A stretch of 64,000 nt of DNA from Flavobacterium macrobrachii (lineage in GTDB: Bacteria > Bacteroidota > Bacteroidia > Flavobacteriales > Flavobacteriaceae): positions 1-64,000 of the forward strand of contig NZ_JACTAC010000004.1 of the NCBI RefSeq assembly GCF_014486675.1, written 5' to 3'. The translations under genes and the position numbers were made by a program. This document shows, one piece after another, positions 1 to 64,000 of the stretch; the first letter of the stretch is position 1, and every line of letters starts with the position of its first letter. Below the pieces are notes generated by a model. The model was given only the letters and a program-made list of their open reading frames with translations. It was not told the origin of the DNA and searched no databases.

Positions 1-43
1 AACATTAACTACTGTCAAAAGTACAAAGATTTAATCAATAAAA

Positions 44-69
44 AAACCACTCACTTTCGTGAATGGTTT
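44..69 (-). terminator. Rho-independent terminator of rpmE2
   Basis: On the minus strand an 11-bp stem with one G-T wobble and a four-base GAAA loop is followed by a run of T. It lies just after the L31 stop codon. Confidence 0.7.
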
Positions 70-98
70 TAATAAAATTTGAACTACTAAAAAATAAA

Positions 99-350
99 TT
101 ATTTTGCTTTTTTAGCGTATTTGCTGTTGAATTTATCAATACGTCCAGCAGTATCGATAAGTTTTGATTTACCTGTGTAAAATGGGTGAGATGTTCTAGA
201 AATCTCCATTTTGTAAACTGGATATTCAACTCCTTCGTGAGTAATAGTTTCTTTTGTTTCTACTGTAGATTTAGTAATAAAAACATCTTCGTTTGACATG
301 TCTTTAAAAGCAACTAATCTGTAATTTTCTGGGTGAATTCCTTTTTTCAT
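99..350 (-). CDS. rpmE2: 50S ribosomal protein L31 type B
   Basis: This 83-residue protein matches bL31 of the long B type, which sits on the central protuberance of the large subunit and helps bridge it to the 30S subunit. It begins MKKGIHPENYR and contains SHPFYTGKSKLIDTAGRIDKF. It has no cysteines, so it is the zinc-independent form. The gene stands alone, with its own promoter upstream and a terminator downstream. I see no zinc-type L31 in this window. A Zur-like regulator often controls such paralogues in other phyla, but no such operator is evident here. Confidence 0.96.
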   Translation of the reverse strand: MKKGIHPENYRLVAFKDMSNEDVFITKSTVETKETITHEGVEYPVYKMEISRTSHPFYTGKSKLIDTAGRIDKFNSKYAKKAK

Positions 351-455
351 GATAAATCTTTTATTTTATTGAAGTAGTTTGTTTTGAAGCTTTCTTTTTG
401 AAAGGTGTAAACTAGCTACAACTTTTTGTTATTGTTCTTTTTTAATTTGAGAGTG

Positions 456-485
456 CAAAAATACAACTTTTTTGCAATAATCAAA
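456..485 (-). promoter_or_regulatory. Bacteroidota-type promoter of rpmE2
   Basis: On the minus strand there is TTTG, an 18-base spacer, then TATTTTTG. This matches the Bacteroidota sigma-70 consensus of a -33 TTTG and a -7 TAnnTTTG. The implied leader is about 100 bases, long enough to hold regulatory structure, although none is obvious. Confidence 0.7.
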
Positions 486-543
486 GCGAAGTGTAACTTT
501 TTTTAAATAAAGCCAACTTACTGTTAAGTAATAATGGAATTAC

Positions 544-551
544 TATATTTG
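544..551 (+). promoter_or_regulatory. -7 box (TATATTTG) upstream of the DUF4199 gene
   Basis: TATATTTG matches TAnnTTTG exactly and lies 25 bases before the start codon. No good TTTG box is seen at the expected upstream distance. Confidence 0.5.
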
Positions 552-576
552 TTGTTTAATTTAAATCAAAACTAAA

Positions 577-1107
577 ATGGATGCAATAATCAAGAAAAAC
601 GCTATTAACTTTGGAATAATCTCTGGTTTAATTGGAATTTTGTCAACTACAATCATGTATATAACTGATTTGAAGTTGTTTGTAAATATGTGGGTTGGAT
701 TTGGAATGTTGGCTATATGGATTATCATAGGCTGTGTTTTATTATCTAAAACAAAAAATGAGAAACAAGGTATTTTAAGTTTTAAAGAAGGTTTTACAGC
801 TTACTTTGTTTCGGCTTTAGTTGGAATTTTAATGTCAACTGTTTTCAATATTTTTCTTTTTAACTTTTTTGATACAGCAGCAAGAGATACAGTAACTGAG
901 CATTTAATAGAAATGCAAGTTGAGATGCTACAAAAGTTTAATACTCCACAAGAAAAGATTAATGAAGCAATTATTTCAATCAAAGAAAGTTCTCAGTTTT
1001 CAATAAAAGGTCAATTATTCGGAATTGCTCAAGCTTTAGTTGGTGCAATAATATTTGGGTTGATTTTAGCAGCATTCTTCAAAAGCAAACCAAAAGAACA
1101 GTTTTAA
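577..1107 (+). CDS. DUF4199 family membrane protein
   Basis: The 176-residue protein has four hydrophobic segments: near residues 8-30, 32-54, 70-92 and, after a charged amphipathic stretch, 148-170. This is the usual layout of DUF4199, a Bacteroidota-restricted inner-membrane family of unknown function. Its stop codon shares one base with the start of the next gene (TAATG), so translation of the two is probably coupled. In Flavobacteriaceae this family is commonly next to a GT2 glycosyltransferase, as here. A role in envelope polysaccharide or lipid-linked sugar metabolism is inference from context only. Confidence 0.85.
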   Translation: MDAIIKKNAINFGIISGLIGILSTTIMYITDLKLFVNMWVGFGMLAIWIIIGCVLLSKTKNEKQGILSFKEGFTAYFVSALVGILMSTVFNIFLFNFFDTAARDTVTEHLIEMQVEMLQKFNTPQEKINEAIISIKESSQFSIKGQLFGIAQALVGAIIFGLILAAFFKSKPKEQF

Positions 1108-2060
1108 TGAATTTATCCATAGTTATTCCGCTTTTAAACGAGCAGGAATCGTTACCCGAATTACACCAATGGATTGTCAAAGTAATGACAACTCATAACT
1201 ATTCCTATGAAGTTATTTTTATTGATGATGGAAGTACTGATGATTCATGGGGAATAATCGAGCAGCTTTCCGCTGAAAATCCTAATGTAAAAGGAATTAA
1301 GTTTTTAAGAAATTATGGAAAATCCCAGGCGTTGCATGCTGGTTTTGCCAAAGCGCAAGGCGATGTTATCATCACGATGGACGCCGATTTGCAAGATAGT
1401 CCAGATGAAATTCCTGATTTGTACAACATGATTATAAACCAAAAATTTGATTTGGTTTCAGGATGGAAAAAGAAACGTTATGATAATGCCGTAACAAAAA
1501 ATTTACCATCCAAATTATTCAATTGGGCTGCGAGAAAAACTTCGGGAGTTTATTTGAATGATTTTAATTGTGGATTAAAAGCTTATAAAAATGTTGTCAT
1601 TAAGAATATCGAAGTTTCTGGAGAAATGCATCGTTATATTCCGGTTTTGGCAAAAAATGCTGGTTTTGGAAAAATTGGCGAAAAAGTAGTTATTCATCAA
1701 GCTCGAAAATATGGTGAATCAAAATTTGGTATTGACCGTTTTGTAAATGGTTTTTTGGATTTGATAACGATTTGGTTTTTATCAAAATATGGAAAAAGAC
1801 CAATGCATTTGTTTGGAGCATTTGGTGTTTTGATGTTTTTAGTTGGATTTATTTCTACAGGAATCATCATTGCTTTGAAATTGATAAAATTGTATTCGGG
1901 TTATCAAACGATATTGGTTACCGATAATCCACTGTTTTATATCGCTTTAACAACAATGATTATTGGAACGCAGTTGTTTTTAGCTGGTTTTCTTGGCGAA
2001 ATTATTTTGCGTACAAAGAATAATGAAGAACGTTATAAAGTTTCGGAAACGACGAATTGA
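1107..2060 (+). CDS. GT2 family glycosyltransferase (DPM1/GtrB-like)
   Basis: The 317-residue protein is a GT-A fold family 2 glycosyltransferase. It has the opening SIVIPLLNEQESLPEL, the nucleotide-binding FIDDGSTDDS and the metal-binding MDADLQDSPDEI motif near residue 93. Two C-terminal membrane helices (about 232-258 and 273-298) anchor it. This matches polyprenyl-phosphate glucosyl- or mannosyltransferases that make lipid-linked sugar donors on the cytoplasmic face. The sugar cannot be read from the sequence. It overlaps the DUF4199 gene by one base. A phosphohexose mutase that could supply sugar-1-phosphate follows. Confidence 0.92.
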   Translation: MNLSIVIPLLNEQESLPELHQWIVKVMTTHNYSYEVIFIDDGSTDDSWGIIEQLSAENPNVKGIKFLRNYGKSQALHAGFAKAQGDVIITMDADLQDSPDEIPDLYNMIINQKFDLVSGWKKKRYDNAVTKNLPSKLFNWAARKTSGVYLNDFNCGLKAYKNVVIKNIEVSGEMHRYIPVLAKNAGFGKIGEKVVIHQARKYGESKFGIDRFVNGFLDLITIWFLSKYGKRPMHLFGAFGVLMFLVGFISTGIIIALKLIKLYSGYQTILVTDNPLFYIALTTMIIGTQLFLAGFLGEIILRTKNNEERYKVSETTN

Positions 2061-2121
2061 TGTTTTTTTAGTAAACAAAAAGAAACTAGTTTTAGTTTAA
2101 AAAAATAAGATTACTGATAAG

Positions 2122-2213
2122 TTTAGCCCTGATAGTAGCGGCATCCTTTTTATCTCGTTTTGAAAAACGAGATGAAAAGATAGAGCGAATAGCAGGATTA
2201 GCTTCTGAAAAAA
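2122..2213 (+). repeat. Dispersed hairpin element, copy A
   Basis: This is the first of seven copies of an element with a conserved 5' block (TTTAGCCCnGAT, then TAGnGGnATCC) and a conserved 3' block (GAT, then AGCnGG). The central hairpin is private to this copy: ATCTCGTTTT, two bases, AAAACGAGAT. This copy is the most divergent. Its outer arms are CCTG and CAGG where the others have CCCG and CGGG, so the outer pairing is preserved. It fills the gap before the phosphohexose mutase gene. Confidence 0.75.
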
Positions 2214-2223
2214 TAATAAGAAT

Positions 2224-3951
2224 ATGCATATTGAACAATCGATTTTAGATAAAGTAAACGAATGGTTAACGCCAACATTTGACGATAAAACGCAAGAAGC
2301 TATCAAGGAAATGATGACTTCTTCTCCGAAGGATTTGGAGGAAAGTTTTTATAAAAATCTGGAGTTTGGAACGGGAGGAATGCGAGGAATTATGGGCGTT
2401 GGAACCAATCGTATCAACAAATATACGTTAGGTAAAAACACGCAAGGTTTATCGGATTATTTAAAAAAATCATTCCCAAAGGAGCAACTAAAAGTAGCGA
2501 TTGCTTATGATTGTCGTCACAACAGCGATACTTTGGGAAGAATTGTTGCTGATGTTTTTTCGGCAAATGGAATTACGGTTTATCTTTTTTCGGATATGCG
2601 ACCAACGCCAGAGTTGTCTTTTGCGGTAAAACACTTGAATTGTCATGCTGGAATTGTATTAACAGCTTCACATAATCCGCCGGAATACAATGGATACAAA
2701 GTATATTGGCAAGATGGTGGACAATTAGTTCCGCCGCAAGATGGTGAAATTATTGAGGTAATTGAAAACTTGAATTACAGCGAAATTAAATTTGAAGCCA
2801 ACGAAAGTTTGATACATTATGTTGATGAAGCTGTTGATGAAGCTTTTGCGGAATCGACAGTGAAAAATGCTTCGTTTAACACTTCGGCTTCGGCGAGAGA
2901 AAATCTACGAATTGCTTATACTTCACTTCACGGAACATCGATTAAAATGGTTCCAAAAGTGTTGGAAAAAGCTGGTTATACCGATGTGAATATCGTTCCT
3001 GAACAAGCGGAACCAAACGGAAATTTCCCAACGGTAAAATCTCCAAATCCGGAAGAACCAGAAGCGTTGACGATGGCTTTGGCTTTAGCTGATAAAATAA
3101 ATGCGGATATTGTTTTTGGAACTGATCCTGATAGCGACCGACTTGGTGTTGCCGTTAGAAACAACGAAGGCAAAATGATTTTGTTGAATGGTAATCAAAC
3201 GATGGTTGTCATGACGCATTTTTTATTGGAAGAATGGCGAAAAGCAGGAAAAATTACGGGTAAAGAATTTATTGGTTCGACTATTGTTTCTACGCCAATG
3301 ATGCTTGAATTGGCATCGGGTTTTGATGTGGAATGCAAAGTAGGTTTGACAGGATTTAAATGGATTGCTAAATTCATCAAAGATTTCCCTGAGTTGAAAT
3401 TTATTGGCGGTGGCGAAGAAAGTTTTGGGTTTATGGTTGGCGATGCTGTTCGTGATAAAGATGCTGTTGGCGCGATTTTACTAATGTGTGAAATTGCGGC
3501 GCAAGCCAAAGAAAACGGAAGTTCGGTTTATAATTATTTGCAACAAATGTATGTTGACTTTGGTTTTTACAAAGAATATCTAATTTCGTTGACCAAAAAA
3601 GGTATTGAAGGTGCAAATGAAATCAAGCAAATGATGATTGATATGCGCGATAATCCAGTTTCTGAAATTAATGGACAACGCGTGATAATGGTGGAAGATT
3701 ATCAAAACTCAACTGCAAAAAATTTATTGAGTGGAGAAATTGAAAATCTGACTATTCCAAAATCGGATGTGTTGATTTATTATTTGGAAGATGGTTCTAA
3801 AATTTGTGCGCGACCAAGTGGAACCGAACCAAAAATTAAGTTTTATTTCAGTGTGAATTGTGCTATCGATAGTATTAATGATATTCCAGAAGCCGAAAAA
3901 CAATTGGATCAAAAAATTAAAAATATCATAGCTGAAATGCAGTTGAACTAA
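2224..3951 (+). CDS. Phospho-sugar mutase (phosphoglucomutase/phosphomannomutase)
   Basis: The 575-residue protein belongs to the alpha-D-phosphohexomutase superfamily, which interconverts hexose 1- and 6-phosphates through a phosphoserine. Visible motifs in order are GTGGMRGIMGVGTNRIN, the phosphoserine loop TASHNPPEYNGYK (Ser149), the metal-binding DPDSDR (301-306), the sugar-selecting GGGEESFGF and the phosphate-binding RPSGTEPKIKF. The long form resembles PgcA/PGM2-type enzymes. Glucose versus mannose specificity cannot be settled. The stop overlaps the ABC transporter start by one base (TAATG), indicating co-translation. Confidence 0.93.
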   Translation: MHIEQSILDKVNEWLTPTFDDKTQEAIKEMMTSSPKDLEESFYKNLEFGTGGMRGIMGVGTNRINKYTLGKNTQGLSDYLKKSFPKEQLKVAIAYDCRHNSDTLGRIVADVFSANGITVYLFSDMRPTPELSFAVKHLNCHAGIVLTASHNPPEYNGYKVYWQDGGQLVPPQDGEIIEVIENLNYSEIKFEANESLIHYVDEAVDEAFAESTVKNASFNTSASARENLRIAYTSLHGTSIKMVPKVLEKAGYTDVNIVPEQAEPNGNFPTVKSPNPEEPEALTMALALADKINADIVFGTDPDSDRLGVAVRNNEGKMILLNGNQTMVVMTHFLLEEWRKAGKITGKEFIGSTIVSTPMMLELASGFDVECKVGLTGFKWIAKFIKDFPELKFIGGGEESFGFMVGDAVRDKDAVGAILLMCEIAAQAKENGSSVYNYLQQMYVDFGFYKEYLISLTKKGIEGANEIKQMMIDMRDNPVSEINGQRVIMVEDYQNSTAKNLLSGEIENLTIPKSDVLIYYLEDGSKICARPSGTEPKIKFYFSVNCAIDSINDIPEAEKQLDQKIKNIIAEMQLN

Positions 3952-5783
3952 TGGATGAAAATTTAAAGAAAATAATTCCTTTTGCAAAAAAGTATAAGTC
4001 CAATGTTATTGGAAACATAACTTTCAACATACTTTATGCGCTTTTTGGAACTTTAGGAATGGTTTTTATTATGCCAGTTCTTTCGGTTTTGTTTGACGAA
4101 AGAAAAAAAGATGTTATAGAATTACCTGAATACACTGGTTTTATTGATGCTGTAGGAAATTGGCAAGATTACATCGCCTACTATGTAAAGCAATTTTCAA
4201 CTGAATATGGTGTTCAATATGGCTTAATGTTTACTGTTGGAATAGTTTTGATTACTTTTTTACTGAAAAATTTATCCAATTATCTAGCGCTTCAGCATTT
4301 AACCAAAGTTAAAAATGGTGTTTTACGTGATTTGCGTGAAAAAATGTTTGCAAAAATTGTGTCATTACCTGTTTCGTATTACTCTGAAAAAAGAAAAGGT
4401 GATGTAATGGCAAGAATGCTTGGTGATGTGAACGAAGTTCAAAATTCATTTTTTATGATTTTGGAACTTATTGTTAAAGAACCGCTAACTATTGTGTTTT
4501 CGCTAATTGCAATGGTTTCAATTAGTTGGAAACTGACTGTTTTTGTATTTATTTTTATTCCAATTTCGGGTTTGGTTATTTCAAAAATAGGAAAATCATT
4601 AAAAGGAAAATCAACCAAAGCTCAACAAGAAAATGGCTATCTAATATCAATCACCGAAGAAACTTTAACGGGTTTGAAAGTGGTTAAAAGCTATAATGCC
4701 GAAAACTTTTTTTCCAAAACATTTAACGATTCTATTAATCGTTTGTACAAGTTAACCAATTCTATAGCCAAGAAAAACAACTTAGCTTCGCCATTGAGTG
4801 AATTTATGGGGATTTTGGTTATTGGTGTTTTATTGGTTTATGGTGGAAATCTAGTTTTAGTTGAAGGTTCATTAAAAGGTTCTGATTTTATTGCTTACAT
4901 TGGATTAGCCTATAATATTTTAACGCCAGCAAAAGCCATTTCAAAAGCATCGTATCAAGTTAAAAATGGATTGGCTGCGGCAGAACGTGTTTTTGAAGTT
5001 TTAGAAGTAGAAAATTCGATTACCGATACTGAAAATGCAAAAAAATTAACATCATTTAATCAAAGTATTGAGTTAAAAAATATCACGTTTGCCTATAACG
5101 ACGAAGCTGTTTTGAAGAATTTTTCTTTAACTATTCCAAAAGGAAAAACAGTTGCTTTAGTTGGACAATCGGGTTCAGGAAAAAGTACGATTGCTAATTT
5201 GCTAACGCGTTTTTACGAAGTAAATCAAGGCGAAATTTTAATAGACAATCATAATATAAAAGAGGTAACAATGAAGTCGCTGCGTTCTTTAACTGGTTTG
5301 GTTACTCAAGACAGCATCATGTTTAACGGAACGATTAAAGACAATATTCGATTAGGAAAATTAGACGCAAGCGATGACGAAATTATTGAAGCGTTGAAAG
5401 TTGCCAATGCTTATGAATTCGTAAAAGATTTGCCTAGTGGAATTGAAACCAATATTGGCGATAGCGGAAATAAGCTTTCTGGCGGACAAAAACAACGTCT
5501 TTCTATTGCGCGTGCGGTTTTAAAAAATCCACCGATTATGATTTTGGACGAAGCAACTTCCGCATTAGATACTGAAAGCGAAAAATTTGTACAAGTGGCG
5601 TTAGAAAATATGATGCAAAACCGAACTTCGGTTGTTATTGCGCATCGACTTTCAACTATTCAAAAAGCAGACGTAATTGTGGTGATGCAAAAAGGAGAAA
5701 TCGTTGAACAAGGAAATCACGACGAACTTATTGCAAAAGACGGAATGTATGCGAGGTTAGTTTCTATGCAGAGTTTTGAGTAA
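3951..5783 (+). CDS. ABC exporter, fused permease and ATPase (MsbA-like)
   Basis: The 610-residue half-transporter has an N-terminal transmembrane domain (to about residue 340). Its nucleotide-binding domain carries Walker A GQSGSGKS, signature LSGGQKQR, Walker B PIMILDEATSALD and the switch histidine in VIAHRLST. It would work as a homodimer in the inner membrane. Lipid A, peptide or drug export are all possible; MsbA-type lipid flippases are the nearest match I recognise. It ends a co-oriented cluster with the mutase and, upstream, the glycosyltransferase, which favours an envelope-lipid role by inference. Confidence 0.92.
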   Translation: MDENLKKIIPFAKKYKSNVIGNITFNILYALFGTLGMVFIMPVLSVLFDERKKDVIELPEYTGFIDAVGNWQDYIAYYVKQFSTEYGVQYGLMFTVGIVLITFLLKNLSNYLALQHLTKVKNGVLRDLREKMFAKIVSLPVSYYSEKRKGDVMARMLGDVNEVQNSFFMILELIVKEPLTIVFSLIAMVSISWKLTVFVFIFIPISGLVISKIGKSLKGKSTKAQQENGYLISITEETLTGLKVVKSYNAENFFSKTFNDSINRLYKLTNSIAKKNNLASPLSEFMGILVIGVLLVYGGNLVLVEGSLKGSDFIAYIGLAYNILTPAKAISKASYQVKNGLAAAERVFEVLEVENSITDTENAKKLTSFNQSIELKNITFAYNDEAVLKNFSLTIPKGKTVALVGQSGSGKSTIANLLTRFYEVNQGEILIDNHNIKEVTMKSLRSLTGLVTQDSIMFNGTIKDNIRLGKLDASDDEIIEALKVANAYEFVKDLPSGIETNIGDSGNKLSGGQKQRLSIARAVLKNPPIMILDEATSALDTESEKFVQVALENMMQNRTSVVIAHRLSTIQKADVIVVMQKGEIVEQGNHDELIAKDGMYARLVSMQSFE

Positions 5784-5811
5784 AAATTACTGTTTTATCA
5801 ATCTCTTTTTT

Positions 5812-5836
5812 GTCAATCTGACGAAGGAAGATTCTC
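5812..5836 (+). repeat. REP-like hairpin, left flank of GIY-YIG gene
   Basis: The unit reads GTC, stem AATC, loop TGACGAAGGAA, stem GATT, CTC. It is inverted relative to the unit at 6173-6197. That unit has the same loop and outer triplets but a different, compensated stem (ATGC/GCAT). Confidence 0.75.
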
Positions 5837-5842
5837 CGTAAA

Positions 5843-6154
5843 CTATTCAAACATATAATTGATAAAACTTAAATGAGGATTAAGTGATTTTATCAATGCT
5901 ATTTTTTTATTTCTAGTCCAACCTTTTAATTCTTTTTCTCTAGCAATTGCTAATTGAATCCATGTGAATTTTTCATAATAGAGTAGGAAATGAACATTAT
6001 ATTTTGATGTAAAAGAAGTTGGGTTTAAATTCTCCGAATGTTGCTGAAGTCTAATTTTTAAATTGTTAGTAACTCCAATATAAAGAACAGTTTTTGCTTT
6101 ATTAGTTAGAATATAAACGTAATATGTATGATAACCTTCTTGAAATTCTAACAT
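5843..6154 (-). CDS. Solitary GIY-YIG endonuclease domain protein (COG2827-like)
   Basis: The 103-residue protein is a single GIY-YIG nuclease domain. It shows YYVYILTN and YIGVTNN for the two signature strands, the catalytic Arg in IRLQQH and the metal-binding Glu in AIAREKELKGW. Nothing else is attached. Small solo domains of this kind (UvrC N-terminal-like, YhbQ-like) are common in Bacteroidota and their cellular role is not established. The gene is flanked on both sides by short hairpin repeats in inverted orientation, an arrangement expected of a mobile cassette or of a nuclease that acts on those hairpins. Family confidence is high; function is unknown. Confidence 0.93.
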   Translation of the reverse strand: MLEFQEGYHTYYVYILTNKAKTVLYIGVTNNLKIRLQQHSENLNPTSFTSKYNVHFLLYYEKFTWIQLAIAREKELKGWTRNKKIALIKSLNPHLSFINYMFE

Positions 6155-6172
6155 ATTTTTCTCAATAATATA

Positions 6173-6197
6173 GAGATGCTTCCTTCGTCAGCATGAC
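6173..6197 (-). repeat. REP-like hairpin, right flank of GIY-YIG gene
   Basis: Read on the minus strand the unit is GTC, stem ATGC, loop TGACGAAGGAA, stem GCAT, CTC. Together with the left unit it brackets the nuclease gene as an inverted pair. Confidence 0.75.
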
Positions 6198-6209
6198 AAA
6201 GATTGTTGA

Positions 6210-6923
6210 TTAATTCACCTGAAATTCTTCAGCTTTCCATTCTTTGGAAGTTAAATTAACAAAGCTGTACACAATTTTATCATTGCTATCAAACTCGCCG
6301 TTTTTGTTTGTGTCTTCTACAGCTCTAAAATAAATTCCGTTTTTTGCAGAAACATATTTCCAGTCGATTAATTCCTGAAAATCTTCGGTTAGTTTGGTAA
6401 AGTTTTTACCGTCAATTGAACTAATGTATAAGGATTTAATGTCAGCATCATTAAGTTTTCCGTCTTTATTTGTATCCAAATCTTCCAACACATAAACCAT
6501 CAATTGTTGTTTGGTTTTATCAGCATGGTTTTTCAAATAAGTTGCCGATTGTATCAAAACATTTTTATCAGTTAAAGCATAAATGGTGTCTTTGCCAATT
6601 TCCTGAAATTTCAAATTATCTAAATAACCCGTAATTTCATATTCGCCATAATTGGAAATGGCATAGCTTATGTTTTTATCACTTTTGCTTGAAGCATAAC
6701 CTTGTTTTTTGAAAAAATTCAAATCGCCAATAGGAAAAATCAAAAAATTAGTTCCTTCCATATGAACTGGTAAGTCAGCAATATCAGCTTTTGACGTATC
6801 AACTTGAGGTTTTGCTTGCGATTTAGGTTGGGTTTCATAAATCACTTTTGGTTTTTCTTGTTCTTCTTTTTTACAAGAAACAAAAGCCAAACTTACTATC
6901 AGAAAGAAAAAAATGTTTTTCAT
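6210..6923 (-). CDS. Putative lipoprotein with calcium-binding-like motifs
   Basis: I do not recognise a named family. The chosen start is seven codons inside the longest frame because it gives a clean lipoprotein signal, MKNIFFFLIVSLAFVSC, with Cys17 as the lipidation site and charged KKEEQ after it. The mature 220 residues contain two acidic loops, DTNKDGKLNDADI and DTNKNGEFDSNDKI. Each looks like an EF-hand or thrombospondin-type-3 calcium loop. It lies 17 bases downstream of the TonB receptor stop on the same strand, so it is probably co-transcribed. Confidence 0.75.
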   Translation of the reverse strand: MKNIFFFLIVSLAFVSCKKEEQEKPKVIYETQPKSQAKPQVDTSKADIADLPVHMEGTNFLIFPIGDLNFFKKQGYASSKSDKNISYAISNYGEYEITGYLDNLKFQEIGKDTIYALTDKNVLIQSATYLKNHADKTKQQLMVYVLEDLDTNKDGKLNDADIKSLYISSIDGKNFTKLTEDFQELIDWKYVSAKNGIYFRAVEDTNKNGEFDSNDKIVYSFVNLTSKEWKAEEFQVN

Positions 6924-6960
6924 AACAAATGAATTGGTATTCAAAAATAATGATTTATTT

Positions 6961-9441
6961 CTACAATTTCACACTCAACTTCAAATTGAAAACACGAGTT
7001 GTCATAAAATTTGGAATTCCGTATTGGTTTTTGGTATAAGCATCACGAACCCAAGTGTTAGTAATCGCATTTTGATTGTTGAAAATATTAAAAATTTCAA
7101 AGCCAAGAGACAAATCCTCAAAACGTTTTAACCAATGTCCATCAGGTCGTTCGTTGTTTTTTTCGGTTAAAACATACGAGAAACCAACATCAGCACGGCG
7201 ATAATCTCTCAAACGACTTTGATACGTATAAACATCTGCATAAGAAGGCGAACCGCCAGGCAAACCAGTGTTGTAAACCAAATTCATGTATAATTTCATA
7301 CTAGGCAAATTTGGCATATAATCTTGGAAAAGTATTCCAAATTTCAGTCGTTGATCGGTTGGACGAGCAATATTTCCTCTACCGTTTTGATTTTCTTCGG
7401 TTTTCATATAACCAAAACTCAACCACGATTCGGTTCCAGGAACGAATTCTCCATTCAAACGCATGTCTAAACCTTGCGCATAAGCAGTTGCATCATTATT
7501 TGCGCGATAACGAATTCTAACATTTTCTAATGTATAAGTATTGACATCAGTCATCGATTTATAGTACAATTCTGTAACCAATTTAAATGGACGATTGTTC
7601 ATTTTGAAATTATAATCGTTGCTTGCTACAAAATGTATCGATTGTTGCGCTTTTACATTTGGATTAACCACACCATTCATATCTCTTAACTCGCGATAGA
7701 ACGGCGGTTGATGATAAAATCCGGTCGCAAATCGGAATATCATATCTTTTTCCCAATTTGGTTTTAAAGTCAATTGCGCTCTTGGACTAACCGTAGTTTG
7801 GTTTTTTGAATTCGAAATATTATCGCCAGTTACTTTCCAATGATGAGCGCGAACTCCAAAATTGAACCAATAATCCGTTGAACCAATTTGGTCTTTAAAA
7901 CTCCATTGCGCATAACCCGAAAGTCGATTAATGTCAATAAAATTGGTTGCTCTAACATTTTGATATGGAACTAACGGACCAATATAAGGATTGTAAGGTT
8001 GATCGTTTCCAGCGAAATTCAAATTTGGCGGATTGATTGAAAATCCTGCCGAATCAATTACTTCCCATTCTACAATTCGATCGCGAATATTTTCACGAGT
8101 GTATTTAAAACCCCAATCAATTTGGTGCTTTTTGTTGTTGAGTTGGTGAACACCTTTAATTTCTGCATTGACGATTAAAGCATCCAAATCATTTCGAGCA
8201 TGATTTAATTGTGTTCCAATGCCTTGACTAAAAGTAACTTCGCCTAACGTTTCGGAACCAATATTGGTATCAACATCGCCTAAAAAATAAGCGGCAAAAA
8301 TATCAAAATACTCTTGTTCTTTGGTATGATAAATTGAACTTATGAATTTATAGGTATTGTTTTCATCGGCATTAAAAACCGTTTTGAAAGCACCAAAAAG
8401 AGTTTCGTATTTGTCATTTTCTTGTCCTTCATAAAAAACTTGCAATGCAATGGGTTCGTCAATGGTTCCAAAATTAGTCTGACGTGTCAACGGTTGGTAG
8501 TTGTACACATTTCGAGATGCATTTCCTAAAAAACTGAAATTCCATTTGTCATTTGGAGTAAAATTCACAATCGATTGTACGTCCATAAACGTTGGACGAT
8601 AGTTGGTTTGCGTTTCTTGACTATTAACCAAAAGTGAATTGTCTCGATAACGAACTCCTGTAATATTGGACCATTTTTTATTTTTGGAAACCAAATCGGC
8701 AGTTATACTTCCGCCAAGAAAACTAGCTTCGGCAGCCAATGCAAATTTTTTCGGTTGACGATAGGTAATGTCCAAAACCGAAGACAATTTATCGCCAAAT
8801 TTAGCTTGAAAACCTCCAGCCGAAAAGTCCACATTTTGGACCATATCGGTATTGGTAAAACTCAAACCTTCTTGCTGACCAGAACGAATTAAAAACGGAC
8901 GATAGACTTCGATTTCGTTTACATAAACCAGGTTTTCATCATAGTTTCCACCACGAACGTTATAACCAGAACTTAATTCGCTATTCGAATTTACACCAGG
9001 TAAAACCTTCAAAACACTTTCTATTCCAGGCATTGCACTAGGATTTTTTCTGATGACTTCGGGTTCGATACTTGTAATTCCTTGAACTCGTCTTCGGCTA
9101 CTGGTAATCACCACGTCGCTTAGTTGTTCAGCTTTATCAGACATGACAATATGATATTCAAATTCCTCATTAGGTTTTAGTTGCAATGTTGCTGTTATGT
9201 TTTTTAGTGCAACGTGTGTAAAAACTAAAACTACTTTTTGATTTGCTGGAACGGTAATCGTGTAAAAACCATTTTTATCAGTAACGGATGATTTCGAAAG
9301 ATAGCTAACGTTAACGTTTTCAATGGGTTTGCTATTTTCGTCTAGCACTATTCCAGCTACTTTTGCGGTTGCGTTTTGCGAAAATGATTTTATACAAAGG
9401 ATAAAAAATAGGAACGAAAAGAATAAATGTTTTGTTTTCAA
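6961..9441 (-). CDS. TonB-dependent outer-membrane receptor with N-terminal carboxypeptidase-regulatory domain
   Basis: The 826-residue protein has a signal peptide ending near SFSQ (residue 22). Next come a carboxypeptidase-regulatory-like beta-sandwich (about 25-110, VAGIVLDENSKPIENVNVSY), a plug domain (about 115-230, including LKVLPGVNSNSELSSGYNVRGG) and a barrel ending in MTTRVFNLKLSVKL. The terminal hydrophobic pattern is typical of outer-membrane insertion. No SusD-like partner is adjacent, so this is not a classical SusCD pair. The substrate cannot be predicted. The gene lies 9 bases after the M23 peptidase and 17-38 bases before the lipoprotein, all in one transcription direction. 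Confidence 0.93.
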   Translation of the reverse strand: MKTKHLFFSFLFFILCIKSFSQNATAKVAGIVLDENSKPIENVNVSYLSKSSVTDKNGFYTITVPANQKVVLVFTHVALKNITATLQLKPNEEFEYHIVMSDKAEQLSDVVITSSRRRVQGITSIEPEVIRKNPSAMPGIESVLKVLPGVNSNSELSSGYNVRGGNYDENLVYVNEIEVYRPFLIRSGQQEGLSFTNTDMVQNVDFSAGGFQAKFGDKLSSVLDITYRQPKKFALAAEASFLGGSITADLVSKNKKWSNITGVRYRDNSLLVNSQETQTNYRPTFMDVQSIVNFTPNDKWNFSFLGNASRNVYNYQPLTRQTNFGTIDEPIALQVFYEGQENDKYETLFGAFKTVFNADENNTYKFISSIYHTKEQEYFDIFAAYFLGDVDTNIGSETLGEVTFSQGIGTQLNHARNDLDALIVNAEIKGVHQLNNKKHQIDWGFKYTRENIRDRIVEWEVIDSAGFSINPPNLNFAGNDQPYNPYIGPLVPYQNVRATNFIDINRLSGYAQWSFKDQIGSTDYWFNFGVRAHHWKVTGDNISNSKNQTTVSPRAQLTLKPNWEKDMIFRFATGFYHQPPFYRELRDMNGVVNPNVKAQQSIHFVASNDYNFKMNNRPFKLVTELYYKSMTDVNTYTLENVRIRYRANNDATAYAQGLDMRLNGEFVPGTESWLSFGYMKTEENQNGRGNIARPTDQRLKFGILFQDYMPNLPSMKLYMNLVYNTGLPGGSPSYADVYTYQSRLRDYRRADVGFSYVLTEKNNERPDGHWLKRFEDLSLGFEIFNIFNNQNAITNTWVRDAYTKNQYGIPNFMTTRVFNLKLSVKL

Positions 9442-9450
9442 ACTATAGTG

Positions 9451-11148
9451 TTATTGTTTTTGACTTCTATAAAAATGTGTTTCAAATATAGTAGAATTTC
9501 CAACATTATCGGTAACTACTACTTTTAAATCGTTTTTCCCTTCGGCAACAATTCCGTCAGAAAACTTATGAGTTAAACGTTTCAGTTTACTTTCATATTC
9601 CAATAGAATCCATTTTCCATTGAGGTAACCTTCATAACTTTTTATGCCAGATAAATCATCAGAAATGGTTAAATGAATTGTTTTTCGGTCGGAAATCCAT
9701 TTTTCTGCTATATTTTTTGCCAAAATTATTTCGGGAGAAATAGTGTCTTTTACTAACCGATATTCGCCCAAAGTTTTGGTGTAAATTGAAAACGTATTTT
9801 TATAGCGTTTTGTTGTGTAGTGATTTATTTTTTTTCCGTCAAAAAGACCAATGAACATTTTTTCTCTATCTTTTTCTGATGAAATGCTGTCTTCAAACGC
9901 AATTTGAAAACTAGAATGCGCCGGAATAAAATCGCGATGTACTTTTACAGTGTTATTTTGGACTTCAAAATCCATATAAAAATCGTCATAAAATGTATTG
10001 GTTGGTATAGTTACGGTAACATTTTCTAATGAAAAAATATTATCACGTTTAGTTTTTACATGATATTTTGATGTTTTTGGTTTTTCTGCAACAACTGATG
10101 ATGTATTTGAAAATGAAATTGGAATGCAAATTCTCGATTTGTTTCCATGAAAATCAGAAACTTCAATTTTGTAAAGTTTTGTTAAGTTATTAGTTACGTC
10201 AATAATTCCAGAATTAACATCGGTTTTAAGAATACTCAATGGATACAAATTTACAGCAAACAATTTTTGAATACGCTGTTTTTCATTTTTAAAACGTTCG
10301 TAATCAATCAAAGCATTAATGTATCGCGTTTCGTCAAATGAAAAAGTGTCAAAAGTATAACCAAAACTCAAGTTTCCGTTTAGAAACGTTTCCACTTTAA
10401 AAGCGCCATTTGTATTCCACGAAACATCATCATAATCGTTTACTACAATTCCAAAACCAATTTTTCCATTGGCAGCAATTTTTTCGGCTAAATAATCGCC
10501 ATTAATTTGTTGATCATATGTTAAAAGCAAAGGTCTTTTTGACTGATTTACTATCGAGTTTTCATCGATTGGATACACATACAATCCCATGAAAAATGGT
10601 TTCTTGGTATCTTTTATTTCAGTGTCAAATCCAAAATACATCGGATTAATTATTTTTTCGGATGCTGTATCTCTAATTTCAAAATGCAAATGCGGACCAT
10701 CTGAACCACCAGTATTTCCAGATATTGCAATGATTTCGCCTTTTTTTACCAATAAATCTGTTGGCTGCAAAAGCAATTCAATTTCATAAGATTTGGCTTT
10801 GTATTGTTCGTTAATAATAAATTTTTCAATTTCTCCAAAACCCGATTGCAAATGTCCATAAACGGTTGTGTAACCATTTGGATGCGTTATGTAGATTGCT
10901 TTTCCATAACCGCCATGCGTAATTTTTATTCTCGAAATATAACCTTCGGCTGCGGCATACACATTCAAACCTTCTTTTTGTTGTGTCTTAAAATCAAAAC
11001 CAGCATGAAAATGATTGGAGCGCAATTCACCAAAATTTCCCGACAATTGCAACGGAATATCAAGCGGAGAGCAAAAATAATCTTTCGGATAATTATCTTG
11101 CGCATAAAAAGTTAGCGAATAGAAAAATAGGATTATAACATTTTTCAT
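9451..11148 (-). CDS. Secreted M23 (LytM/lysostaphin-type) metallopeptidase
   Basis: The 565-residue protein has a signal peptide (MKNVIILFFYSLTFYAQ). The M23 domain is near residues 30-165, with zinc ligands in NHFHAGFDF (His and Asp) and in GPHLHFEI (HxH). A long C-terminal part of beta-rich character follows, including FDEDSISSE-like and DDLSGIKSYEG segments that look like Ig or fibronectin folds. The expected activity is cleavage of peptidoglycan cross-links in the periplasm, or a regulatory role if inactive; all visible ligands are present. It heads the minus-strand cluster with the TonB receptor and lipoprotein. Confidence 0.9.
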   Translation of the reverse strand: MKNVIILFFYSLTFYAQDNYPKDYFCSPLDIPLQLSGNFGELRSNHFHAGFDFKTQQKEGLNVYAAAEGYISRIKITHGGYGKAIYITHPNGYTTVYGHLQSGFGEIEKFIINEQYKAKSYEIELLLQPTDLLVKKGEIIAISGNTGGSDGPHLHFEIRDTASEKIINPMYFGFDTEIKDTKKPFFMGLYVYPIDENSIVNQSKRPLLLTYDQQINGDYLAEKIAANGKIGFGIVVNDYDDVSWNTNGAFKVETFLNGNLSFGYTFDTFSFDETRYINALIDYERFKNEKQRIQKLFAVNLYPLSILKTDVNSGIIDVTNNLTKLYKIEVSDFHGNKSRICIPISFSNTSSVVAEKPKTSKYHVKTKRDNIFSLENVTVTIPTNTFYDDFYMDFEVQNNTVKVHRDFIPAHSSFQIAFEDSISSEKDREKMFIGLFDGKKINHYTTKRYKNTFSIYTKTLGEYRLVKDTISPEIILAKNIAEKWISDRKTIHLTISDDLSGIKSYEGYLNGKWILLEYESKLKRLTHKFSDGIVAEGKNDLKVVVTDNVGNSTIFETHFYRSQKQ

Positions 11149-11276
11149 ACTAAATGTTTTTGCTAATATAATAAAAAAGTACGTAATAAATTACATTAAA
11201 ATAAAGAAACTAACTAATTAAGAAACAATTTCTTAAACAAGTTTTTAGAATAAACAATAAATAATGAAAAAAATTA

Positions 11277-11306
11277 TTGCATTACTAAAATAGAATACTA
11301 ACTTTG
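11277..11306 (+). promoter_or_regulatory. Promoter of the coiled-coil/zapA operon
   Basis: TAACTTTG (11299-11306) matches the Bacteroidota -7 box exactly. TTG sits 19 bases upstream of it, matching a weak -33 box. The start codon is about 29 bases downstream. Confidence 0.6.
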
Positions 11307-11334
11307 TGAATTAAGAAACGAAAATCCCATTTGG

Positions 11335-11625
11335 ATGAGTGAAGTTGCAGAAATAATTGATTCTGTTGAAGGTAGAATTCAAAAGCTGTTCGAAAAAATG
11401 AATAGTTTACAAGTCTATACTTGTCAATTGGAAACAGAATTAAAGAAAGCTGTAACAACTATCGATACTCAATCACGAGAGATTGAGCAATTGAAAGGAG
11501 AAACAAAATCGTTAAAAATGGCAAATTCGTTACTTGGCAGTGAAGACAATAAGAGAGATACAAAACTGAAAATAAATTCATTAATTAAAGAAATCGATTA
11601 TTGCATAGCGCAACTATCAGATTAA
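11335..11625 (+). CDS. Small coiled-coil protein, upstream of zapA (ZapB-like in form)
   Basis: The 96-residue protein is nearly all helix with a heptad pattern (about residues 5-60), has no membrane segment and contains only one cysteine. It lies 4 bases upstream of zapA and shares its promoter. By length, coiled-coil content and linkage it could be a ZapB-like partner of ZapA in FtsZ-ring assembly. I cannot see sequence identity to ZapB, so this is inference. A generic conserved hypothetical is the safer label. Confidence 0.75.
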   Translation: MSEVAEIIDSVEGRIQKLFEKMNSLQVYTCQLETELKKAVTTIDTQSREIEQLKGETKSLKMANSLLGSEDNKRDTKLKINSLIKEIDYCIAQLSD

Positions 11626-11629
11626 TGCT

Positions 11630-11926
11630 ATGAGTGAAAAGCTTAAGATAAAAATATCAATTGCCGACCGAGTTTATCCGCTAACTGTTGATCCGTCACA
11701 GGAAGAAGGTTTGCGAAGTGCTTCAAAGAAAATTGATACTATGATTAAGCAATTTGAAGAAAATTATGCTGTTCGTGATAAACAAGATGTGTTAGCTATG
11801 TGTGCTTTACAATTTGCATCACAAGTGGAACAAAAACAATTGAACAATGCAATTGATGGAACAGAAACAGCAGAACGATTGACAAAAATTAATGATTTAT
11901 TATTGGAATATCTCAATAGAAAATAA
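11630..11926 (+). CDS. zapA: Cell division protein ZapA
   Basis: The 98-residue protein has the ZapA pattern. An N-terminal beta-hairpin domain (LKIKISIADRVYPLTVDPSQEEGLR) is followed by helices with the conserved DVLAMCALQFASQVEQ segment and a C-terminal coiled coil. ZapA is a cytoplasmic dimer/tetramer that bundles FtsZ protofilaments at midcell. It follows the small coiled-coil gene by 4 bases and is itself followed by the 6S RNA gene, an order also seen in proteobacteria (zapA-ssrS). Confidence 0.93.
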   Translation: MSEKLKIKISIADRVYPLTVDPSQEEGLRSASKKIDTMIKQFEENYAVRDKQDVLAMCALQFASQVEQKQLNNAIDGTETAERLTKINDLLLEYLNRK

Positions 11927-11955
11927 TACGTTCTTATACATAAAATTAAAACACT

Positions 11956-12115
11956 GCCTACATTAGATTTTAATTGGTAAACTCAACACTAACAAATTAG
12001 AATGAGCAAATCGTCGCTACTAAAGTATGCCTCTATATCGGGGAAACTTGAACAGCGAGTTAGCTCAAAACTTGTCTTTACGAGTTTATGCATTCACCTA
12101 ATGTAGGCTTTTTTT
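11956..12115 (+). ncRNA. ssrS: 6S RNA (candidate)
   Basis: An 11-bp terminal stem, GCCTACATTAG (11956-11966) with CTAATGTAGGC (12098-12108), encloses about 130 bases and is followed directly by seven T, as in a terminator. The size, the long closing stem, an interior able to open into a bubble, and the zapA-rny location all fit 6S RNA. 6S RNA mimics an open promoter and binds the housekeeping RNA polymerase. No coding frame fits the interval. A covariance-model search was not possible here. Confidence 0.75.
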
Positions 12116-12137
12116 ATACCTAAAACACAAACAAAAA

Positions 12138-13700
12138 ATGGAAATTACATTTATAATACTCGCCGCGATAGTTGGAATTGGTGGAGGATTTGGAATAGCA
12201 AAGTTTTTAGAAAAAAGCAATGTTTCTAACCTAATCAAAAATGCAAAAAAGGAAGCAGCATCAATTTTAAAAGATGCTAATCTTGAAGCAGAAAACATAA
12301 AAAAAGATAAATTACTTCAAGCAAAAGAAAAATTTTTAGAGCTAAAATCGGAACATGAAAAAGAGATTTTAGGCAAAGACAAAAAAATTGCTGAGGTAGA
12401 AAAAAGAATTCGCGACAAAGAGTCACAGGTTTCAAATGAATTGTCAAAAGCTAAAAAAGTAAATGACGATTATGAAAATAAAACCAAAGAATACGAAGCA
12501 AAAATTGAACTTCTTGATAAAAAACAACAAGAATTAGAAAAACTTCACAAAAGCCAAGTGGAGCAATTGGAAGTTATCTCTGGACTTTCGGCGGATGAAG
12601 CCAAAGAACAATTGGTTGAGAGCTTAAAAGCTGAGGCAAAAACCAAAGCGATGTCGCATATTCAAGATACCATTGAAGAAGCAAAATTAACAGCACAACA
12701 AGAAGCTAAAAAAGTTATCATCAACACCATTCAACGTGTTGGAACCGAAGAAGCAGTTGAAAACTGTGTTTCGGTTTTCAATATTGAATCGGATGATGTT
12801 AAAGGAAGAATTATTGGTCGTGAAGGAAGAAATATCCGTGCGCTTGAAGCTGCAACTGGAGTTGAAATTATTGTAGATGATACGCCAGAAGCTATTATTC
12901 TTTCTTGTTTTGATCCAGTTAGAAGAGAAATTGCTCGTTTATCATTACATAAATTAGTTACTGACGGAAGAATTCACCCGGCGAGAATTGAAGAGGTTGT
13001 TGCTAAAACAACAAAACAAATTGACGAAGAAATTGCCGAAGTTGGAAAACGTACTGTTATCGATTTAGGAATTCATGGTTTACATCCTGAGTTGATTAAA
13101 GTTGTGGGAAGAATGAAATACCGTTCATCTTATGGACAAAATTTACTGCAACACTCAAGAGAAGTTGCTAAACTTTGTGGAATTATGGCAGCCGAACTAG
13201 GCTTGAATGTAAAGCTAGCTAAACGTGCTGGACTTTTACACGATATTGGTAAAGTTCCAGATACAGAAAGCGATTTACCACACGCATTATTAGGTATGCA
13301 ATGGGCAGAAAAATATGGTGAAAAAGAAGAAGTTTGCAACGCTATTGGTGCGCATCATGATGAAATTGAAATGAAATATTTAATTTCTCCAATTATTCAA
13401 GTTTGTGATGCTATTTCGGGGGCAAGACCTGGCGCAAGACGTCAAGTTCTAGATTCGTATATCCAACGTTTGAAAGATTTAGAAGGAATTGCTTTTGGTT
13501 TCCAAGGAGTGAAAAATGCTTATGCCATTCAAGCTGGACGTGAATTGAGAGTTATTGTAGAAAGTGAAAAAGTTTCTGATGAAATGGCTTCAAACCTTTC
13601 TTTTGAGATTTCTCAAAAAATCCAAACTGAGATGACTTATCCAGGTCAAGTAAAAATTACTGTTATTCGTGAAACTCGTGCAGTAAATATTGCTAAATAA
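12138..13700 (+). CDS. rny: Ribonuclease Y
   Basis: The 520-residue protein has an N-terminal membrane anchor (residues 3-25), a long coiled coil (about 30-200), a KH RNA-binding domain ([19 protein letters not shown], about 222-285) and an HD hydrolase domain with [10 protein letters not shown] and [10 protein letters not shown]. This is the standard RNase Y architecture and length. The enzyme starts mRNA decay at the inner membrane. It follows the 6S RNA and ends at a strong bidirectional terminator. Confidence 0.97.
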
Positions 13701-13723
13701 TAATATTACTATAATTACAAAAA

Positions 13724-13748
13724 AATAGCAACCTTTATGGTTGCTATT
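13724..13748. terminator. Bidirectional terminator between rny and response regulator
   Basis: A 10-bp stem (AATAGCAACC/GGTTGCTATT) with a 5-base loop has A-runs on the left and T-runs on the right. It can therefore terminate the two convergent transcripts from both sides. Confidence 0.85.
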
Positions 13749-13752
13749 TTTT

Positions 13753-14148
13753 TTAGTTACTAAATATTTCTTTTAAATCGTCAGCGGTCATTGGTTTTAG
13801 ATAATAATTTTTGACTTCGCTTTGATAATTTTTAGCTTTATTTTTATCAGTTGAATCGTCAGAAGAACTAACTATATAGATAATTATTTCTTTGGATAAT
13901 TTATCTTTTATCGCTTTGAATTCTTCTAAAAATTGCCATCCATCTAGAATTGGCATGTTGATATCTAAAAGAATTAAATCGGGAGGATTTTCTCCTTTAT
14001 TGAGTTTTGTTTTTATTCCTTCAATAGCTTGTAATCCGTTTTCAAAAAACTTTGGCGTTACGTTTATATTATTGTGTACTAGTAATTTTTTTATTATAAA
14101 GTGAAAAATTTTATCATCGTCAACTACAAAGACATCGTTAAATTTCAT
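13753..14148 (-). CDS. Single-domain response regulator (REC)
   Basis: The 131-residue protein is a stand-alone receiver domain. It has the acidic pair at Asp10-Asp12 (VVDDDK), the phospho-acceptor Asp62 (LILLDINMP), the switch Ser in IVSSSDDS and the conserved Lys in YYLKPM. It has no output domain, so it probably passes phosphate on or signals by protein contact. Its start overlaps the upstream histidine kinase stop by 11 bases, making the two a cognate pair. Confidence 0.95.
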   Translation of the reverse strand: MKFNDVFVVDDDKIFHFIIKKLLVHNNINVTPKFFENGLQAIEGIKTKLNKGENPPDLILLDINMPILDGWQFLEEFKAIKDKLSKEIIIYIVSSSDDSTDKNKAKNYQSEVKNYYLKPMTADDLKEIFSN

Positions 14149-15664
14149 TATTAAAAAATATTTTAAAAGTTGTACCTATATTTTTTTTGCTCTCTACTTC
14201 TACCTTTCCTCCCATCGATTCTATTTGGTTTTTGGTAATGAATAATCCTATTCCTCTTGCATCTGGATTGTTGTGAAAAGTTTTATACATTCCAAAGAGT
14301 TTTTCTCCATGTCGGTCTAAATCTATACCTAATCCGTTATCCTTTATCTTTAGGACAAACTTATCGTTTTCTTTTTCTAAATCATAATATATTTCAGGAA
14401 TTCTATCTGGATGCGAATATTTGATTGCGTTTGTAGTGAAATTCAAAAGAATACTTTCTAAATAAGAAGGATTGAAAGGTATGCTGTAATCTTTTGGAAT
14501 TTTTTTATAAATCTTAACTTTATTACTATTGATTTCTTCTCCTAATATTGCTAAAACTTTGTTTAAATAAGAATCAAGATTAAGCTTTTCCTTTTTAAGC
14601 GACATGTTATTATTGATATCAACTAATTCTTTTAAATGCTCTATCGTTTGATGTAAAGCATTTGAGGAAGTTCTCAAATACTGAAAAATTTCAGCTATAC
14701 TGTTCTGATCATTTTCTTCTTCAACTAAATCTAAAAGCATTTTAAAATTACTTGTATGAGAATTTAAGTTGTGAGAAACTATATGAGCAAAGTTTAATAA
14801 TCGGCTGTTTTGCTCATTTATAATTTCTAAAGTTTTCTTAAGCGCTTTTTCCTCTTCTTTTTGTTGGGTAATATCAGTATGTGTACCAATAATTCTTAAT
14901 GGATTACCATTTAAATCTCTCTCAATTACTTTTCCGCGACTCAATATCCATTTATATTTTCCTGATTTGGTGAGCATTCTTTTTACATTTTCATAATATG
15001 GAGTTTGATTATTAATGTGTAATTCAAATTCTTTTTGATAGTCATTAATATCATCTGGATGTATTCTATCATCCCATTTTTGATGAAAATCGACAACATC
15101 ATTCTCTTCTAATTCTAACATTTTCATTGATTGTGAAGAGTAAAACACTTTGTTTGTTTTTAAGTTTAAGTCCCAAACTCCTTTGATTGAAGCTTCCATG
15201 GCAAACTGAAACCTTTGTTCAGAAACTTTCAAATCTACTTCTAACTGTTTTTCAACTGTTATGTCAGACATTCTACCTGTCATTAGTATAGTATCAAAGT
15301 CGCTATGTTCTACATTTGCTACTGCTTTGAACCACCTTAAGCCTTTGGATGGCAAAATTGCTCTAAATTCAAAAGACCAATTTGACTGGTTTTGGTTAAG
15401 TTTTTGTAAAGATATTAACATTGCATCAAAATCATCAGGATGAATTTTTTCGCGAAATACAGTAGTTATATTAAAGTTTCTAACTTGTTCTTTAGTTAAC
15501 TCAAAATAATTTATAACAGCCTTATTGAAGAAAGTAAAAGTCAAAATTCCTGAGGAAGAATATGACAACTGAAAAACTAAATCAGGTAAATTGGATATCA
15601 TTTTTTTAAAAAAATAATTATCGCGCTGATTTATTTCTCTTATAGGAGAAAAATTATTAATCAT
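14138..15664 (-). CDS. PAS-domain sensor histidine kinase
   Basis: The 508-residue protein has no signal peptide or membrane segment, so it is a cytosolic sensor. There are at least two PAS/PAC modules (about 20-140 and 145-270; the second ends IIGTHTDITQQKEEEKAL). The dimerisation helix follows with the phospho-acceptor His in FAHIVSHNLNSH. The HATPase_c domain has the N box NFTTNAIKYSHP and the G boxes DNGLGIDL and ARGIGLFITK. It overlaps the single-domain response regulator. PAS3-type folds often bind haem, flavin or small ligands, but no ligand can be inferred. Confidence 0.93.
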   Translation of the reverse strand: MINNFSPIREINQRDNYFFKKMISNLPDLVFQLSYSSSGILTFTFFNKAVINYFELTKEQVRNFNITTVFREKIHPDDFDAMLISLQKLNQNQSNWSFEFRAILPSKGLRWFKAVANVEHSDFDTILMTGRMSDITVEKQLEVDLKVSEQRFQFAMEASIKGVWDLNLKTNKVFYSSQSMKMLELEENDVVDFHQKWDDRIHPDDINDYQKEFELHINNQTPYYENVKRMLTKSGKYKWILSRGKVIERDLNGNPLRIIGTHTDITQQKEEEKALKKTLEIINEQNSRLLNFAHIVSHNLNSHTSNFKMLLDLVEEENDQNSIAEIFQYLRTSSNALHQTIEHLKELVDINNNMSLKKEKLNLDSYLNKVLAILGEEINSNKVKIYKKIPKDYSIPFNPSYLESILLNFTTNAIKYSHPDRIPEIYYDLEKENDKFVLKIKDNGLGIDLDRHGEKLFGMYKTFHNNPDARGIGLFITKNQIESMGGKVEVESKKNIGTTFKIFFNNEI

Positions 15665-15693
15665 AGTTTATCGGTTAAGTTAATTTGCTTATA

Positions 15694-15730
15694 ATTACCT
15701 ACAATGATTTGGGAAAGAATTGTAGGTAAT
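15694..15730 (-). other. Hairpin in the histidine-kinase leader
   Basis: A 12-bp perfect stem (ATTACCTACAAT/ATTGTAGGTAAT) with a 13-base loop begins within a few bases of the -7 box. It would form the extreme 5' end of the kinase mRNA. A second inverted repeat, TAGTTTATCG (15664-15673) with CGATAAACTA (15754-15763), brackets the promoter. Confidence 0.6.
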
Positions 15731-15733
15731 ATT

Positions 15734-15741
15734 CAAATGTA
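15734..15741 (-). promoter_or_regulatory. -7 box (TACATTTG) of the histidine-kinase operon
   Basis: This is an exact TAnnTTTG match on the minus strand, 70 bases before the kinase start codon. The expected -33 TTTG is not well conserved. Confidence 0.55.
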
Positions 15742-15760
15742 GTAAAAAAATATCGATAAA

Positions 15761-16660
15761 CTACGTTTTTCTCGGATGAAATGCGTTTATTATTTGTTCT
15801 AAATGTTTTTTATCGAGATGAATATAAATTTCTGTAGTTGTAATTGATTCGTGTCCAAGCATGATTTGAATGGAACGTAAATCGGCTCCATTTTCGAGTA
15901 AATGTGTTGCAAATGAATGCCTTAGAGTATGTGGACTTATTTTTTTTTGTAGATTAATTTTTGTGGCTAAGGTTCTAATTATTGTAAAAATCATTGCTCT
16001 TGTAAGCTGTTTACCATGTTGATTTAAAAAAAGTGTGTCTTCGTGATTTTTAGCAATTTGCAAATGGTTTCTTATAGTTCCTTTATATACTTGTATGTAT
16101 TTTTGAGTTGATTTAGCTATTGGAACAAAACGTTGTTTGTTTCCTTTTCCTGAAACTTTTATAAAACCTTCGTCGAAAAAGAGGTCGGAGATTTTTAAAT
16201 TTACTAGTTCTGAGACTCTTAGTCCGCAACCGTAAAGTGTTTCTATTATTGCGCGGTTTCTTTCGCCTTCTTTTTTTGATAAATCTATTGCTTTTACTAG
16301 ATTATCTATTTCATCGATTGAAAGAGTATCTGGGAGTTTTCTTCCTATTCTTGGAGTTTCTATCAATTCCATTGGGTTGTTTGTTCGATAGTCTTCAAAG
16401 ATTAGATAGTTGAAGAATGCTTTTAGTCCTGATAGTATTCTTGCTTGAGAACGTGCGTTGAGTTCTTTTGAAATGGTATAAATAAACTGTTGGACCGTTT
16501 CGTCTTGAATAGCGATTGGTGAAACGGAGATATTGTTTTGTTCTAAATAACTACAAAGTCGTTGTAAATCGAATGTATAGTTATCGATGGTGTTTTGAGA
16601 TAAACCACGTTCTAGTTTTAAGTAGTGTTGAAAGCTTTTTATGTATTGGTTCCAGTTCAT
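15761..16660 (-). CDS. xerD: Tyrosine recombinase XerD
   Basis: The 299-residue protein has an N-terminal SAM-like core-binding domain (about 1-90) and a catalytic domain. All active-site residues are present: Arg148 in GCGLRVSEL, Lys172, His244 and Arg247 in PHTLRH, His270 in MLGHES and Tyr279 in TTEIYIHL. The length and close match to the XerD pattern point to the chromosome-dimer-resolving recombinase rather than an integrase. The XRE regulator gene lies 46 bases upstream in the same direction. No dif-like site is evident nearby. Confidence 0.92.
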   Translation of the reverse strand: MNWNQYIKSFQHYLKLERGLSQNTIDNYTFDLQRLCSYLEQNNISVSPIAIQDETVQQFIYTISKELNARSQARILSGLKAFFNYLIFEDYRTNNPMELIETPRIGRKLPDTLSIDEIDNLVKAIDLSKKEGERNRAIIETLYGCGLRVSELVNLKISDLFFDEGFIKVSGKGNKQRFVPIAKSTQKYIQVYKGTIRNHLQIAKNHEDTLFLNQHGKQLTRAMIFTIIRTLATKINLQKKISPHTLRHSFATHLLENGADLRSIQIMLGHESITTTEIYIHLDKKHLEQIINAFHPRKT

Positions 16661-16706
16661 TATATCATGAGTAGCTTGTTTTTTAACTGTACTGTGTGGT
16701 TTTTGT

Positions 16707-17039
16707 TTATTTATTGTTGTTTAGTATCTGTTTGTAGATGTTTATTTCTTTTGAAAGTTCTGCTATTTGTTCTTGTTGCTGGATTATTGTATCGTGGAAA
16801 GTTGTATTGTTTGCGTTTTGAATGTTTTGGGGTAAGTATTGCATAATATCGGCAAAGAGGTTGTGCTCTATAGCGATGCTTATGTTAAATAGTACTTTGG
16901 TTTGTAGGCTTGATTGGTGAAAATAGTTACTAATTGTTGGTTGTGATACCTTCATTCTTCGGGCTACTTCTGAGAAGGATATTTTTTTTTCTATTATTCT
17001 TTTTTTTATGAGTTCTCCCATGTGTGGTAGTGTGTTCAT
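16707..17039 (-). CDS. XRE-family HTH protein with C-terminal coiled coil
   Basis: The 110-residue protein has a helix-turn-helix near residues 8-62 (SFSEVARRMKVSQPTISNYFHQ). A linker and a C-terminal helix rich in Gln and Glu follow (TIIQQQEQIAELSKEINIYKQIL), likely a dimerisation coil. The true start could be Met7. It reads away from a 21-bp tandem array that begins about 80 bases upstream, and toward xerD. The array carries dyad motifs of the size such proteins bind, so autoregulation is plausible but not shown. Confidence 0.88.
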   Translation of the reverse strand: MNTLPHMGELIKKRIIEKKISFSEVARRMKVSQPTISNYFHQSSLQTKVLFNISIAIEHNLFADIMQYLPQNIQNANNTTFHDTIIQQQEQIAELSKEINIYKQILNNNK

Positions 17040-17119
17040 AGTTTCTGATTTTTATACGATTTAATTAAAATGCATTTCAATTTTGATGCTTTTAGTTATA
17101 ATAATATACAATATTAGTA

Positions 17120-17340
17120 AAAAGCTAATAAAATTTAGCATAAAGCTAATAAAACTTAGCTTAAAGCTAATTTTATATAGTTTAAAGCTAATTATATATA
17201 GTTTAAAGCTAATTATATATAGCTTAAAGCTAATGATGTATAGTTTAAAGCTAATGGGGTATAGTTTTAAGCTAATGATGTATAGTTTAAAGCTAACGGG
17301 GTATAGTTTAACTCTAATAGATATTAGCTTGAAGCTAAAT
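17120..17340. repeat. Eleven-unit 21-bp tandem array
   Basis: The GCTAA core recurs at 17124, 17145, 17166, 17187, 17208, 17229, 17250, 17271, 17292, (degenerate) 17313 and 17334, exactly every 21 bases with no insertion or deletion. Units near both ends contain the dyad TTAGC-N5-GCTAA, while inner units have a changed left arm (ATAGT or ATAGC). Twenty-one bases is two helical turns, so all units face one side of the DNA. There are no spacers, so it is not a CRISPR. The array lies upstream of the XRE gene, in an otherwise gene-free stretch of about 400 bases. Confidence 0.9.
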
Positions 17341-17390
17341 AGTATTAAAAGAAATTGGTATTATTTTGATTTGATTTTATTGCATAAAAA

Positions 17391-17412
17391 AACCTCTCCG
17401 AATGGAGAGGTT
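17391..17412 (-). terminator. Terminator of the 203-residue barrel gene
   Basis: A perfect 9-bp stem, AACCTCTCC/GGAGAGGTT, has a 4-base loop and a T-run on the minus strand. It lies 25 bases after the stop codon. Confidence 0.85.
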
Positions 17413-17436
17413 TAATTTATTAATTAACTCTGGTTA

Positions 17437-18048
17437 TTAGAATTTGTATGTAAGACCAAACATTACATTGCTAAAGTCTAAACCTAAATCAAAAGTATTT
17501 GTTTTGTCAACACCGTTTCCTCCGTTATCGTCAGAAGAGTATCCTAAAACACCGATTGAAGTTTCTAAAGCAAATTTGTCAGAAACAAAGTAGTGGAAAC
17601 CTGGAGCAAAACCAATGTTAAATCCTTTGCTCTCTGTGTCTACAGCATTAACAGTACCATCTAATTCAACTTCGAATTCAGAATTGTTAGATGTAATGTC
17701 TACACCTAATTGTGCAAATAAAGAAAATTTAGAAGATGGAGTTACATAGTAACGACCGAAAGCACCAAAAGAAGTTTGAGTGTTAGTAGCAGAAGCACCA
17801 TCATCAATTTTTTGAGTTTCGTAACCAATTGCTAAACCTAGAGCGATGTTGTCATCTACAAAGTAAGCAGCTCTTGGAGAGAAACTTAAGTTGTTTTCTT
17901 TGGAATCACCTGTTTTTGAAGATGAAATTCCTACTGAACCAGAAATAAATACATCTCCTTTAGCAAAACCTTCTGAAGCAGCTTTGTCTTGAGCGTTAGC
18001 AAATCCGAATGCGAAAATTGCCGCTACACTTAAAATAATTTTTTTCAT
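17437..18048 (-). CDS. Small outer-membrane beta-barrel protein
   Basis: The 203-residue protein has a signal peptide (MKKIILSVAAIFAFGFANAQ). Alternating amphipathic strands with aromatic girdle residues follow, and it ends NVMFGLTYKF with a C-terminal Phe, as expected for BAM-dependent insertion. It resembles the outer-membrane protein beta-barrel (OmpA/OmpW-like, 8-stranded) group of Bacteroidota. The function is not predictable. It is divergent from another small barrel gene across a 267-base A+T-rich gap. Confidence 0.85.
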   Translation of the reverse strand: MKKIILSVAAIFAFGFANAQDKAASEGFAKGDVFISGSVGISSSKTGDSKENNLSFSPRAAYFVDDNIALGLAIGYETQKIDDGASATNTQTSFGAFGRYYVTPSSKFSLFAQLGVDITSNNSEFEVELDGTVNAVDTESKGFNIGFAPGFHYFVSDKFALETSIGVLGYSSDDNGGNGVDKTNTFDLGLDFSNVMFGLTYKF

Positions 18049-18284
18049 GTTTGTTTAATTTTAAAATTTAAGTATACCAAATTTATATTTTTAATTTAAT
18101 AAGAATTAAGGGGTGCTTTACAGTTATTAACAAGGTTATCAACAGTTTTTAACATTAAAATAGTTTGTTTACAATTGATTAGAAATAAATCAAGGTTTTT
18201 AACAAAAAAGGGATATTTTGAAAAAGTATGGTTTTTAGGGAAAATATACTAAAAGTACTATACAAAATTAGGATGTTTTACGTT

Positions 18285-18292
18285 TATATTTG
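18285..18292 (+). promoter_or_regulatory. -7 box (TATATTTG) of the 178-residue barrel gene
   Basis: This is an exact TAnnTTTG match 24 bases before the chosen ATG. The rest of the divergent gap (18049-18284) is A+T rich. Apart from two DnaA-box-like words near 18124-18144, which I do not credit, I see nothing distinctive in it. Confidence 0.55.
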
Positions 18293-18315
18293 TATCACTA
18301 TAAATTTTGAAAAAC

Positions 18316-18852
18316 ATGAAGAAAATTTTGTTTGTTATGTTATTGTGTTTCGGGATGAACACGGTAAATGCTCAGATGTTAAAGTTTGGTTTAAAGGCTG
18401 GTGCTAACTTTTCTACTCTTGAAGGTGATGGAGTTGATGGTTCTACTTATACTAGCTTTCATTTTGGAGCTGTTGCAGAAATAAGTTTGCTTGAGAATTT
18501 ATCGTTACAGCCAGAGCTTTTGTATTCTTCGCAAGGAACGAAAGTTGATGAGGCAGGAATTAAGGAGATTAATTATAACTATGTTACTGTTCCTGTTTTG
18601 GCTAAATTTTATTTAACGAGTAAGAAGTTGAGTTTAGAAGCTGGACCGCAGTTTTCGTTTTTAGTAGATCAAAATGTTGAAGATCAGTTTGAGGCAGAAA
18701 GTTTTGATTTTGCTGGAGCTGTAGGTTTGGGTTATAATATTACTGACAACTTTTTTGCGCAAGCGAGATATGTTATGGGTTTGACTGAGGCGAATAAAGA
18801 TGCTGAAGTGACTAATAGAGTTATCCAATTATCGGTTGGGTATCGATTTTAA
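18316..18852 (+). CDS. PorT-like/outer-membrane beta-barrel protein
   Basis: The 178-residue protein has a signal peptide (MKKILFVMLLCFGMNTVNAQ). Its PorT-type barrel shows LKFGLKAGANFSTLEG, SLQPELLYSSQGTK, LEAGPQFSFLV and the terminal VIQLSVGYRF. I chose this ATG over an in-frame TTG three codons upstream because it gives the standard signal peptide. Proteins of this family are abundant in Flavobacteriaceae, mostly of unknown role. The gene ends at a clear terminator. Confidence 0.88.
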   Translation: MKKILFVMLLCFGMNTVNAQMLKFGLKAGANFSTLEGDGVDGSTYTSFHFGAVAEISLLENLSLQPELLYSSQGTKVDEAGIKEINYNYVTVPVLAKFYLTSKKLSLEAGPQFSFLVDQNVEDQFEAESFDFAGAVGLGYNITDNFFAQARYVMGLTEANKDAEVTNRVIQLSVGYRF

Positions 18853-18876
18853 ACTGATTTAGAAGTTATTTGTATA

Positions 18877-18905
18877 AACCGTTGTCCAATTGGCAGCGGT
18901 TTTTT
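18877..18905 (+). terminator. Terminator after the 178-residue barrel gene
   Basis: A 10-pair stem (AACCGTTGTC with GGCAGCGGTT, including two G-T pairs) has a CAATT loop and is followed by a T-run. Confidence 0.75.
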
Positions 18906-18927
18906 ATTTTTACTCAAAATACTTTAT

Positions 18928-19341
18928 ATGAAAATTATTATCATCAACGGTCCGAACTTAAACTTACTAGGAAAACGTGAGCCTGAAATTTATGGTAGTC
19001 AAACTTTTGAGGATTATTATAATCAATTGAAAGTTGAATTTCCTGCTGTTGAATTGGCGTATTTTCAGAGTAATATTGAAGGCGAATTGATTGATAAAAT
19101 TCAGGAAGTTGGGTTTAGTTATGATGGTATTATCTTGAATGCTGCGGCTTATACACATACTTCTGTTGGGATAGCCGATGCCGTGAAAGCGATAACAACT
19201 CCAGTGATTGAAGTTCACATCAGTAATACTTTTGCTAGAGAAGAATTTAGGCATCATTCTTTTATTTCGCCAAATGTTAAAGGAATAATAATTGGTTTTG
19301 GAATGAAAAGTTATGAATTAGCTTTACAATCGTTTTTGTAA
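18928..19341 (+). CDS. aroQ: Type II 3-dehydroquinate dehydratase
   Basis: The 137-residue protein catalyses the third step of the shikimate pathway. It has the family opening IIINGPNLNLLGKREPEIYG with the catalytic Tyr, the loop ILNAAAYTHTSVGIADA, VIEVHISNTFAREEFRHHS with the catalytic His, and a GFGMKSYELAL tail. The size is normal for this dodecameric cytoplasmic enzyme. In relatives it is often next to xerD; here regulator and barrel genes and a repeat array separate them. Confidence 0.96.
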   Translation: MKIIIINGPNLNLLGKREPEIYGSQTFEDYYNQLKVEFPAVELAYFQSNIEGELIDKIQEVGFSYDGIILNAAAYTHTSVGIADAVKAITTPVIEVHISNTFAREEFRHHSFISPNVKGIIIGFGMKSYELALQSFL

Positions 19342-19401
19342 AAGTAATGCAACCCTTTTACATTTTTATTCGTCTATCAATTAAAATCTAAATTCTCTTT
19401 C

Positions 19402-21861
19402 ATGAAAAAAAACTTTACGCTACTATTTTTATTCTTTGCCATTATTTCACAAGCCCAAATTAAAGGTGTTGTGAAAGATGTAAACGGAAAGCCACTGCCG
19501 TTTGTCAATATTTTTGAAGAAAACACTTATAATGCTACGACTTCAAATGAGTTAGGAAAATTTGAACTCAATATTAAAACGCCCGGAAAGCATGTTGTTA
19601 TTTTTCAATATCTGGGTTATAAAACCGCTAAACAGGTTGTAGATGTTAATGAAAATTTACAGCCATTGGACATTGTTTTGCTGGAAGAAGAAATTTCGTT
19701 GAACGAAGTTGTTGTTAATATTAATGATAATCCGGCGAATGAAATTATTCGAAATGCTATCAAAAACAAAAAGGAAAATTCTAAAAAAACTGGTAAATAC
19801 ACGGCCGATTTTTACTCAAGAGGTATTTTTAGGGTGAAGAATTTACCGAAAACTATTTTGGGACAAAAGCTAGATTTTTTTGATGAAGTAATCGATTCAA
19901 CTCGAAGTGGAATTTTATATTTATCTGAAACGGTTTCAAAAGTTACGTTCCAAAAACCTGATAAGTTGAAAGAAGTAATTCTAGCCTCAAAAGTTAGTGG
20001 CAATGATAGTGGGTTTAGTTTTAACAGCGCTTCATCGGCTAATTTTGATTTTTATGAAAACTATTTAGAATTTGATGCTAATGTAGTTTCGCCAATTGCT
20101 GATAATGCATTTAATTACTATAAATACAAATTTGAAGGTTCTTTTTTTACAGAAAATCGACAACAAGTTAATAAAATTAAAATCATACCTCGAAGAGAAA
20201 CCGAGCCTGTAATGTCGGGTTATATCTATATTGTTGATGATACTTATGCTGTTTATGCTGTTGATGTATCCTTGACTGGAAAGCAAATGCAAAATCCTGC
20301 GTTGAATACGTTGAATTTAAAACAAAGTTTTAGCTACAATAATAACACTAAGATTTGGACAAAAAACACACAAACTCTTGATTTTGATGCTGGAATGTTT
20401 GGGGTAAATATGTCGGGCGGATTTACTTATGTATTTTCTAATTTTGAGTTTCCAGAGCAATTTGAGAAGAAAACGTTTACTGCCGAAGTTATCCGTTTTG
20501 AAGAAAATGCTAATAAAAAAGAAGATAGTTTTTGGCAAACCATTCGTCCAGTTCCATTAACTGATGAAGAAGTTAAGGATTATGCCAAAAAAGATGCGCT
20601 TCAAGAAAAGAAAAAGTCAAAAGTTTATCTAGATTCTATAGATGCCAAGAGAAATAAATTTGGTATAATGGATGTTTTGAATGGTTATTCTTATTCGAAT
20701 TCCTATAAAAAATGGACTATCAATTATAATGGACCAGCTTTGAACACTAGTTTCAATACGGTTCAAGGTTGGAATACCAGCGTTGGTTTGTCTTTCTTCA
20801 AAAGAAATGAAGACAAAAACACCTATTATCAATTTGGAACTAATGTTGGTTATGGTTTTTCGGATGAAGCGTTTCGACCAACGGCTTATTTTTCGGCAAA
20901 ATTGAGTAATAAATCAAAATCCTATCTTACGGTTTTTGGAGGGAATTCGGTTAATCAGTTCAATCCTGAAGAGCCAATTTCAAAATTAGTAAATACCGTA
21001 AGCACCTTGTTTTTCAAAGACAATTACATGAAATTGTATGAAAAGAATTTTGCAACGGCAAGTTTTTCGAGAGAAGTTTTCAATGGGTTGAACATGACTG
21101 CGGCTGTTGAATATGCAGAAAGAAAACCGCTTTTCAACACTACTGATTATACTTTGATTAAAAATGACGATTTATATACTTCCAATAATCCGTTATTGCC
21201 ACTAGACGAAACTGTTGCAGCTATCGACAGACACAATTTAGTAAAACTGAATATTGCTGGTAGAATTAAATTTGGGCAAGAATACATCACGCGTCCTGAT
21301 GGAAAATACAACCTTGGAAATGACAAATATCCAACACTTCTTTTTGGATATGAAAAAGGATTTGCTTCCAATAATGACAACTATAATTATGATAAAGTAA
21401 CGGCAAGAATTACCCAAAACTTAACCCTTGGCAACAAAGGTGAAACTGGAATTAACATAAGAGCAGGAAAGTTTTTTAATGCGGAAAACATTTCATTTGT
21501 AGATTATAAACATTTTAATGGAAATGAAACGCACGTTTCGATTGGAACATCGTTTATCAATTCGTTTAACCTTTTGCCGTATTATGCTGCAAGTACAAAT
21601 GACAGTTATTTAGAAACACATTTTGAACACAACGACAAAGGTTATATCATGAATAAAATTCCGTTGTTGAACAAACTGCAATCAAAATTGATGCTTGGGT
21701 TTAAAAACTTGGCAGTTCCAGACAGAAAGCCTTATCAAGAGTTTTCGGTTGGTTTGAGCAACCTTGGTTTTGGAAAAGTTAGGATATTCCGAGTGGATTA
21801 TGTTCGCTCTTATCAAGGCGGATTTCAAGGCGATGGCGTAATGTTTGGAATTAATTTTTAA
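19402..21861 (+). CDS. DUF5686 family outer-membrane protein with carboxypeptidase-regulatory domain
   Basis: The 819-residue protein has a signal peptide (residues 1-18, ending IISQAQ). A carboxypeptidase-regulatory-like domain follows (about 20-100, IKGVVKDVNGKPLPFVNIF), then a long region ending in beta-barrel-type strands and the C-terminal DGVMFGINF. This matches the DUF5686/DUF4480-containing family specific to Bacteroidota, whose function is unknown. It probably sits in the outer membrane and faces the periplasm at its N-terminus. Its last 4 bases overlap the end of the convergent TauE-like gene. Confidence 0.88.
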   Translation: MKKNFTLLFLFFAIISQAQIKGVVKDVNGKPLPFVNIFEENTYNATTSNELGKFELNIKTPGKHVVIFQYLGYKTAKQVVDVNENLQPLDIVLLEEEISLNEVVVNINDNPANEIIRNAIKNKKENSKKTGKYTADFYSRGIFRVKNLPKTILGQKLDFFDEVIDSTRSGILYLSETVSKVTFQKPDKLKEVILASKVSGNDSGFSFNSASSANFDFYENYLEFDANVVSPIADNAFNYYKYKFEGSFFTENRQQVNKIKIIPRRETEPVMSGYIYIVDDTYAVYAVDVSLTGKQMQNPALNTLNLKQSFSYNNNTKIWTKNTQTLDFDAGMFGVNMSGGFTYVFSNFEFPEQFEKKTFTAEVIRFEENANKKEDSFWQTIRPVPLTDEEVKDYAKKDALQEKKKSKVYLDSIDAKRNKFGIMDVLNGYSYSNSYKKWTINYNGPALNTSFNTVQGWNTSVGLSFFKRNEDKNTYYQFGTNVGYGFSDEAFRPTAYFSAKLSNKSKSYLTVFGGNSVNQFNPEEPISKLVNTVSTLFFKDNYMKLYEKNFATASFSREVFNGLNMTAAVEYAERKPLFNTTDYTLIKNDDLYTSNNPLLPLDETVAAIDRHNLVKLNIAGRIKFGQEYITRPDGKYNLGNDKYPTLLFGYEKGFASNNDNYNYDKVTARITQNLTLGNKGETGINIRAGKFFNAENISFVDYKHFNGNETHVSIGTSFINSFNLLPYYAASTNDSYLETHFEHNDKGYIMNKIPLLNKLQSKLMLGFKNLAVPDRKPYQEFSVGLSNLGFGKVRIFRVDYVRSYQGGFQGDGVMFGINF

Positions 21862-22631
21862 ATAAAAAACACATCATATCCAAAACGGATTAACGTTAGG
21901 ATTACTACAAAAAGGAAAAACTTTCTAATGAAGGCATTTCCTTTTTTTATTGCCAATTTTGCACCGATAAATCCGCCAAGTGCATTGCAGAACGCCATTG
22001 GAATAGCAATTGCCCAAATGATTTTTCCTTTTAAAACAAAAAGACAAATCGAGCCAAAATTAGTTGCCAGATTGACCATTTTGGCATTGGCAGAAGCATG
22101 AAGAAAATCAAAACCTAAAATAGTTACGAAACCTAGAACCAAAAAACTTCCTGTTCCTGGACCAATAAATCCATCGTAGAAACCAATAACTATACTAATA
22201 GCAATGGCTAGAAATAGTTGTTTTTTTTGACTAAAATCTTTTTCTTGATGTTGTCCAAAGTTCTTTTTGGCAAAAGTATAAATGGCTATACCAATCAAAA
22301 CCACTAAGAGCAATGGTTTCATAAAATCGTTACTCACTTTGGTCAACAAATAAGAACCAAAAAATGCAGAACCAAAAGCAACTATTGCCATTGTGGCTAG
22401 TAATTTCCAGTTCATAGTTACTTTTTTTAAGTATTGAAAAGCGGCAAAACTTGTTCCGCTGAATGCTGGGATTTTTAGAGAACCAATAACATTCGCCACA
22501 GACAATTGTGGCAACAATATCATCGTTACTGGCGTTTGAATTAAACCGCCACCGCCTACGATAGCATCAACAAATCCTGCAAAAAATGAAGCAATACAAA
22601 GAATAACAATTATGTAGGTTTCTATGATCAT
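21858..22631 (-). CDS. TauE/SafE-family membrane transporter
   Basis: The 257-residue protein has about eight membrane helices. It carries the family signatures GFVDAIVGGGGLIQTP at the first helix and GFYDGFIGPGTGSFLVL in the second half, the internal repeat typical of TauE/SafE permeases. Members export sulfite, sulfoacetate or related organosulfur anions, but most are uncharacterised. It lies downstream of murA behind a terminator-like hairpin and converges with the DUF5686 gene. Confidence 0.92.
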   Translation of the reverse strand: MIIETYIIVILCIASFFAGFVDAIVGGGGLIQTPVTMILLPQLSVANVIGSLKIPAFSGTSFAAFQYLKKVTMNWKLLATMAIVAFGSAFFGSYLLTKVSNDFMKPLLLVVLIGIAIYTFAKKNFGQHQEKDFSQKKQLFLAIAISIVIGFYDGFIGPGTGSFLVLGFVTILGFDFLHASANAKMVNLATNFGSICLFVLKGKIIWAIAIPMAFCNALGGFIGAKLAIKKGNAFIRKFFLFVVILTLIRFGYDVFFI

Positions 22632-22648
22632 GATAGTAAAAAACTAAA

Positions 22649-22708
22649 AACCATTAAGAAATTAAGAAGATTAAGAAAAACTTAATGAAACTTAACACCT
22701 TAATGGTT
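22649..22708 (-). terminator. Terminator-like hairpin after murA
   Basis: The outer arms AACCATTAAG and CTTAATGGTT enclose an inner TTAAG-AAAAA-CTTAA hairpin. T-rich sequence follows on the minus strand. Confidence 0.6.
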
Positions 22709-22729
22709 GATAACTATTTTTTTTTGGTT

Positions 22730-24037
22730 TTAAACTCTAACGATATTTGCGCCTAAAGCTCTTAATCGTTCGTCAATTCGTTCGTAACCTCTATCGATTT
22801 GTTCTATATTTTGAATGGTTGATGTTCCTTTAGCAGAAAGTGCTGCAATTAATAAGGAAATTCCAGCTCTAATATCTGGCGAACTCATTACTGTTGCTTT
22901 CAATTGTGATTGGAAATTATGTCCCATAACTACGGCACGATGCGGATCACAAAGCATAATTTTTGCGCCCATATCAATTAGTTTATCCACGAAGAACAAA
23001 CGGCTTTCAAACATTTTTTGGTGAATTAACACATCGCCATTGGCTTGAGTAGCAGTAACGAGAACTATACTCAACAAATCGGGAGTAAATCCTGGCCAAG
23101 GCGCATCAGCGATAGTAAGAATAGAACCGTCAATATCTGTTTTTACTTCATAGTTTTCGTGTGTTGGAATATAAATATCATCACCTCTACGCTCAAGTGT
23201 AATTCCTAATTTTCTAAAAACACTTGGAATTACTCCAAGATTATCCCATGAAACATTTTTGATGGTGATTTCACTTCTTGTCATCGCCGCAAGACCAATC
23301 CAAGAACCGATTTCAATCATATCTGGAAGAATTCGGTGCTCACAACCGCCAAGACTTTCTACACCTTCAATCGTTAACAAGTTAGAACCAACTCCAGTAA
23401 TTTTTGCACCCATTGAGTTCAACATTTTACACAACTGTTGCAAATAAGGTTCGCAAGCTGCGTTGTAAATTGTTGTTGTTCCTTCGGCTAAAACTGCAGC
23501 CATAACGATGTTTGCTGTTCCAGTTACCGATGCTTCGTCAAGCAGCATGTACGTTCCTTTTAGCTTTCCATCGGTTTCAACTCCATAAAAATGGTCTTCT
23601 CTTTCGTAACGGAATTTTGCTCCAAGATTAATAAAACCTTCAAAATGTGTATCCAAACGGCGACGACCGATTTTGTCACCACCAGGTTTTGGAATGTAAC
23701 CACAACCAAAACGAGCCAAAAGCGGACCAACAATCATAATGGAACCTCTTAAACTTCCACCTTCTTTTTTGAAAGCTTCGGTTTTTAGGTAATCAATGTT
23801 TACTTCATCGGCTTGAAAAGTATAATCTCCTGGACCATTTTTTTGGATTTTTACACCAAGATTTCCAAGTAATGTAATTAATTTATTAACGTCCATAATA
23901 TCAGGAATATTAGTAACTCTAACTTTTTCTGAAGTTAATAAAGCTGGACATAAAACTTGTAGTGCTTCGTTTTTTGCTCCTTGTGGCGTTACATCACCTT
24001 TTAATCGAATTCCGCCTTCTATTTTGAATGTTCCCAT
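22730..24037 (-). CDS. murA: UDP-N-acetylglucosamine 1-carboxyvinyltransferase (Asp-type active site)
   Basis: The 435-residue enzyme transfers enolpyruvate from PEP to UDP-GlcNAc, the first committed step of peptidoglycan synthesis. It has the two-domain inside-out barrel of the EPT family, with Lys22-Asn23 in GAKNEALQ and a closing RGYERIDERLRALGA. In the mobile active-site loop the sequence is PKPGGDKIGRR. The residue matching E. coli Cys115 is Asp121, the change associated with intrinsic fosfomycin insensitivity in mycobacteria and chlamydiae. It lies downstream of the DUF4290 gene, separated by a long inverted repeat. Confidence 0.96.
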   Translation of the reverse strand: MGTFKIEGGIRLKGDVTPQGAKNEALQVLCPALLTSEKVRVTNIPDIMDVNKLITLLGNLGVKIQKNGPGDYTFQADEVNIDYLKTEAFKKEGGSLRGSIMIVGPLLARFGCGYIPKPGGDKIGRRRLDTHFEGFINLGAKFRYEREDHFYGVETDGKLKGTYMLLDEASVTGTANIVMAAVLAEGTTTIYNAACEPYLQQLCKMLNSMGAKITGVGSNLLTIEGVESLGGCEHRILPDMIEIGSWIGLAAMTRSEITIKNVSWDNLGVIPSVFRKLGITLERRGDDIYIPTHENYEVKTDIDGSILTIADAPWPGFTPDLLSIVLVTATQANGDVLIHQKMFESRLFFVDKLIDMGAKIMLCDPHRAVVMGHNFQSQLKATVMSSPDIRAGISLLIAALSAKGTSTIQNIEQIDRGYERIDERLRALGANIVRV

Positions 24038-24080
24038 TTCTTTCTGTATAATGTATAATAGTAAATTGTATAAATGTAAG

Positions 24081-24143
24081 TTGTATACTGGAATGTGTAT
24101 AATTTAATTATAGGATTACATTATACATTTCTACAGTATACAA
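24081..24143. repeat. Long imperfect inverted repeat before murA
   Basis: The left arm (24081-24103, starting TTGTATACTG) and the right arm (24120-24143, ending CAGTATACAA) are inverted copies with small gaps, around a 16-base loop. The right arm abuts the DUF4290 stop codon. Further GTATA words fill 24046-24080. Confidence 0.7.
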
Positions 24144-24854
24144 TTAAGACTTTGGATTTTTATTGTTATTTTTTACAAAAGGTTTTTTGCCGTTTTTGTT
24201 GTTTTTGATTTTTGCATTCTGCGGCATATTTTTGTTGGATGTTTTTTTGTTGGTTCGCATTATGTCTGTTGTGGTCAACAACTCTTCTGCGCTTTGCAAC
24301 AAATTTAATTTTCCATCGGATAGTTCATATAAATGCTCAAAAATCACGGTATCAGTAACAGTATCTTTGTTCCAACTTAGGTAGGATTTTTTCATGTGAT
24401 TGGCAATTACTTTTACCAATGCACTTTTCATTTCGCCTTCTTCCCAACTATTTGCTACATTAATCATGTATTTAATGTTATTACCGTAGAACCGATATTT
24501 TGGATTTTTTTGAGGATACGCTAATCGTTCTGGTTTTAAGTTGATAACTTCCCGAGTTGGAACTGGGTAAGGCGAATCGACATCCAATCTAAAATCGGAC
24601 ATGATGAAAATTTGATCCCAAAGCTTATGTTGAAAATCGGGAACATCGCGCAAATGTGGATTTAAACTTCCCATTACTTGAATGATGTATTTGGCGGCTT
24701 TGTTACGTTCGTCTCTATCAGCAATTTCGGTTGCTTGATCGATAAGTTTTTGTAAATGGCGACCATATTCTGGAATAATCAAATGCGTTCTTTCGGCATT
24801 ATATTCTAGGTGATGTACCACATCATTTGCATTTTCTTTGATGTATTTTTCCAT
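24144..24854 (-). CDS. DUF4290 domain protein
   Basis: The 236-residue, mostly helical cytoplasmic protein matches DUF4290, a Bacteroidota family of unknown function. It opens with LEYNAERTHLIIPEYGRHLQKLIDQA and contains INLKPERLAYP. The last 40 residues are Lys/Asn rich and low in complexity (basic tail). It lies 5 bases after the DUF493 gene and immediately upstream of murA, which is its usual neighbour in this group. That linkage suggests, without proof, a cell-wall or growth-related role. Confidence 0.88.
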   Translation of the reverse strand: MEKYIKENANDVVHHLEYNAERTHLIIPEYGRHLQKLIDQATEIADRDERNKAAKYIIQVMGSLNPHLRDVPDFQHKLWDQIFIMSDFRLDVDSPYPVPTREVINLKPERLAYPQKNPKYRFYGNNIKYMINVANSWEEGEMKSALVKVIANHMKKSYLSWNKDTVTDTVIFEHLYELSDGKLNLLQSAEELLTTTDIMRTNKKTSNKNMPQNAKIKNNKNGKKPFVKNNNKNPKS

Positions 24855-24859
24855 AATTT

Positions 24860-25144
24860 TTAAAGCGAAATTATCCCTTCAATATCAGAAACTTCAATAT
24901 ATTTTTCAATTACTTGTTCTGGGTTTTCCATAGTAACATTCACGGAAAGACTAGTGTATTTTCCGGTTTTTGATTGTGTAGTTTGAATAACAGCACCAAG
25001 ATTGTCGAAAGCATTTTCGACTTCTTCAATCTTTTTTTTATCGGTTGGTACAATAAATTTATATAAATATTCACTCGGCCAAACGGAAGTATTGTTCAAT
25101 TCTTCACGCAGTCTGCTATAAAATTCTTCGGTTTTTTTATCCAT
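24860..25144 (-). CDS. DUF493 family protein (YbeD-like)
   Basis: The 94-residue protein fits DUF493/YbeD, a small ACT-like alpha-beta fold: YKFIVPTDKKKIEEVENAFDN, then TGKYTSLSVNVTMENPEQVIEKY. I chose the start at MDKKTEEFY because the seven residues before it (MLLFLLS) are not part of the family. The function is unknown, though in enterobacteria the homologue is linked to lipoate or regulatory roles. It is co-oriented with DUF4290 at 5 bases. Confidence 0.88.
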   Translation of the reverse strand: MDKKTEEFYSRLREELNNTSVWPSEYLYKFIVPTDKKKIEEVENAFDNLGAVIQTTQSKTGKYTSLSVNVTMENPEQVIEKYIEVSDIEGIISL

Positions 25145-25223
25145 TGATAGTAAAAATAAAAGCAAATATACAATTATGATTTCATAAAAAATTATATTTA
25201 TAAAAATGCTGTTAAAACAAAAA

Positions 25224-25245
25224 CCTGACTTTAAAAAAAGTCAGG
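25224..25245 (-). terminator. Terminator of eno
   Basis: A perfect 9-bp stem, CCTGACTTT/AAAGTCAGG, has a 4-base A-rich loop. The minus strand continues into a T-rich tract. Confidence 0.85.
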
Positions 25246-25267
25246 CTTAAATTTTATCTAAACAATT

Positions 25268-26563
<1,296 letters not shown>

Positions 26564-26604
26564 TTATGATATTAGATTTTTATGGTTTGTTTTAAGAATA
26601 ATTA

Positions 26605-26612
26605 CAAATATA
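26605..26612 (-). promoter_or_regulatory. -7 box (TATATTTG) of eno
   Basis: This is an exact TAnnTTTG match on the minus strand, giving a leader of about 40 bases. TTG words lie 16 or more bases upstream. Confidence 0.6.
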
Positions 26613-26689
26613 TTCTATCTTTTTTTATCAATTTCACAATTTCCGCTAATGTTATTAACGCAAACGTTTTAGTGTAATTCAGTTTTTAT

Positions 26690-26823
26690 GAAGCGAATGA
26701 CTTGGTTAGTTTCAGTAATCCATTTTCCCGCTTTTCGTTTCAATCTGTCATTGCGAGGAACGAGGCAATCTCATCAAAAATTTAAAACGCAATGACAGGA
26801 TTTCCACTTCAATCGGGTCTAAT
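26690..26823 (-). repeat. Dispersed hairpin element, copy C, with nested second-family hairpin
   Basis: Read on the minus strand it has the conserved 5' block (TAGACCCGATTG, then GTGGAAATCC), the 3' block (GATTGAAACG, then AGCGGGAAAATGG) and the tail ATTCGCTTC. The central stem is CTGTCATTGCG/CGCAATGACAG (26745-26755 and 26788-26798). One arm of it belongs to the other repeat family at 26747-26772. Confidence 0.75.
26747..26772 (+). repeat. REP-like hairpin nested in copy C
   Basis: It reads GTC, stem ATTGC, loop GAGGAACGAG, stem GCAAT, CTC. This is the same architecture (GTC-stem-GA-rich loop-stem-CTC) as the two units flanking the GIY-YIG gene near 5.8-6.2 kb. Confidence 0.65.
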
Positions 26824-26832
26824 TGATAAATC

Positions 26833-27954
26833 TTAAACCGTTTGTAAACTATTGGCTTTTTTGATGTTGGCAACAAATTCATCAAAAAGATACGACGAAT
26901 CGTGTGGTCCAGGACTTGCTTCTGGATGATATTGAACCGAGAAACACGACTTCGATTTCATTCGCATTCCGGCAACTGTATTGTCATTCAAATGATAATG
27001 TGTAATTTCTACATCGGCATGGTTTTCAAGTTCTTCTCTATTTACAGCAAAACCATGATTTTGAGAGGTGATTTCTCCTTTTCCGCTCAATACGTTCATA
27101 ATTGGATGATTAATTCCTCGATGTCCATTGAACATTTTATAAGTAGAAATTCCATTTGCTAAACCAATAATTTGATGCCCAAGACAAATGCCAAAAACAG
27201 GTTTATCAGAATTAATGATTTGCTTTGCCACATTAATCACACCTTCTAAAGGCTCAGGATCGCCTGGACCATTTGACAAGAAATAACCATCTGGATTGAA
27301 TGATTGCAACTCATCAAAAGTTGCGTTGTATGGAAAAACTTTTATGTAACAGTCTCTTTTAGCTAGATTTCTTAGAATGTTTCTTTTGATACCTAAATCC
27401 AATGCTGAGATTTTATAAGTAGCATTTTCATCACCAAAAAAATAAGGTTCTTTAACCGAAACTTTGGAAGCTAATTCCAAACCTTTCATATCTGGAACAT
27501 TAATCAATAATTCTTTTAATTCGTCGATTGGAGTTCCATCGGTGCAAATAACAGCGTTTTGCGCACCATTATCGCGAATGTAACTTACCAAAGCTCGAGT
27601 ATCAACATCAGAAATACAGATTAGATTTTGTTTTTCGAAATAGTCATATAGATTACTTTCTGAATTTGGACGAGAGTGATTGAAACTAAAATTTTTACAA
27701 ACTAATCCAGAAATCATAATTTTTTCTGATTCTACTTCTTCGGCGTTGACTCCGTAATTTCCGATATGCGGATTGGTGGCAACCATTATTTGTCCAAAAT
27801 AAGATGGATCGGTAAAGATTTCTTGATATCCTGTCATTCCAGTATTGAAACATACTTCTCCAAAAGTTTTTCCAGAAATTCCAATTGATTTTCCGTAAAA
27901 AATGGTTCCGTCAGCTAGTAGTAGTAGTGCTTGTGGTCGTGTTGTGTATTTCAT
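26833..27954 (-). CDS. carA: Carbamoyl phosphate synthase small subunit
   Basis: The 373-residue glutamine amidotransferase subunit supplies ammonia to CarB for carbamoyl phosphate, used in arginine and pyrimidine synthesis. The CPSase small-chain domain (about 1-145) contains GKTFGEVCFNTGMTGYQEIFTDPSY. The class I amidotransferase domain has its nucleophile in GICLGHQIIG and the His-Glu pair in QYHPEASPG. carB is not in the window. It lies between the ribosomal operon and eno on the same strand, with an exact -7 box upstream. Confidence 0.97.
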   Translation of the reverse strand: MKYTTRPQALLLLADGTIFYGKSIGISGKTFGEVCFNTGMTGYQEIFTDPSYFGQIMVATNPHIGNYGVNAEEVESEKIMISGLVCKNFSFNHSRPNSESNLYDYFEKQNLICISDVDTRALVSYIRDNGAQNAVICTDGTPIDELKELLINVPDMKGLELASKVSVKEPYFFGDENATYKISALDLGIKRNILRNLAKRDCYIKVFPYNATFDELQSFNPDGYFLSNGPGDPEPLEGVINVAKQIINSDKPVFGICLGHQIIGLANGISTYKMFNGHRGINHPIMNVLSGKGEITSQNHGFAVNREELENHADVEITHYHLNDNTVAGMRMKSKSCFSVQYHPEASPGPHDSSYLFDEFVANIKKANSLQTV

Positions 27955-27976
27955 TTGTAGTTAGTTGTTGTAGTTG

Positions 27977-27984
27977 CAAATTTA
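27977..27984 (-). promoter_or_regulatory. -7 box (TAAATTTG) of carA
   Basis: This is an exact TAnnTTTG match 22 bases before the carA start codon, implying a leader of only about 15 bases. Confidence 0.6.
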
Positions 27985-28048
27985 GAGTATTCGTATTTAA
28001 TTATAAAATCGATTTATTAAAGTTTATAAACATTCCATTTGTTTCTTC

Positions 28049-28147
28049 TTTAGCCCCGATTGTAGTGGAAATCCTTGCCTTTTTAAGGCAAGATTGTAAC
28101 GAAAAGCGGGAAAATGGTTTGCTGGTATTTCCAGAAGATTCGCTGCA
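28049..28147 (+). repeat. Dispersed hairpin element, copy B
   Basis: The conserved blocks are TTTAGCCCCGATTGTAGTGG and AGATTGTAACG, followed by AGCGGGAAAATGG. The private central hairpin is CTTGCC/GGCAAG with a short T/A loop. It sits between the carA promoter and the rplQ terminator, antisense to both genes. Confidence 0.75.
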
Positions 28148-28157
28148 AAAAAAAAAA

Positions 28158-28181
28158 GGATAAACAAAAATTTGTTTATCC
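28158..28181 (-). terminator. Terminator of the ribosomal superoperon
   Basis: A perfect 11-bp stem, GGATAAACAAA/TTTGTTTATCC, has a 2-base centre. A long T-run follows on the minus strand, 25 bases after the rplQ stop. Confidence 0.85.
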
Positions 28182-28205
28182 TTTATATTTATGAATTTGT
28201 ATTCA

Positions 28206-28715
28206 TTATTCTGCACTTGGAGTTTCTTCTGAAGCAGTTTCTGGAGCAGATGGTGCTGGAGTTTCAGCAGCTGGAGCAGTTGTTTCTGCTTTTTTGCTTT
28301 TTCCACCACGACGGCTTTTAGATTTTTTCTCTTCTTTTTTACCACCATTGTAAAGTTCGTTGAAATCAACTAGCTCAATCATTGCCATATCAGCATTATC
28401 TCCAAGACGGTTTCCTAACTTGATGATACGAGTATAACCACCTGGACGATCGCCTACTTTTGCTGCTACTTCTCTAAAAAGCTCTGTAACTGCATATTTG
28501 TTACGTAGGTAAGCGAAAACAATACGACGATTATGAGTAGTGTCTTCTTTTGACTTTGTAACTAGCGGCTCTACGAATTGTTTTAGCGCTTTTGCTTTGG
28601 CAACAGTTGTATCAATACGTTTGTGTTCGATAAGTGAACAAGCCATATTAGCTAACATAGATTTTCTATGTCCAGTCTGTCTGCTTAAATGATTTACTTT
28701 TTTTCCGTGTCTCAT
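28206..28715 (-). CDS. rplQ: 50S ribosomal protein L17
   Basis: The 169-residue protein is bL17, which lines the exit-tunnel region. The core is residues 1-115 ([49 protein letters not shown]). A roughly 50-residue tail follows, first Lys/Arg rich and then Ala/Pro/Glu/Thr rich, as seen in Bacteroidota L17. It is the last gene of the superoperon, 63 bases after rpoA, and ends at a strong terminator. Confidence 0.97.
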
Positions 28716-28778
28716 GACGTTTTTTTTTAACCTTCATCTTGCTTCAATCCGCTATCGGAGCGCAAAATATGAAGTAAT

Positions 28779-29771
28779 TTATTCTTTATCTAATTTGTAT
28801 TTTCCTAAATCCATTCCGAAAGTTAAGTTCTTGTTGGCAACTAATTCGTCTAACTCAGTTAGCGATTTTTTACCAAAATTACGGAATTTCATAAGGTCAT
28901 TTTTGTTGAAAGATACAAGATCTCCAAGTGTATCAACTTCGGCTGCTTTTAAACAGTTTAAAGCTCTTACTGATAAGTCCATGTCAACAAGTTTAGTTTT
29001 TAACAACTGACGCATGTGTAATGATTCTTCATCGTATGATTCTGTTTGAGCAATTTCATCAGCTTCTAAAGTAATTCTCTCATCTGAGAATAACATAAAG
29101 TGGTGAATTAGAACTTTGGCAGCTTCTGTTAAAGCATCTTTTGGATTGATTGAACCATCAGTTTTGATTTCGAAAACTAATTTTTCATAATCTGTTTTTT
29201 GCTCAACACGGAAATTTTCAATAGCATATTTTACATTTTTTACTGGTGTAAAAATTGAGTCTGTAAATATAGTACCAATTGCTGCGTTTTGTTTTTTGTT
29301 TTCCTCTGCAGGAACATAACCACGTCCTTTTTCTATAGTTAATTCCATGTTTAGGTTAACTTTACTATCAAGATTACAAATTACTAATTCTGGGTTTAAT
29401 ACTTGAAAACCAGAGATGAATTTTTGAAAATCACCAGCAGTAATTTGGTCTTTTCCTGAGATTGAGATAGAAACTGTTTCGTTATCTACATCTTCAATTT
29501 GACGTTTGAAACGTACTTGTTTAAGATTAAGGATAATTTCGGTAACATCTTCAACAACTCCTGAAATAGTAGAGAATTCATGCTCAACACCTTCGATACG
29601 AACCGAAGTGATTGCATAACCTTCTAGAGCAGAAAGTAAAACTCTTCTAAGTGCATTACCAACTGTCAATCCGTAACCAGGTTCTAAAGGTCTGAATTCA
29701 AACTTACCTTCAAAATCGGTTGAATCGATCATGATAACTTTATCGGGCTTCTGAAAATTAAATATTGCCAT
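28779..29771 (-). CDS. rpoA: DNA-directed RNA polymerase subunit alpha
   Basis: The 330-residue protein has the N-terminal assembly domain ([28 protein letters not shown]) and the C-terminal domain (about 255-320, [22 protein letters not shown]) that contacts activators and A+T-rich promoter DNA. The alpha dimer nucleates core polymerase assembly. The length is normal. It sits between rpsD and rplQ as in the classical alpha operon. Confidence 0.98.
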
Positions 29772-29792
29772 AATTTAGACTGATGTCAATTA

Positions 29793-30398
29793 TTATTTGT
29801 TGTACAACTCAACGATTAATTGTTCTTTGATGTTTTCTGGGATTTGCAATCTTGCAGGAACTGAAACAAAAGTTCCTTCTTTCGTATCGTTGTTCCAAGT
29901 AATCCACTCATAAACGTGTGAAGAATTAGCTAATGAACGTTCAATAGCTTCAACTGATTTAGATTTTTCACGTACAGCAACTTTATCACCTGCTTTTAAG
30001 TGGTATGACGGGATGTTTACTAACTCTCCATTAACCGTAATGTGCCTGTGAGAAACGATTTGTCTTGCTGCTCTTCTTGAAGATGCAATACCCATTCTGT
30101 AAACTACATTATCTAAACGAGCTTCACATAATTGTAAAAGGATTTCACCTGTTACACCTTTAGAAGCTGCAGCTTTTTCGAACAAATTTCTGAATTGCTT
30201 TTCTAAAATACCATAAGTATATTTAGCTTTTTGCTTTTCCATTAACTGAACAGCATATTCAGATTTTTTACCTCTTTTTTTAGCCAACCCATGTTGTCCT
30301 GGAGGATAATTTCTTTTTTCGAAGGCTTTGTCTTCTCCGAATATTGCTTCGCCAAATTTACGAGCAATTTTTGTACTTGGACCAGTATATCTTGCCAT
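29793..30398 (-). CDS. rpsD: 30S ribosomal protein S4
   Basis: The 201-residue uS4 is a primary 16S-binding assembly protein and part of the mRNA-entry proofreading site. It has [21 protein letters not shown] and the S4 RNA-binding module ([31 protein letters not shown]). It lacks zinc-binding cysteines in the N-terminus (C- form). The 80-base gap before it holds a bulged hairpin that is a candidate S4 autoregulatory leader. Confidence 0.98.
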
Positions 30399-30413
30399 TT
30401 TAAATTGTTTTTA

Positions 30414-30463
30414 GATAGAGATTATGAATTCAGGTCAAATCCTTCGATAATCTGATTTCTATC
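30414..30463 (-). promoter_or_regulatory. Candidate S4 leader hairpin before rpsD
   Basis: On the minus strand GATAG and AGATTAT, split by a 5-base bulge, pair with ATAATCT and CTATC around a 21-base apical loop. It lies 16 bases before the rpsD start in one of the few wide gaps of the operon. S4-binding leaders are known in several phyla. I recall an Rfam family called S4-Flavobacteria, but I could not check this. Confidence 0.6.
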
Positions 30464-30478
30464 TTTGTTATACTATAA

Positions 30479-30862
30479 TTATACTCTACGTCTTTTAGGA
30501 GGACGACATCCATTGTGTGGCATTGGAGTAACATCAATAATTTCTGTTACTTCAATTCCTGAGTTATGAATAGATCTGATAGCAGACTCACGTCCGTTAC
30601 CTGGACCTTTTACATAAACTTTTACTTTTTTAAGACCAGCTTCTAAAGCAACTTTTCCACAATCTTCTGCTGCCATTTGAGCTGCGTATGGAGTGTTCTT
30701 TTTAGAACCTCTGAAGCCCATTTTACCAGCTGAAGACCAAGAGATAACTTCACCTTTTTTGTTTGTCAAAGAAATGATGATATTATTGAAAGTTGCATTA
30801 ATATGAGCTTCACCCGTTGATTCAACGATAACTTTACGTTTTTTTGCAGTTGCTTTAGCCAT
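30479..30862 (-). CDS. rpsK: 30S ribosomal protein S11
   Basis: The 127-residue uS11 of the 30S platform lies near the E-site codon. It has [22 protein letters not shown] and the conserved C-terminal [18 protein letters not shown]. The gene follows rpsM by 8 bases and is followed by the rpsD leader gap. Confidence 0.98.
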
Positions 30863-30870
30863 ATTACTTA

Positions 30871-31245
30871 TTATTTAGTTGCTTTTTTCTTGTTAGCAAC
30901 AGTTTTTCTTTTACCTTTTCTTGTTCTAGAGTTGTTCTTAGTTCTTTGACCTCTTAATGGAAGACCAACTCTATGACGAATTCCTCTATAACATCCAATG
31001 TCCATTAAACGTTTGATGTGTAATGAAACTTCTGAACGAAGTTCACCTTCAATTTTGTAATATGATACAGCATCACGGATTGCTCCAATTTGCTCATCAT
31101 TCCAATCTTGAACTTTAGTATCTTGGCTTACATGAGCTTTTTCTAAAATCTCAATTGCTCTACTTTTACCAATTCCGAAGATGTAGGTTAAAGCGATAAC
31201 TCCTCTTTTGTTTTTTGGGATGTCTACCCCTGCTATTCTTGCCAT
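30871..31245 (-). CDS. rpsM: 30S ribosomal protein S13
   Basis: The 124-residue uS13 of the 30S head forms bridges to L5 and contacts P-site tRNA through its basic tail. It shows [24 protein letters not shown] and [25 protein letters not shown]. It starts the classical alpha-operon segment just after rpmJ. Confidence 0.98.
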
Positions 31246-31247
31246 AA

Positions 31248-31364
31248 CTATCCTTGTCTTTGTTTAAATCTAGGATTCTTTTTATTAATCACGTACAATC
31301 TTCCTTTGCGACGCACGATAATGCACTCGGCACTTCTTTTTTTAACTGATGCTCTTACTTTCAT
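31248..31364 (-). CDS. rpmJ: 50S ribosomal protein L36 (zinc-free form)
   Basis: A 38-codon gene lies between infA and rpsM. The product starts [20 protein letters not shown] and ends NPRFKQRQG, typical bL36. Only one of the usual four zinc ligands remains (Cys14), so it is the zinc-independent type. It is 10 bases from infA and 2 bases from rpsM. Confidence 0.95.
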
Positions 31365-31374
31365 ATTAGTAGCT

Positions 31375-31590
31375 TTAGTATCTATAAGTAATTCTTGCTT
31401 TTGACAAATCATAAGGGCTCATTTCTAATTTCACTTTATCACCAGGTAATAATTTGATGTAATGCATACGCATTTTTCCTGAAATATGAGCAATTACAAT
31501 ATGTCCATTTTCTAATTCTACACGGAACATAGCATTTGACAATGCTTCAATTATTGATCCGTCTTGTTCTATTGCTGATTGTTTTGCCAT
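31375..31590 (-). CDS. infA: Translation initiation factor IF-1
   Basis: The 71-residue OB-fold protein binds the 30S A site during initiation. It shows [39 protein letters not shown]-type family sequence in full, and a KARITYRY end. It directly follows secY; the adk and map genes found here in many bacteria are absent. Confidence 0.97.
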
Positions 31591-31595
31591 AAAAA

Positions 31596-32939
31596 TTAAG
31601 CTACTGCTTTTCTATTTTTACCACTTTTCATCAATCCATCATAGTGTTTATTCAATAAATAAGAATTTATTTGTTGAATAGTATCGATAGCAACACCAAC
31701 CATAATGATTAGCGAAGTACCTCCATAGAACATTGCCCAAGATTGTTGTACATCTAAGCTTACTACTATAGCTGGGAACACAGCAATTAAAGCAAGAAAT
31801 AATGCACCAGGGAATGTTATTAATGACATAATTTTATCAAGAAAATCGGATGTTTCAACACCTGGTTTTACACCAGGAATAAAACCACCACTTCTTTTTA
31901 AATCATCGGCCATTTTGTTTGTTGGTACTGTAATTGCTGTATAGAAATAAGTAAATATTAATATTAACAATGCAAATACAAAATTGTACCAAAAACCAAA
32001 CATATTACTAAACTCACCTGCTATAGACTGAGAAGTTTCAGATTTTGAAAGACCAGCTAAAGCCGCAGGAATAAACATAATTGCTTGAGCAAAAATGATT
32101 GGCATTACTCCTGATGCGTTTAATTTTAATGGAATCCATTGTCTGTTTCCACCTAACATATCTTGTTCAAAATCTCCTGCTGTCGTACGACGTGCATACT
32201 GTACAGGAATTTTTCTAACAGCCATTACTAAAAGTACACAAGCAATTATTACTAATAACCATACCACTATTTCAAAAACAAGAAGCATTGGACCACCATT
32301 ATTGTTAGTCACTTTAGATGTAAACTCCTGAAGTAAAGCTTGAGGAAGTCTTGCTAAAATACCAACCATAATTAAAAGTGAAATACCGTTTCCAATACCT
32401 TTATCAGTAATTTTTTCACCTAACCACATGGCAAAAATTGTACCTGTAGTAAGAATTAAAACCGATGAAAACAAGAATGAAAAAGAATCAAAACCTAAAA
32501 GGAATGCACTACTAGGCAAAGTTCTGTACAAGTTATAGATATAACCTGGACCTTGAACTAAAGTAATAGCGATTGTTAACCACCTAGTGATTTGATTTAT
32601 CTTTTTTCTTCCGCTTTCACCATCTTTCTGAAGCTTTTGTAGGTATGGAATAGCAATACCCATTAATTGTACTACAATTGAAGCCGAGATGTAAGGCATG
32701 ATACCTAAGGCAAATACAGATGCTTTTGAGAAAGCTCCACCAGTAAACATATCAAGTATTGATCCAATACCTTGTTCTGTTTGTCCTGCTAAGCTATTCA
32801 ATTGAGTCGCATCAATACCTGGTAAAGTAACATGTGCTCCAAATCGGTAAACTAATAACAAACCTAATGTAATTAGAATTCTATTTTTTAGTTCTTCTAT
32901 TTTCCAAACATTATTTAATGATTCAAAAAACTTCTTCAT
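31596..32939 (-). CDS. secY: Preprotein translocase subunit SecY
   Basis: The 447-residue channel subunit has ten membrane helices. The plug region follows the first helix ([14 protein letters not shown]), and conserved segments [18 protein letters not shown] and GNGISLLIM are present. It also has the cytoplasmic loop [24 protein letters not shown] that contacts SecA and ribosomes. It follows rplO by 11 bases in the spc segment. Confidence 0.98.
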
Positions 32940-32950
32940 TGTTTATAGAA

Positions 32951-33403
32951 TTATAATGTTACAGCTTCACCTCCAGCAGCTTCGATAGCGGCTTTTGCAG
33001 TAGCAGTAAATTTATGAGCGGTTACTTTTAATTTTGCTTTTAACTCTCCTCTTCCTAATATTTTAACAACTTCATTTTTAGTAGCTAATCTATTTTCTAC
33101 TAAAGCAGTAAAATCTACTGTATCTGTTACTAAACCATTATCTACTAAAGCTTGTAAAGTATCAAGATTTACACCTTGGTACTCAACACGATTAATATTT
33201 TTAAAACCAAACTTAGGTACACGTCTTTGAAGTGGCATTTGACCTCCTTCAAAACCAATCTTTTTAGAATAACCTGAACGAGATTTTGCTCCTTTGTGAC
33301 CACGTGCAGCAGTACCACCTTTTCCAGAACCTTCTCCTCTACCTAGTCTTTTATTTTGATTGTGTGTTGAACCTTCAGCTGGTTGCAAGTTACTTAAATT
33401 CAT
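32951..33403 (-). CDS. rplO: 50S ribosomal protein L15
   Basis: The 150-residue uL15 has a Gly/Arg-rich N-terminal extension that threads into 23S rRNA (GRGEGSGKGGTAARGHKGAKSR is abridged here to GRGEGSGKGG, then RGHKGAKSR). The globular C-terminal domain ends EAAGGEAVTL. It lies between rpmD and secY. Confidence 0.97.
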   Translation of the reverse strand: MNLSNLQPAEGSTHNQNKRLGRGEGSGKGGTAARGHKGAKSRSGYSKKIGFEGGQMPLQRRVPKFGFKNINRVEYQGVNLDTLQALVDNGLVTDTVDFTALVENRLATKNEVVKILGRGELKAKLKVTAHKFTATAKAAIEAAGGEAVTL

Positions 33404-33415
33404 AACTATAATTTG

Positions 33416-33598
33416 TTATTTAGTTTCTTCTACAGAAACCAAGTGTTTAACTTTATTTACCATTCCAAGGATAGCAGGATTTGAATCATGCTCAACAACT
33501 TGTCCTAACCTTTTAAGCCCAAGAGCTACTAAAGTTTTCTTTTGTGTCAACGGACAGTTGATTTGACTTCTTACTTGTTTTACTAATATCTTTGCCAT
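33416..33598 (-). CDS. rpmD: 50S ribosomal protein L30
   Basis: The 60-residue uL30 is of the short bacterial form (KILVKQVRSQINCPLTQKKT, ALGLKRLGQVVEHDSNPAI). It lies 12 bases after rpsE and 12 before rplO. Confidence 0.96.
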   Translation of the reverse strand: MAKILVKQVRSQINCPLTQKKTLVALGLKRLGQVVEHDSNPAILGMVNKVKHLVSVEETK

Positions 33599-33610
33599 AA
33601 TTTCCTTGAA

Positions 33611-34132
33611 TTAACCTTTAAATACTTTTTCTAAAGAAATACCTCTTTGTTTTGCAACAGTATAAGCACTTCTCATTTGTAATAAAGCATCAAAAGTAGC
33701 TTTAACCACATTGTGAGGGTTTGATGAACCTTGAGATTTTGATAATACATCGTGAATACCTACTGATTCAAGTACTGCACGAACAGCACCACCAGCAATA
33801 ACTCCTGTACCATGAGATGCAGGCATTAAATATACCGCTGCTCCACCAAATTTACCTTTTTGTTCGTGAGGTACTGATTGACCACTTAAAGGAATTCTAA
33901 CTAAATTCTTTTTTGCATCTTCAACTGCTTTTGCAATTGCTTCTGAAACATCTTTAGATTTTCCTAATCCGTGACCTACAACACCGTTTTCATCACCTAC
34001 AACAACAATAGCAGAAAAGCCAAAAGCTCTACCTCCTTTAGTTACTTTGGTAACACGATTTACACTTACCAGACGATCTTTTAATTCAAGACCGCTAGGT
34101 TTTACTAATTCTACATTTTTGTATTTAGACAT
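33611..34132 (-). CDS. rpsE: 30S ribosomal protein S5
   Basis: The 173-residue uS5 lies at the mRNA entry and decoding-accuracy region. It has the double-stranded RNA-binding-like N-terminal domain ([22 protein letters not shown]) and the C-terminal domain with [16 protein letters not shown] and [16 protein letters not shown]. Confidence 0.98.
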
Positions 34133-34138
34133 AATATA

Positions 34139-34492
34139 TTAGAATTTAAGTCCAGCGGCTCTAGCGCCTTCTGCTAATGATTTAATACGACCGTGGTATA
34201 AATAACCTCCTCTGTCGAAAGTTACAGTATCAATCCCGGCTTTTAACGCTTTTTCTGCTGCAAGTTTTCCAACTGCAGCTGCAACTTCAACGTTTGTACC
34301 TTTGTTATCTATTCCTTTATCTCTCGATGAAGCTGCTAATAAAGTTACACCATTCACATCATCAATTAGTTGTGCATAGATTTCTTTATTACTTCTGAAT
34401 ACAGATAATCTTGGTTTAGCAGTAGTACCGCTAACAATCTTTCTGATTCTGAATTTAATTCTTTGTCTTCTTTCAGTTTTTGTTAATGACAT
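34139..34492 (-). CDS. rplR: 50S ribosomal protein L18
   Basis: The 117-residue uL18 binds 5S rRNA at the central protuberance. It shows [35 protein letters not shown] and the ending [20 protein letters not shown]. It lies 6 bases before rpsE. Confidence 0.97.
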
Positions 34493-34503
34493 AATGCTAA
34501 TTT

Positions 34504-35046
34504 TTACGCTGATTTACCTGCTTTTCTTCTTAATACTTCACCAACAAACTTAACTCCTTTTCCTTTGTAAGGTTCTGGTTTACGGAAACCTCTGATTTTT
34601 GCAGCGATTTGTCCGATTAATTGTTTGTCATGAGAAGTTAACTTTACGATTGGATTTTTTCCTTTTTCTGAAATTGTTTCTAATTTTACTTCTGGAGCAA
34701 CTTCTAAAACAATATTATGAGAAAAACCTAACGCTAAGTCTAATTTTTGACCTTGGTTTGAAGCTCTATAACCAACTCCAACCAATTCTAATTCTTTTGT
34801 AAAACCATCAGATACACCTACAATCATGTTATTGATTAAAGATCTGTATAATCCGTGTTTTGCTCTTTGTTCTTTATTATCAGAAGATCTTTCAACTGTT
34901 AATTGACCTTCTTCAACTTTAATAGTTACATCTGAGTAATCTTGTGAAAGTTGACCTAATTTTCCTTTTACAGTAACTGTGTTTTCGTTAACTTCAACAG
35001 TTACACCTGCAGGAATTGAAATTGGATTTTTACCTATTCTTGACAT
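34504..35046 (-). CDS. rplF: 50S ribosomal protein L6
   Basis: The 180-residue uL6 has two tandem alpha-beta domains near the sarcin-ricin loop. It has [19 protein letters not shown] at the start and [19 protein letters not shown] near the end. Confidence 0.98.
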
Positions 35047-35060
35047 TGTTTAACTGTTTA

Positions 35061-35459
35061 TTAGTATACGTAACAAATTACTTCTCCACCAACATTTAAT
35101 TGCTTAGCTTGTTTCCCAGTCATAAGACCTTTTGAAGTTGAAACAATAGCAATTCCTAATCCGTTAAGGATTCTAGGTAATTTAGCAGCACCTGCATATT
35201 TACGTAAACCTGGTTTACTAATTCTTTGGATATCTCTAATTACTGGCTCTTTTGTATCTTTATCGTACTTCAAAGCAATTTTGATGGTACCTTGAACTGT
35301 GGTATCATCAAATTTGTAACTAAGGATATATCCTTGATCAAATAAAATTTTTGTGATTTCTTTTTTCAAGTTAGACGCTGGAATTTCAACCACTTTATGG
35401 TTTGCCATTACTGCATTTCTAACTCTCGTAAGATAATCTGCAATTGGATCTGTATACAT
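35061..35459 (-). CDS. rpsH: 30S ribosomal protein S8
   Basis: The 132-residue uS8 is a central-domain assembly protein. It has [19 protein letters not shown] and the C-terminal [31 protein letters not shown] 103-base gap separates it from rpsN. That gap contains an exact -7 box, so the genes from rpsH onward may have a second promoter. Confidence 0.97.
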
Positions 35460-35538
35460 ATGTATAAATTTGCGGTTATGGTTTTCAAAAAGTACTCACT
35501 AAATGAACCTTTAACCAGTTAAATTATTTTTTGGTTTG

Positions 35539-35546
35539 CAAAAGTA
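35539..35546 (-). promoter_or_regulatory. Internal -7 box (TACTTTTG) between rpsN and rpsH
   Basis: This is an exact TAnnTTTG match on the minus strand, about 80 bases before the rpsH start. The -33 element is not clear. The downstream leader includes AACTGGTTAAAGGTT, a possible small stem. Confidence 0.5.
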
Positions 35547-35562
35547 ATAACTTTTTACGAAA

Positions 35563-35832
35563 CTACCAAGAAGCTTTTTTTACTCCTGGTATTAAACCTT
35601 GATTAGCCATTTCACGGAATGTTACACGTGAAATACCGAATTGACGCATATAACCTCTTGGTCTTCCTGTTAATTTACAACGATTGTGCATACGAACTGG
35701 TGAAGCATTTTTTGGTAATTTTTGTAACCCTTCGTAATCTCCAGCTTCTAATAAAGCTTTTCTTTTCTCAGCGTACTTAGCTACCGTTTTAGCTCTTTTA
35801 ACCTCACGGGCTTTCATTGATTCTTTAGCCAT
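35563..35832 (-). CDS. rpsN: 30S ribosomal protein S14 (zinc-free form)
   Basis: The 89-residue uS14 is of the C- type: the N-terminal basic helix is followed by [20 protein letters not shown] with a single Cys, so no zinc knuckle can form. It lies 3 bases after rplE. Confidence 0.97.
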
Positions 35833-35835
35833 GTC

Positions 35836-36387
35836 TTAATTCTTTTTAAAAGGTAAACCTAATTCAGCCAATAATGACTTTGCTTCTTTGTCTGTGTTTG
35901 CAGATGTTACAAATGTAATATCCAAACCTGAGATTTTGTTTACTTTATCAATATCAATTTCTGGGAAAATAATTTGTTCAGTAACTCCAAGGTTGTAATT
36001 ACCTCTTCCGTCAAAACCAGTTGCCTTGATACCATTAAAATCTCTTACACGTGGTAAAGACGAAGTAATAAGTCTATCTAAAAACTCATACATTCTTTCG
36101 CCTCTAAGAGTAACTTTTGCACCAATTGGCATACCTTTTCTCAATTTGAAAGACGCAACGTCTTTTTTAGAAATAGTAGCCACTGCTTTTTGTCCAGTAA
36201 CTTTCGTTAACTCATCAACTGCATAGTCAACTAATTTTTTATCAGATACTGCTGCTCCAACTCCACGGCTTAAAACGATTTTTTCCAATTTTGGAACTTG
36301 CATTACGTTTTTGTATCCGAACTCTTCTTTAAGGGCAGCAATTACTCTGTCCTTATATTCTTGTTTAAGTCTAGGTGTATATGCCAT
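35836..36387 (-). CDS. rplE: 50S ribosomal protein L5
   Basis: The 183-residue uL5 binds 5S rRNA and touches P-site tRNA and S13. It shows [22 protein letters not shown] at the start, [14 protein letters not shown] in the middle and [18 protein letters not shown] at the end. Two bases separate it from rplX. Confidence 0.98.
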
Positions 36388-36389
36388 AA

Positions 36390-36704
36390 CTATAATACTT
36401 GATTAGATTTTTTTGAAAATCTCACTTTCTTATCTCCTTCTACTTTGATACCCACTTTAGTAGCCTTTTTAGATTTTGGATCTATCAAAGCCAAGTTTGA
36501 AATATGAATAGGAGCTTCTTTCTTAACAATTCCTCCTTGAGGTTTTTTTGCACTTGGTTTTGTATGTTTTGAAACCATGTTTACACCTTCAACGATTGCT
36601 TTGTTTTTTTCACGGTCAACACTAACAACTTTACCTTCAGAACCTTTGTGGTCTCCTGCGATAACTGTTACAATGTCTCCTGATTTTATTTTTAGCTTTA
36701 TCAT
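36390..36704 (-). CDS. rplX: 50S ribosomal protein L24
   Basis: The 104-residue uL24 is an early assembly initiator at the tunnel exit. It has the KOW motif ([21 protein letters not shown]) and [20 protein letters not shown]. Confidence 0.97.
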
Positions 36705-36716
36705 CTTACTAACGAA

Positions 36717-37085
36717 TTAAAGCACTTCTGGTGCTAATGATACAATTTTCATGAATTGTTTTTCACGAAGTTCTCTTGCAACCGGACCAAAAACACGAGT
36801 TCCTCTCATTTCTCCTGCAGCGTTCAAAAGAACACATGCATTGTCATCGAAACGAATATAAGAACCATCAGCTCTTCTCACTTCTTTTTTGGTACGTACA
36901 ACAACTGCAGTAGAAACAGCACCTTTTTTAACGTTTCCGTTTGGTGTTGCATCTTTGATTGATACTACAATTTTATCTCCAACAGAGGCATAACGACGTT
37001 TCGTTCCTCCTAAAACACGGATAGTCAAAACTTCTTTTGCTCCTGTGTTATCTGCTACTTTTAATCTCGATTCTTGTTGTACCAT
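36717..37085 (-). CDS. rplN: 50S ribosomal protein L14
   Basis: The 122-residue uL14 sits at the subunit interface. It has [40 protein letters not shown] and [15 protein letters not shown]. Confidence 0.98.
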
Positions 37086-37087
37086 AA

Positions 37088-37345
37088 TTACTTAGCTCTT
37101 TCAATGATTTCAACTAATCTCCAACATTTTGTTTTAGATAAAGGTCGTGTTTCCATGATCTTTACTGTATCACCAATGTTACAGTCATTTTTTTCGTCGT
37201 GTGCATGATATTTTTTAGTTTTCAACACGAACTTACCATATAATGGATGTTTTACTCTTCTTTCTTCAGCAACAACAATAGATTTATCCATCTTGTTTGA
37301 AGTAACAACACCTATTCTTTCTTTTCTTAAATTTCTTTTTTCCAT
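37088..37345 (-). CDS. rpsQ: 30S ribosomal protein S17
   Basis: The 85-residue uS17 is an OB fold and a primary 16S binder. I chose the start [14 protein letters not shown] rather than an in-frame ATG five codons upstream, because it matches the family start. The core shows [19 protein letters not shown] and [18 protein letters not shown]. Confidence 0.96.
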
Positions 37346-37364
37346 CTTTTCAGCTAGCATACAA

Positions 37365-37556
37365 TTATTGTAACTCTCTTTTAGTTAGCTCAGTTGCTAC
37401 TCTAGCAACGGCTCTTCTTGCACTTCTAATTTGAAGTGGATTAGCGATTGGAGAAATAGCGTGTGTAGATGTTAAATCTAAATAAGCTTTTCTCAACTCA
37501 GCAAGTTTTACTTGTAACTCAGCTGTAGATAGACTGATAATTTCTGATTGTTTCAT
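37365..37556 (-). CDS. rpmC: 50S ribosomal protein L29
   Basis: The 63-residue uL29 is a two-helix hairpin at the tunnel exit, where trigger factor and SRP dock. It shows [21 protein letters not shown], abridged here, and [19 protein letters not shown]. Confidence 0.96.
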
Positions 37557-37568
37557 AATATTTTTTGA

Positions 37569-37994
37569 TTATGCTTCGAAATCTCTAGCAACTACAAACT
37601 TAGTTTTTACTGGAAGTTTTTGTGCTGCTAAACGCAAAGCTTCTTTAGCAACAGAAAGCGGAACTCCACCAACTTCAAACATGATTTTTCCTGGTTTAAC
37701 AACAGCAGCCCAATATTCAACGGCTCCTTTTCCTTTACCCATACGAACCTCTAGAGGTTTTTTGGTAATTGGTTTATCTGGGAAAATTTTAATCCATAAT
37801 TGTCCTTCTCTTTTCATAAAACGAGTTGCAGCGATACGCGCAGCTTCGATTTGACGTGAAGTTAAGAACATTCCGGTTTCATGTACTGATTTAATTCCAA
37901 ACATTCCATTAGAAAGTTCGTGTCCTCTTTGAGAAACGCCCTTCATTCTACCTTTCTGTACCTTACGGTATTTTGTTCTTTTAGGCTGTAACAT
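37569..37994 (-). CDS. rplP: 50S ribosomal protein L16
   Basis: The 141-residue uL16 is a late assembly protein near the A-site tRNA elbow. It begins [19 protein letters not shown] and has [20 protein letters not shown]. Confidence 0.98.
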
Positions 37995-38012
37995 TTTTCT
38001 TTAGTTTAAAAA

Positions 38013-38768
38013 TTACTTTCTTTTACGTGCATCTGGTTTACCACCTTTGTTGTAAGGTTTTCTATCTCCTTTAGAAGAATCGCCACCTTTTCCGCCAGAA
38101 GCTTGTTTTTTATCCATTCCAACTAGTGGAGATAAATCACGTTTTCCGTAAACCTCACCTTTCATGATCCATACTTTAATTCCCATTCTACCATAAGCAG
38201 TATGAGCTTCTCCTAAAGCATAATCAATATCGGCTCTGAAAGTTGATAGAGGAATTCTACCTTCTTTGAATTGTTCTGAACGTGCCATTTCAGCACCATT
38301 CAAACGACCCGAAATCAAAACTTTAATACCTTCTGCATTCATACGCATTGCTGCTGCGATAGCCATTTTTATAGCTCTTCTGTATGAAATACGGCTTTCG
38401 ATTTGACGAGCAATACTTGTTGCAACTAAATAAGCATCTAACTCTGGTCTTTTAATTTCAAAGATGTTAATTTGAACCTCTTTGTCAGTAATTTTCTTAA
38501 GTTCTTCTTTCAACTTGTCTACCTCTTGTCCACCTTTCCCGATAATAATACCAGGTCTTGCAGTAGTGATAGTAACGGTTACAAGTTTCAAAGTTCTCTC
38601 AATAATTACTTTTGATACACTAGCTTTTGATAAACGAGCATGGATATACTTTCTGATTTTATAATCTTCGGCAATTTTATCACCGTAATCATTTCCACCA
38701 TACCAGTTTGAATCCCATCCTCTGATGATCCCAAGTCTGTTTCCAATTGGATTTGTCTTTTGTCCCAT
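38013..38768 (-). CDS. rpsC: 30S ribosomal protein S3
   Basis: The 251-residue uS3 lies at the mRNA entry pore. It has a type II KH domain ([20 protein letters not shown]) and a C-terminal domain with [20 protein letters not shown] and [15 protein letters not shown] 35-residue Gly/Lys/Asp-rich tail extends it beyond the E. coli length, as is common in this phylum. Confidence 0.98.
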
Positions 38769-38773
38769 CTTTA

Positions 38774-39184
38774 TTAATTGCTTTGTGTGTTATCTAATTG
38801 TCCTAATACGATTGTTACGTGATTTGAACGTTTTCTAATTCTGTGTGCTCTTCCTTGTGGAGCTGGACGAAGTCTTTTCAACATCATTCCACCATCTACA
38901 GTGATTGTTTTAACAAATAAGCCTGCTTCAGCTACATTTCCTTCTGCATTTTTCTGCTCCCAATTGTTGATTGCAGATAACAAAAGTTTTTCTAACTTTC
39001 TTGAAGCTTCTTTTGAGCTAAATCTTAATATATTTAAAGCTCTTTCCACTTTTTGACCTCTTACCAAGTCTGCTACTAAGCGCATTTTTCTAGGTGAAGT
39101 AGGGCAATTGTTTAATTTAGCAAATGCTATAGACTTGTTAGCCTCTTTTCTTGCGTCTGCAGTTTCTCTTTTACGAACTCCCAT
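38774..39184 (-). CDS. rplV: 50S ribosomal protein L22
   Basis: The 136-residue uL22 has a beta-hairpin that lines the exit tunnel ([20 protein letters not shown]). The macrolide-contacting hairpin looks normal in length. Confidence 0.97.
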
Positions 39185-39190
39185 TGCTTC

Positions 39191-39469
39191 TTATTTTTTA
39201 CCTTTATTTTTTGCTCCAGCATGACCTCTAAAAGATCTTGTTGGTGAAAACTCTCCTAATTTGTGTCCTACCATGTTCTCAGTTACATAAACTGGAACAA
39301 ATTGACGACCATTGTGAACTGCGATAGTTTGTCCAACGAAATCTGGTGTAATCATTGAAGCTCTAGACCATGTCTTAACAACTCCTTTATTTCCTCCAGC
39401 AATGTTTTCCTGAACTTTTTTATCTAATTTATAGTGAACAAATGGTCCTTTTTTTAATGAACGTGCCAT
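39191..39469 (-). CDS. rpsS: 30S ribosomal protein S19
   Basis: The 92-residue uS19 of the 30S head has [19 protein letters not shown] and [19 protein letters not shown]. It lies 10 bases after rplB. Confidence 0.98.
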
Positions 39470-39479
39470 GTCTATCTAA

Positions 39480-40304
<825 letters not shown>

Positions 40305-40310
40305 TTTCTA

Positions 40311-40601
40311 TTAGATATTATTATAAAAATCTATTGTTTCTCCTTCTTTTACTTGAACGACAGCTTTCTTGTAGCTATTCGTTTTTCCACTGATTAAACC
40401 ACTTTTAGTATATTTAGTAGTTCTATCAGCTCTATAGTTCATCGTGTTAACTGAAACAACAGAAATTCCGTAGGTAGCTTCAACAGCTTTCTTAATTTGA
40501 ACTTTGTTTGCTTTTTTGTCAACAACAAAACCAAAACGATTGAAAACCTCACCTTCTTTGGTGATTTTTTCAGTGATGATAGGCTTAATTATGATACTCA
40601 T
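40311..40601 (-). CDS. rplW: 50S ribosomal protein L23
   Basis: The 96-residue uL23 is the trigger-factor and SRP docking protein at the tunnel exit. It has KPIITEKITKEGEVFNRFGF and KANKVQIKKAVEATYGI. Confidence 0.96.
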   Translation of the reverse strand: MSIIIKPIITEKITKEGEVFNRFGFVVDKKANKVQIKKAVEATYGISVVSVNTMNYRADRTTKYTKSGLISGKTNSYKKAVVQVKEGETIDFYNNI

Positions 40602-40608
40602 GGTCTAA

Positions 40609-41238
40609 TTATTTGCTTAAATTTTCTTCAATTCCTTCTAAAGAACCCTCTAAAAGAACTAAGTTATTAGCATTTAAAATCTCGTAAGTACTTAATTCTG
40701 AATTAATTACAACACTAGAGGCTTTTAAATTACGTGACGACAAATATACATTTTTATTTGATTCACCCAACACAAATAAAGATTTTTTATTTTCTAACCC
40801 TAAAGCTTTCAAAACATTGATAAAATTTTTAGTGTTTGGTGTTTCAAAATTAAAGTCTTCAACAACTACTAAATTTGATTCTTTTACTTTTATAGAGAAA
40901 GCTGATTTACGAGCTAATCTTTTTACTGTTTTATTCAATTTGAATGAATAGCTTCTTGGTCTTGGACCGAATACTGTTCCTCCTCCTTTAAACAAAGGAC
41001 TTTTCTTTGAACCTGCACGAGCAGTACCTGTACCTTTTTGTTTTTTAATCTTACGCGTAGAACCTGCAACTTCTGCTCTTTCTTTAGCTTTGTGCGTTCC
41101 TTGTCTTTGATTTGCTAAGTATTGCTTAACATCAAGATATACTGCGTGATTATTTGGCTCAATGCCGAATACTGAATCAGAAAGTTGTACTTTTCTTCCA
41201 GTATCTTTTCCGTTGATATCTAAAACTTTTACTTCCAT
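40609..41238 (-). CDS. rplD: 50S ribosomal protein L4
   Basis: The 209-residue uL4 has a tunnel loop ([19 protein letters not shown], then [18 protein letters not shown]) as in other bacteria. The start shares one base with the rplC stop (TAATG). In gammaproteobacteria L4 represses the S10 operon; no such site can be identified here. Confidence 0.97.
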
Positions 41239-41855
41239 TACTTCTGAATGATTACATAAGAGTTTTTGTGTCCAGGAATTGCTCCTTTAACTACTAGTAG
41301 ATTCTTTTCAGCAACTACTTTTAAAACTCTAAGATTTTGTACTTTTACATTATCTCCTCCCATTCTTCCTGCCATACGCATTCCTTTAAATACACGTGAT
41401 GGATAAGAAGATGCTCCTACAGAACCTGGTGCTCTTAAACGGTTATGTTGACCATGAGTTGCTTGTCCAACACCACCAAAACCGTGACGTTTTACAACCC
41501 CTTGAAAACCTTTACCTTTTGATACACCTTGTACATCAACAAACTCTCCTTCGCTGAATACTTCCACAGTGATGTTATCACCTAATTTGTAATTTTCTTC
41601 AAATCCTTGGAATTCAACGACTTTTTTCTTAGCAGAAGTTCCCGCTTTTTTAAAGTGACCTAAATCAGCTTTAGTAGCGTGTTTTTCTCCTTTGTCATCG
41701 AAACCAAGTTGAAGAGCTGAATACCCGTCAACCTCATTGGTTCTGACTTGGGTAACGACACAAGGTCCAGCTTCGATTACTGTACAAGGAATATTCTTCC
41801 CGTTTTCATCGAAAATGCTTGTCATGCCGATTTTTTTTCCAATTAACCCAGACAT
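41238..41855 (-). CDS. rplC: 50S ribosomal protein L3
   Basis: The 205-residue uL3 starts [20 protein letters not shown] and has [13 protein letters not shown], then [13 protein letters not shown]-like sequence ([11 protein letters not shown]) near the peptidyl-transferase loop. A 96-base gap with a hairpin precedes it. Confidence 0.98.
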
Positions 41856-41901
41856 ATTAATAATTATTTAATGTTTATTTTTATTTTTCAACAAAGAAAT
41901 A

Positions 41902-41931
41902 AGTATCAGAAATTAAATTATCCCTGATACT
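41902..41931 (-). promoter_or_regulatory. Hairpin in the rpsJ-rplC gap
   Basis: An 8-bp stem, AGTATCAG/CTGATACT, encloses a 14-base loop in the widest gap of the S10 segment. It is a candidate leader or attenuator; no T-run follows closely, so simple termination is unlikely. Confidence 0.5.
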
Positions 41932-41951
41932 CATTTCAGAAAATTGTATAC

Positions 41952-42257
41952 TTAAACTTTGATTTCTACTTCAACACCACTTGGCAATTCAAGTTTCATT
42001 AAAGCATCGATAGTTTTCGAAGAAGAGCTATAGATATCTAGCAATCTCTTGTATGAACTTACTTCAAACTGCTCTCTCGCTTTTTTGTTAACGTGAGGAG
42101 AACGTAATACAGTAAATATTTTTTTGTGTGTAGGTAACGGAATTGGACCTGTTACAACAGCACCTGTACTTTTCACAGTTTTTACGATTTTCTCTGCTGA
42201 TTTATCAACCAACATGTGATCGTAAGACTTTAATTTTATTCTAATTTTTTGACTCAT
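41952..42257 (-). CDS. rpsJ: 30S ribosomal protein S10
   Basis: The 101-residue uS10 (NusE) acts in the 30S head and in antitermination with NusB. It has [21 protein letters not shown] and [25 protein letters not shown], abridged here to [19 protein letters not shown]. Confidence 0.98.
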
Positions 42258-42268
42258 CTTGATAAAAA

Positions 42269-44425
42269 TTAAGCGTTACCTTTTGCTTTTTTGATTACTT
42301 CTTCAGATATGTTTGAAGGAGTTTGCTCGTAGTGTGAGAATTCCATTGTAGAAGTTGCTCTACCTGAAGATAATGTTCTCAATGTAGTTACATAACCAAA
42401 CATTTCAGATAATGGAACATGAGCTTTGATAGTTTTAGCTCCATTTCTGTCACCCATATCATTTACTTGACCTCTTCTTCTATTCAAATCTCCAACTATA
42501 TCACCCATGTTTTCTTCTGGAGTAATCACTTCAATTTTCATGATTGGCTCAAGAATAACAGCACCAGCAGCTTTTGCTACTTCTTTGTATCCCATTTTTG
42601 CTGCTAATTCAAAAGAAAGAGCATCAGAATCTACAGGGTGGAAAGATCCATCAGTCAAAGTAACTTTCAAGCTATCTACAGTATATCCAGCTAATGGACC
42701 TGTTTTCATAGCTTCTTTGAAACCTTTTTCAACTGCAGGAATATATTCTTTAGGAACGTTACCTCCTTTTACAGCGTTAACGAATTGTAATCCAACTGGA
42801 GCTTTTCCGTCAACTAATTCTGCTGGTTCAAGCGTGAAAACAATATCACCAAATTTACCACGACCTCCAGATTGTTTTTTATATGTTTCTCTGTGAGTTG
42901 CTGATTTTGTGAAAGCTTCTTTGTACTCAACTTGTGGTTCACCTTGATTTACCTCAACTTTGAACTCACGTTTCATACGATCTACAAGTATATCTAAGTG
43001 TAGCTCACCCATTCCTGAGATAATCGTTTGTCCCGAAGCTTCGTCAGTTCTAACTGTAAATGTTGGATCTTCTTCAGCTAATTTTGCTAAAGCCATACCC
43101 ATCTTATCTACGTCTGCTTTTGTTTTAGGTTCAATAGCGATACCAATAACTGGATCAGGGAATTTCATCGACTCAAGAATGATTGGGTGTTTTTCATCAC
43201 ACATTGTATCTCCAGTCTTGATATCTTTAAATCCAACTGCTGCTCCAATATCACCTGCCTCAATATACTCGATTGGATTTTGTTTGTTAGCATGCATTTG
43301 GTAGATTCGAGAAATTCTTTCTTTGTTACCTGAACGAGTGTTCAAAATATACGAACCTGCATCTAAACGACCTGAATAGGCACGGAAGAAAGCTAAACGA
43401 CCAACATAAGGATCTGTTGCAATTTTAAATGCTAAAGCTGCGAACGGCTCCTTTACATCAGGACGACGTAAGATTTTTGTTTGATCTTCTTCTAATAAAT
43501 CAGCATCATCAGGATGAATACCTTCTATACCTTCTTTATCTAAAGGAGATGGCAGATATTTACATACAGCATCCAACATAAATTGAACACCTTTGTTTTT
43601 GAATGATGAACCAGCAATCATTGGAATGATAGCCATGTCAATTGTAGCAGCTCTTAAAGCGTTGTTGATTTCGTCTTCAGTGATAGATTCTGGATCTTCC
43701 ATGTATTTATCAAGAAGATTTTCATCGTAATCAGCAACAGCTTCAATAAGTATATCTCTGTATTCTTTAACTTCTGCAACCATGTCAGCTGGAATTTCAA
43801 CTACGTCAAAAGTCGCACCTTGTGTAGCATCATGCCAAACAATAGCTTGATTTTTTACTAAATCAACAACACCTTTGAAATCATTTTCTTCACCTATTGG
43901 CAAAGTGATCGCAACTGCGTTTGATTTTAGCATATCTCTAACTTGTTGACATACATTTAAGAAGTTAGAACCTTGACGGTCCATTTTGTTTACGAATCCC
44001 ATACGTGGAACTCTATATTGATCAGCAAGTCTCCAGTTAGTTTCTGACTGTGGCTCAACACCATCAACAGCACTAAATAAGAAAACTAACCCATCCAATA
44101 CACGTAATGAACGATTTACCTCTACAGTAAAGTCTACGTGTCCTGGAGTATCAATAATATTAAAGTGGTAAGGTTTAGACTCAGGAGTCGTTTTACCTTG
44201 CACAGTTGGAAAACTCCATTCACAAGTTGTAGCCGCTGAAGTAATTGTGATACCTCTTTCTTGCTCTTGTGCCATCCAGTCCATTGTTGCAGCACCATCA
44301 TGCACTTCACCAATTTTGTGTGATTTTCCAGTATAAAATAATATACGCTCAGTTGTTGTTGTTTTACCAGCATCAATATGAGCCGCAATACCAATGTTTC
44401 TTGTAAATTTTAAATCTCTAGCCAT
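42269..44425 (-). CDS. fusA: Elongation factor G
   Basis: The 718-residue translocation GTPase has all five domains. Its G motifs are [15 protein letters not shown] (G1), the switch-[20 protein letters not shown] (G3) and NKMDRQG (G4). The length and domain IV/V sequence are normal. It lies between rpsG and rpsJ. tuf, which follows fusA in many phyla, is absent, as is usual for Bacteroidota. Confidence 0.98.
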
Positions 44426-44435
44426 TTCTTAAATA

Positions 44436-44912
44436 TTAAAATCTGAAGTGAGAGAATGCTTTGTTTGCTTCTGCCATTTTGTGAGTATCCATTCTCTTTT
44501 TAACAGCAGCGCCTTCTTCTTTAGCCGCAGCTAAAATTTCAGAAGCTAATTTTCCAGCCATAGATTTTTCATTTCTTCTTCTGGCATAAAGTATCATCCA
44601 CTTCATTGCCATTGAGATTTTTCTATCTGGTCTAATTTGCATTGGAATTTGAAATGTAGCTCCACCCACTCTACGACTACGTACTTCTACGTGAGGCATA
44701 ACATTAGTTAACGCATCTTTCCAAATCTCTAATGATGTTTTTTCATCATTGTTTTTCTTTGATTCTACGATATCAATTGCATCATAAAATACTTTAAAAG
44801 CTGTAGATTTTTTACCATCCCACATTAAGTTATTCACAAAACGTGTTACCAATTGGTCGTTAAACCTTGGATCTGGTAAAAGAGGTCTTTTCTTTGCTGC
44901 TCTTTTTCTCAT
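44436..44912 (-). CDS. rpsG: 30S ribosomal protein S7
   Basis: The 158-residue uS7 is the head-assembly initiator at the E site. It has [20 protein letters not shown] and [18 protein letters not shown]. It is the second gene of the superoperon. Confidence 0.98.
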
Positions 44913-44937
44913 GTCTTTTTCTTTTGAGTTTTAAAAA

Positions 44938-45321
44938 TTACTTTTTCGCCTCTTTTGGACGTTTTGCACCATACTTAGATCTACGTTGCGTTCTTCCAGC
45001 TACACCTGATGTATCAAGCGCACCACGAACGATGTGGTATCTAACTCCTGGTAAATCTTTTACTCTTCCGCCTCGCACTAATACTATCGAGTGCTCTTGT
45101 AGATTATGTCCTTCTCCTGGGATGTAAGCATTCACTTCATTTCCATTTGTCAAACGCACACGCGCTACTTTACGCATTGCAGAGTTTGGTTTTTTTGGAG
45201 TAGTAGTGTAAACACGCGTACAAACACCTCTTCTTTGAGGACAAGAATCTAAAGCAACCGATTTACTCTTCTTAGTGATTTGAGTTCTTCCTGTTCTTAC
45301 TAATTGTTGAATTGTTGGCAT
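44938..45321 (-). CDS. rpsL: 30S ribosomal protein S12
   Basis: The 127-residue uS12 of the decoding centre starts [15 protein letters not shown] rejected a 35-codon N-terminal extension because it crosses the promoter. The loop [16 protein letters not shown] keeps the Lys residues that change in streptomycin resistance, so the gene looks wild type. It is the first gene of the 32-gene superoperon, with a consensus promoter about 55 bases upstream. Confidence 0.97.
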
Positions 45322-45374
45322 AATTAATACTAAAAATTTCTTATGTTTTAAATTTACCCTATTTTTAGGGGTTG

Positions 45375-45405
45375 CAAATGTAGTAATTATTTTCATCAAA
45401 ACAAA
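45375..45405 (-). promoter_or_regulatory. Main promoter of the ribosomal superoperon
   Basis: On the minus strand TTTG, exactly 19 bases, then TACATTTG form a perfect Bacteroidota -33/-7 promoter. A short hairpin (CCCTA/TAGGG, 45357-45370) falls at the predicted 5' end of the mRNA. The remaining A+T-rich leader has no Shine-Dalgarno sequence. Confidence 0.85.
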
Positions 45406-45515
45406 TCTTAATTCATTAATTTTCAAATAGATTATTTTTAGATTATTTTTAGATTGTTTTCTAATACTAAAGTTTATTTTTTTACGTTAATTTGAAACCT
45501 GACAATTATCAAAAA

Positions 45516-47174
45516 TTGAAAAGATTATTTTTTATACTCCTTTTTATTCTTTGTAGCCAAAATCACTTTGGTCAAAATTTCTATTTGAAAATAACTTCCG
45601 ACAAAGAAAATGAAGTTAAAACAATTGATTCTATTGGATACAAAACAAAACACTCGAGTGTAAAAAGCATTCTAGATGAAAATACTCTGTTTACAAAAAA
45701 ACTCATGCAGCTTGGTTTTTATCATTTTCAAGAATTGGAAAACAAAAAAGAAAACGACTCGGTTTTTAGATTTCATTACAGCATTGGAAAACAAATAAAA
45801 TCATTACATATATATATAGGTAGCAAAAATGAATTTAACGAATTGCTTCCTGACGAGAATCCAATTAAAATTCAAGTAGCCGAAAGCGAAGCTTTTCTGA
45901 ATACGATTATAAAAAAACTAGAAGTCAAAGGATATTCCACGAGCAAAGTTTCGTTAGAAAACATCGAACGCGAAAATAACTTTATTAAAGCCAATCTAAA
46001 AATCGATACCGGTAAAAAAAGACAAGTCAACAACATAGTGATTAATGGCGTTGATAAATTTCCGGAAAGTCACAAAAAGTATTTAATTCGATTATACAAA
46101 AACAAAGTTTTCAATCAACAAACACTTGAAAAAATCAACAACGACATCGAAAAATACCGTTTTGTAAAACAAACCAAATATCCTGAAATTTTATTTACTC
46201 AAGATTCTACTAAAATATATGTTTATTTAGAAAAAGCCAAAGCAAATTCTTTTGACGGCTATATTGGTTTTACTAATGATGAGCAAGATAAAGTGGTTTT
46301 CAGCGGTTATGTCGACCTTATTTTAAACAACGTTCTTAATTCGGGCGAAAAACTTTCGCTATTTTGGAAAAGTGATGGTCAAGAACAACGAACCTTTAAC
46401 CTTGGTGCCGAAATTCCATATATTTTCAAAAGTCCTTTTGGAATAAAAGCCAATTTAAATATTTTCAAACAAGACAGTACTTTTCAAAATACGCGAACAG
46501 CTTTGGATTTAGGTTACTATTTCAACTACACCACCAAAGTTTATATTGGTTATCAGTCCAATGAATCGAGCGATATTCAAAACGCAAACACCTTCTCGTT
46601 AAGCGATTTTGAAAGCACATTTTACACCACAGGATTTGAATACACCAACTTCAAAATTGATGATTTTATTTTTCCTGAAAAAACTTTTTTCGAAATCAAA
46701 TTTGGAACAGGAAAACGAGAATCAAACATCGAAAACACCAATCAGTTTTTTGGAAATCTACTTTTTAGGCATAATCTCTATTTAAACGATAAAAACATCA
46801 TTAATATTAAATCGCAGAATTTCTATTTGCAAAGCAATACCTATCTAGTCAACGAACTTTTTAGATTTGGCGGTATCAATTCCATTCGCGGATTCAACGA
46901 AAACTCACTTCAAGGAAATCTATTGACTTCCATTTTAACCGAATATCGCTATGTGCTTTCGCCTAGTCTTTATGCACATTCCATCGTTGATTATGGTTAT
47001 TATAAAGACAACACTTCGAATACCGGCGACACTTTATTAGGACTTGGATTTGGCATTGGACTTCAAACCAAAAACGGATTATTCAACCTAATTTATGCCA
47101 ACGGAAGCACCAAAGAACAAACCGCAAAACTATCTAATTCGATTGTTCATATCAGCTTAAAAGCAAACTTTTAA
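45516..47174 (+). CDS. POTRA/beta-barrel outer-membrane protein (BamA/TamA-like), TTG start
   Basis: The protein is about 552 residues with a signal peptide (MKRLFFILLFILCSQNHFGQ). Periplasmic POTRA-like repeats follow (VNNIVINGVDKFPESHKKYLIRLY is abridged here to VNNIVINGVDKFPES). The C-terminal Omp85-type barrel has FGGINSIRGFNENSLQGN, matching the conserved VRGF/Y motif, and ends VHISLKANF. No ATG gives this signal peptide. The TTG used here and another TTG eight codons upstream are the only choices, and a near -7 box (TTAATTTG) overlaps the upstream one. Its exact substrate is unknown. Confidence 0.85.
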   Translation: MKRLFFILLFILCSQNHFGQNFYLKITSDKENEVKTIDSIGYKTKHSSVKSILDENTLFTKKLMQLGFYHFQELENKKENDSVFRFHYSIGKQIKSLHIYIGSKNEFNELLPDENPIKIQVAESEAFLNTIIKKLEVKGYSTSKVSLENIERENNFIKANLKIDTGKKRQVNNIVINGVDKFPESHKKYLIRLYKNKVFNQQTLEKINNDIEKYRFVKQTKYPEILFTQDSTKIYVYLEKAKANSFDGYIGFTNDEQDKVVFSGYVDLILNNVLNSGEKLSLFWKSDGQEQRTFNLGAEIPYIFKSPFGIKANLNIFKQDSTFQNTRTALDLGYYFNYTTKVYIGYQSNESSDIQNANTFSLSDFESTFYTTGFEYTNFKIDDFIFPEKTFFEIKFGTGKRESNIENTNQFFGNLLFRHNLYLNDKNIINIKSQNFYLQSNTYLVNELFRFGGINSIRGFNENSLQGNLLTSILTEYRYVLSPSLYAHSIVDYGYYKDNTSNTGDTLLGLGFGIGLQTKNGLFNLIYANGSTKEQTAKLSNSIVHISLKANF

Positions 47175-47214
47175 ACTCTTAAACACATAACCTTTTATAC
47201 TTCTTAAAAAAGTT

Positions 47215-47222
47215 TACCTTTG
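47215..47222 (+). promoter_or_regulatory. -7 box (TACCTTTG) directly at the rlmB start
   Basis: This is an exact TAnnTTTG match ending 4 bases before the ATG. The predicted transcription start is at or next to the start codon, so the mRNA would be leaderless. Confidence 0.6.
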
Positions 47223-47226
47223 CCGC

Positions 47227-47961
47227 ATGGAAAAAGAAAACCAAATCTTCGGAATTAGAGCAATAATTGAAGCCATTTCGGCTGGAAAAGAAATCGACAA
47301 AGTCTTTATTCAAAGCGATGCACAAGGCGAATTGATGCAAGAATTAATGAAAACGATGAAAAAAAACAGCATCAATTTCAGTTACGTTCCTGTAGAAAAA
47401 TTAAACCGATTAACACCAAATAATCACCAAGGTGCAGTGGCAACCATTGCTCCTATATCATTTATAAAACTGGAAACTTTAGTTGACAGCGTTGTCGAGA
47501 GCGGAAAAATGCCATTGTTTTTAATCCTTGACCAACTAAGCGATGCTCGAAATTTTGGTGCCATCATCAGAACAGCAGAATGTACAGGAGTTGATGGAAT
47601 TATAGTTCAAAAAACAGGTTCGGCTCCAGTAAATGGTGATACCGTAAAAACCTCTGCAGGAGCAGTTTTCAATGTGCCAATTTGCAAAGTTGACCACATC
47701 AAAGACGCCATTTTTTACCTCCAAGGAAGCGGAATCAAAACCGTTGCTGCCACCGAAAAAACAGAAGATAGTATTTACAATATTTCATTAAACGAACCCG
47801 TTGCCATCATCATGGGAAGTGAAGATCGAGGCATCAATCCATCAGTTTTAAAAATTGTAGATGCCAAAGGAAAATTACCAATGTTCGGCACAATCGGTTC
47901 GCTCAATGTTTCCGTAGCTTGCGGCGCGTTTTTGTATGAAACCGTTCGTCAAAGAAGTTAA
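47227..47961 (+). CDS. rlmB: 23S rRNA 2'-O-methyltransferase RlmB-like (TrmH family)
   Basis: The 244-residue SPOUT methyltransferase has the N-terminal substrate-binding domain (FGIRAIIEAISAGKEIDKVF) and a trefoil-knot domain. The motifs are motif 1 ARNFGAIIRTAECTGVDG, motif 2 VAIIMGSEDRGINPSVL and motif 3 GSLNVSVACGAFLYE. This matches RlmB, which methylates G2251 of the 23S P loop (E. coli numbering); a tRNA target is less likely. It appears to have a leaderless promoter. Confidence 0.92.
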   Translation: MEKENQIFGIRAIIEAISAGKEIDKVFIQSDAQGELMQELMKTMKKNSINFSYVPVEKLNRLTPNNHQGAVATIAPISFIKLETLVDSVVESGKMPLFLILDQLSDARNFGAIIRTAECTGVDGIIVQKTGSAPVNGDTVKTSAGAVFNVPICKVDHIKDAIFYLQGSGIKTVAATEKTEDSIYNISLNEPVAIIMGSEDRGINPSVLKIVDAKGKLPMFGTIGSLNVSVACGAFLYETVRQRS

Positions 47962-47975
47962 AATTTAAAGATAAT

Positions 47976-48089
47976 TTGAAGCGAATCGCTCGGGTTTTAT
48001 CAATAAACTTTTTTCCCGCTTTTCGTTACAATAAAAAATGCTTCCAAACCATGGAAGCATTTTTTATTTTCTCTTCAATCGGGGCTAAA
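47976..48089 (-). repeat. Dispersed hairpin element, copy D
   Basis: On the minus strand it has TTTTAGCCCCGATTGAAG, the 3' block TTGTAACGAAAAGCGGGAAA, and the tail GAGCGATTCGCTTC. The private central stem is AAAAAATGCTTCCA/TGGAAGCATTTTTT with a 5-base loop. It lies between the convergent rlmB and rhomboid genes and could terminate both. Confidence 0.75.
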
Positions 48090-48098
48090 AAAAAACAA

Positions 48099-48890
48099 CT
48101 ATTCTGCTTTTTTGTTATCGTCTGTGGTTTGTTTAAAAACATAAATATAATTTACTTTTGGCGGAAAAACTTCTTCCTCAATAACCTCAAGTTCTTCTGG
48201 TTTTGGTGGATTTACAAAGTTTCCATTTTCGTCAAATCGTTTCATGAATGCATCTTCCATTGGATTGAAATCGGGTTTTTCCCATTCGTATTTTATGGAT
48301 TCTTTATAATCGGGTGTTTTGAACAAAACCGCAAAAGCAAAACCAGTTAAAAACCCAGCCAAATGTCCTTCCCAAGAAATAGATTTTCCCAACGATAGTT
48401 CTTCGCTTGGAAAAACATACCAAACCATTCCGCCATAAATCATTACAACTGTCAACGACAAAGCCATCAATCGGAAATATTGCGTCATCATTCCTTTAAA
48501 GAAAATGAAGGAAACCAATACATAAATTAATCCGCTAGCGCCAATATGATACGAACTTCTACCAATAATCCAAGTGATTAATCCCGAAAACAATATGCCA
48601 TAAAAAAGCACTTTCAACGAAATATCGCGATAGAAATAAATCAAAGCTGCCGTTAAAATAAATAGAGGAAAACTGTTATTGGCAATATGTGATAAATCGC
48701 CATGCAAAAACGGACTGAACAAAACACCTTGTAATCCTGAGAACGTTCTCGGGAAAATTCCGTGTTGTACTAAATTGATATTAAATTTATGTTCAATAAA
48801 AAACACCAACCAAATTAGTAGCAACAAAAATGTTGGTACTATCCAAACCGAAGGTGTAAATTTAAAATGGTTGATTTCGTTATTATGCAT
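48099..48890 (-). CDS. Rhomboid family intramembrane serine protease
   Basis: The 263-residue protein has six or seven membrane helices. The catalytic Ser lies in YHIGASGLIYVLVSF and the His in SWEGHLAGFLTGF. GDLSHIANNSFPLFIL supplies the conserved N-terminal His/Asn pair. A soluble 60-residue acidic C-terminal tail follows. It cleaves membrane-protein substrates within the bilayer; the targets are unknown. Confidence 0.95.
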   Translation of the reverse strand: MHNNEINHFKFTPSVWIVPTFLLLLIWLVFFIEHKFNINLVQHGIFPRTFSGLQGVLFSPFLHGDLSHIANNSFPLFILTAALIYFYRDISLKVLFYGILFSGLITWIIGRSSYHIGASGLIYVLVSFIFFKGMMTQYFRLMALSLTVVMIYGGMVWYVFPSEELSLGKSISWEGHLAGFLTGFAFAVLFKTPDYKESIKYEWEKPDFNPMEDAFMKRFDENGNFVNPPKPEELEVIEEEVFPPKVNYIYVFKQTTDDNKKAE

Positions 48891-48988
48891 TATGTTAAAA
48901 CACTTAGACTAGTTTGGTGCGTTTATGGTTTATCAAAAATACAACCAAAAATTATTTAATGCTATTTTGTCAGTTGACTTTGATTTTT

Positions 48989-49030
48989 AACCACAAAGTT
49001 CACAAAGAAAGCGCAAATTTCACAAAGTTT
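48989..49030. repeat. CACAAAG short repeats between rhomboid and rarA
   Basis: CACAAAG recurs at 48992, 49001 and 49021 inside AACCACAAAGTTCACAAAG. This part of the 315-base gap has no gene; the rest of the gap is dispersed element copy E. Confidence 0.5.
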
Positions 49031-49052
49031 AAAAAGTAGCCAAAAGTTTGGA

Positions 49053-49180
49053 TCTAGCCGCGATGGAAGTGGAAATCCTTTTATGAATTGCCACGGGTTT
49101 AAACCCGTGGCAATTCATAAAAGATTGAAACGAACAGCGGGAAAATGATTTAAAAAATGCCTTAATGTTTCGCTCCAAAA
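49053..49180 (+). repeat. Dispersed hairpin element, copy E
   Basis: The 5' block is TCTAGCCGCGATGGAAGTGG. The 3' block is GATTGAAACG, then AGCGGGAAAATG, and the tail is TTTCGCTCC. The outer arms read CCGC/GCGG, keeping the pairing while differing from CCCG/CGGG. The centre is a perfect palindrome of about 48 bases whose core is GCCACGGGTTT/AAACCCGTGGC. It lies just upstream of rarA. Confidence 0.8.
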
Positions 49181-49206
49181 AAAATTAAAAACCTTATTTT
49201 TACGCC

Positions 49207-50484
49207 ATGGAAGCACCACTTGCAGAACGCATCAGACCGCAACGATTGGAAGATTACATTAGTCAGCTACATTTAGTTGGCGAAAATGGCTCGTTAACGC
49301 AACAGATTTCGAGAGGAATTATTCCGTCAATGATTTTTTGGGGTTCGCCAGGAACGGGAAAAACGACTTTAGCTCAGATTATTGCGAAGCAAAGCAATCG
49401 TCCGTTTTATGAATTGAGTGCGATAAATTCAGGAGTTAAGGACATTCGTGATGTGATTGAAAAAGCCAAACAAAGTGGTGGATTATTCACAGCAAAAAAT
49501 CCGATTTTGTTTATTGATGAGATTCATCGTTTTAGTAAATCGCAACAAGATTCACTTTTGGCAGCGGTGGAAAAAGGTTGGGTTACTTTGATTGGTGCCA
49601 CGACCGAAAACCCAAGTTTTGAGGTTATTCCGGCGTTATTGTCACGTTGTCAGGTGTATGTTTTAAATCCGTTTTCTAAAGACGATTTGCTGGCTTTGTT
49701 GGACCGAGCAATGAAAATTGACAGTGTTTTGGCGAAAAAAAAAATAGAAATCGAAGAATCCGAAGCGTTATTAAGACTTTCTGGTGGCGATGGACGCAAA
49801 CTATTAAATATTTTTGAACTGGTTGTAAACGCAAGCGCTGAGGACGAAATTTTGATTACCAATCAAAAAGTGTTGGATTTGGTGCAGCAAAATACCGTTT
49901 TATATGACAAAACCGGCGAGCAACATTATGATATTGTTTCGGCGTTTATCAAATCGATTCGCGGTAGTGATCCAAACGGTGCAGTTTATTGGTTGGCTCG
50001 AATGATTGAAGGTGGCGAAGATGTAAAATTCATTGCGAGACGAATGTTGATTTTGTCTAGCGAAGATATTGGAAATGCCAATCCAACAGCTTTTATTATG
50101 GCAAATAATACGTTTCAAGCGGTTTCGACCATTGGAAATCCTGAAAGTAGAATTATTTTGAGCCAATGCGCTATTTATTTGGCAACTTCGCCTAAAAGTA
50201 ATGCAAGTTATATGGCCATTGGCGAAGCACAAGCTATTGTAAAACAAACTGGAGATTTATCGGTTCCGATTCATTTAAGAAATGCGCCAACTAAATTGAT
50301 GAAAGAATTGGGTTATGGTGAAGAATACCAATATTCGCATAATTATCCGAACAATTTTTCGGAACAGGAATATTTACCCGATGAACTTAAACAAACTGCT
50401 TTTTACAAACCAGGAAACAATGCTCGTGAGAATGAGTTACGTACTTTTTTGAAAAATCGCTGGAAGGATAAGTATGGGTATTAA
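49207..50484 (+). CDS. rarA: Replication-associated recombination protein A
   Basis: The 425-residue AAA+ ATPase (MgsA/WRNIP1 family) acts at stalled replication forks. It has Walker [15 protein letters not shown], Walker [16 protein letters not shown], sensor 1 [11 protein letters not shown] and the C-terminal tetramerisation domain ([20 protein letters not shown]). The length is normal. A near -7 box (TATTTTTA) ends 5-6 bases before the ATG, so the leader is minimal or absent. Confidence 0.96.
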
Positions 50485-50517
50485 AAAAGTTGCGGGTTTC
50501 GAGTTTAAAGTTTCAAG

Positions 50518-51252
50518 TTAAAACCTAATATTTATGGGTTCTGAAACTAATTTTCCATCGACATAGTTTTCAAAAAACCATTTGCCGTTTTTGGTTATTA
50601 CTATTCCTTTTTCGTCTCCTCTAACTGCAATAAAAACACCTTTTTGTGAAGTATTGAACAATCGCATGATTACTCGTGGATCACTATTTACAATTTGAAA
50701 ACCGTTGATAATAGGTTGTGCAAAAAAGAAAAGTTCAGGATTTTCTGGATTGGTTTCAAGGCTGTAAATTTTGTTTTCTTGCTTTGGCTCTGATTTTTCT
50801 TCTGTACTATTTGAAAGTTCATTACCGCCATTGTATTTGTAATTTAAGGTTTCAAATGATTTTGAAGCATCTCTAAATGCTTGTGTATACGATTTTTGAA
50901 AATCTTTTTCTTTGCTTTTTCCAATAGCAGATTCATAAACCACATTGTCTTTGCAATCTTTCAAAACGATTTTAAGTTTAGTCACTAACATCCCATTGTC
51001 TTCAACAACATCAGCAAAAAGTGCTTTACATCTATTATTAGCAATTTCTGTTGGCAATGCATCATCCATCATGAAAACTTCAAAACCATATTTTTGAAAT
51101 AACATTTTCGTTAAAGTATTCATGTTATACTTGTTTGGTTCTTTTAAAAAATCGAATTTTGAAGGGACTACAACATATTTATAGTCGTTAACACTTTGTG
51201 CAATAGTCGTACTGAAAACAAAAAAGGCAATCAATAAAAGGTATTTTTTCAT
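50518..51252 (-). CDS. Secreted protein of unknown function
   Basis: I do not recognise a family. The 244-residue product has a clear signal peptide (MKKYLLLIAFFVFSTTIAQS). About 130 residues resemble a periplasmic domain (YKYVVVPSKFDFLKEPNKYN, then LKIVLKDCKDNVVYES). A low-complexity Glu/Lys/Ser linker and a C-terminal beta-rich part (GVFIAVRGDEKGIVITKNG) follow. It lies 2 bases after the HAD phosphatase gene in the same direction, so it is probably in an operon with that gene and radC. Confidence 0.78.
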   Translation of the reverse strand: MKKYLLLIAFFVFSTTIAQSVNDYKYVVVPSKFDFLKEPNKYNMNTLTKMLFQKYGFEVFMMDDALPTEIANNRCKALFADVVEDNGMLVTKLKIVLKDCKDNVVYESAIGKSKEKDFQKSYTQAFRDASKSFETLNYKYNGGNELSNSTEEKSEPKQENKIYSLETNPENPELFFFAQPIINGFQIVNSDPRVIMRLFNTSQKGVFIAVRGDEKGIVITKNGKWFFENYVDGKLVSEPINIRF

Positions 51253-51254
51253 AA

Positions 51255-51938
51255 TTATATTATTTTTTTTAGTTCCAAAAGATGGTTGATTTTTTCAACA
51301 TTATTTGAAGTATTTGTATTTTTTTCGTCAAATAAAATCGCTCGCATTCCAAAGTTGATTGCGCCTTGAACATCGGCTTCGATACAATCGCCAATCATAA
51401 TCGAGTTTTCTTTATTTGTTTTAGCCAAAGATAGGGCAAATTCAAATATATTTCGATGCGGTTTTTTAACTCCAGCTTTTTCGGAGTTGGTAATGGTTTT
51501 AAAATAGCTTTCAATACCTGAGTTTTTAAGCTTTCGGGATTGAACCTCGGCAAAACCATTGGTTATGATATGCAAATTGTATTTGGAAAATAAATACTCC
51601 AAAAGTTCTTTTGCTCCATCGAAAAGCAAATTGTTATCTGGCAAAAACTCAATGTAATCAACTGAAATTTGGTCGATTTCTTCATTTGAAATGGTATAAT
51701 TCAACACGTCAAATGTTTGCTTTAATCTTTGATAACGTAGTTCTTCGTGAGTAATTTTATCGACTTGATACAACTTCCAACAAGCTTGATTTATTGGTGC
51801 ATAAATTTCTACAAATTGGTTGGTATCAATCGTTGGATGATTGGCTTTAAAAATTTTATCAAATGCTAAAACAGAATTTTTATCAAAATCCCAAAGCGTA
51901 TGATCGAGGTCAAAAAATATATCGGTAATGGTATTCAT
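51255..51938 (-). CDS. YjjG-type HAD nucleotidase
   Basis: The 227-residue haloacid-dehalogenase phosphatase has the motif I nucleophile in DIFFDLDHTLWDFDKNS, motif II in LHIITNGFAEVQ, the Lys in KKPHRNIFEF, and motif III/IV in SIMIGDCIEADVQGA. It fits the YjjG family of 5'-nucleotidases that clear non-canonical pyrimidine nucleotides. It lies between radC (3 bases) and the secreted unknown (2 bases). Confidence 0.88.
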   Translation of the reverse strand: MNTITDIFFDLDHTLWDFDKNSVLAFDKIFKANHPTIDTNQFVEIYAPINQACWKLYQVDKITHEELRYQRLKQTFDVLNYTISNEEIDQISVDYIEFLPDNNLLFDGAKELLEYLFSKYNLHIITNGFAEVQSRKLKNSGIESYFKTITNSEKAGVKKPHRNIFEFALSLAKTNKENSIMIGDCIEADVQGAINFGMRAILFDEKNTNTSNNVEKINHLLELKKII

Positions 51939-51941
51939 ATT

Positions 51942-52631
51942 TTAAAAAATTCCTTCGTCTTGAAAACTGTAAAATCCAATTTCTGTGATAATAATATGGT
52001 CAAGTACTCTAATATCAAGTTGCTCACCTGCCAATTTTAATTTCTTGGTGATTTCTTTATCGGCATCACTGGCTTGTAACTTTCCAGAAGGATGATTGTG
52101 TGTTAAAATTATGGAAGTGGCATTATTCTCTAAAGCGGTTTTAAAAATTAATCGAACATCAACAATAGTTCCTGTAATTCCGCCTTTGGACAGTTGTGAT
52201 TTATAGATTACTTTATTGGAATTATTGAGATACAATACCCAAAATTCTTCGTGTGGCAATTCGCCAATTATGGGTTGCATAATTTCGAAAACAGCCTTAC
52301 TTGAAGTTATTTTGCTAAGTTCAACTGTTTCTTCTGCTCTACGTCTTCGTCCTAATTCTAATGCTGCAGCGATAGAAATGGCTTTTGCTTCGCCTATTCC
52401 TTTAAACTCCATCAATTGTTTTAACGATAGTTTGCCTAGAGCATTTAGATTGTTATCAACGCTTGCGAGGATTCTTTTGCTCAGTGAAACGGCACTTTCG
52501 TTTCGACTTCCTGAACCAATAAGAATAGCTACCAACTCAGCATCGCTCAAAGCTTGTTTGCCTTTAAGCATTAGCTTTTCACGTGGCTTATCGTCTTCAG
52601 CCCAGTTTTTTATGGAGAAATTTTGTTCCAA
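51942..52631 (-). CDS. radC: RadC family JAMM/MPN+ protein, TTG start
   Basis: The 229-residue protein has an N-terminal helix-hairpin-helix (LMEFKGIGEAKAISIAAALELGR) and a JAMM domain whose zinc motif is THNHPSGKLQASDADKEITK. Despite the name, a repair role is not established for the family. The only start giving the family N-terminus (EQNFSIKNWAEDDKPREKLM) is TTG; a stop codon lies two codons upstream in frame. Confidence 0.92.
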   Translation of the reverse strand: MEQNFSIKNWAEDDKPREKLMLKGKQALSDAELVAILIGSGSRNESAVSLSKRILASVDNNLNALGKLSLKQLMEFKGIGEAKAISIAAALELGRRRRAEETVELSKITSSKAVFEIMQPIIGELPHEEFWVLYLNNSNKVIYKSQLSKGGITGTIVDVRLIFKTALENNATSIILTHNHPSGKLQASDADKEITKKLKLAGEQLDIRVLDHIIITEIGFYSFQDEGIF

Positions 52632-52683
52632 ATGTTATACTAAAAAAGTGATTATTACGTTTTGTAAATAAAAAGCTAAATAT

Positions 52684-53292
52684 ATGAAACGATTTTATTT
52701 TTTGCTAATTGGATTGGCGTTTTTTACATGCAGTCAAAATCAAAAAGAAGTTAAAACGATAGCTAATCCAAAAATATTTGAAGAAAAACTTTCCAATGCT
52801 GCCATTTCCATCATTGATGAAAGTATTGTTTACACACCAGATTATGTTTCGATAAAATATCCAAATGGTGATGTTCCTTCAAAAACCGGAGTTTGTAGTG
52901 ATGTTGTCATTCGTGCTTATCGAAAACTTAGTATTGATTTGCAAAAAGAAGTTCACGAAGATATGAAAGCTAATTTTTCAAAATATCCAACCAAATGGGG
53001 TTTGAAAAAAACAGATACGAATATTGACCACAGAAGAGTTCCAAATCTTGAAGTTTTTTTTGAACGAAAAGGTAAAAAGTTACCTATTTCTAAAAATGCT
53101 TCAGATTATAAAACTGGCGAAATGGTTACTTGGATGATTGGCGGAAAATTACCTCACATTGGAATTGTTACTCATAAAAAATCTTCTGATGGAAAACGAC
53201 CACTTTTAGTTCACAATGTTGGTGGCGGACAAGTGCTTGAAGATTGTTTGTTTAATTATGAAATTGTTGGGCATTTTCTATATAAGAATTAA
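52684..53292 (+). CDS. DUF1287 domain lipoprotein
   Basis: The 202-residue protein has a lipoprotein signal (MKRFYFLLIGLAFFTC, Cys16). The DUF1287 core follows: TGVCSDVVIRAYRKLSIDLQ with a conserved Cys, NIDHRRVPNLEVFF, and LPHIGIVTH, then LLVHNVGGG. The Cys and His arrangement resembles NlpC/P60-like amidases, so a peptidoglycan hydrolase role is possible but unproven. It is transcribed away from radC. Confidence 0.88.
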   Translation: MKRFYFLLIGLAFFTCSQNQKEVKTIANPKIFEEKLSNAAISIIDESIVYTPDYVSIKYPNGDVPSKTGVCSDVVIRAYRKLSIDLQKEVHEDMKANFSKYPTKWGLKKTDTNIDHRRVPNLEVFFERKGKKLPISKNASDYKTGEMVTWMIGGKLPHIGIVTHKKSSDGKRPLLVHNVGGGQVLEDCLFNYEIVGHFLYKN

Positions 53293-53313
53293 GATTAGCG
53301 ATTTTCTAATGAT

Positions 53314-53538
53314 TTAAAAAACTTTCATCCAATCTAAAACAATTGTAAAAGACACAAACAATAGAAAGGCAATAATTACCAAACAAATTACTAAAATAGT
53401 AACAGCTACTAATCTGTTTAAATGGCTTTCATTTAAATTTATAAATGTTAACCACTTTTCTTTTAAATACCTTATACTCGTTTTTATTTCTATTATAAAA
53501 ATAATTAAAGCTAGTATGCTGATAATTTTCTCAAACAT
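53314..53538 (-). CDS. Small two-helix membrane protein
   Basis: The 74-residue product has hydrophobic helices near residues 3-20 and 44-68, separated by a basic loop (IRYLKEKW). It has no family that I recognise. Its start is 2 bases after the stop of the Mpl gene on the same strand, which supports it being a real, co-transcribed gene. Confidence 0.55.
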   Translation of the reverse strand: MFEKIISILALIIFIIEIKTSIRYLKEKWLTFINLNESHLNRLVAVTILVICLVIIAFLLFVSFTIVLDWMKVF

Positions 53539-53540
53539 CT

Positions 53541-54896
53541 TTACTTCATTAATCCTTTAACGTCATCAAAATTCAATCCGCCGTAATTTCCAGAACTCAT
53601 TAATAATAATGCTGAATTATCAAAGTTTTGACTAAATAAAAACTCTTTAAAATCAGCTGGATTGGTGTAAATAATTAAGTCTTCTCTTTGGAAAGATTGC
53701 GCAATTTGATCGTAAGTTACTTCTTCTAATTGTTTGATTTTTACAGCATCGGGCGAATAAAAAACTACAGCAACATCGGCTGCGTCAAGTGCGTTTTGAT
53801 ATTCTTTTAGAAATTCTGCGTTCAAACTACTATAAGTATGTAATTCTAAACATGCAATCAAAGTTCTATCTGGATATTGATTCTTAACTGCTTTGGTAGT
53901 TGCAGAAACTTTACTTGGTGAATGAGCAAAATCTTTGTAAGCTACTTTTCCTTTTCCTTCGGCAATTTTTTCTAGACGTTTGCTTGCGCCTTTAAAACTG
54001 GCAATGGCTTCGTAGAAATCAGCTTCGTCAACACCCATATTTTGGCAAATCCATTTTGCTCCAGCAAGATTGTTTAAATTGTGCGCGCCAAAAACTTCTA
54101 TTGGCATTGGTCCTTCTGGAGTTTCTAGCAATGTTGTTCCGTCTTCAACGGAATAATTAGGTGTTGCATACGGTAAACGTCTTATGGTATTTGTAGTTTC
54201 TTCGGCAACCTTTTTAACGGTTTCGTCTTCTTCATTATAAACCAGAATTCCACCTTTCGTTATTTGATTTACAAAAATTTCAAATTGTTCTACGTAGTTT
54301 TCAAAGGTTGGAAACACGTTAATATGATCCCAAGCAATTCCAGAAAGTAATGCGATATTTGGTTGATACAAATGAAATTTAGGTCGTCTGTCTATTGGAG
54401 AGGACAAATATTCATCGCCTTCAAGAACAATAAAATCGTTGGTTTCTGTAAGATGAACCATTGTATCAAAACCTTCAAGTTGCGCTCCAACCATATAATC
54501 TACTTCGATATTATGGTAATGCATTACGTGCAAAATCATTGAAGTTATGGTAGTCTTTCCGTGCGAACCACCGATTACTACTCGGGTTTTATTTTTAGAT
54601 TGTTCGTATAAAAATTCGGGATAAGAGTAGATTTTCAAACCTAATTCTTTTGCTTTCAATAATTCGGGATTGTCTGCTTTGGCGTGCATTCCTAAAATAA
54701 TGGCTTCAATATCTTGAGTTATTTTTTCGGGAAACCAACCCATTTCAACTGGCAATAAACCTTTCTTCTCTAAACGTGATTTTGATGGTTCAAATATCGC
54801 GTCGTCGCTTCCTGTAACTTGGTATCCTTTATTGTGTAATGCTAGTGCTAGATTGTGCATGGCTGCTCCGCCAATGGCTATGAAATGTGTTCTCAT
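53541..54896 (-). CDS. mpl: Mpl-type UDP-N-acetylmuramate:peptide ligase
   Basis: The 451-residue Mur ligase has the N-terminal Rossmann domain of the MurC/Mpl group (IGGAAMHNLALALHNKGYQVTGSD), the ATP loop VIGGSHGKTTITSMILH and the C-terminal domain. Mpl joins recycled tripeptide to UDP-MurNAc. I prefer Mpl to MurC because the region after the P-loop (HYHNIEVDYMVGAQLEGFDT) matches the recycling enzyme. A small membrane protein follows 2 bases downstream. Confidence 0.88.
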   Translation of the reverse strand: MRTHFIAIGGAAMHNLALALHNKGYQVTGSDDAIFEPSKSRLEKKGLLPVEMGWFPEKITQDIEAIILGMHAKADNPELLKAKELGLKIYSYPEFLYEQSKNKTRVVIGGSHGKTTITSMILHVMHYHNIEVDYMVGAQLEGFDTMVHLTETNDFIVLEGDEYLSSPIDRRPKFHLYQPNIALLSGIAWDHINVFPTFENYVEQFEIFVNQITKGGILVYNEEDETVKKVAEETTNTIRRLPYATPNYSVEDGTTLLETPEGPMPIEVFGAHNLNNLAGAKWICQNMGVDEADFYEAIASFKGASKRLEKIAEGKGKVAYKDFAHSPSKVSATTKAVKNQYPDRTLIACLELHTYSSLNAEFLKEYQNALDAADVAVVFYSPDAVKIKQLEEVTYDQIAQSFQREDLIIYTNPADFKEFLFSQNFDNSALLLMSSGNYGGLNFDDVKGLMK

Positions 54897-54903
54897 TTGT
54901 AAA

Positions 54904-54983
54904 GTTTATGAGTTTATGAGTTTATGAGTTTATGAATTTTAGACACAATGCCTTGTAAACTTATAAACCCATAACCTTTTAAC
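54904..54983. repeat. GTTTATGA tandem repeat and inverted partner
   Basis: Four exact copies of GTTTATGA run from 54904 to 54935. Near 54958-54974 the reverse orientation appears (TATAAACCCATAACC), so a long imperfect hairpin can form. It fills the gap between the TPR gene and mpl. Confidence 0.65.
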
Positions 54984-55670
54984 CTACTTTTCGAATTGTT
55001 CTTTTAACTTAGTAGCTTTGGTTTTGTCTTTTAATTTGTTCAAATATAAATTATATAATTTTTGAAACGTGGTTTTAGAGTTACCAATTTCGTGTGCTTT
55101 TATGTAACTTATTTCAGCTTTTTTATTTCTATCGAAGTATTCATCAATATAACCTTGTGACAAATAGCCATCGACTTTTGAAAGTGACATTAATTCATCA
55201 GAATACTTTTGTGCTTTACGCTCGCTACCACCAAAAATCCCTGGTAATCGTAGATATAAAGTTACTAAAGCATGGCGAGCATCAATATGTTTTTTATTTA
55301 ATTCTATGGCTTTTTCAAATGCTTCTTGCGCTTTGTAAACCATTCGAAGCGATTCCATATTTTTCTTTAGAGAAGCCTTCATACCTAGTCCGCCACCATA
55401 TTTATACCAATAATTTGCTTCTGATGGTTTAAGTGTTTTTAACTTATTATAGTAGTAGATACAGTTGTCCCAATTTTGTAAATGTCCAGCAATATCGCCA
55501 AGATATTCTATAGTTTTTAGATCGCTTGGACTAATTTTTAAATGGATTTCAAACAATGGTTTAGCTTGCTCCCATTTTTTTTGGTCGAATAATTTTTCGG
55601 CCTTTTCAAAGTCCGATTGTGCTATCATGTTTATTGATATAAGGAGAAATAAAAAAGGTAGCATTTTCAT
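54984..55670 (-). CDS. Secreted tetratricopeptide-repeat protein
   Basis: The 228-residue protein has a signal peptide (MKMLPFLFLLISINMIAQ). TPR-like helical pairs follow (FEKAEKLFDQKKWEQAKPLF, YLGDIAGHLQNWDNCIYYYN, KAQEAFEKAIELNKKHIDAR). It is periplasmic, probably a scaffold. It lies upstream of mpl in the same direction, but the 87-base repeat-rich gap makes coupling uncertain. Confidence 0.82.
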   Translation of the reverse strand: MKMLPFLFLLISINMIAQSDFEKAEKLFDQKKWEQAKPLFEIHLKISPSDLKTIEYLGDIAGHLQNWDNCIYYYNKLKTLKPSEANYWYKYGGGLGMKASLKKNMESLRMVYKAQEAFEKAIELNKKHIDARHALVTLYLRLPGIFGGSERKAQKYSDELMSLSKVDGYLSQGYIDEYFDRNKKAEISYIKAHEIGNSKTTFQKLYNLYLNKLKDKTKATKLKEQFEK

Positions 55671-55757
55671 CTTTTATTTTTTTTTCAAAAATAATAAAAT
55701 GGAATTGGATTTTAATGTATGTAATGAAGAAGTTAACAAAAAATCAATTCGTTTATC

Positions 55758-55888
55758 TTTTAGCCCCGATTGTAGTGGAAATCCTTCTATTAATTGCAAC
55801 GGGTTTAAAACGTGGTAATTAATAAAAAGATTGAAACGGAAAGCGGGAAAATGTATTGCTGATAAATACCGAACGATTCGCTCCAAAA
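55758..55888 (+). repeat. Dispersed hairpin element, copy F
   Basis: The conserved blocks are TTTAGCCCCGATTGTAGTGG and GATTGAAACG, then AGCGGGAAAATG, with the tail GAACGATTCGCTCC. The centre is a decayed form of the palindrome seen in copies E and G (TATTAATTGCAACGGG, then CGTGGTAATTAATA). It occupies most of the gap before the alpha-2-macroglobulin gene, which holds nothing else I can identify. Confidence 0.8.
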
Positions 55889-55988
55889 GAATTATTTTAC
55901 TTCTTTTAAATAAAATCATTGTTATTTACAAGTGTTTCCAACCTTTTTACTATTTTTAGTATCTATCATAGATAGAAAACACATTCTT

Positions 55989-58900
55989 ATGAAACATATT
56001 TTTACGACTTTAGTCTTTTTTTGTTGCTCATTTATCTTTGCTCAAGATTTTAAAAGTGAATGGAAAGAAGTCATTCAATTTGAATTGGACGGCAAAATTA
56101 AAAGTGCTCACGAAGCGGTAAACTCTATTTATAAAAAAGCTAAACGTAAAAAAATTAATGAACAAATCATTAAATGTTTTTTCTATCAATCAAAATTCTT
56201 GCAAGTAAATGACGAAAATTATCAGGTAAAAGTTATTGAAAATCTAACTAAGGAAATTAAAAATTCTACAGATAGTAAAAAGGCAATTCTAAACTACATC
56301 TATGCTTCGATACTATCTAATTACTATCAAAATAATCGATACGCAATTGATAACCGAACCGATGTAAAAAACAATAATTCAAAAGATTTTAAAACTTGGA
56401 CAAAGAATGATTTTCAAAAAGAAATCAGCAAAACCTTTGCTACTCTTCTAACAGACGAAGACCAACTTCATAAAACTAAACTGAAAGATTTTGAAAGTAT
56501 TTTTGAAATTTCGCCTTTCACAGATGGAAAATCGATTAGTTTGTATGATTTTCTTCAAAAAAAGGTAATTGATTATCATTTTCAAAACGCATATTCATTG
56601 CATAATGAAAAATACAAAGCTATTTTCACTGAGTTAATCAAGAATTCTGATGAATTTGTTGCCTTTAAAACTGATACTATTTCAGATGGAAATTTGAAAA
56701 TGATTATTGAAATTTTCCAAAACAACGAAAAATATTGCCTAAAAAACAACAACCAAGACATTCATGTATTGCAATACAATCGAATGAAAAAGTTTTACAA
56801 TTACATTAATGATAAAACTATATATTTTTCAAAACTAACCGATTTAGAAAGCAAAACAAAGAACGAATATTTGCTACAAGACATCAAACTTGACGTGGCA
56901 AAATATTATTTTTCAATTTCTTCTAAAGAAAAAAACGAAAATCATTATCCAAAAGTTTTAACGCTTGTCGATACCATTTTAAACCGAAGAGATAATCCAA
57001 ATGCTAAAGCGGAAGCCGAATCGCTAAAATCAGATATTCTGAAAAAGGAAATTTCACTAACTATTACTGGCAAAATTTACCCTAATCAAAACTATCGTGC
57101 CTTTGTAGAATACAAAAACGTTGACACTTTACAGGTCAGCTACTACAAAATTCCATTGGCTATTTTCAACAAACTTGAATCAAAATACAATTACTATTAC
57201 AGAAGTACAAACTCACCATCAATCGACAGAGATTCATTGGTTTTAGCTTACATTAAAAACAACAAACCTTTACTTTCTACTCTGAAAACGTTACCATCAA
57301 AATCGGATTATTTTGAATATTCCACCGAAATTTTGATGGATAATTTAGACATTGGATTATACTTAATATTTTGTGAAACTAAAAATCCGCATCATAAAAT
57401 AAGAAAAGACTTTGCCTATAAAACAATGCAAGTTTCAAATATTGAGTTCGTTCAAGAACAAAAAAATGACTTGGATAACTTTTATATCTTAAACCGAAAA
57501 ACTGGTCAACCGCTTGAAAATGTAACCGTAAAAAACGACACCGAAACACAAAAATCCAATAAAAATGGAGAAGTTAAGTTTAATACAGTAGATGATTCTT
57601 ATCAAAATCGTTATTCTGAATTGCTTTTTACCAAAGAAAAAGATACGCTAATTCACTCTTATTATAAATCAGTAAAACTCAATAATGACAACGAAAAATA
57701 TGAAGCAAAATCGATGCTTTTCTTTGACAGAGCAATTTATCGTCCGGGACAAAAAGTGTTTTTTAAAGGTTATATATTTCAAAATAAAAATAACGTAAAA
57801 AGCGTTGTTCCTTTTTTGACTGTTCATGTTATTATTTCTGATGCTAATGACAATGAAGTTAAAACATTTGATATCCAAACCAATGAATTTGGAAGTTTCA
57901 CTGGCGAATATGATATTCCGAAAAATGTTTTAACTGGAGAATTTTCTATTTCAATAGAAGAACCAGATGATACTGAAATAGACACAAAATATTACGACAA
58001 AAAAGAAAACGAACATTTGTTTTGGGATAAGGTAGATTATGATGAATATCCTGAATTTAGTTTCAAAGTTGAAGAATACAAACGACCAACCTTTGAAATT
58101 ACTTTTGACGAAATCACCGAAAATTATACTATTGGCGATAAAATAACTATTAAAGGAAATGCCAAAACACTTGCTGGAAGCAATCTAACCAACGCTACAG
58201 TTGATTATAACGTTACCAAAAGTTTCCGCAAAAAAAATCAATATTTCAATGATGATGAAGACGAGATTTTTGATGAAACCACAACCGATGAAAATGGAAA
58301 TTTCAAAATAGAATTTATTGCTTCTACGGACAATATTTCTGTCTCTGAAGTGGAAACAATAAACTACACCATCGAAACCGAAATCACCGATTTGAATGGT
58401 GAAACTCGAACCAAAAAATCTTCAATGGTTGTTGGACAAAAAATGCTAAAATTAAGCTGTATTGTTGCTTCACAATTAAAACAAGAAGAAAAAAACACCT
58501 TGCAGATTAAAGTGACTACTTTAAATAATTTTCCAATAAAAACAAAAGGAACTATCACTTTTATAGCACAAAATCAAAATCATTTTCTAATTAAAAGAGA
58601 GCTTTTTCCTGAGTTGCATTCTATCAGCAAAACGGAATTTGAAAAATTATTTCCATACGAAGCTTTTGATAAAAAAGACACTGAAATTGTAGAAAAGAAA
58701 ATAAAAACCATTCCTTTTGACACCGAAAATTCAACAACAATAGATTTGGATTTTCTAAAGGATTTTGAACCAAAAAAATATAAAATTTTGGTAGAAGCCA
58801 AAGACCAAAAAGGAAACGAAATCACCACAGAAGCTTTCTTTGAACTGCTATCAACAAAGAAAATGGCAAACAAGGAAAAGCTTTTCACTCTTAATCAAAT

Positions 58901-61900
58901 TGAAAGCGATAAAAACAATTTTGTCTTCGAAATTCAATCTGTTATTCCTGATTTGTTTATTACATCTCGAATGTATGCCGATGAAAAAAACCAATCACAA
59001 ACTGTAATCCAATTAAAAAATGGTTCTGCGCTAGTCAAATTCCCTAAAAAAAATAGTTATTCTACTGATGTTAATTTTCATTTTTCTACGCTATGGGAAA
59101 ACAATTATTTTGCAGACGAAATCACCATTTCAAAAGACGAAATCGAAACCAAACTCGATTTTGAAGTCATCAGTATGCGCAATAAAATTGAACCCGGAAG
59201 CAATGAAAATTGGTCGTTTTTAATAAAAAATTCCAAGTTGCAATCCGAAGTTTTAGCCAGTATGTATGATACTTCGCTGGATCAATTTGCTACAACCGAT
59301 TGGGATAAAATCACATTTTACAACCATAAATCGCATCCAAGTGTAATCTACCAAAGACCAAATCGATATGAAAACACTATCCGTTTTGACAATGCCTATC
59401 TTATTACAAAATATTACAAAACCTATACTCCAAATCCTGAATTAAACTGGTTTGGATTTGACTTCAATGGAAAAAACAAATATGCAAACGAACGATATTT
59501 AAACTCTGTAAAACCAATTGCTACGGTTCCAAAAAATGCCAAAACAGTTTATGGGGTAGTTTCCGATAAACTTGGACCACTTCCCGGAGCAAATGTAATT
59601 GTTAGTGGTACAACTCGCAGCACACAAACTGACTTTAACGGTTATTATGAAATTGAAATGGAAGCTGGAGAAAGTCTTGATATTTCGTTTACTGGTTATA
59701 ATGCCATTTCTATAAAATATGAAAAAGAAAAAAACATCAATGTTACTTTAGATGAAGGTGCAAGTTTGCGAGAAGTTGTGGTTGTTGGTTTTTCTACACA
59801 AAAAAAAGAAAATTATGTAAGTGCCGTAAGAACAATTATAGAAGATGATTACGCTATAACTTCTTTAGATCAAATGTTGCAAGGGAAAGCTTCGGGAATA
59901 CAAATTGTAGCAGCCAGTGGAAAACTTGGTGCTGCTGCAAGAGTTATAATACGAGGAAATAATTCCAATGACGAAAATGCTAGACCTTTATTTGTGGTTG
60001 ATGGCGTTCCAATGACAGAAGAAGAATTTAGTAAAATAAATCTAAACGATATTAAAAATATGGCGGTTTTAAAAGATGCTTCGGCAAAATCGCTTTATGG
60101 TTCGCGTGGTGTAAATGGTGTAATTCTTGTCAATACTAACAATGGATTGCAAGCCTTGGAACAAGTAAAAACCCGAACTAATTTTAACGAAACAGCATTC
60201 TTCTTCCCTAACCTAACCACCGATTCCAAAGGAAATATCAATTTCAGTTTTACTTCACCAGAATCGTTGACAAAATGGCGTTTGCGAATGTTTGCGCACA
60301 ACAAAAAGACGGAAACAGGCTATTTTCAGACGGATGTTATCTCGAAAAAAGATTTGATGGTTATGCCAAATATGCCTCGATTTGTGAGAGAAAAAGATGT
60401 TATCAATCTAGCAACTAAAGTGGTTAATATGACCAATGAAACCAAATCAGGAAATGCTGTTCTGCTTCTTTTTGATGCAGCAACTAACAAAGCAATTGAT
60501 ACGTTAACGATGAATACAAACAATGTTAAAATATTCAATTGCAAACCCAAACAAAGCGTAGTTGTCAATTGGACAATAACCATTCCTGATGGCATTCAAG
60601 GTTTGCGTTACAAAGTAATAGCCAAATCGGGGAATGTTAGCGATGGCGAAGAAAACATTCTTCCGGTTCTAACCGATAAAATCTTGATTACTGAAAGTAT
60701 TCCTGTTTGGGTAAAAAGCAACTCGAAGCGCGAATTTACTTTGGCTAATTTAAAAAATAACATGTCAACCACGCTACAAAACCATGCGTTAACGTTTGAA
60801 TACACTTCAAATCCTGTTTGGATAGCGTTGCAATCGTTGCCTTATTTGATGACGTATGAACACGATTGTGCCGAACAAACTTTTGCAAAATATTATGCCA
60901 ATTGTATTGCGGAAAAAATTATTTCTTCTAATCCAAAAATTGAAAAATTATTCCAAAAATGGCAAAACACTAAATCGGTTGCCAGTAAATTAGCAATGAA
61001 TGAAGAACTAAAATCTATTGTTTTAGCCGAAACACCTTGGTTGCTTGATGCTGAAAGTGACGAAGAGAAAAACAAACGATTAGCGATTTTAATGGATTTG
61101 AACACACTGAAAGAAAACAACGAAAAATCTTTGAAAAAACTGGAAGAAAAAATGTTGCCTTCGGGTGGATTTCCTTGGTTTAGTGGCGGAACGGAAAACC
61201 GATATATTTCGCAGCACATTCTTTCGAGAATTGGTCATTTGAACAAATTATTTCCAAACGATAGCTTGAAATACAAAACGATTGTTTCCAAAGGAATTCC
61301 GAATTTGGACAAACAATTTGTTTCGGTTTATTCCAAAAACAAAAAGATTTTCCGTCCCGAAACCGTTAACCTGAACTATTTATATACCAGAAGTTTTTAC
61401 ATAAATGAATATCCTTTATCCAAAAAATGCGATTCTTTAATTCAACTTCAATTAAAACATTCGAAAGAAGATTGGTTGAATTATTCGCTTTATGAAAAAG
61501 GCTTGTTGGCTTTAATCATGAATAGATTTAACGAAAAAGCTTTTGCCAAAAAAATCATCTCTAGCCTGAAAGAAACAGTTTCTAACAATGATGAAATTGG
61601 AATGTATTGGATAGAAAATACTTCAGGTTGTTATTGGTATCAATCAAGTATTGAAACTCAAGCGTTATTGATTGAAGCCTTTGCCGAAATAGATTATAAC
61701 AAAGAAATGATTGATGCAATGAAAGTTTGGTTGATTAAAAATAAGCAAACGGATAAATGGTCAACTACAAAATCGACTACCGAAGCCGTATATGCATTGC
61801 TCAACTATGGAAGTGATTGGACGTCGTTAAAAGAAAATACCAAAATTACAATTGGTGACGAAAAACTGCTCACTAAAAAACTAATTTCCAAAGACGAAGA

Positions 61901-62480
61901 ACAACAAACCGGTTATTTAAAAGTTCAATTTACAGCTGATGAAATAACTCCAAAAATGGGAACGATTACAATAAACAATAAAACGTCTGCACCAGGATTT
62001 GGTGGCGTTTATTGGCAATATTTTGAAAGTTTGGAAAACATTAAAAAAGATTCCACTCAAGCGATTGCTATTGATAAAAAATTATTCAAAAAAATAAAAA
62101 CTTCCAAAGGCGATGAATTGGTTAGCGTTACGGATGAAACACTAAAAGTTGGCGATTTACTAACCGTTAGACTAATCATTAAAACCGAAAACAATTTGGA
62201 GTTTGTGCATTTAAAAGATTTAAGAGCTTCGTGTTTAGAACCTGTAGATGTAATTTCGGGATATCAATCAAGCAGCAATTGTAGTTATTATAAAAGCACG
62301 AAAGATGTTGCTACGCATTTCTTTTTTGATGTTTTAAACAAAGGAACTTATGTTTTGGAATATGATTTACGTGTGACCAATTTGGGTTCGTTTAATAATG
62401 GTATTTCTACGTTGCAAAGTATGTATGCGCCAGAATTTTCTAGTCATTCGGAAAATATCAAGATTAAAGTTGTGGAATAA
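55989..62480 (+). CDS. Alpha-2-macroglobulin family protein with internal SusC-type carboxypeptidase-regulatory and plug module
   Basis: The 2163-residue protein has a signal peptide (MKHIFTTLVFFCCSFIFAQ); the longer frame start was rejected because it lacks one. In order there are a helical N-terminal region, macroglobulin domains (MG2 near residue 584, YRPGQKVFFKGYIF) and then an insert from about 1187 to 1385. The insert starts with a carboxypeptidase-regulatory fold (VYGVVSDKLGPLPGANVIVS). A SusC-like plug follows (MLQGKASGIQIVAASG, LFVVDGVPMT, SLYGSRGVNGVILVNT). The A2M domain begins near Thr1395 and the thioester motif CAEQ is at Cys1627-Gln1630. No outer-membrane barrel follows the plug. 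Bacterial A2Ms trap proteases in the periplasm; the purpose of the plug is unknown. Confidence 0.9.
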   Translation: MKHIFTTLVFFCCSFIFAQDFKSEWKEVIQFELDGKIKSAHEAVNSIYKKAKRKKINEQIIKCFFYQSKFLQVNDENYQVKVIENLTKEIKNSTDSKKAILNYIYASILSNYYQNNRYAIDNRTDVKNNNSKDFKTWTKNDFQKEISKTFATLLTDEDQLHKTKLKDFESIFEISPFTDGKSISLYDFLQKKVIDYHFQNAYSLHNEKYKAIFTELIKNSDEFVAFKTDTISDGNLKMIIEIFQNNEKYCLKNNNQDIHVLQYNRMKKFYNYINDKTIYFSKLTDLESKTKNEYLLQDIKLDVAKYYFSISSKEKNENHYPKVLTLVDTILNRRDNPNAKAEAESLKSDILKKEISLTITGKIYPNQNYRAFVEYKNVDTLQVSYYKIPLAIFNKLESKYNYYYRSTNSPSIDRDSLVLAYIKNNKPLLSTLKTLPSKSDYFEYSTEILMDNLDIGLYLIFCETKNPHHKIRKDFAYKTMQVSNIEFVQEQKNDLDNFYILNRKTGQPLENVTVKNDTETQKSNKNGEVKFNTVDDSYQNRYSELLFTKEKDTLIHSYYKSVKLNNDNEKYEAKSMLFFDRAIYRPGQKVFFKGYIFQNKNNVKSVVPFLTVHVIISDANDNEVKTFDIQTNEFGSFTGEYDIPKNVLTGEFSISIEEPDDTEIDTKYYDKKENEHLFWDKVDYDEYPEFSFKVEEYKRPTFEITFDEITENYTIGDKITIKGNAKTLAGSNLTNATVDYNVTKSFRKKNQYFNDDEDEIFDETTTDENGNFKIEFIASTDNISVSEVETINYTIETEITDLNGETRTKKSSMVVGQKMLKLSCIVASQLKQEEKNTLQIKVTTLNNFPIKTKGTITFIAQNQNHFLIKRELFPELHSISKTEFEKLFPYEAFDKKDTEIVEKKIKTIPFDTENSTTIDLDFLKDFEPKKYKILVEAKDQKGNEITTEAFFELLSTKKMANKEKLFTLNQIESDKNNFVFEIQSVIPDLFITSRMYADEKNQSQTVIQLKNGSALVKFPKKNSYSTDVNFHFSTLWENNYFADEITISKDEIETKLDFEVISMRNKIEPGSNENWSFLIKNSKLQSEVLASMYDTSLDQFATTDWDKITFYNHKSHPSVIYQRPNRYENTIRFDNAYLITKYYKTYTPNPELNWFGFDFNGKNKYANERYLNSVKPIATVPKNAKTVYGVVSDKLGPLPGANVIVSGTTRSTQTDFNGYYEIEMEAGESLDISFTGYNAISIKYEKEKNINVTLDEGASLREVVVVGFSTQKKENYVSAVRTIIEDDYAITSLDQMLQGKASGIQIVAASGKLGAAARVIIRGNNSNDENARPLFVVDGVPMTEEEFSKINLNDIKNMAVLKDASAKSLYGSRGVNGVILVNTNNGLQALEQVKTRTNFNETAFFFPNLTTDSKGNINFSFTSPESLTKWRLRMFAHNKKTETGYFQTDVISKKDLMVMPNMPRFVREKDVINLATKVVNMTNETKSGNAVLLLFDAATNKAIDTLTMNTNNVKIFNCKPKQSVVVNWTITIPDGIQGLRYKVIAKSGNVSDGEENILPVLTDKILITESIPVWVKSNSKREFTLANLKNNMSTTLQNHALTFEYTSNPVWIALQSLPYLMTYEHDCAEQTFAKYYANCIAEKIISSNPKIEKLFQKWQNTKSVASKLAMNEELKSIVLAETPWLLDAESDEEKNKRLAILMDLNTLKENNEKSLKKLEEKMLPSGGFPWFSGGTENRYISQHILSRIGHLNKLFPNDSLKYKTIVSKGIPNLDKQFVSVYSKNKKIFRPETVNLNYLYTRSFYINEYPLSKKCDSLIQLQLKHSKEDWLNYSLYEKGLLALIMNRFNEKAFAKKIISSLKETVSNNDEIGMYWIENTSGCYWYQSSIETQALLIEAFAEIDYNKEMIDAMKVWLIKNKQTDKWSTTKSTTEAVYALLNYGSDWTSLKENTKITIGDEKLLTKKLISKDEEQQTGYLKVQFTADEITPKMGTITINNKTSAPGFGGVYWQYFESLENIKKDSTQAIAIDKKLFKKIKTSKGDELVSVTDETLKVGDLLTVRLIIKTENNLEFVHLKDLRASCLEPVDVISGYQSSSNCSYYKSTKDVATHFFFDVLNKGTYVLEYDLRVTNLGSFNNGISTLQSMYAPEFSSHSENIKIKVVE

Positions 62481-62490
62481 ATATATAATT

Positions 62491-62517
62491 CCTAACAGGT
62501 TTTTGAAACCTGTTAGG
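62491..62517 (+). terminator. Terminator-like palindrome after the A2M gene
   Basis: A perfect 12-bp stem, CCTAACAGGTTT/AAACCTGTTAGG, has a 3-base loop and is followed by TTTAAATG. It belongs to the same AACCTG/CAGGTT word family as 62703-62735. Confidence 0.6.
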
Positions 62518-62551
62518 TTTAAATGTTTACAAAAAATCAATACAAATACCG

Positions 62552-62682
62552 TTTAGCCCCGATTGTAGTGGAAATCCTTTTTATTAATTGCCACGGGTTT
62601 AAACCCGTGGCAATTAATAAAAAGATTGAAACGGAAAGCGGGAAAATGGATTGCTGATACATCCCGAACGATTCGCTCCAAA
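62552..62682 (+). repeat. Dispersed hairpin element, copy G
   Basis: The conserved blocks match copy F closely (TTTAGCCCCGATTGTAGTGG; GATTGAAACG, then AGCGGGAAAATGG; GAACGATTCGCTCC). The centre is a perfect palindrome of about 48 bases with core GCCACGGGTTT/AAACCCGTGGC. It lies in the 340-base gap between the convergent A2M and S46 genes. Confidence 0.85.
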
Positions 62683-62702
62683 TTACTTTTACAGTTGGCT
62701 TT

Positions 62703-62735
62703 AAACCTGACAGGTTATTGAAACCTGCCAGGTTT
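62703..62735. repeat. Paired AACCTGnCAGGTT palindromes
   Basis: Two tandem palindromic words, AAACCTGACAGGTT and AAACCTGCCAGGTTT, are separated by ATTG. They can also pair with each other. A degraded relative (AAAGGTTATGAAAACCTTT) follows near 62790. Confidence 0.6.
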
Positions 62736-62747
62736 AGAAATAAAAAA

Positions 62748-62775
62748 ACTCCGAACTAATTGTTTAGTTCGGAGT
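62748..62775 (-). terminator. Terminator of the S46 peptidase gene
   Basis: A perfect 12-bp stem, ACTCCGAACTAA/TTAGTTCGGAGT, has a 4-base loop. A T-run follows on the minus strand. Confidence 0.85.
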
Positions 62776-62819
62776 TTATGGTTTAAACCAAAAAGGTTAT
62801 GAAAACCTTTCAGGTTGGA

Positions 62820-64000
62820 TTATTTCACCAATGTCATTTCGTCAACGATGTGTTTTGCGCCCGAGAAGTTCTCGATTACCCACAATACGTAACGAATATC
62901 TACGTTGATGGTTCTTTGTAATTTTGCGTCGAAGATTACGTCACCTGCCATTGCTTCGATGTTTCCGTCGAATGCAAGACCGATTAATTCTCCTTTTCCG
63001 TTGATTACTGGCGAACCTGAGTTTCCTCCTGTAATATCGTTGTCAGTCAAGAAATTCACGTGAAGTGAACCGTCTTTGTCAGCATAACGACCATAGTCTT
63101 TGTTCTTTTGCATTTCAAGAACTTTTACTGGTAAGTCGAATTCTTGATCACCTTTTTTGTACTTTTTAACCTGTCCAGCTAAAGTTGTGTAGTTATTGAT
63201 AGTTGCATCATTACGCTTGTCTGCTGGTAATGAACGAACTTTTCCATACGTTAAACGTAATGTTGAATTAGCATCTGGATATTTGATAGTTCCAATTTTA
63301 GATTCTCTCAAACCTTCTACTAAAAGACGGAATCCTGCTGAATAATCGTTTTGTGCTTTTGCAATTTCGTCTGATTTTGTGTTGTAATGCGTTAACATAT
63401 CATTCGTTAACGTGTATAATGGATCGTTTTCAAGCATTGCTTGGTTTGGTAAAGCTAAAAACGCTTTAATTCTATCCATTGAAGTGAAGATACTTAAATC
63501 AAACGCTGCGTTTACATATTTTGTAAAATCGTTGTTGTTTTCTTCAGCCAGTTTTTTAACTGATGGTGCAATGGCATAACCTGTAGCTTTTGTAGCATAT
63601 AATTTTAACTGAGCAGCAAGTATGTCTTTTTCCGCTGGAATGTGAATTTCTTTGTACATTTCAGTAGCCATTTCTTCGATAGCTGGAGCAAGTTGAGCAC
63701 GCTTTGCAGCATCTGCTTTTACATAAGCATCCATTTGACGACCTAATGTTCTTCCGATAGTTCCAAAAGAAGTCGTTCTGAACAATTGCATCATATAGTT
63801 GTCGTGTCTTGATTTTTCGTTAGTTAACGCATAAAACTTGTTGATGTTGTCAACCGCAGTTCCATATTTTGCTTTGTTTGCTGGTTTGTTTGCCCAAGCA
63901 TTGAATTTTTTTTCTTGTGCTGCTTTTGTTTTAGCTGTACCAAATTTTGATAATGCATCAATCATTCCTTGACGGTTTTTCCAGTAGTTGGCCGTGCTAG
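62820..64000 (-). CDS. S46 family dipeptidyl peptidase (DPP7-like), 5' truncated by window edge
   Basis: The C-terminal 393 or so residues are visible; the frame stays open to the window end, where STANYWKNRQGMIDAL is read, so the gene starts beyond position 64000. It is a periplasmic chymotrypsin-fold exopeptidase of the S46 family, known in Bacteroidota and Stenotrophomonas. The catalytic Ser is in GGNSGSPVINGKGELIGLAF and the end is DIRYVLWVIENFSGAKHIV. Eighteen residues after the Ser is Gly, as in DPP7 (hydrophobic P1), where DPP11 has Arg. The His and Asp of the triad are off the window. Confidence 0.93.
   Translation of the reverse strand, partial: STANYWKNRQGMIDALSKFGTAKTKAAQEKKFNAWANKPANKAKYGTAVDNINKFYALTNEKSRHDNYMMQLFRTTSFGTIGRTLGRQMDAYVKADAAKRAQLAPAIEEMATEMYKEIHIPAEKDILAAQLKLYATKATGYAIAPSVKKLAEENNNDFTKYVNAAFDLSIFTSMDRIKAFLALPNQAMLENDPLYTLTNDMLTHYNTKSDEIAKAQNDYSAGFRLLVEGLRESKIGTIKYPDANSTLRLTYGKVRSLPADKRNDATINNYTTLAGQVKKYKKGDQEFDLPVKVLEMQKNKDYGRYADKDGSLHVNFLTDNDITGGNSGSPVINGKGELIGLAFDGNIEAMAGDVIFDAKLQRTINVDIRYVLWVIENFSGAKHIVDEMTLVK

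Follow-up and report, generated by a model that had tools for sequence, protein, structure and literature searches.

A GIY-YIG gene between two inverted hairpin units

The window, that is the whole stretch of 64,000 nucleotides of Flavobacterium macrobrachii DNA analysed here, holds at 5843-6154 on the minus strand a small gene encoding a single-domain GIY-YIG nuclease of 103 amino acids. The open reading frame matches PF01541 (E 4e-16, 59.4 bits against a cut-off of 22.6), which places its product in the GIY-YIG superfamily, and it lies in a cassette-bearing stretch that runs from the stop codon of an ABC transporter gene to that of a lipoprotein-like gene (5784-6209). These two ORFs are convergent and the GIY-YIG gene is free-standing between them, so that it is not housed in an intron, an intein or a coding gene as a homing endonuclease would be. 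The names of both neighbours, like those of eno and carA mentioned below, were assigned from the ORF sequences.

Two hairpin units of 25 nt flank the gene. On its 3' side, 6 bp beyond the stop codon, the unit at 5812-5836 on the plus strand consists of GTC, the stem AATCT/AGATT around the loop GACGAAGGA, and CTC. Upstream, 18 bp before the start codon and on the gene's own strand, the unit at 6173-6197 on the minus strand consists of GTC, the stem ATGCT/AGCAT around the same loop, and CTC. A first-pass annotation made from this sequence had reported both units with these outer triplets, their common loop and compensated stems, and all of this was confirmed; indeed both sides of the stem differ between the two units and the pairing is kept. 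The architecture is best read as a 5-bp stem with a 9-nt loop, a 4-bp stem with an 11-nt loop being the same bases. The annotation had also named a third relative at 26747, which is found between eno and carA (26747-26772, plus strand) and has the stem ATTGC/GCAAT as described, but does not share the 11-base loop since its own loop is GAGGAACGAG. By eye, a remnant of an inverted partner can be seen at 26789-26796 on the minus strand (GCAATGAC, or GTCATTGC on the minus strand), and by the same inspection 26747-26796 is a decayed unit pair. Separately, the flanks just outside the two units of the gene (5793-5811 and 6198-6213) resemble an imperfect inverted repeat, ATCAATCTCTTTTTT and AAAGATTGTTGATT.

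In an alignment of 33 proteins, Y14, Y25, G27, R35, H39, E61, E73 and N92 are invariant; the motif residues are thereby conserved, and the catalytic residues are among them. The AlphaFold model of the window's protein (pLDDT 90.7) has as its nearest solved folds Slx1 (6seh; Z 7.9, 94 residues aligned), a structure-specific nuclease, and the UPF0213 protein BH0048 (1zg2; Z 7.2, 72 aligned), followed by the GIY-YIG domains of I-TevI and UvrC, with a best Foldseek E of 1.2e-3; Z values below 8 speak for the fold and not for the function. A sequence search of the PDB returned no match at E up to 1, and the defence, phage-protein and NCBIfam libraries returned weak matches only, several of them to GIY-YIG or homing endonuclease models.

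Structure and covariation of the unit

Both window units match the pattern GTCANNNNGASGNASGANNNNT, which demands no pairing and fixes only GTCA, two GA dinucleotides, S-G-N-A-S and one T. Covariation was measured on 52 distinct 22-mers, likewise collected without a demand for pairing from 200 places (1 in the reversed control). Of these 52 units, 38 form all four variable stem pairs, compared to a shuffled mean of 7.3 and a maximum of 16, and 47 form the inner loop pair, compared to a mean of 21.8 and a maximum of 32 (1000 shuffles in each case, which ignore descent). Most inner loops are of the form C-GNA-G or G-GNA-C and some are A-GAA-T; among 10-mers C-GNRA-G is frequent. Furthermore, GA stands at both ends of the loop, again without being demanded, in 126/133 nine-nt, 18/18 ten-nt and 7/7 eleven-nt loops and in none of the reversed control. 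Together these counts demonstrate the architecture of the unit and its covariation.

Hairpins of both DNA and RNA are known to gain stability from tandem sheared G-A pairs and from C-GNA-G loops. The GA opposite GA of the unit is not Watson-Crick and would be able to stack as such tandem sheared pairs, with an inner C-G, G-C or A-T pair that would close a GNA or GNRA-like loop. Given the covariation and this potential for stacking, the unit is read as a folded single strand. When five 25/26-mers were folded as single-stranded DNA with nearest-neighbour parameters, they did no better than shuffles (z from -0.8 to +0.6), and two of the five, the window's left unit included, did not fold as drawn; we assume that the program scores sheared G-A pairs poorly. 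The proposed fold therefore rests on covariation, and thermodynamic stability was dropped as evidence. A double-stranded dyad read by a homodimer is disfavoured, as GA...GA and GTC/CTC break the dyad symmetry.

Units in the genome and across the genus

A genome-wide count, which the first-pass annotation had called for, gave 11 matches of the pattern in the window's genome against 0 in the reversed control, and all 11 pair even though pairing was not demanded. The bare 11-mer was dropped as a genome-wide marker: it has 14 matches, of which ten lie outside hairpins in sequence that looks coding by eye and four have a stem, these being the window's two units and near-identical places at L018 and L021 where the outer 5' triplet is GTG and not GTC.

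Across the genus the same pattern has 2752 matches, 84 of 121 genomes being positive, compared to a total of 14 in the reversed control. At least two units are found in 46 of 51 genomes with a strong homologue of the protein (E <1e-30) vs 18 of 49 in which the homologue is weak (E >=1e-15) or missing (Fisher 2e-8, on raw counts that ignore genome size and descent). The 21 genomes of intermediate E were excluded from this test; 11 of them have at least two units. Many units can also occur without a close homologue: G103 carries 132 GA-loop units and its weak homologues have a best E of 1.7e-11, and G058 and G099 carry 21 units each with no homologue match at E 0.001. In G103 the enzyme may have been lost or replaced. 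Conversely, GA-loop matches are missing from four genomes whose homologue is strong, and the one inspected, G012 (locus L143), has short-loop units. Within the loci themselves, where spacers were defined by ORFs, unit density is 5.0/kb in the gene's own spacers vs 2.0/kb in other non-coding sequence.

Flanks of close relatives

The best 80 of 168 confirmed relatives of the protein, mostly from Flavobacterium with one from Kaistella, were taken as the sample of close relatives. At 77 of the 80 loci a hairpin with a perfect 5-bp stem is found no more than 250 bp from the gene, and at 52 this is so on both sides; reversed sequences gave such a hairpin at none of the 80. As for the remaining three, the units of L040 and L041 contain a single mismatch and the repeats of L083 fit no unit model. 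A looser scan up to 300 bp, run without a control of its own, found units at 79/80 loci; in 45 of its 59 two-sided loci the nearest pair is oriented as in the window, with the upstream unit on the gene's strand and the downstream unit on the opposite one. Units fall off steeply with distance, from 175 within 200 bp on the two sides to between 0 and 5 in each 200-bp bin of either side beyond 800 bp, and upstream units stand at similar distances from the gene within groups of relatives. In some flanks, units alternate at a spacing of about 75 bp.

Eight loci have no GA-loop unit within 200 bp, and seven of these carry other loops, as in GTC ATGCT GTCA AGCAT CTC or ATTCC GTA GGAAT. Loops in general range over GACGAAGGA, GAGGAACGA, 10-nt forms, loops of 3-4 nt and loops longer than 40 nt. 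The first-pass annotation had suggested that the nuclease recognises the loop of the hairpins. The loop by itself cannot be what is recognised, since loops are variable and stems shift together with the protein.

In a side observation, the gene copies of L035, L047, L061, L065 and L089 have one internal stop codon, which would fit a selfish gene in the course of decay.

Joint variation of enzyme and unit

When six stem types were placed on a tree of 83 proteins, 80 of them labelled, 17 changes were counted against a shuffled mean of 43.6, with 0 of 200 shuffles as low; the tree has many unresolved forks and label shuffles leave descent in place. Four of the stem types account for the clustering, and ATTCT (5 rows) and ATCCC (2 rows) are not clustered. 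The comparison of paralogs within one genome is stronger evidence than the tree. Seven genomes have two copies in the set and in each the commonest stem differs between the copies: in six the stems are different, and in the seventh a copy with ATTCC stands against one with two ATCTC units and one ATTCC unit. In the window's own genome, long-loop units of the form GTC A[GC]TTC GA...GA GAA[CG]C stand on the flanks of the paralogs L002 and L004, and short units on those of the paralog L001. L002 and L004 (contig G000:C159, about 24.6-26.3 kb) were seen to lie 1.3 kb apart in a cluster of long-loop units of alternating orientation. At the genome's four other GIY-YIG matches (L005-L008; one is below the family cut-off and L005 is UvrC-sized) no units were found.

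Two residues follow the type of unit. Residue 79 is W in 74/74 GA-loop loci and L in 7/7 short-loop loci, which all fall in one tree group (support 89) and may for this reason be a single event. At the 18 ATTTC loci, which are spread over at least two separate parts of the tree, residue 78 is not G: 15 have D and 3 have K. Residue 79 is a candidate for specificity towards the loop class and residue 78 for the ATTTC stem. The joint change of enzyme and unit suggests that each enzyme has its repeat as target and that the repeats spread along with the gene.

Occupied and empty sites

A comparison of empty and filled sites had been proposed along with the first description of the cassette, and both cassettes and unit pairs proved to be absent at orthologous sites in relatives. 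For the window site, 30 neighbouring-gene loci were sampled from 106 genomes with a match, and 25 of them keep the same ABC neighbour. Among these 25 the GIY-YIG gene is present at the site only in the window's own locus: the alignment gap, stop codons included, is 433 bp in the window vs 16, 18 and 25 bp in L145, L147 and L149, and the other loci hold 211-1402 bp of different sequence. Similarly, a stretch of 495 bp in F. franklandianum (L040) with the gene and both units corresponds to 13 bp in F. xanthum (L027). The latter species carries nearby two matching cassette-like copies, about 1.3 kb from each other, and in one of them the first unit is damaged. G103 shares a unit pair with G075 that is cleanly absent from the same place in G099, G006, G060, G008 and G096; the site holds other sequence in G052 (70 bp), G091 (274 bp) and G114 (about 445 bp), the sequences having been read for G103, G052, G099, G006, G060 and G114. 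Unit pairs and cassettes are present at some orthologous sites and absent from others, as in a REPIN-like mobile family. No target duplication was seen at the junctions read by eye, and gain and loss cannot be told apart by these comparisons alone.

Copies outside synteny were compared as well. They gave 1924 aligned pairs, 1428 of them with both units in canonical orientation. Among the 1428, the alignment ends within 15 bp of a unit's outer end in 120 cases on the left and 201 on the right, with no sharp edge at the unit ends, and we claim no exact cassette ends since most alignments stop inside. Nine of ten unit pairs have the tags outside, most of the places having been chosen because they held pairs. 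At the sites of L175, unit pairs were noticed inside other inverted intergenic repeats (ACGCAGATTTT...AAAATCTGCGTG and CTCGCAAAGTC...GACTTTGCGAG), as if nested.

Relatives in other genera and phyla

Whether copies of the gene in other Bacteroidota are flanked by such units had been put forward as a check, and this was borne out. Twenty loci were picked by hand from 117 genomes with a match. One scan (loops of 3-14 nt) found units in 11 and another (GA...GA units with loops up to 56 nt) in 15, together 18 of the 20, and the reversed control was 0 for both. The annotation had held that solitary genes in relatives would speak against the association; these were sought and, besides the unit-free L005-L008 of the window's genome, were L083 alone among the 80 closest loci and, among the 20 of other genera, L257 and L258, where neither scan accepted a unit.

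Further afield, 12 of the 33 plasmid-collection records with a relative were inspected, covering three phyla: Planktothrix, Spirosoma, Sinorhizobium, N. gonorrhoeae, Azospirillum, Novosphingobium, Sphingobium, Rhizobium, Shinella, R. tumorigenes, Photobacterium and Aeromonas. CGTC-type hairpins lie within 300 bp of the gene in all 12 of these distant relatives and in 0/12 of the reversed control. The scan accepted the ends CGTC, TGTC, CCTC or TCTC with either a stem of at least 7 bp and a 3-6 nt loop or a GA...GA loop, and its parameters (longer stems, optional CCTC, any first stem base) were chosen after the flanks had been read. An earlier, looser scan gave 11/12 with 2/12 in the reversed control, and two of its matches looked spurious. 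The CCTC end is a variant named in PMC3733652. Most units outside Bacteroidota have stems of 7-9 bp, short loops and often CCA-like tails, as CGTC REPs do, and those of Planktothrix have a GA...GA loop.

The only relative found in the N. gonorrhoeae record NZ_CP119140.1 shares 46% identity over 80 residues and sits among dRS3-type hairpins; over the record as a whole a general pattern has 203 matches against 0 in the control. Several "plasmid" records of 2-5 Mb (NZ_CP119140.1, NZ_AP026896.1 and others) look like chromosomes filed as plasmids. In the Planktothrix agardhii plasmid (L228), the gene and its units were observed to have an MmeI-type restriction gene on one side and the DISARM gene drmA on the other.

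Proposed mechanism and alternatives

We consider it probable that the nuclease encoded by the gene belongs to a REPIN-like selfish family and cleaves its cognate hairpin within single-stranded DNA. The protein would be a small GIY-YIG endonuclease whose substrate is the flanking hairpin unit, and the unit would be recognised folded, through the 5' GTC, a short clade-specific stem, GA opposite GA and a CTC-like 3' tail. Cutting of the hairpin itself is likely. As the units are inverted, each strand of the cassette has one correctly oriented hairpin at its 5' end, and each strand would be cut once when single-stranded, as in replication, uptake or repair. The unit-gene-unit cassettes and the unit-unit pairs of about 65-125 bp act as a REPIN-like selfish family that accompanies the enzyme across Flavobacterium genomes and that the enzyme may have brought about, and the occurrence in one genome of paralogous enzymes with different stems is as expected of private enzyme-target pairs.

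The enzyme could also act as a mobiliser, RAYT-like processing of hairpins during replication excising or copying unit pairs and the cassette into new sites. This is a possible reading that we hold to fall somewhat short of an even chance. It agrees with the presence and absence of unit pairs and cassettes at orthologous sites, with the two cassette-like copies about 1.3 kb apart in F. xanthum, where the site occupied in F. franklandianum is empty, and with the fact that unit number tracks the gene. However, we know of no GIY-YIG enzyme that joins strands as transposases do, no target duplication or sharp alignment edge at the unit ends was seen, and the empty sites could stem from loss by deletion. 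A little more doubtful is that the enzyme serves its host or itself by cutting incoming or exposed single-stranded DNA that bears units, thereby controlling transformation or ssDNA uptake. The relative among dRS3-type units of N. gonorrhoeae, in a record with 203 pattern matches (0 in the control), points in this direction, and Ssn and the Neisseria repeats reportedly have such a role, but F. johnsoniae is reported as non-competent under the conditions tested, and control of uptake alone explains neither cassettes at varying sites nor a stem type for each paralog.

The upstream unit is carried by the coding strand, with 18 bp between it and the start codon, and stands at similar distances within groups of relatives; it could be an RNA hairpin in the gene's leader through which the protein cuts or binds its own mRNA. 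Such autoregulation is improbable, however: the 3' unit is antisense to the gene, so that its transcript form is the reverse complement without the GA...GA loop, many units lie away from the gene, and the RNA families searched in 5600-6400 gave only three matches at E up to 1, all far below the cut-offs of their Rfam families. That the hairpins are ordinary terminators or generic intergenic repeats next to the gene by accident is very improbable, even though units are found in other intergenic regions too. Transcription terminators were rejected, as no terminator-like site was found near the gene (5700-6400), and generic repeats fit neither the steep fall of units away from the gene nor stems that follow the protein clade, nor the four other GIY-YIG genes of the genome without units.

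A bolder reading than the cutting of cognate hairpins is that this subfamily is the missing dedicated enzyme of CGTC-type repeats, with a private hairpin for each copy, and actively moves unit pairs and cassette via ssDNA hairpins. It would extend over Bacteroidota, Pseudomonadota and one cyanobacterium, the Bacteroidota hairpins being made of sheared G-A pairs and GNA loops. We regard it as speculative and rather unlikely; if true, it would mean a new enzyme chemistry for REPIN-like elements. GTC-type repeats, short hairpins dispersed over many bacterial genomes and reported without an enzyme of their own (PMC3733652), gain a candidate partner in three phyla. Moreover, the varied stems and loops offer a natural set of enzyme-target pairs for asking how a nuclease of 100 residues reads a hairpin. 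If cleavage is confirmed, the clades would be a ready panel of ssDNA cutters with different targets, and if mobility is confirmed, a new class of enzymes would stand behind REPIN-like elements.

Comparison with known systems

Slx1 and the UPF0213 protein BH0048 are the best structural matches to the model. Slx1 is a eukaryotic nuclease of branched DNA that acts with a partner subunit, and differs in this from the window's protein.

Closest in kind is Ssn, reportedly presented in 2025 in Nature Communications as a site-specific ssDNA GIY-YIG nuclease family of Neisseria with the repeat NTS; the study is said to describe thousands of homologues and effects on transformation. The N. gonorrhoeae relative among dRS3-type hairpins is, we take it, Ssn. 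The window's protein, single-domain and GIY-YIG as well, is homologous to this Neisseria protein, and homology to the GIY-YIG protein that lies among its target repeats in Neisseria is what defines the family. Since Ssn is reported to be a family of ssDNA-specific GIY-YIG nucleases, the activity is probably not new in kind and the locus is probably a Bacteroidota variant of it. The Ssn repeats have an 8-bp stem and a 4-nt loop, in contrast to the 5-bp stem and GA...GA loop of the window units. The window's system also differs in its compact inverted cassette and in paralogs with different stems in one genome; cleavage by its protein is a prediction.

Among the literature matches listed, judged by titles and abstract openings with many journals outside the coverage, none ties GIY-YIG genes to these repeats; nor were unit pairs, per-paralog stems or cassette presence and absence found tied to this enzyme in the literature searched. 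The repeats themselves resemble the CGTC REPs described in 2013 together with GTAG repeats. In that paper (PMC3733652), CGTC-1 to CGTC-4 include Neisseria dRS3, grouped as CGTC-1, and Rickettsia RPE-4 and RPE-6; the repeats occur mostly as head-to-head pairs with the tags outside and apparently without a dedicated transposase, and 'GIY' is absent from the main text. The likeness extends to the 5' TGTC/CGTC end (in both window units a T precedes the GTC), to stems that mostly begin with AT and to dispersed copies, and perhaps to head-to-head pairing, judging from pairs at places mostly chosen for holding them. However, CGTC REPs of families 1-4 have a stem of 8-9 bp, a loop of 4-5 nt and the tail CCA, compared to a stem of 5, a loop of 9 and CTC in the window units.

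With REP/REPIN elements and their RAYTs the locus has in common that small hairpins form inverted pairs, which are scattered over the genome and also enclose a single nuclease gene. RAYTs are HUH tyrosine enzymes associated with GTAG repeats, whereas the window has a GIY-YIG enzyme and GTC/CTC-like ends, and so belongs to neither RAYTs nor REPs in the strict sense. The parallel to REPINs that the first-pass annotation had drawn, with a GIY-YIG nuclease taking the place of the Y1 enzyme, nevertheless carries through the inverted flanking units, the dispersed pairs, the unit number that tracks the gene and the empty sites, and is well supported as a matter of anatomy and distribution.
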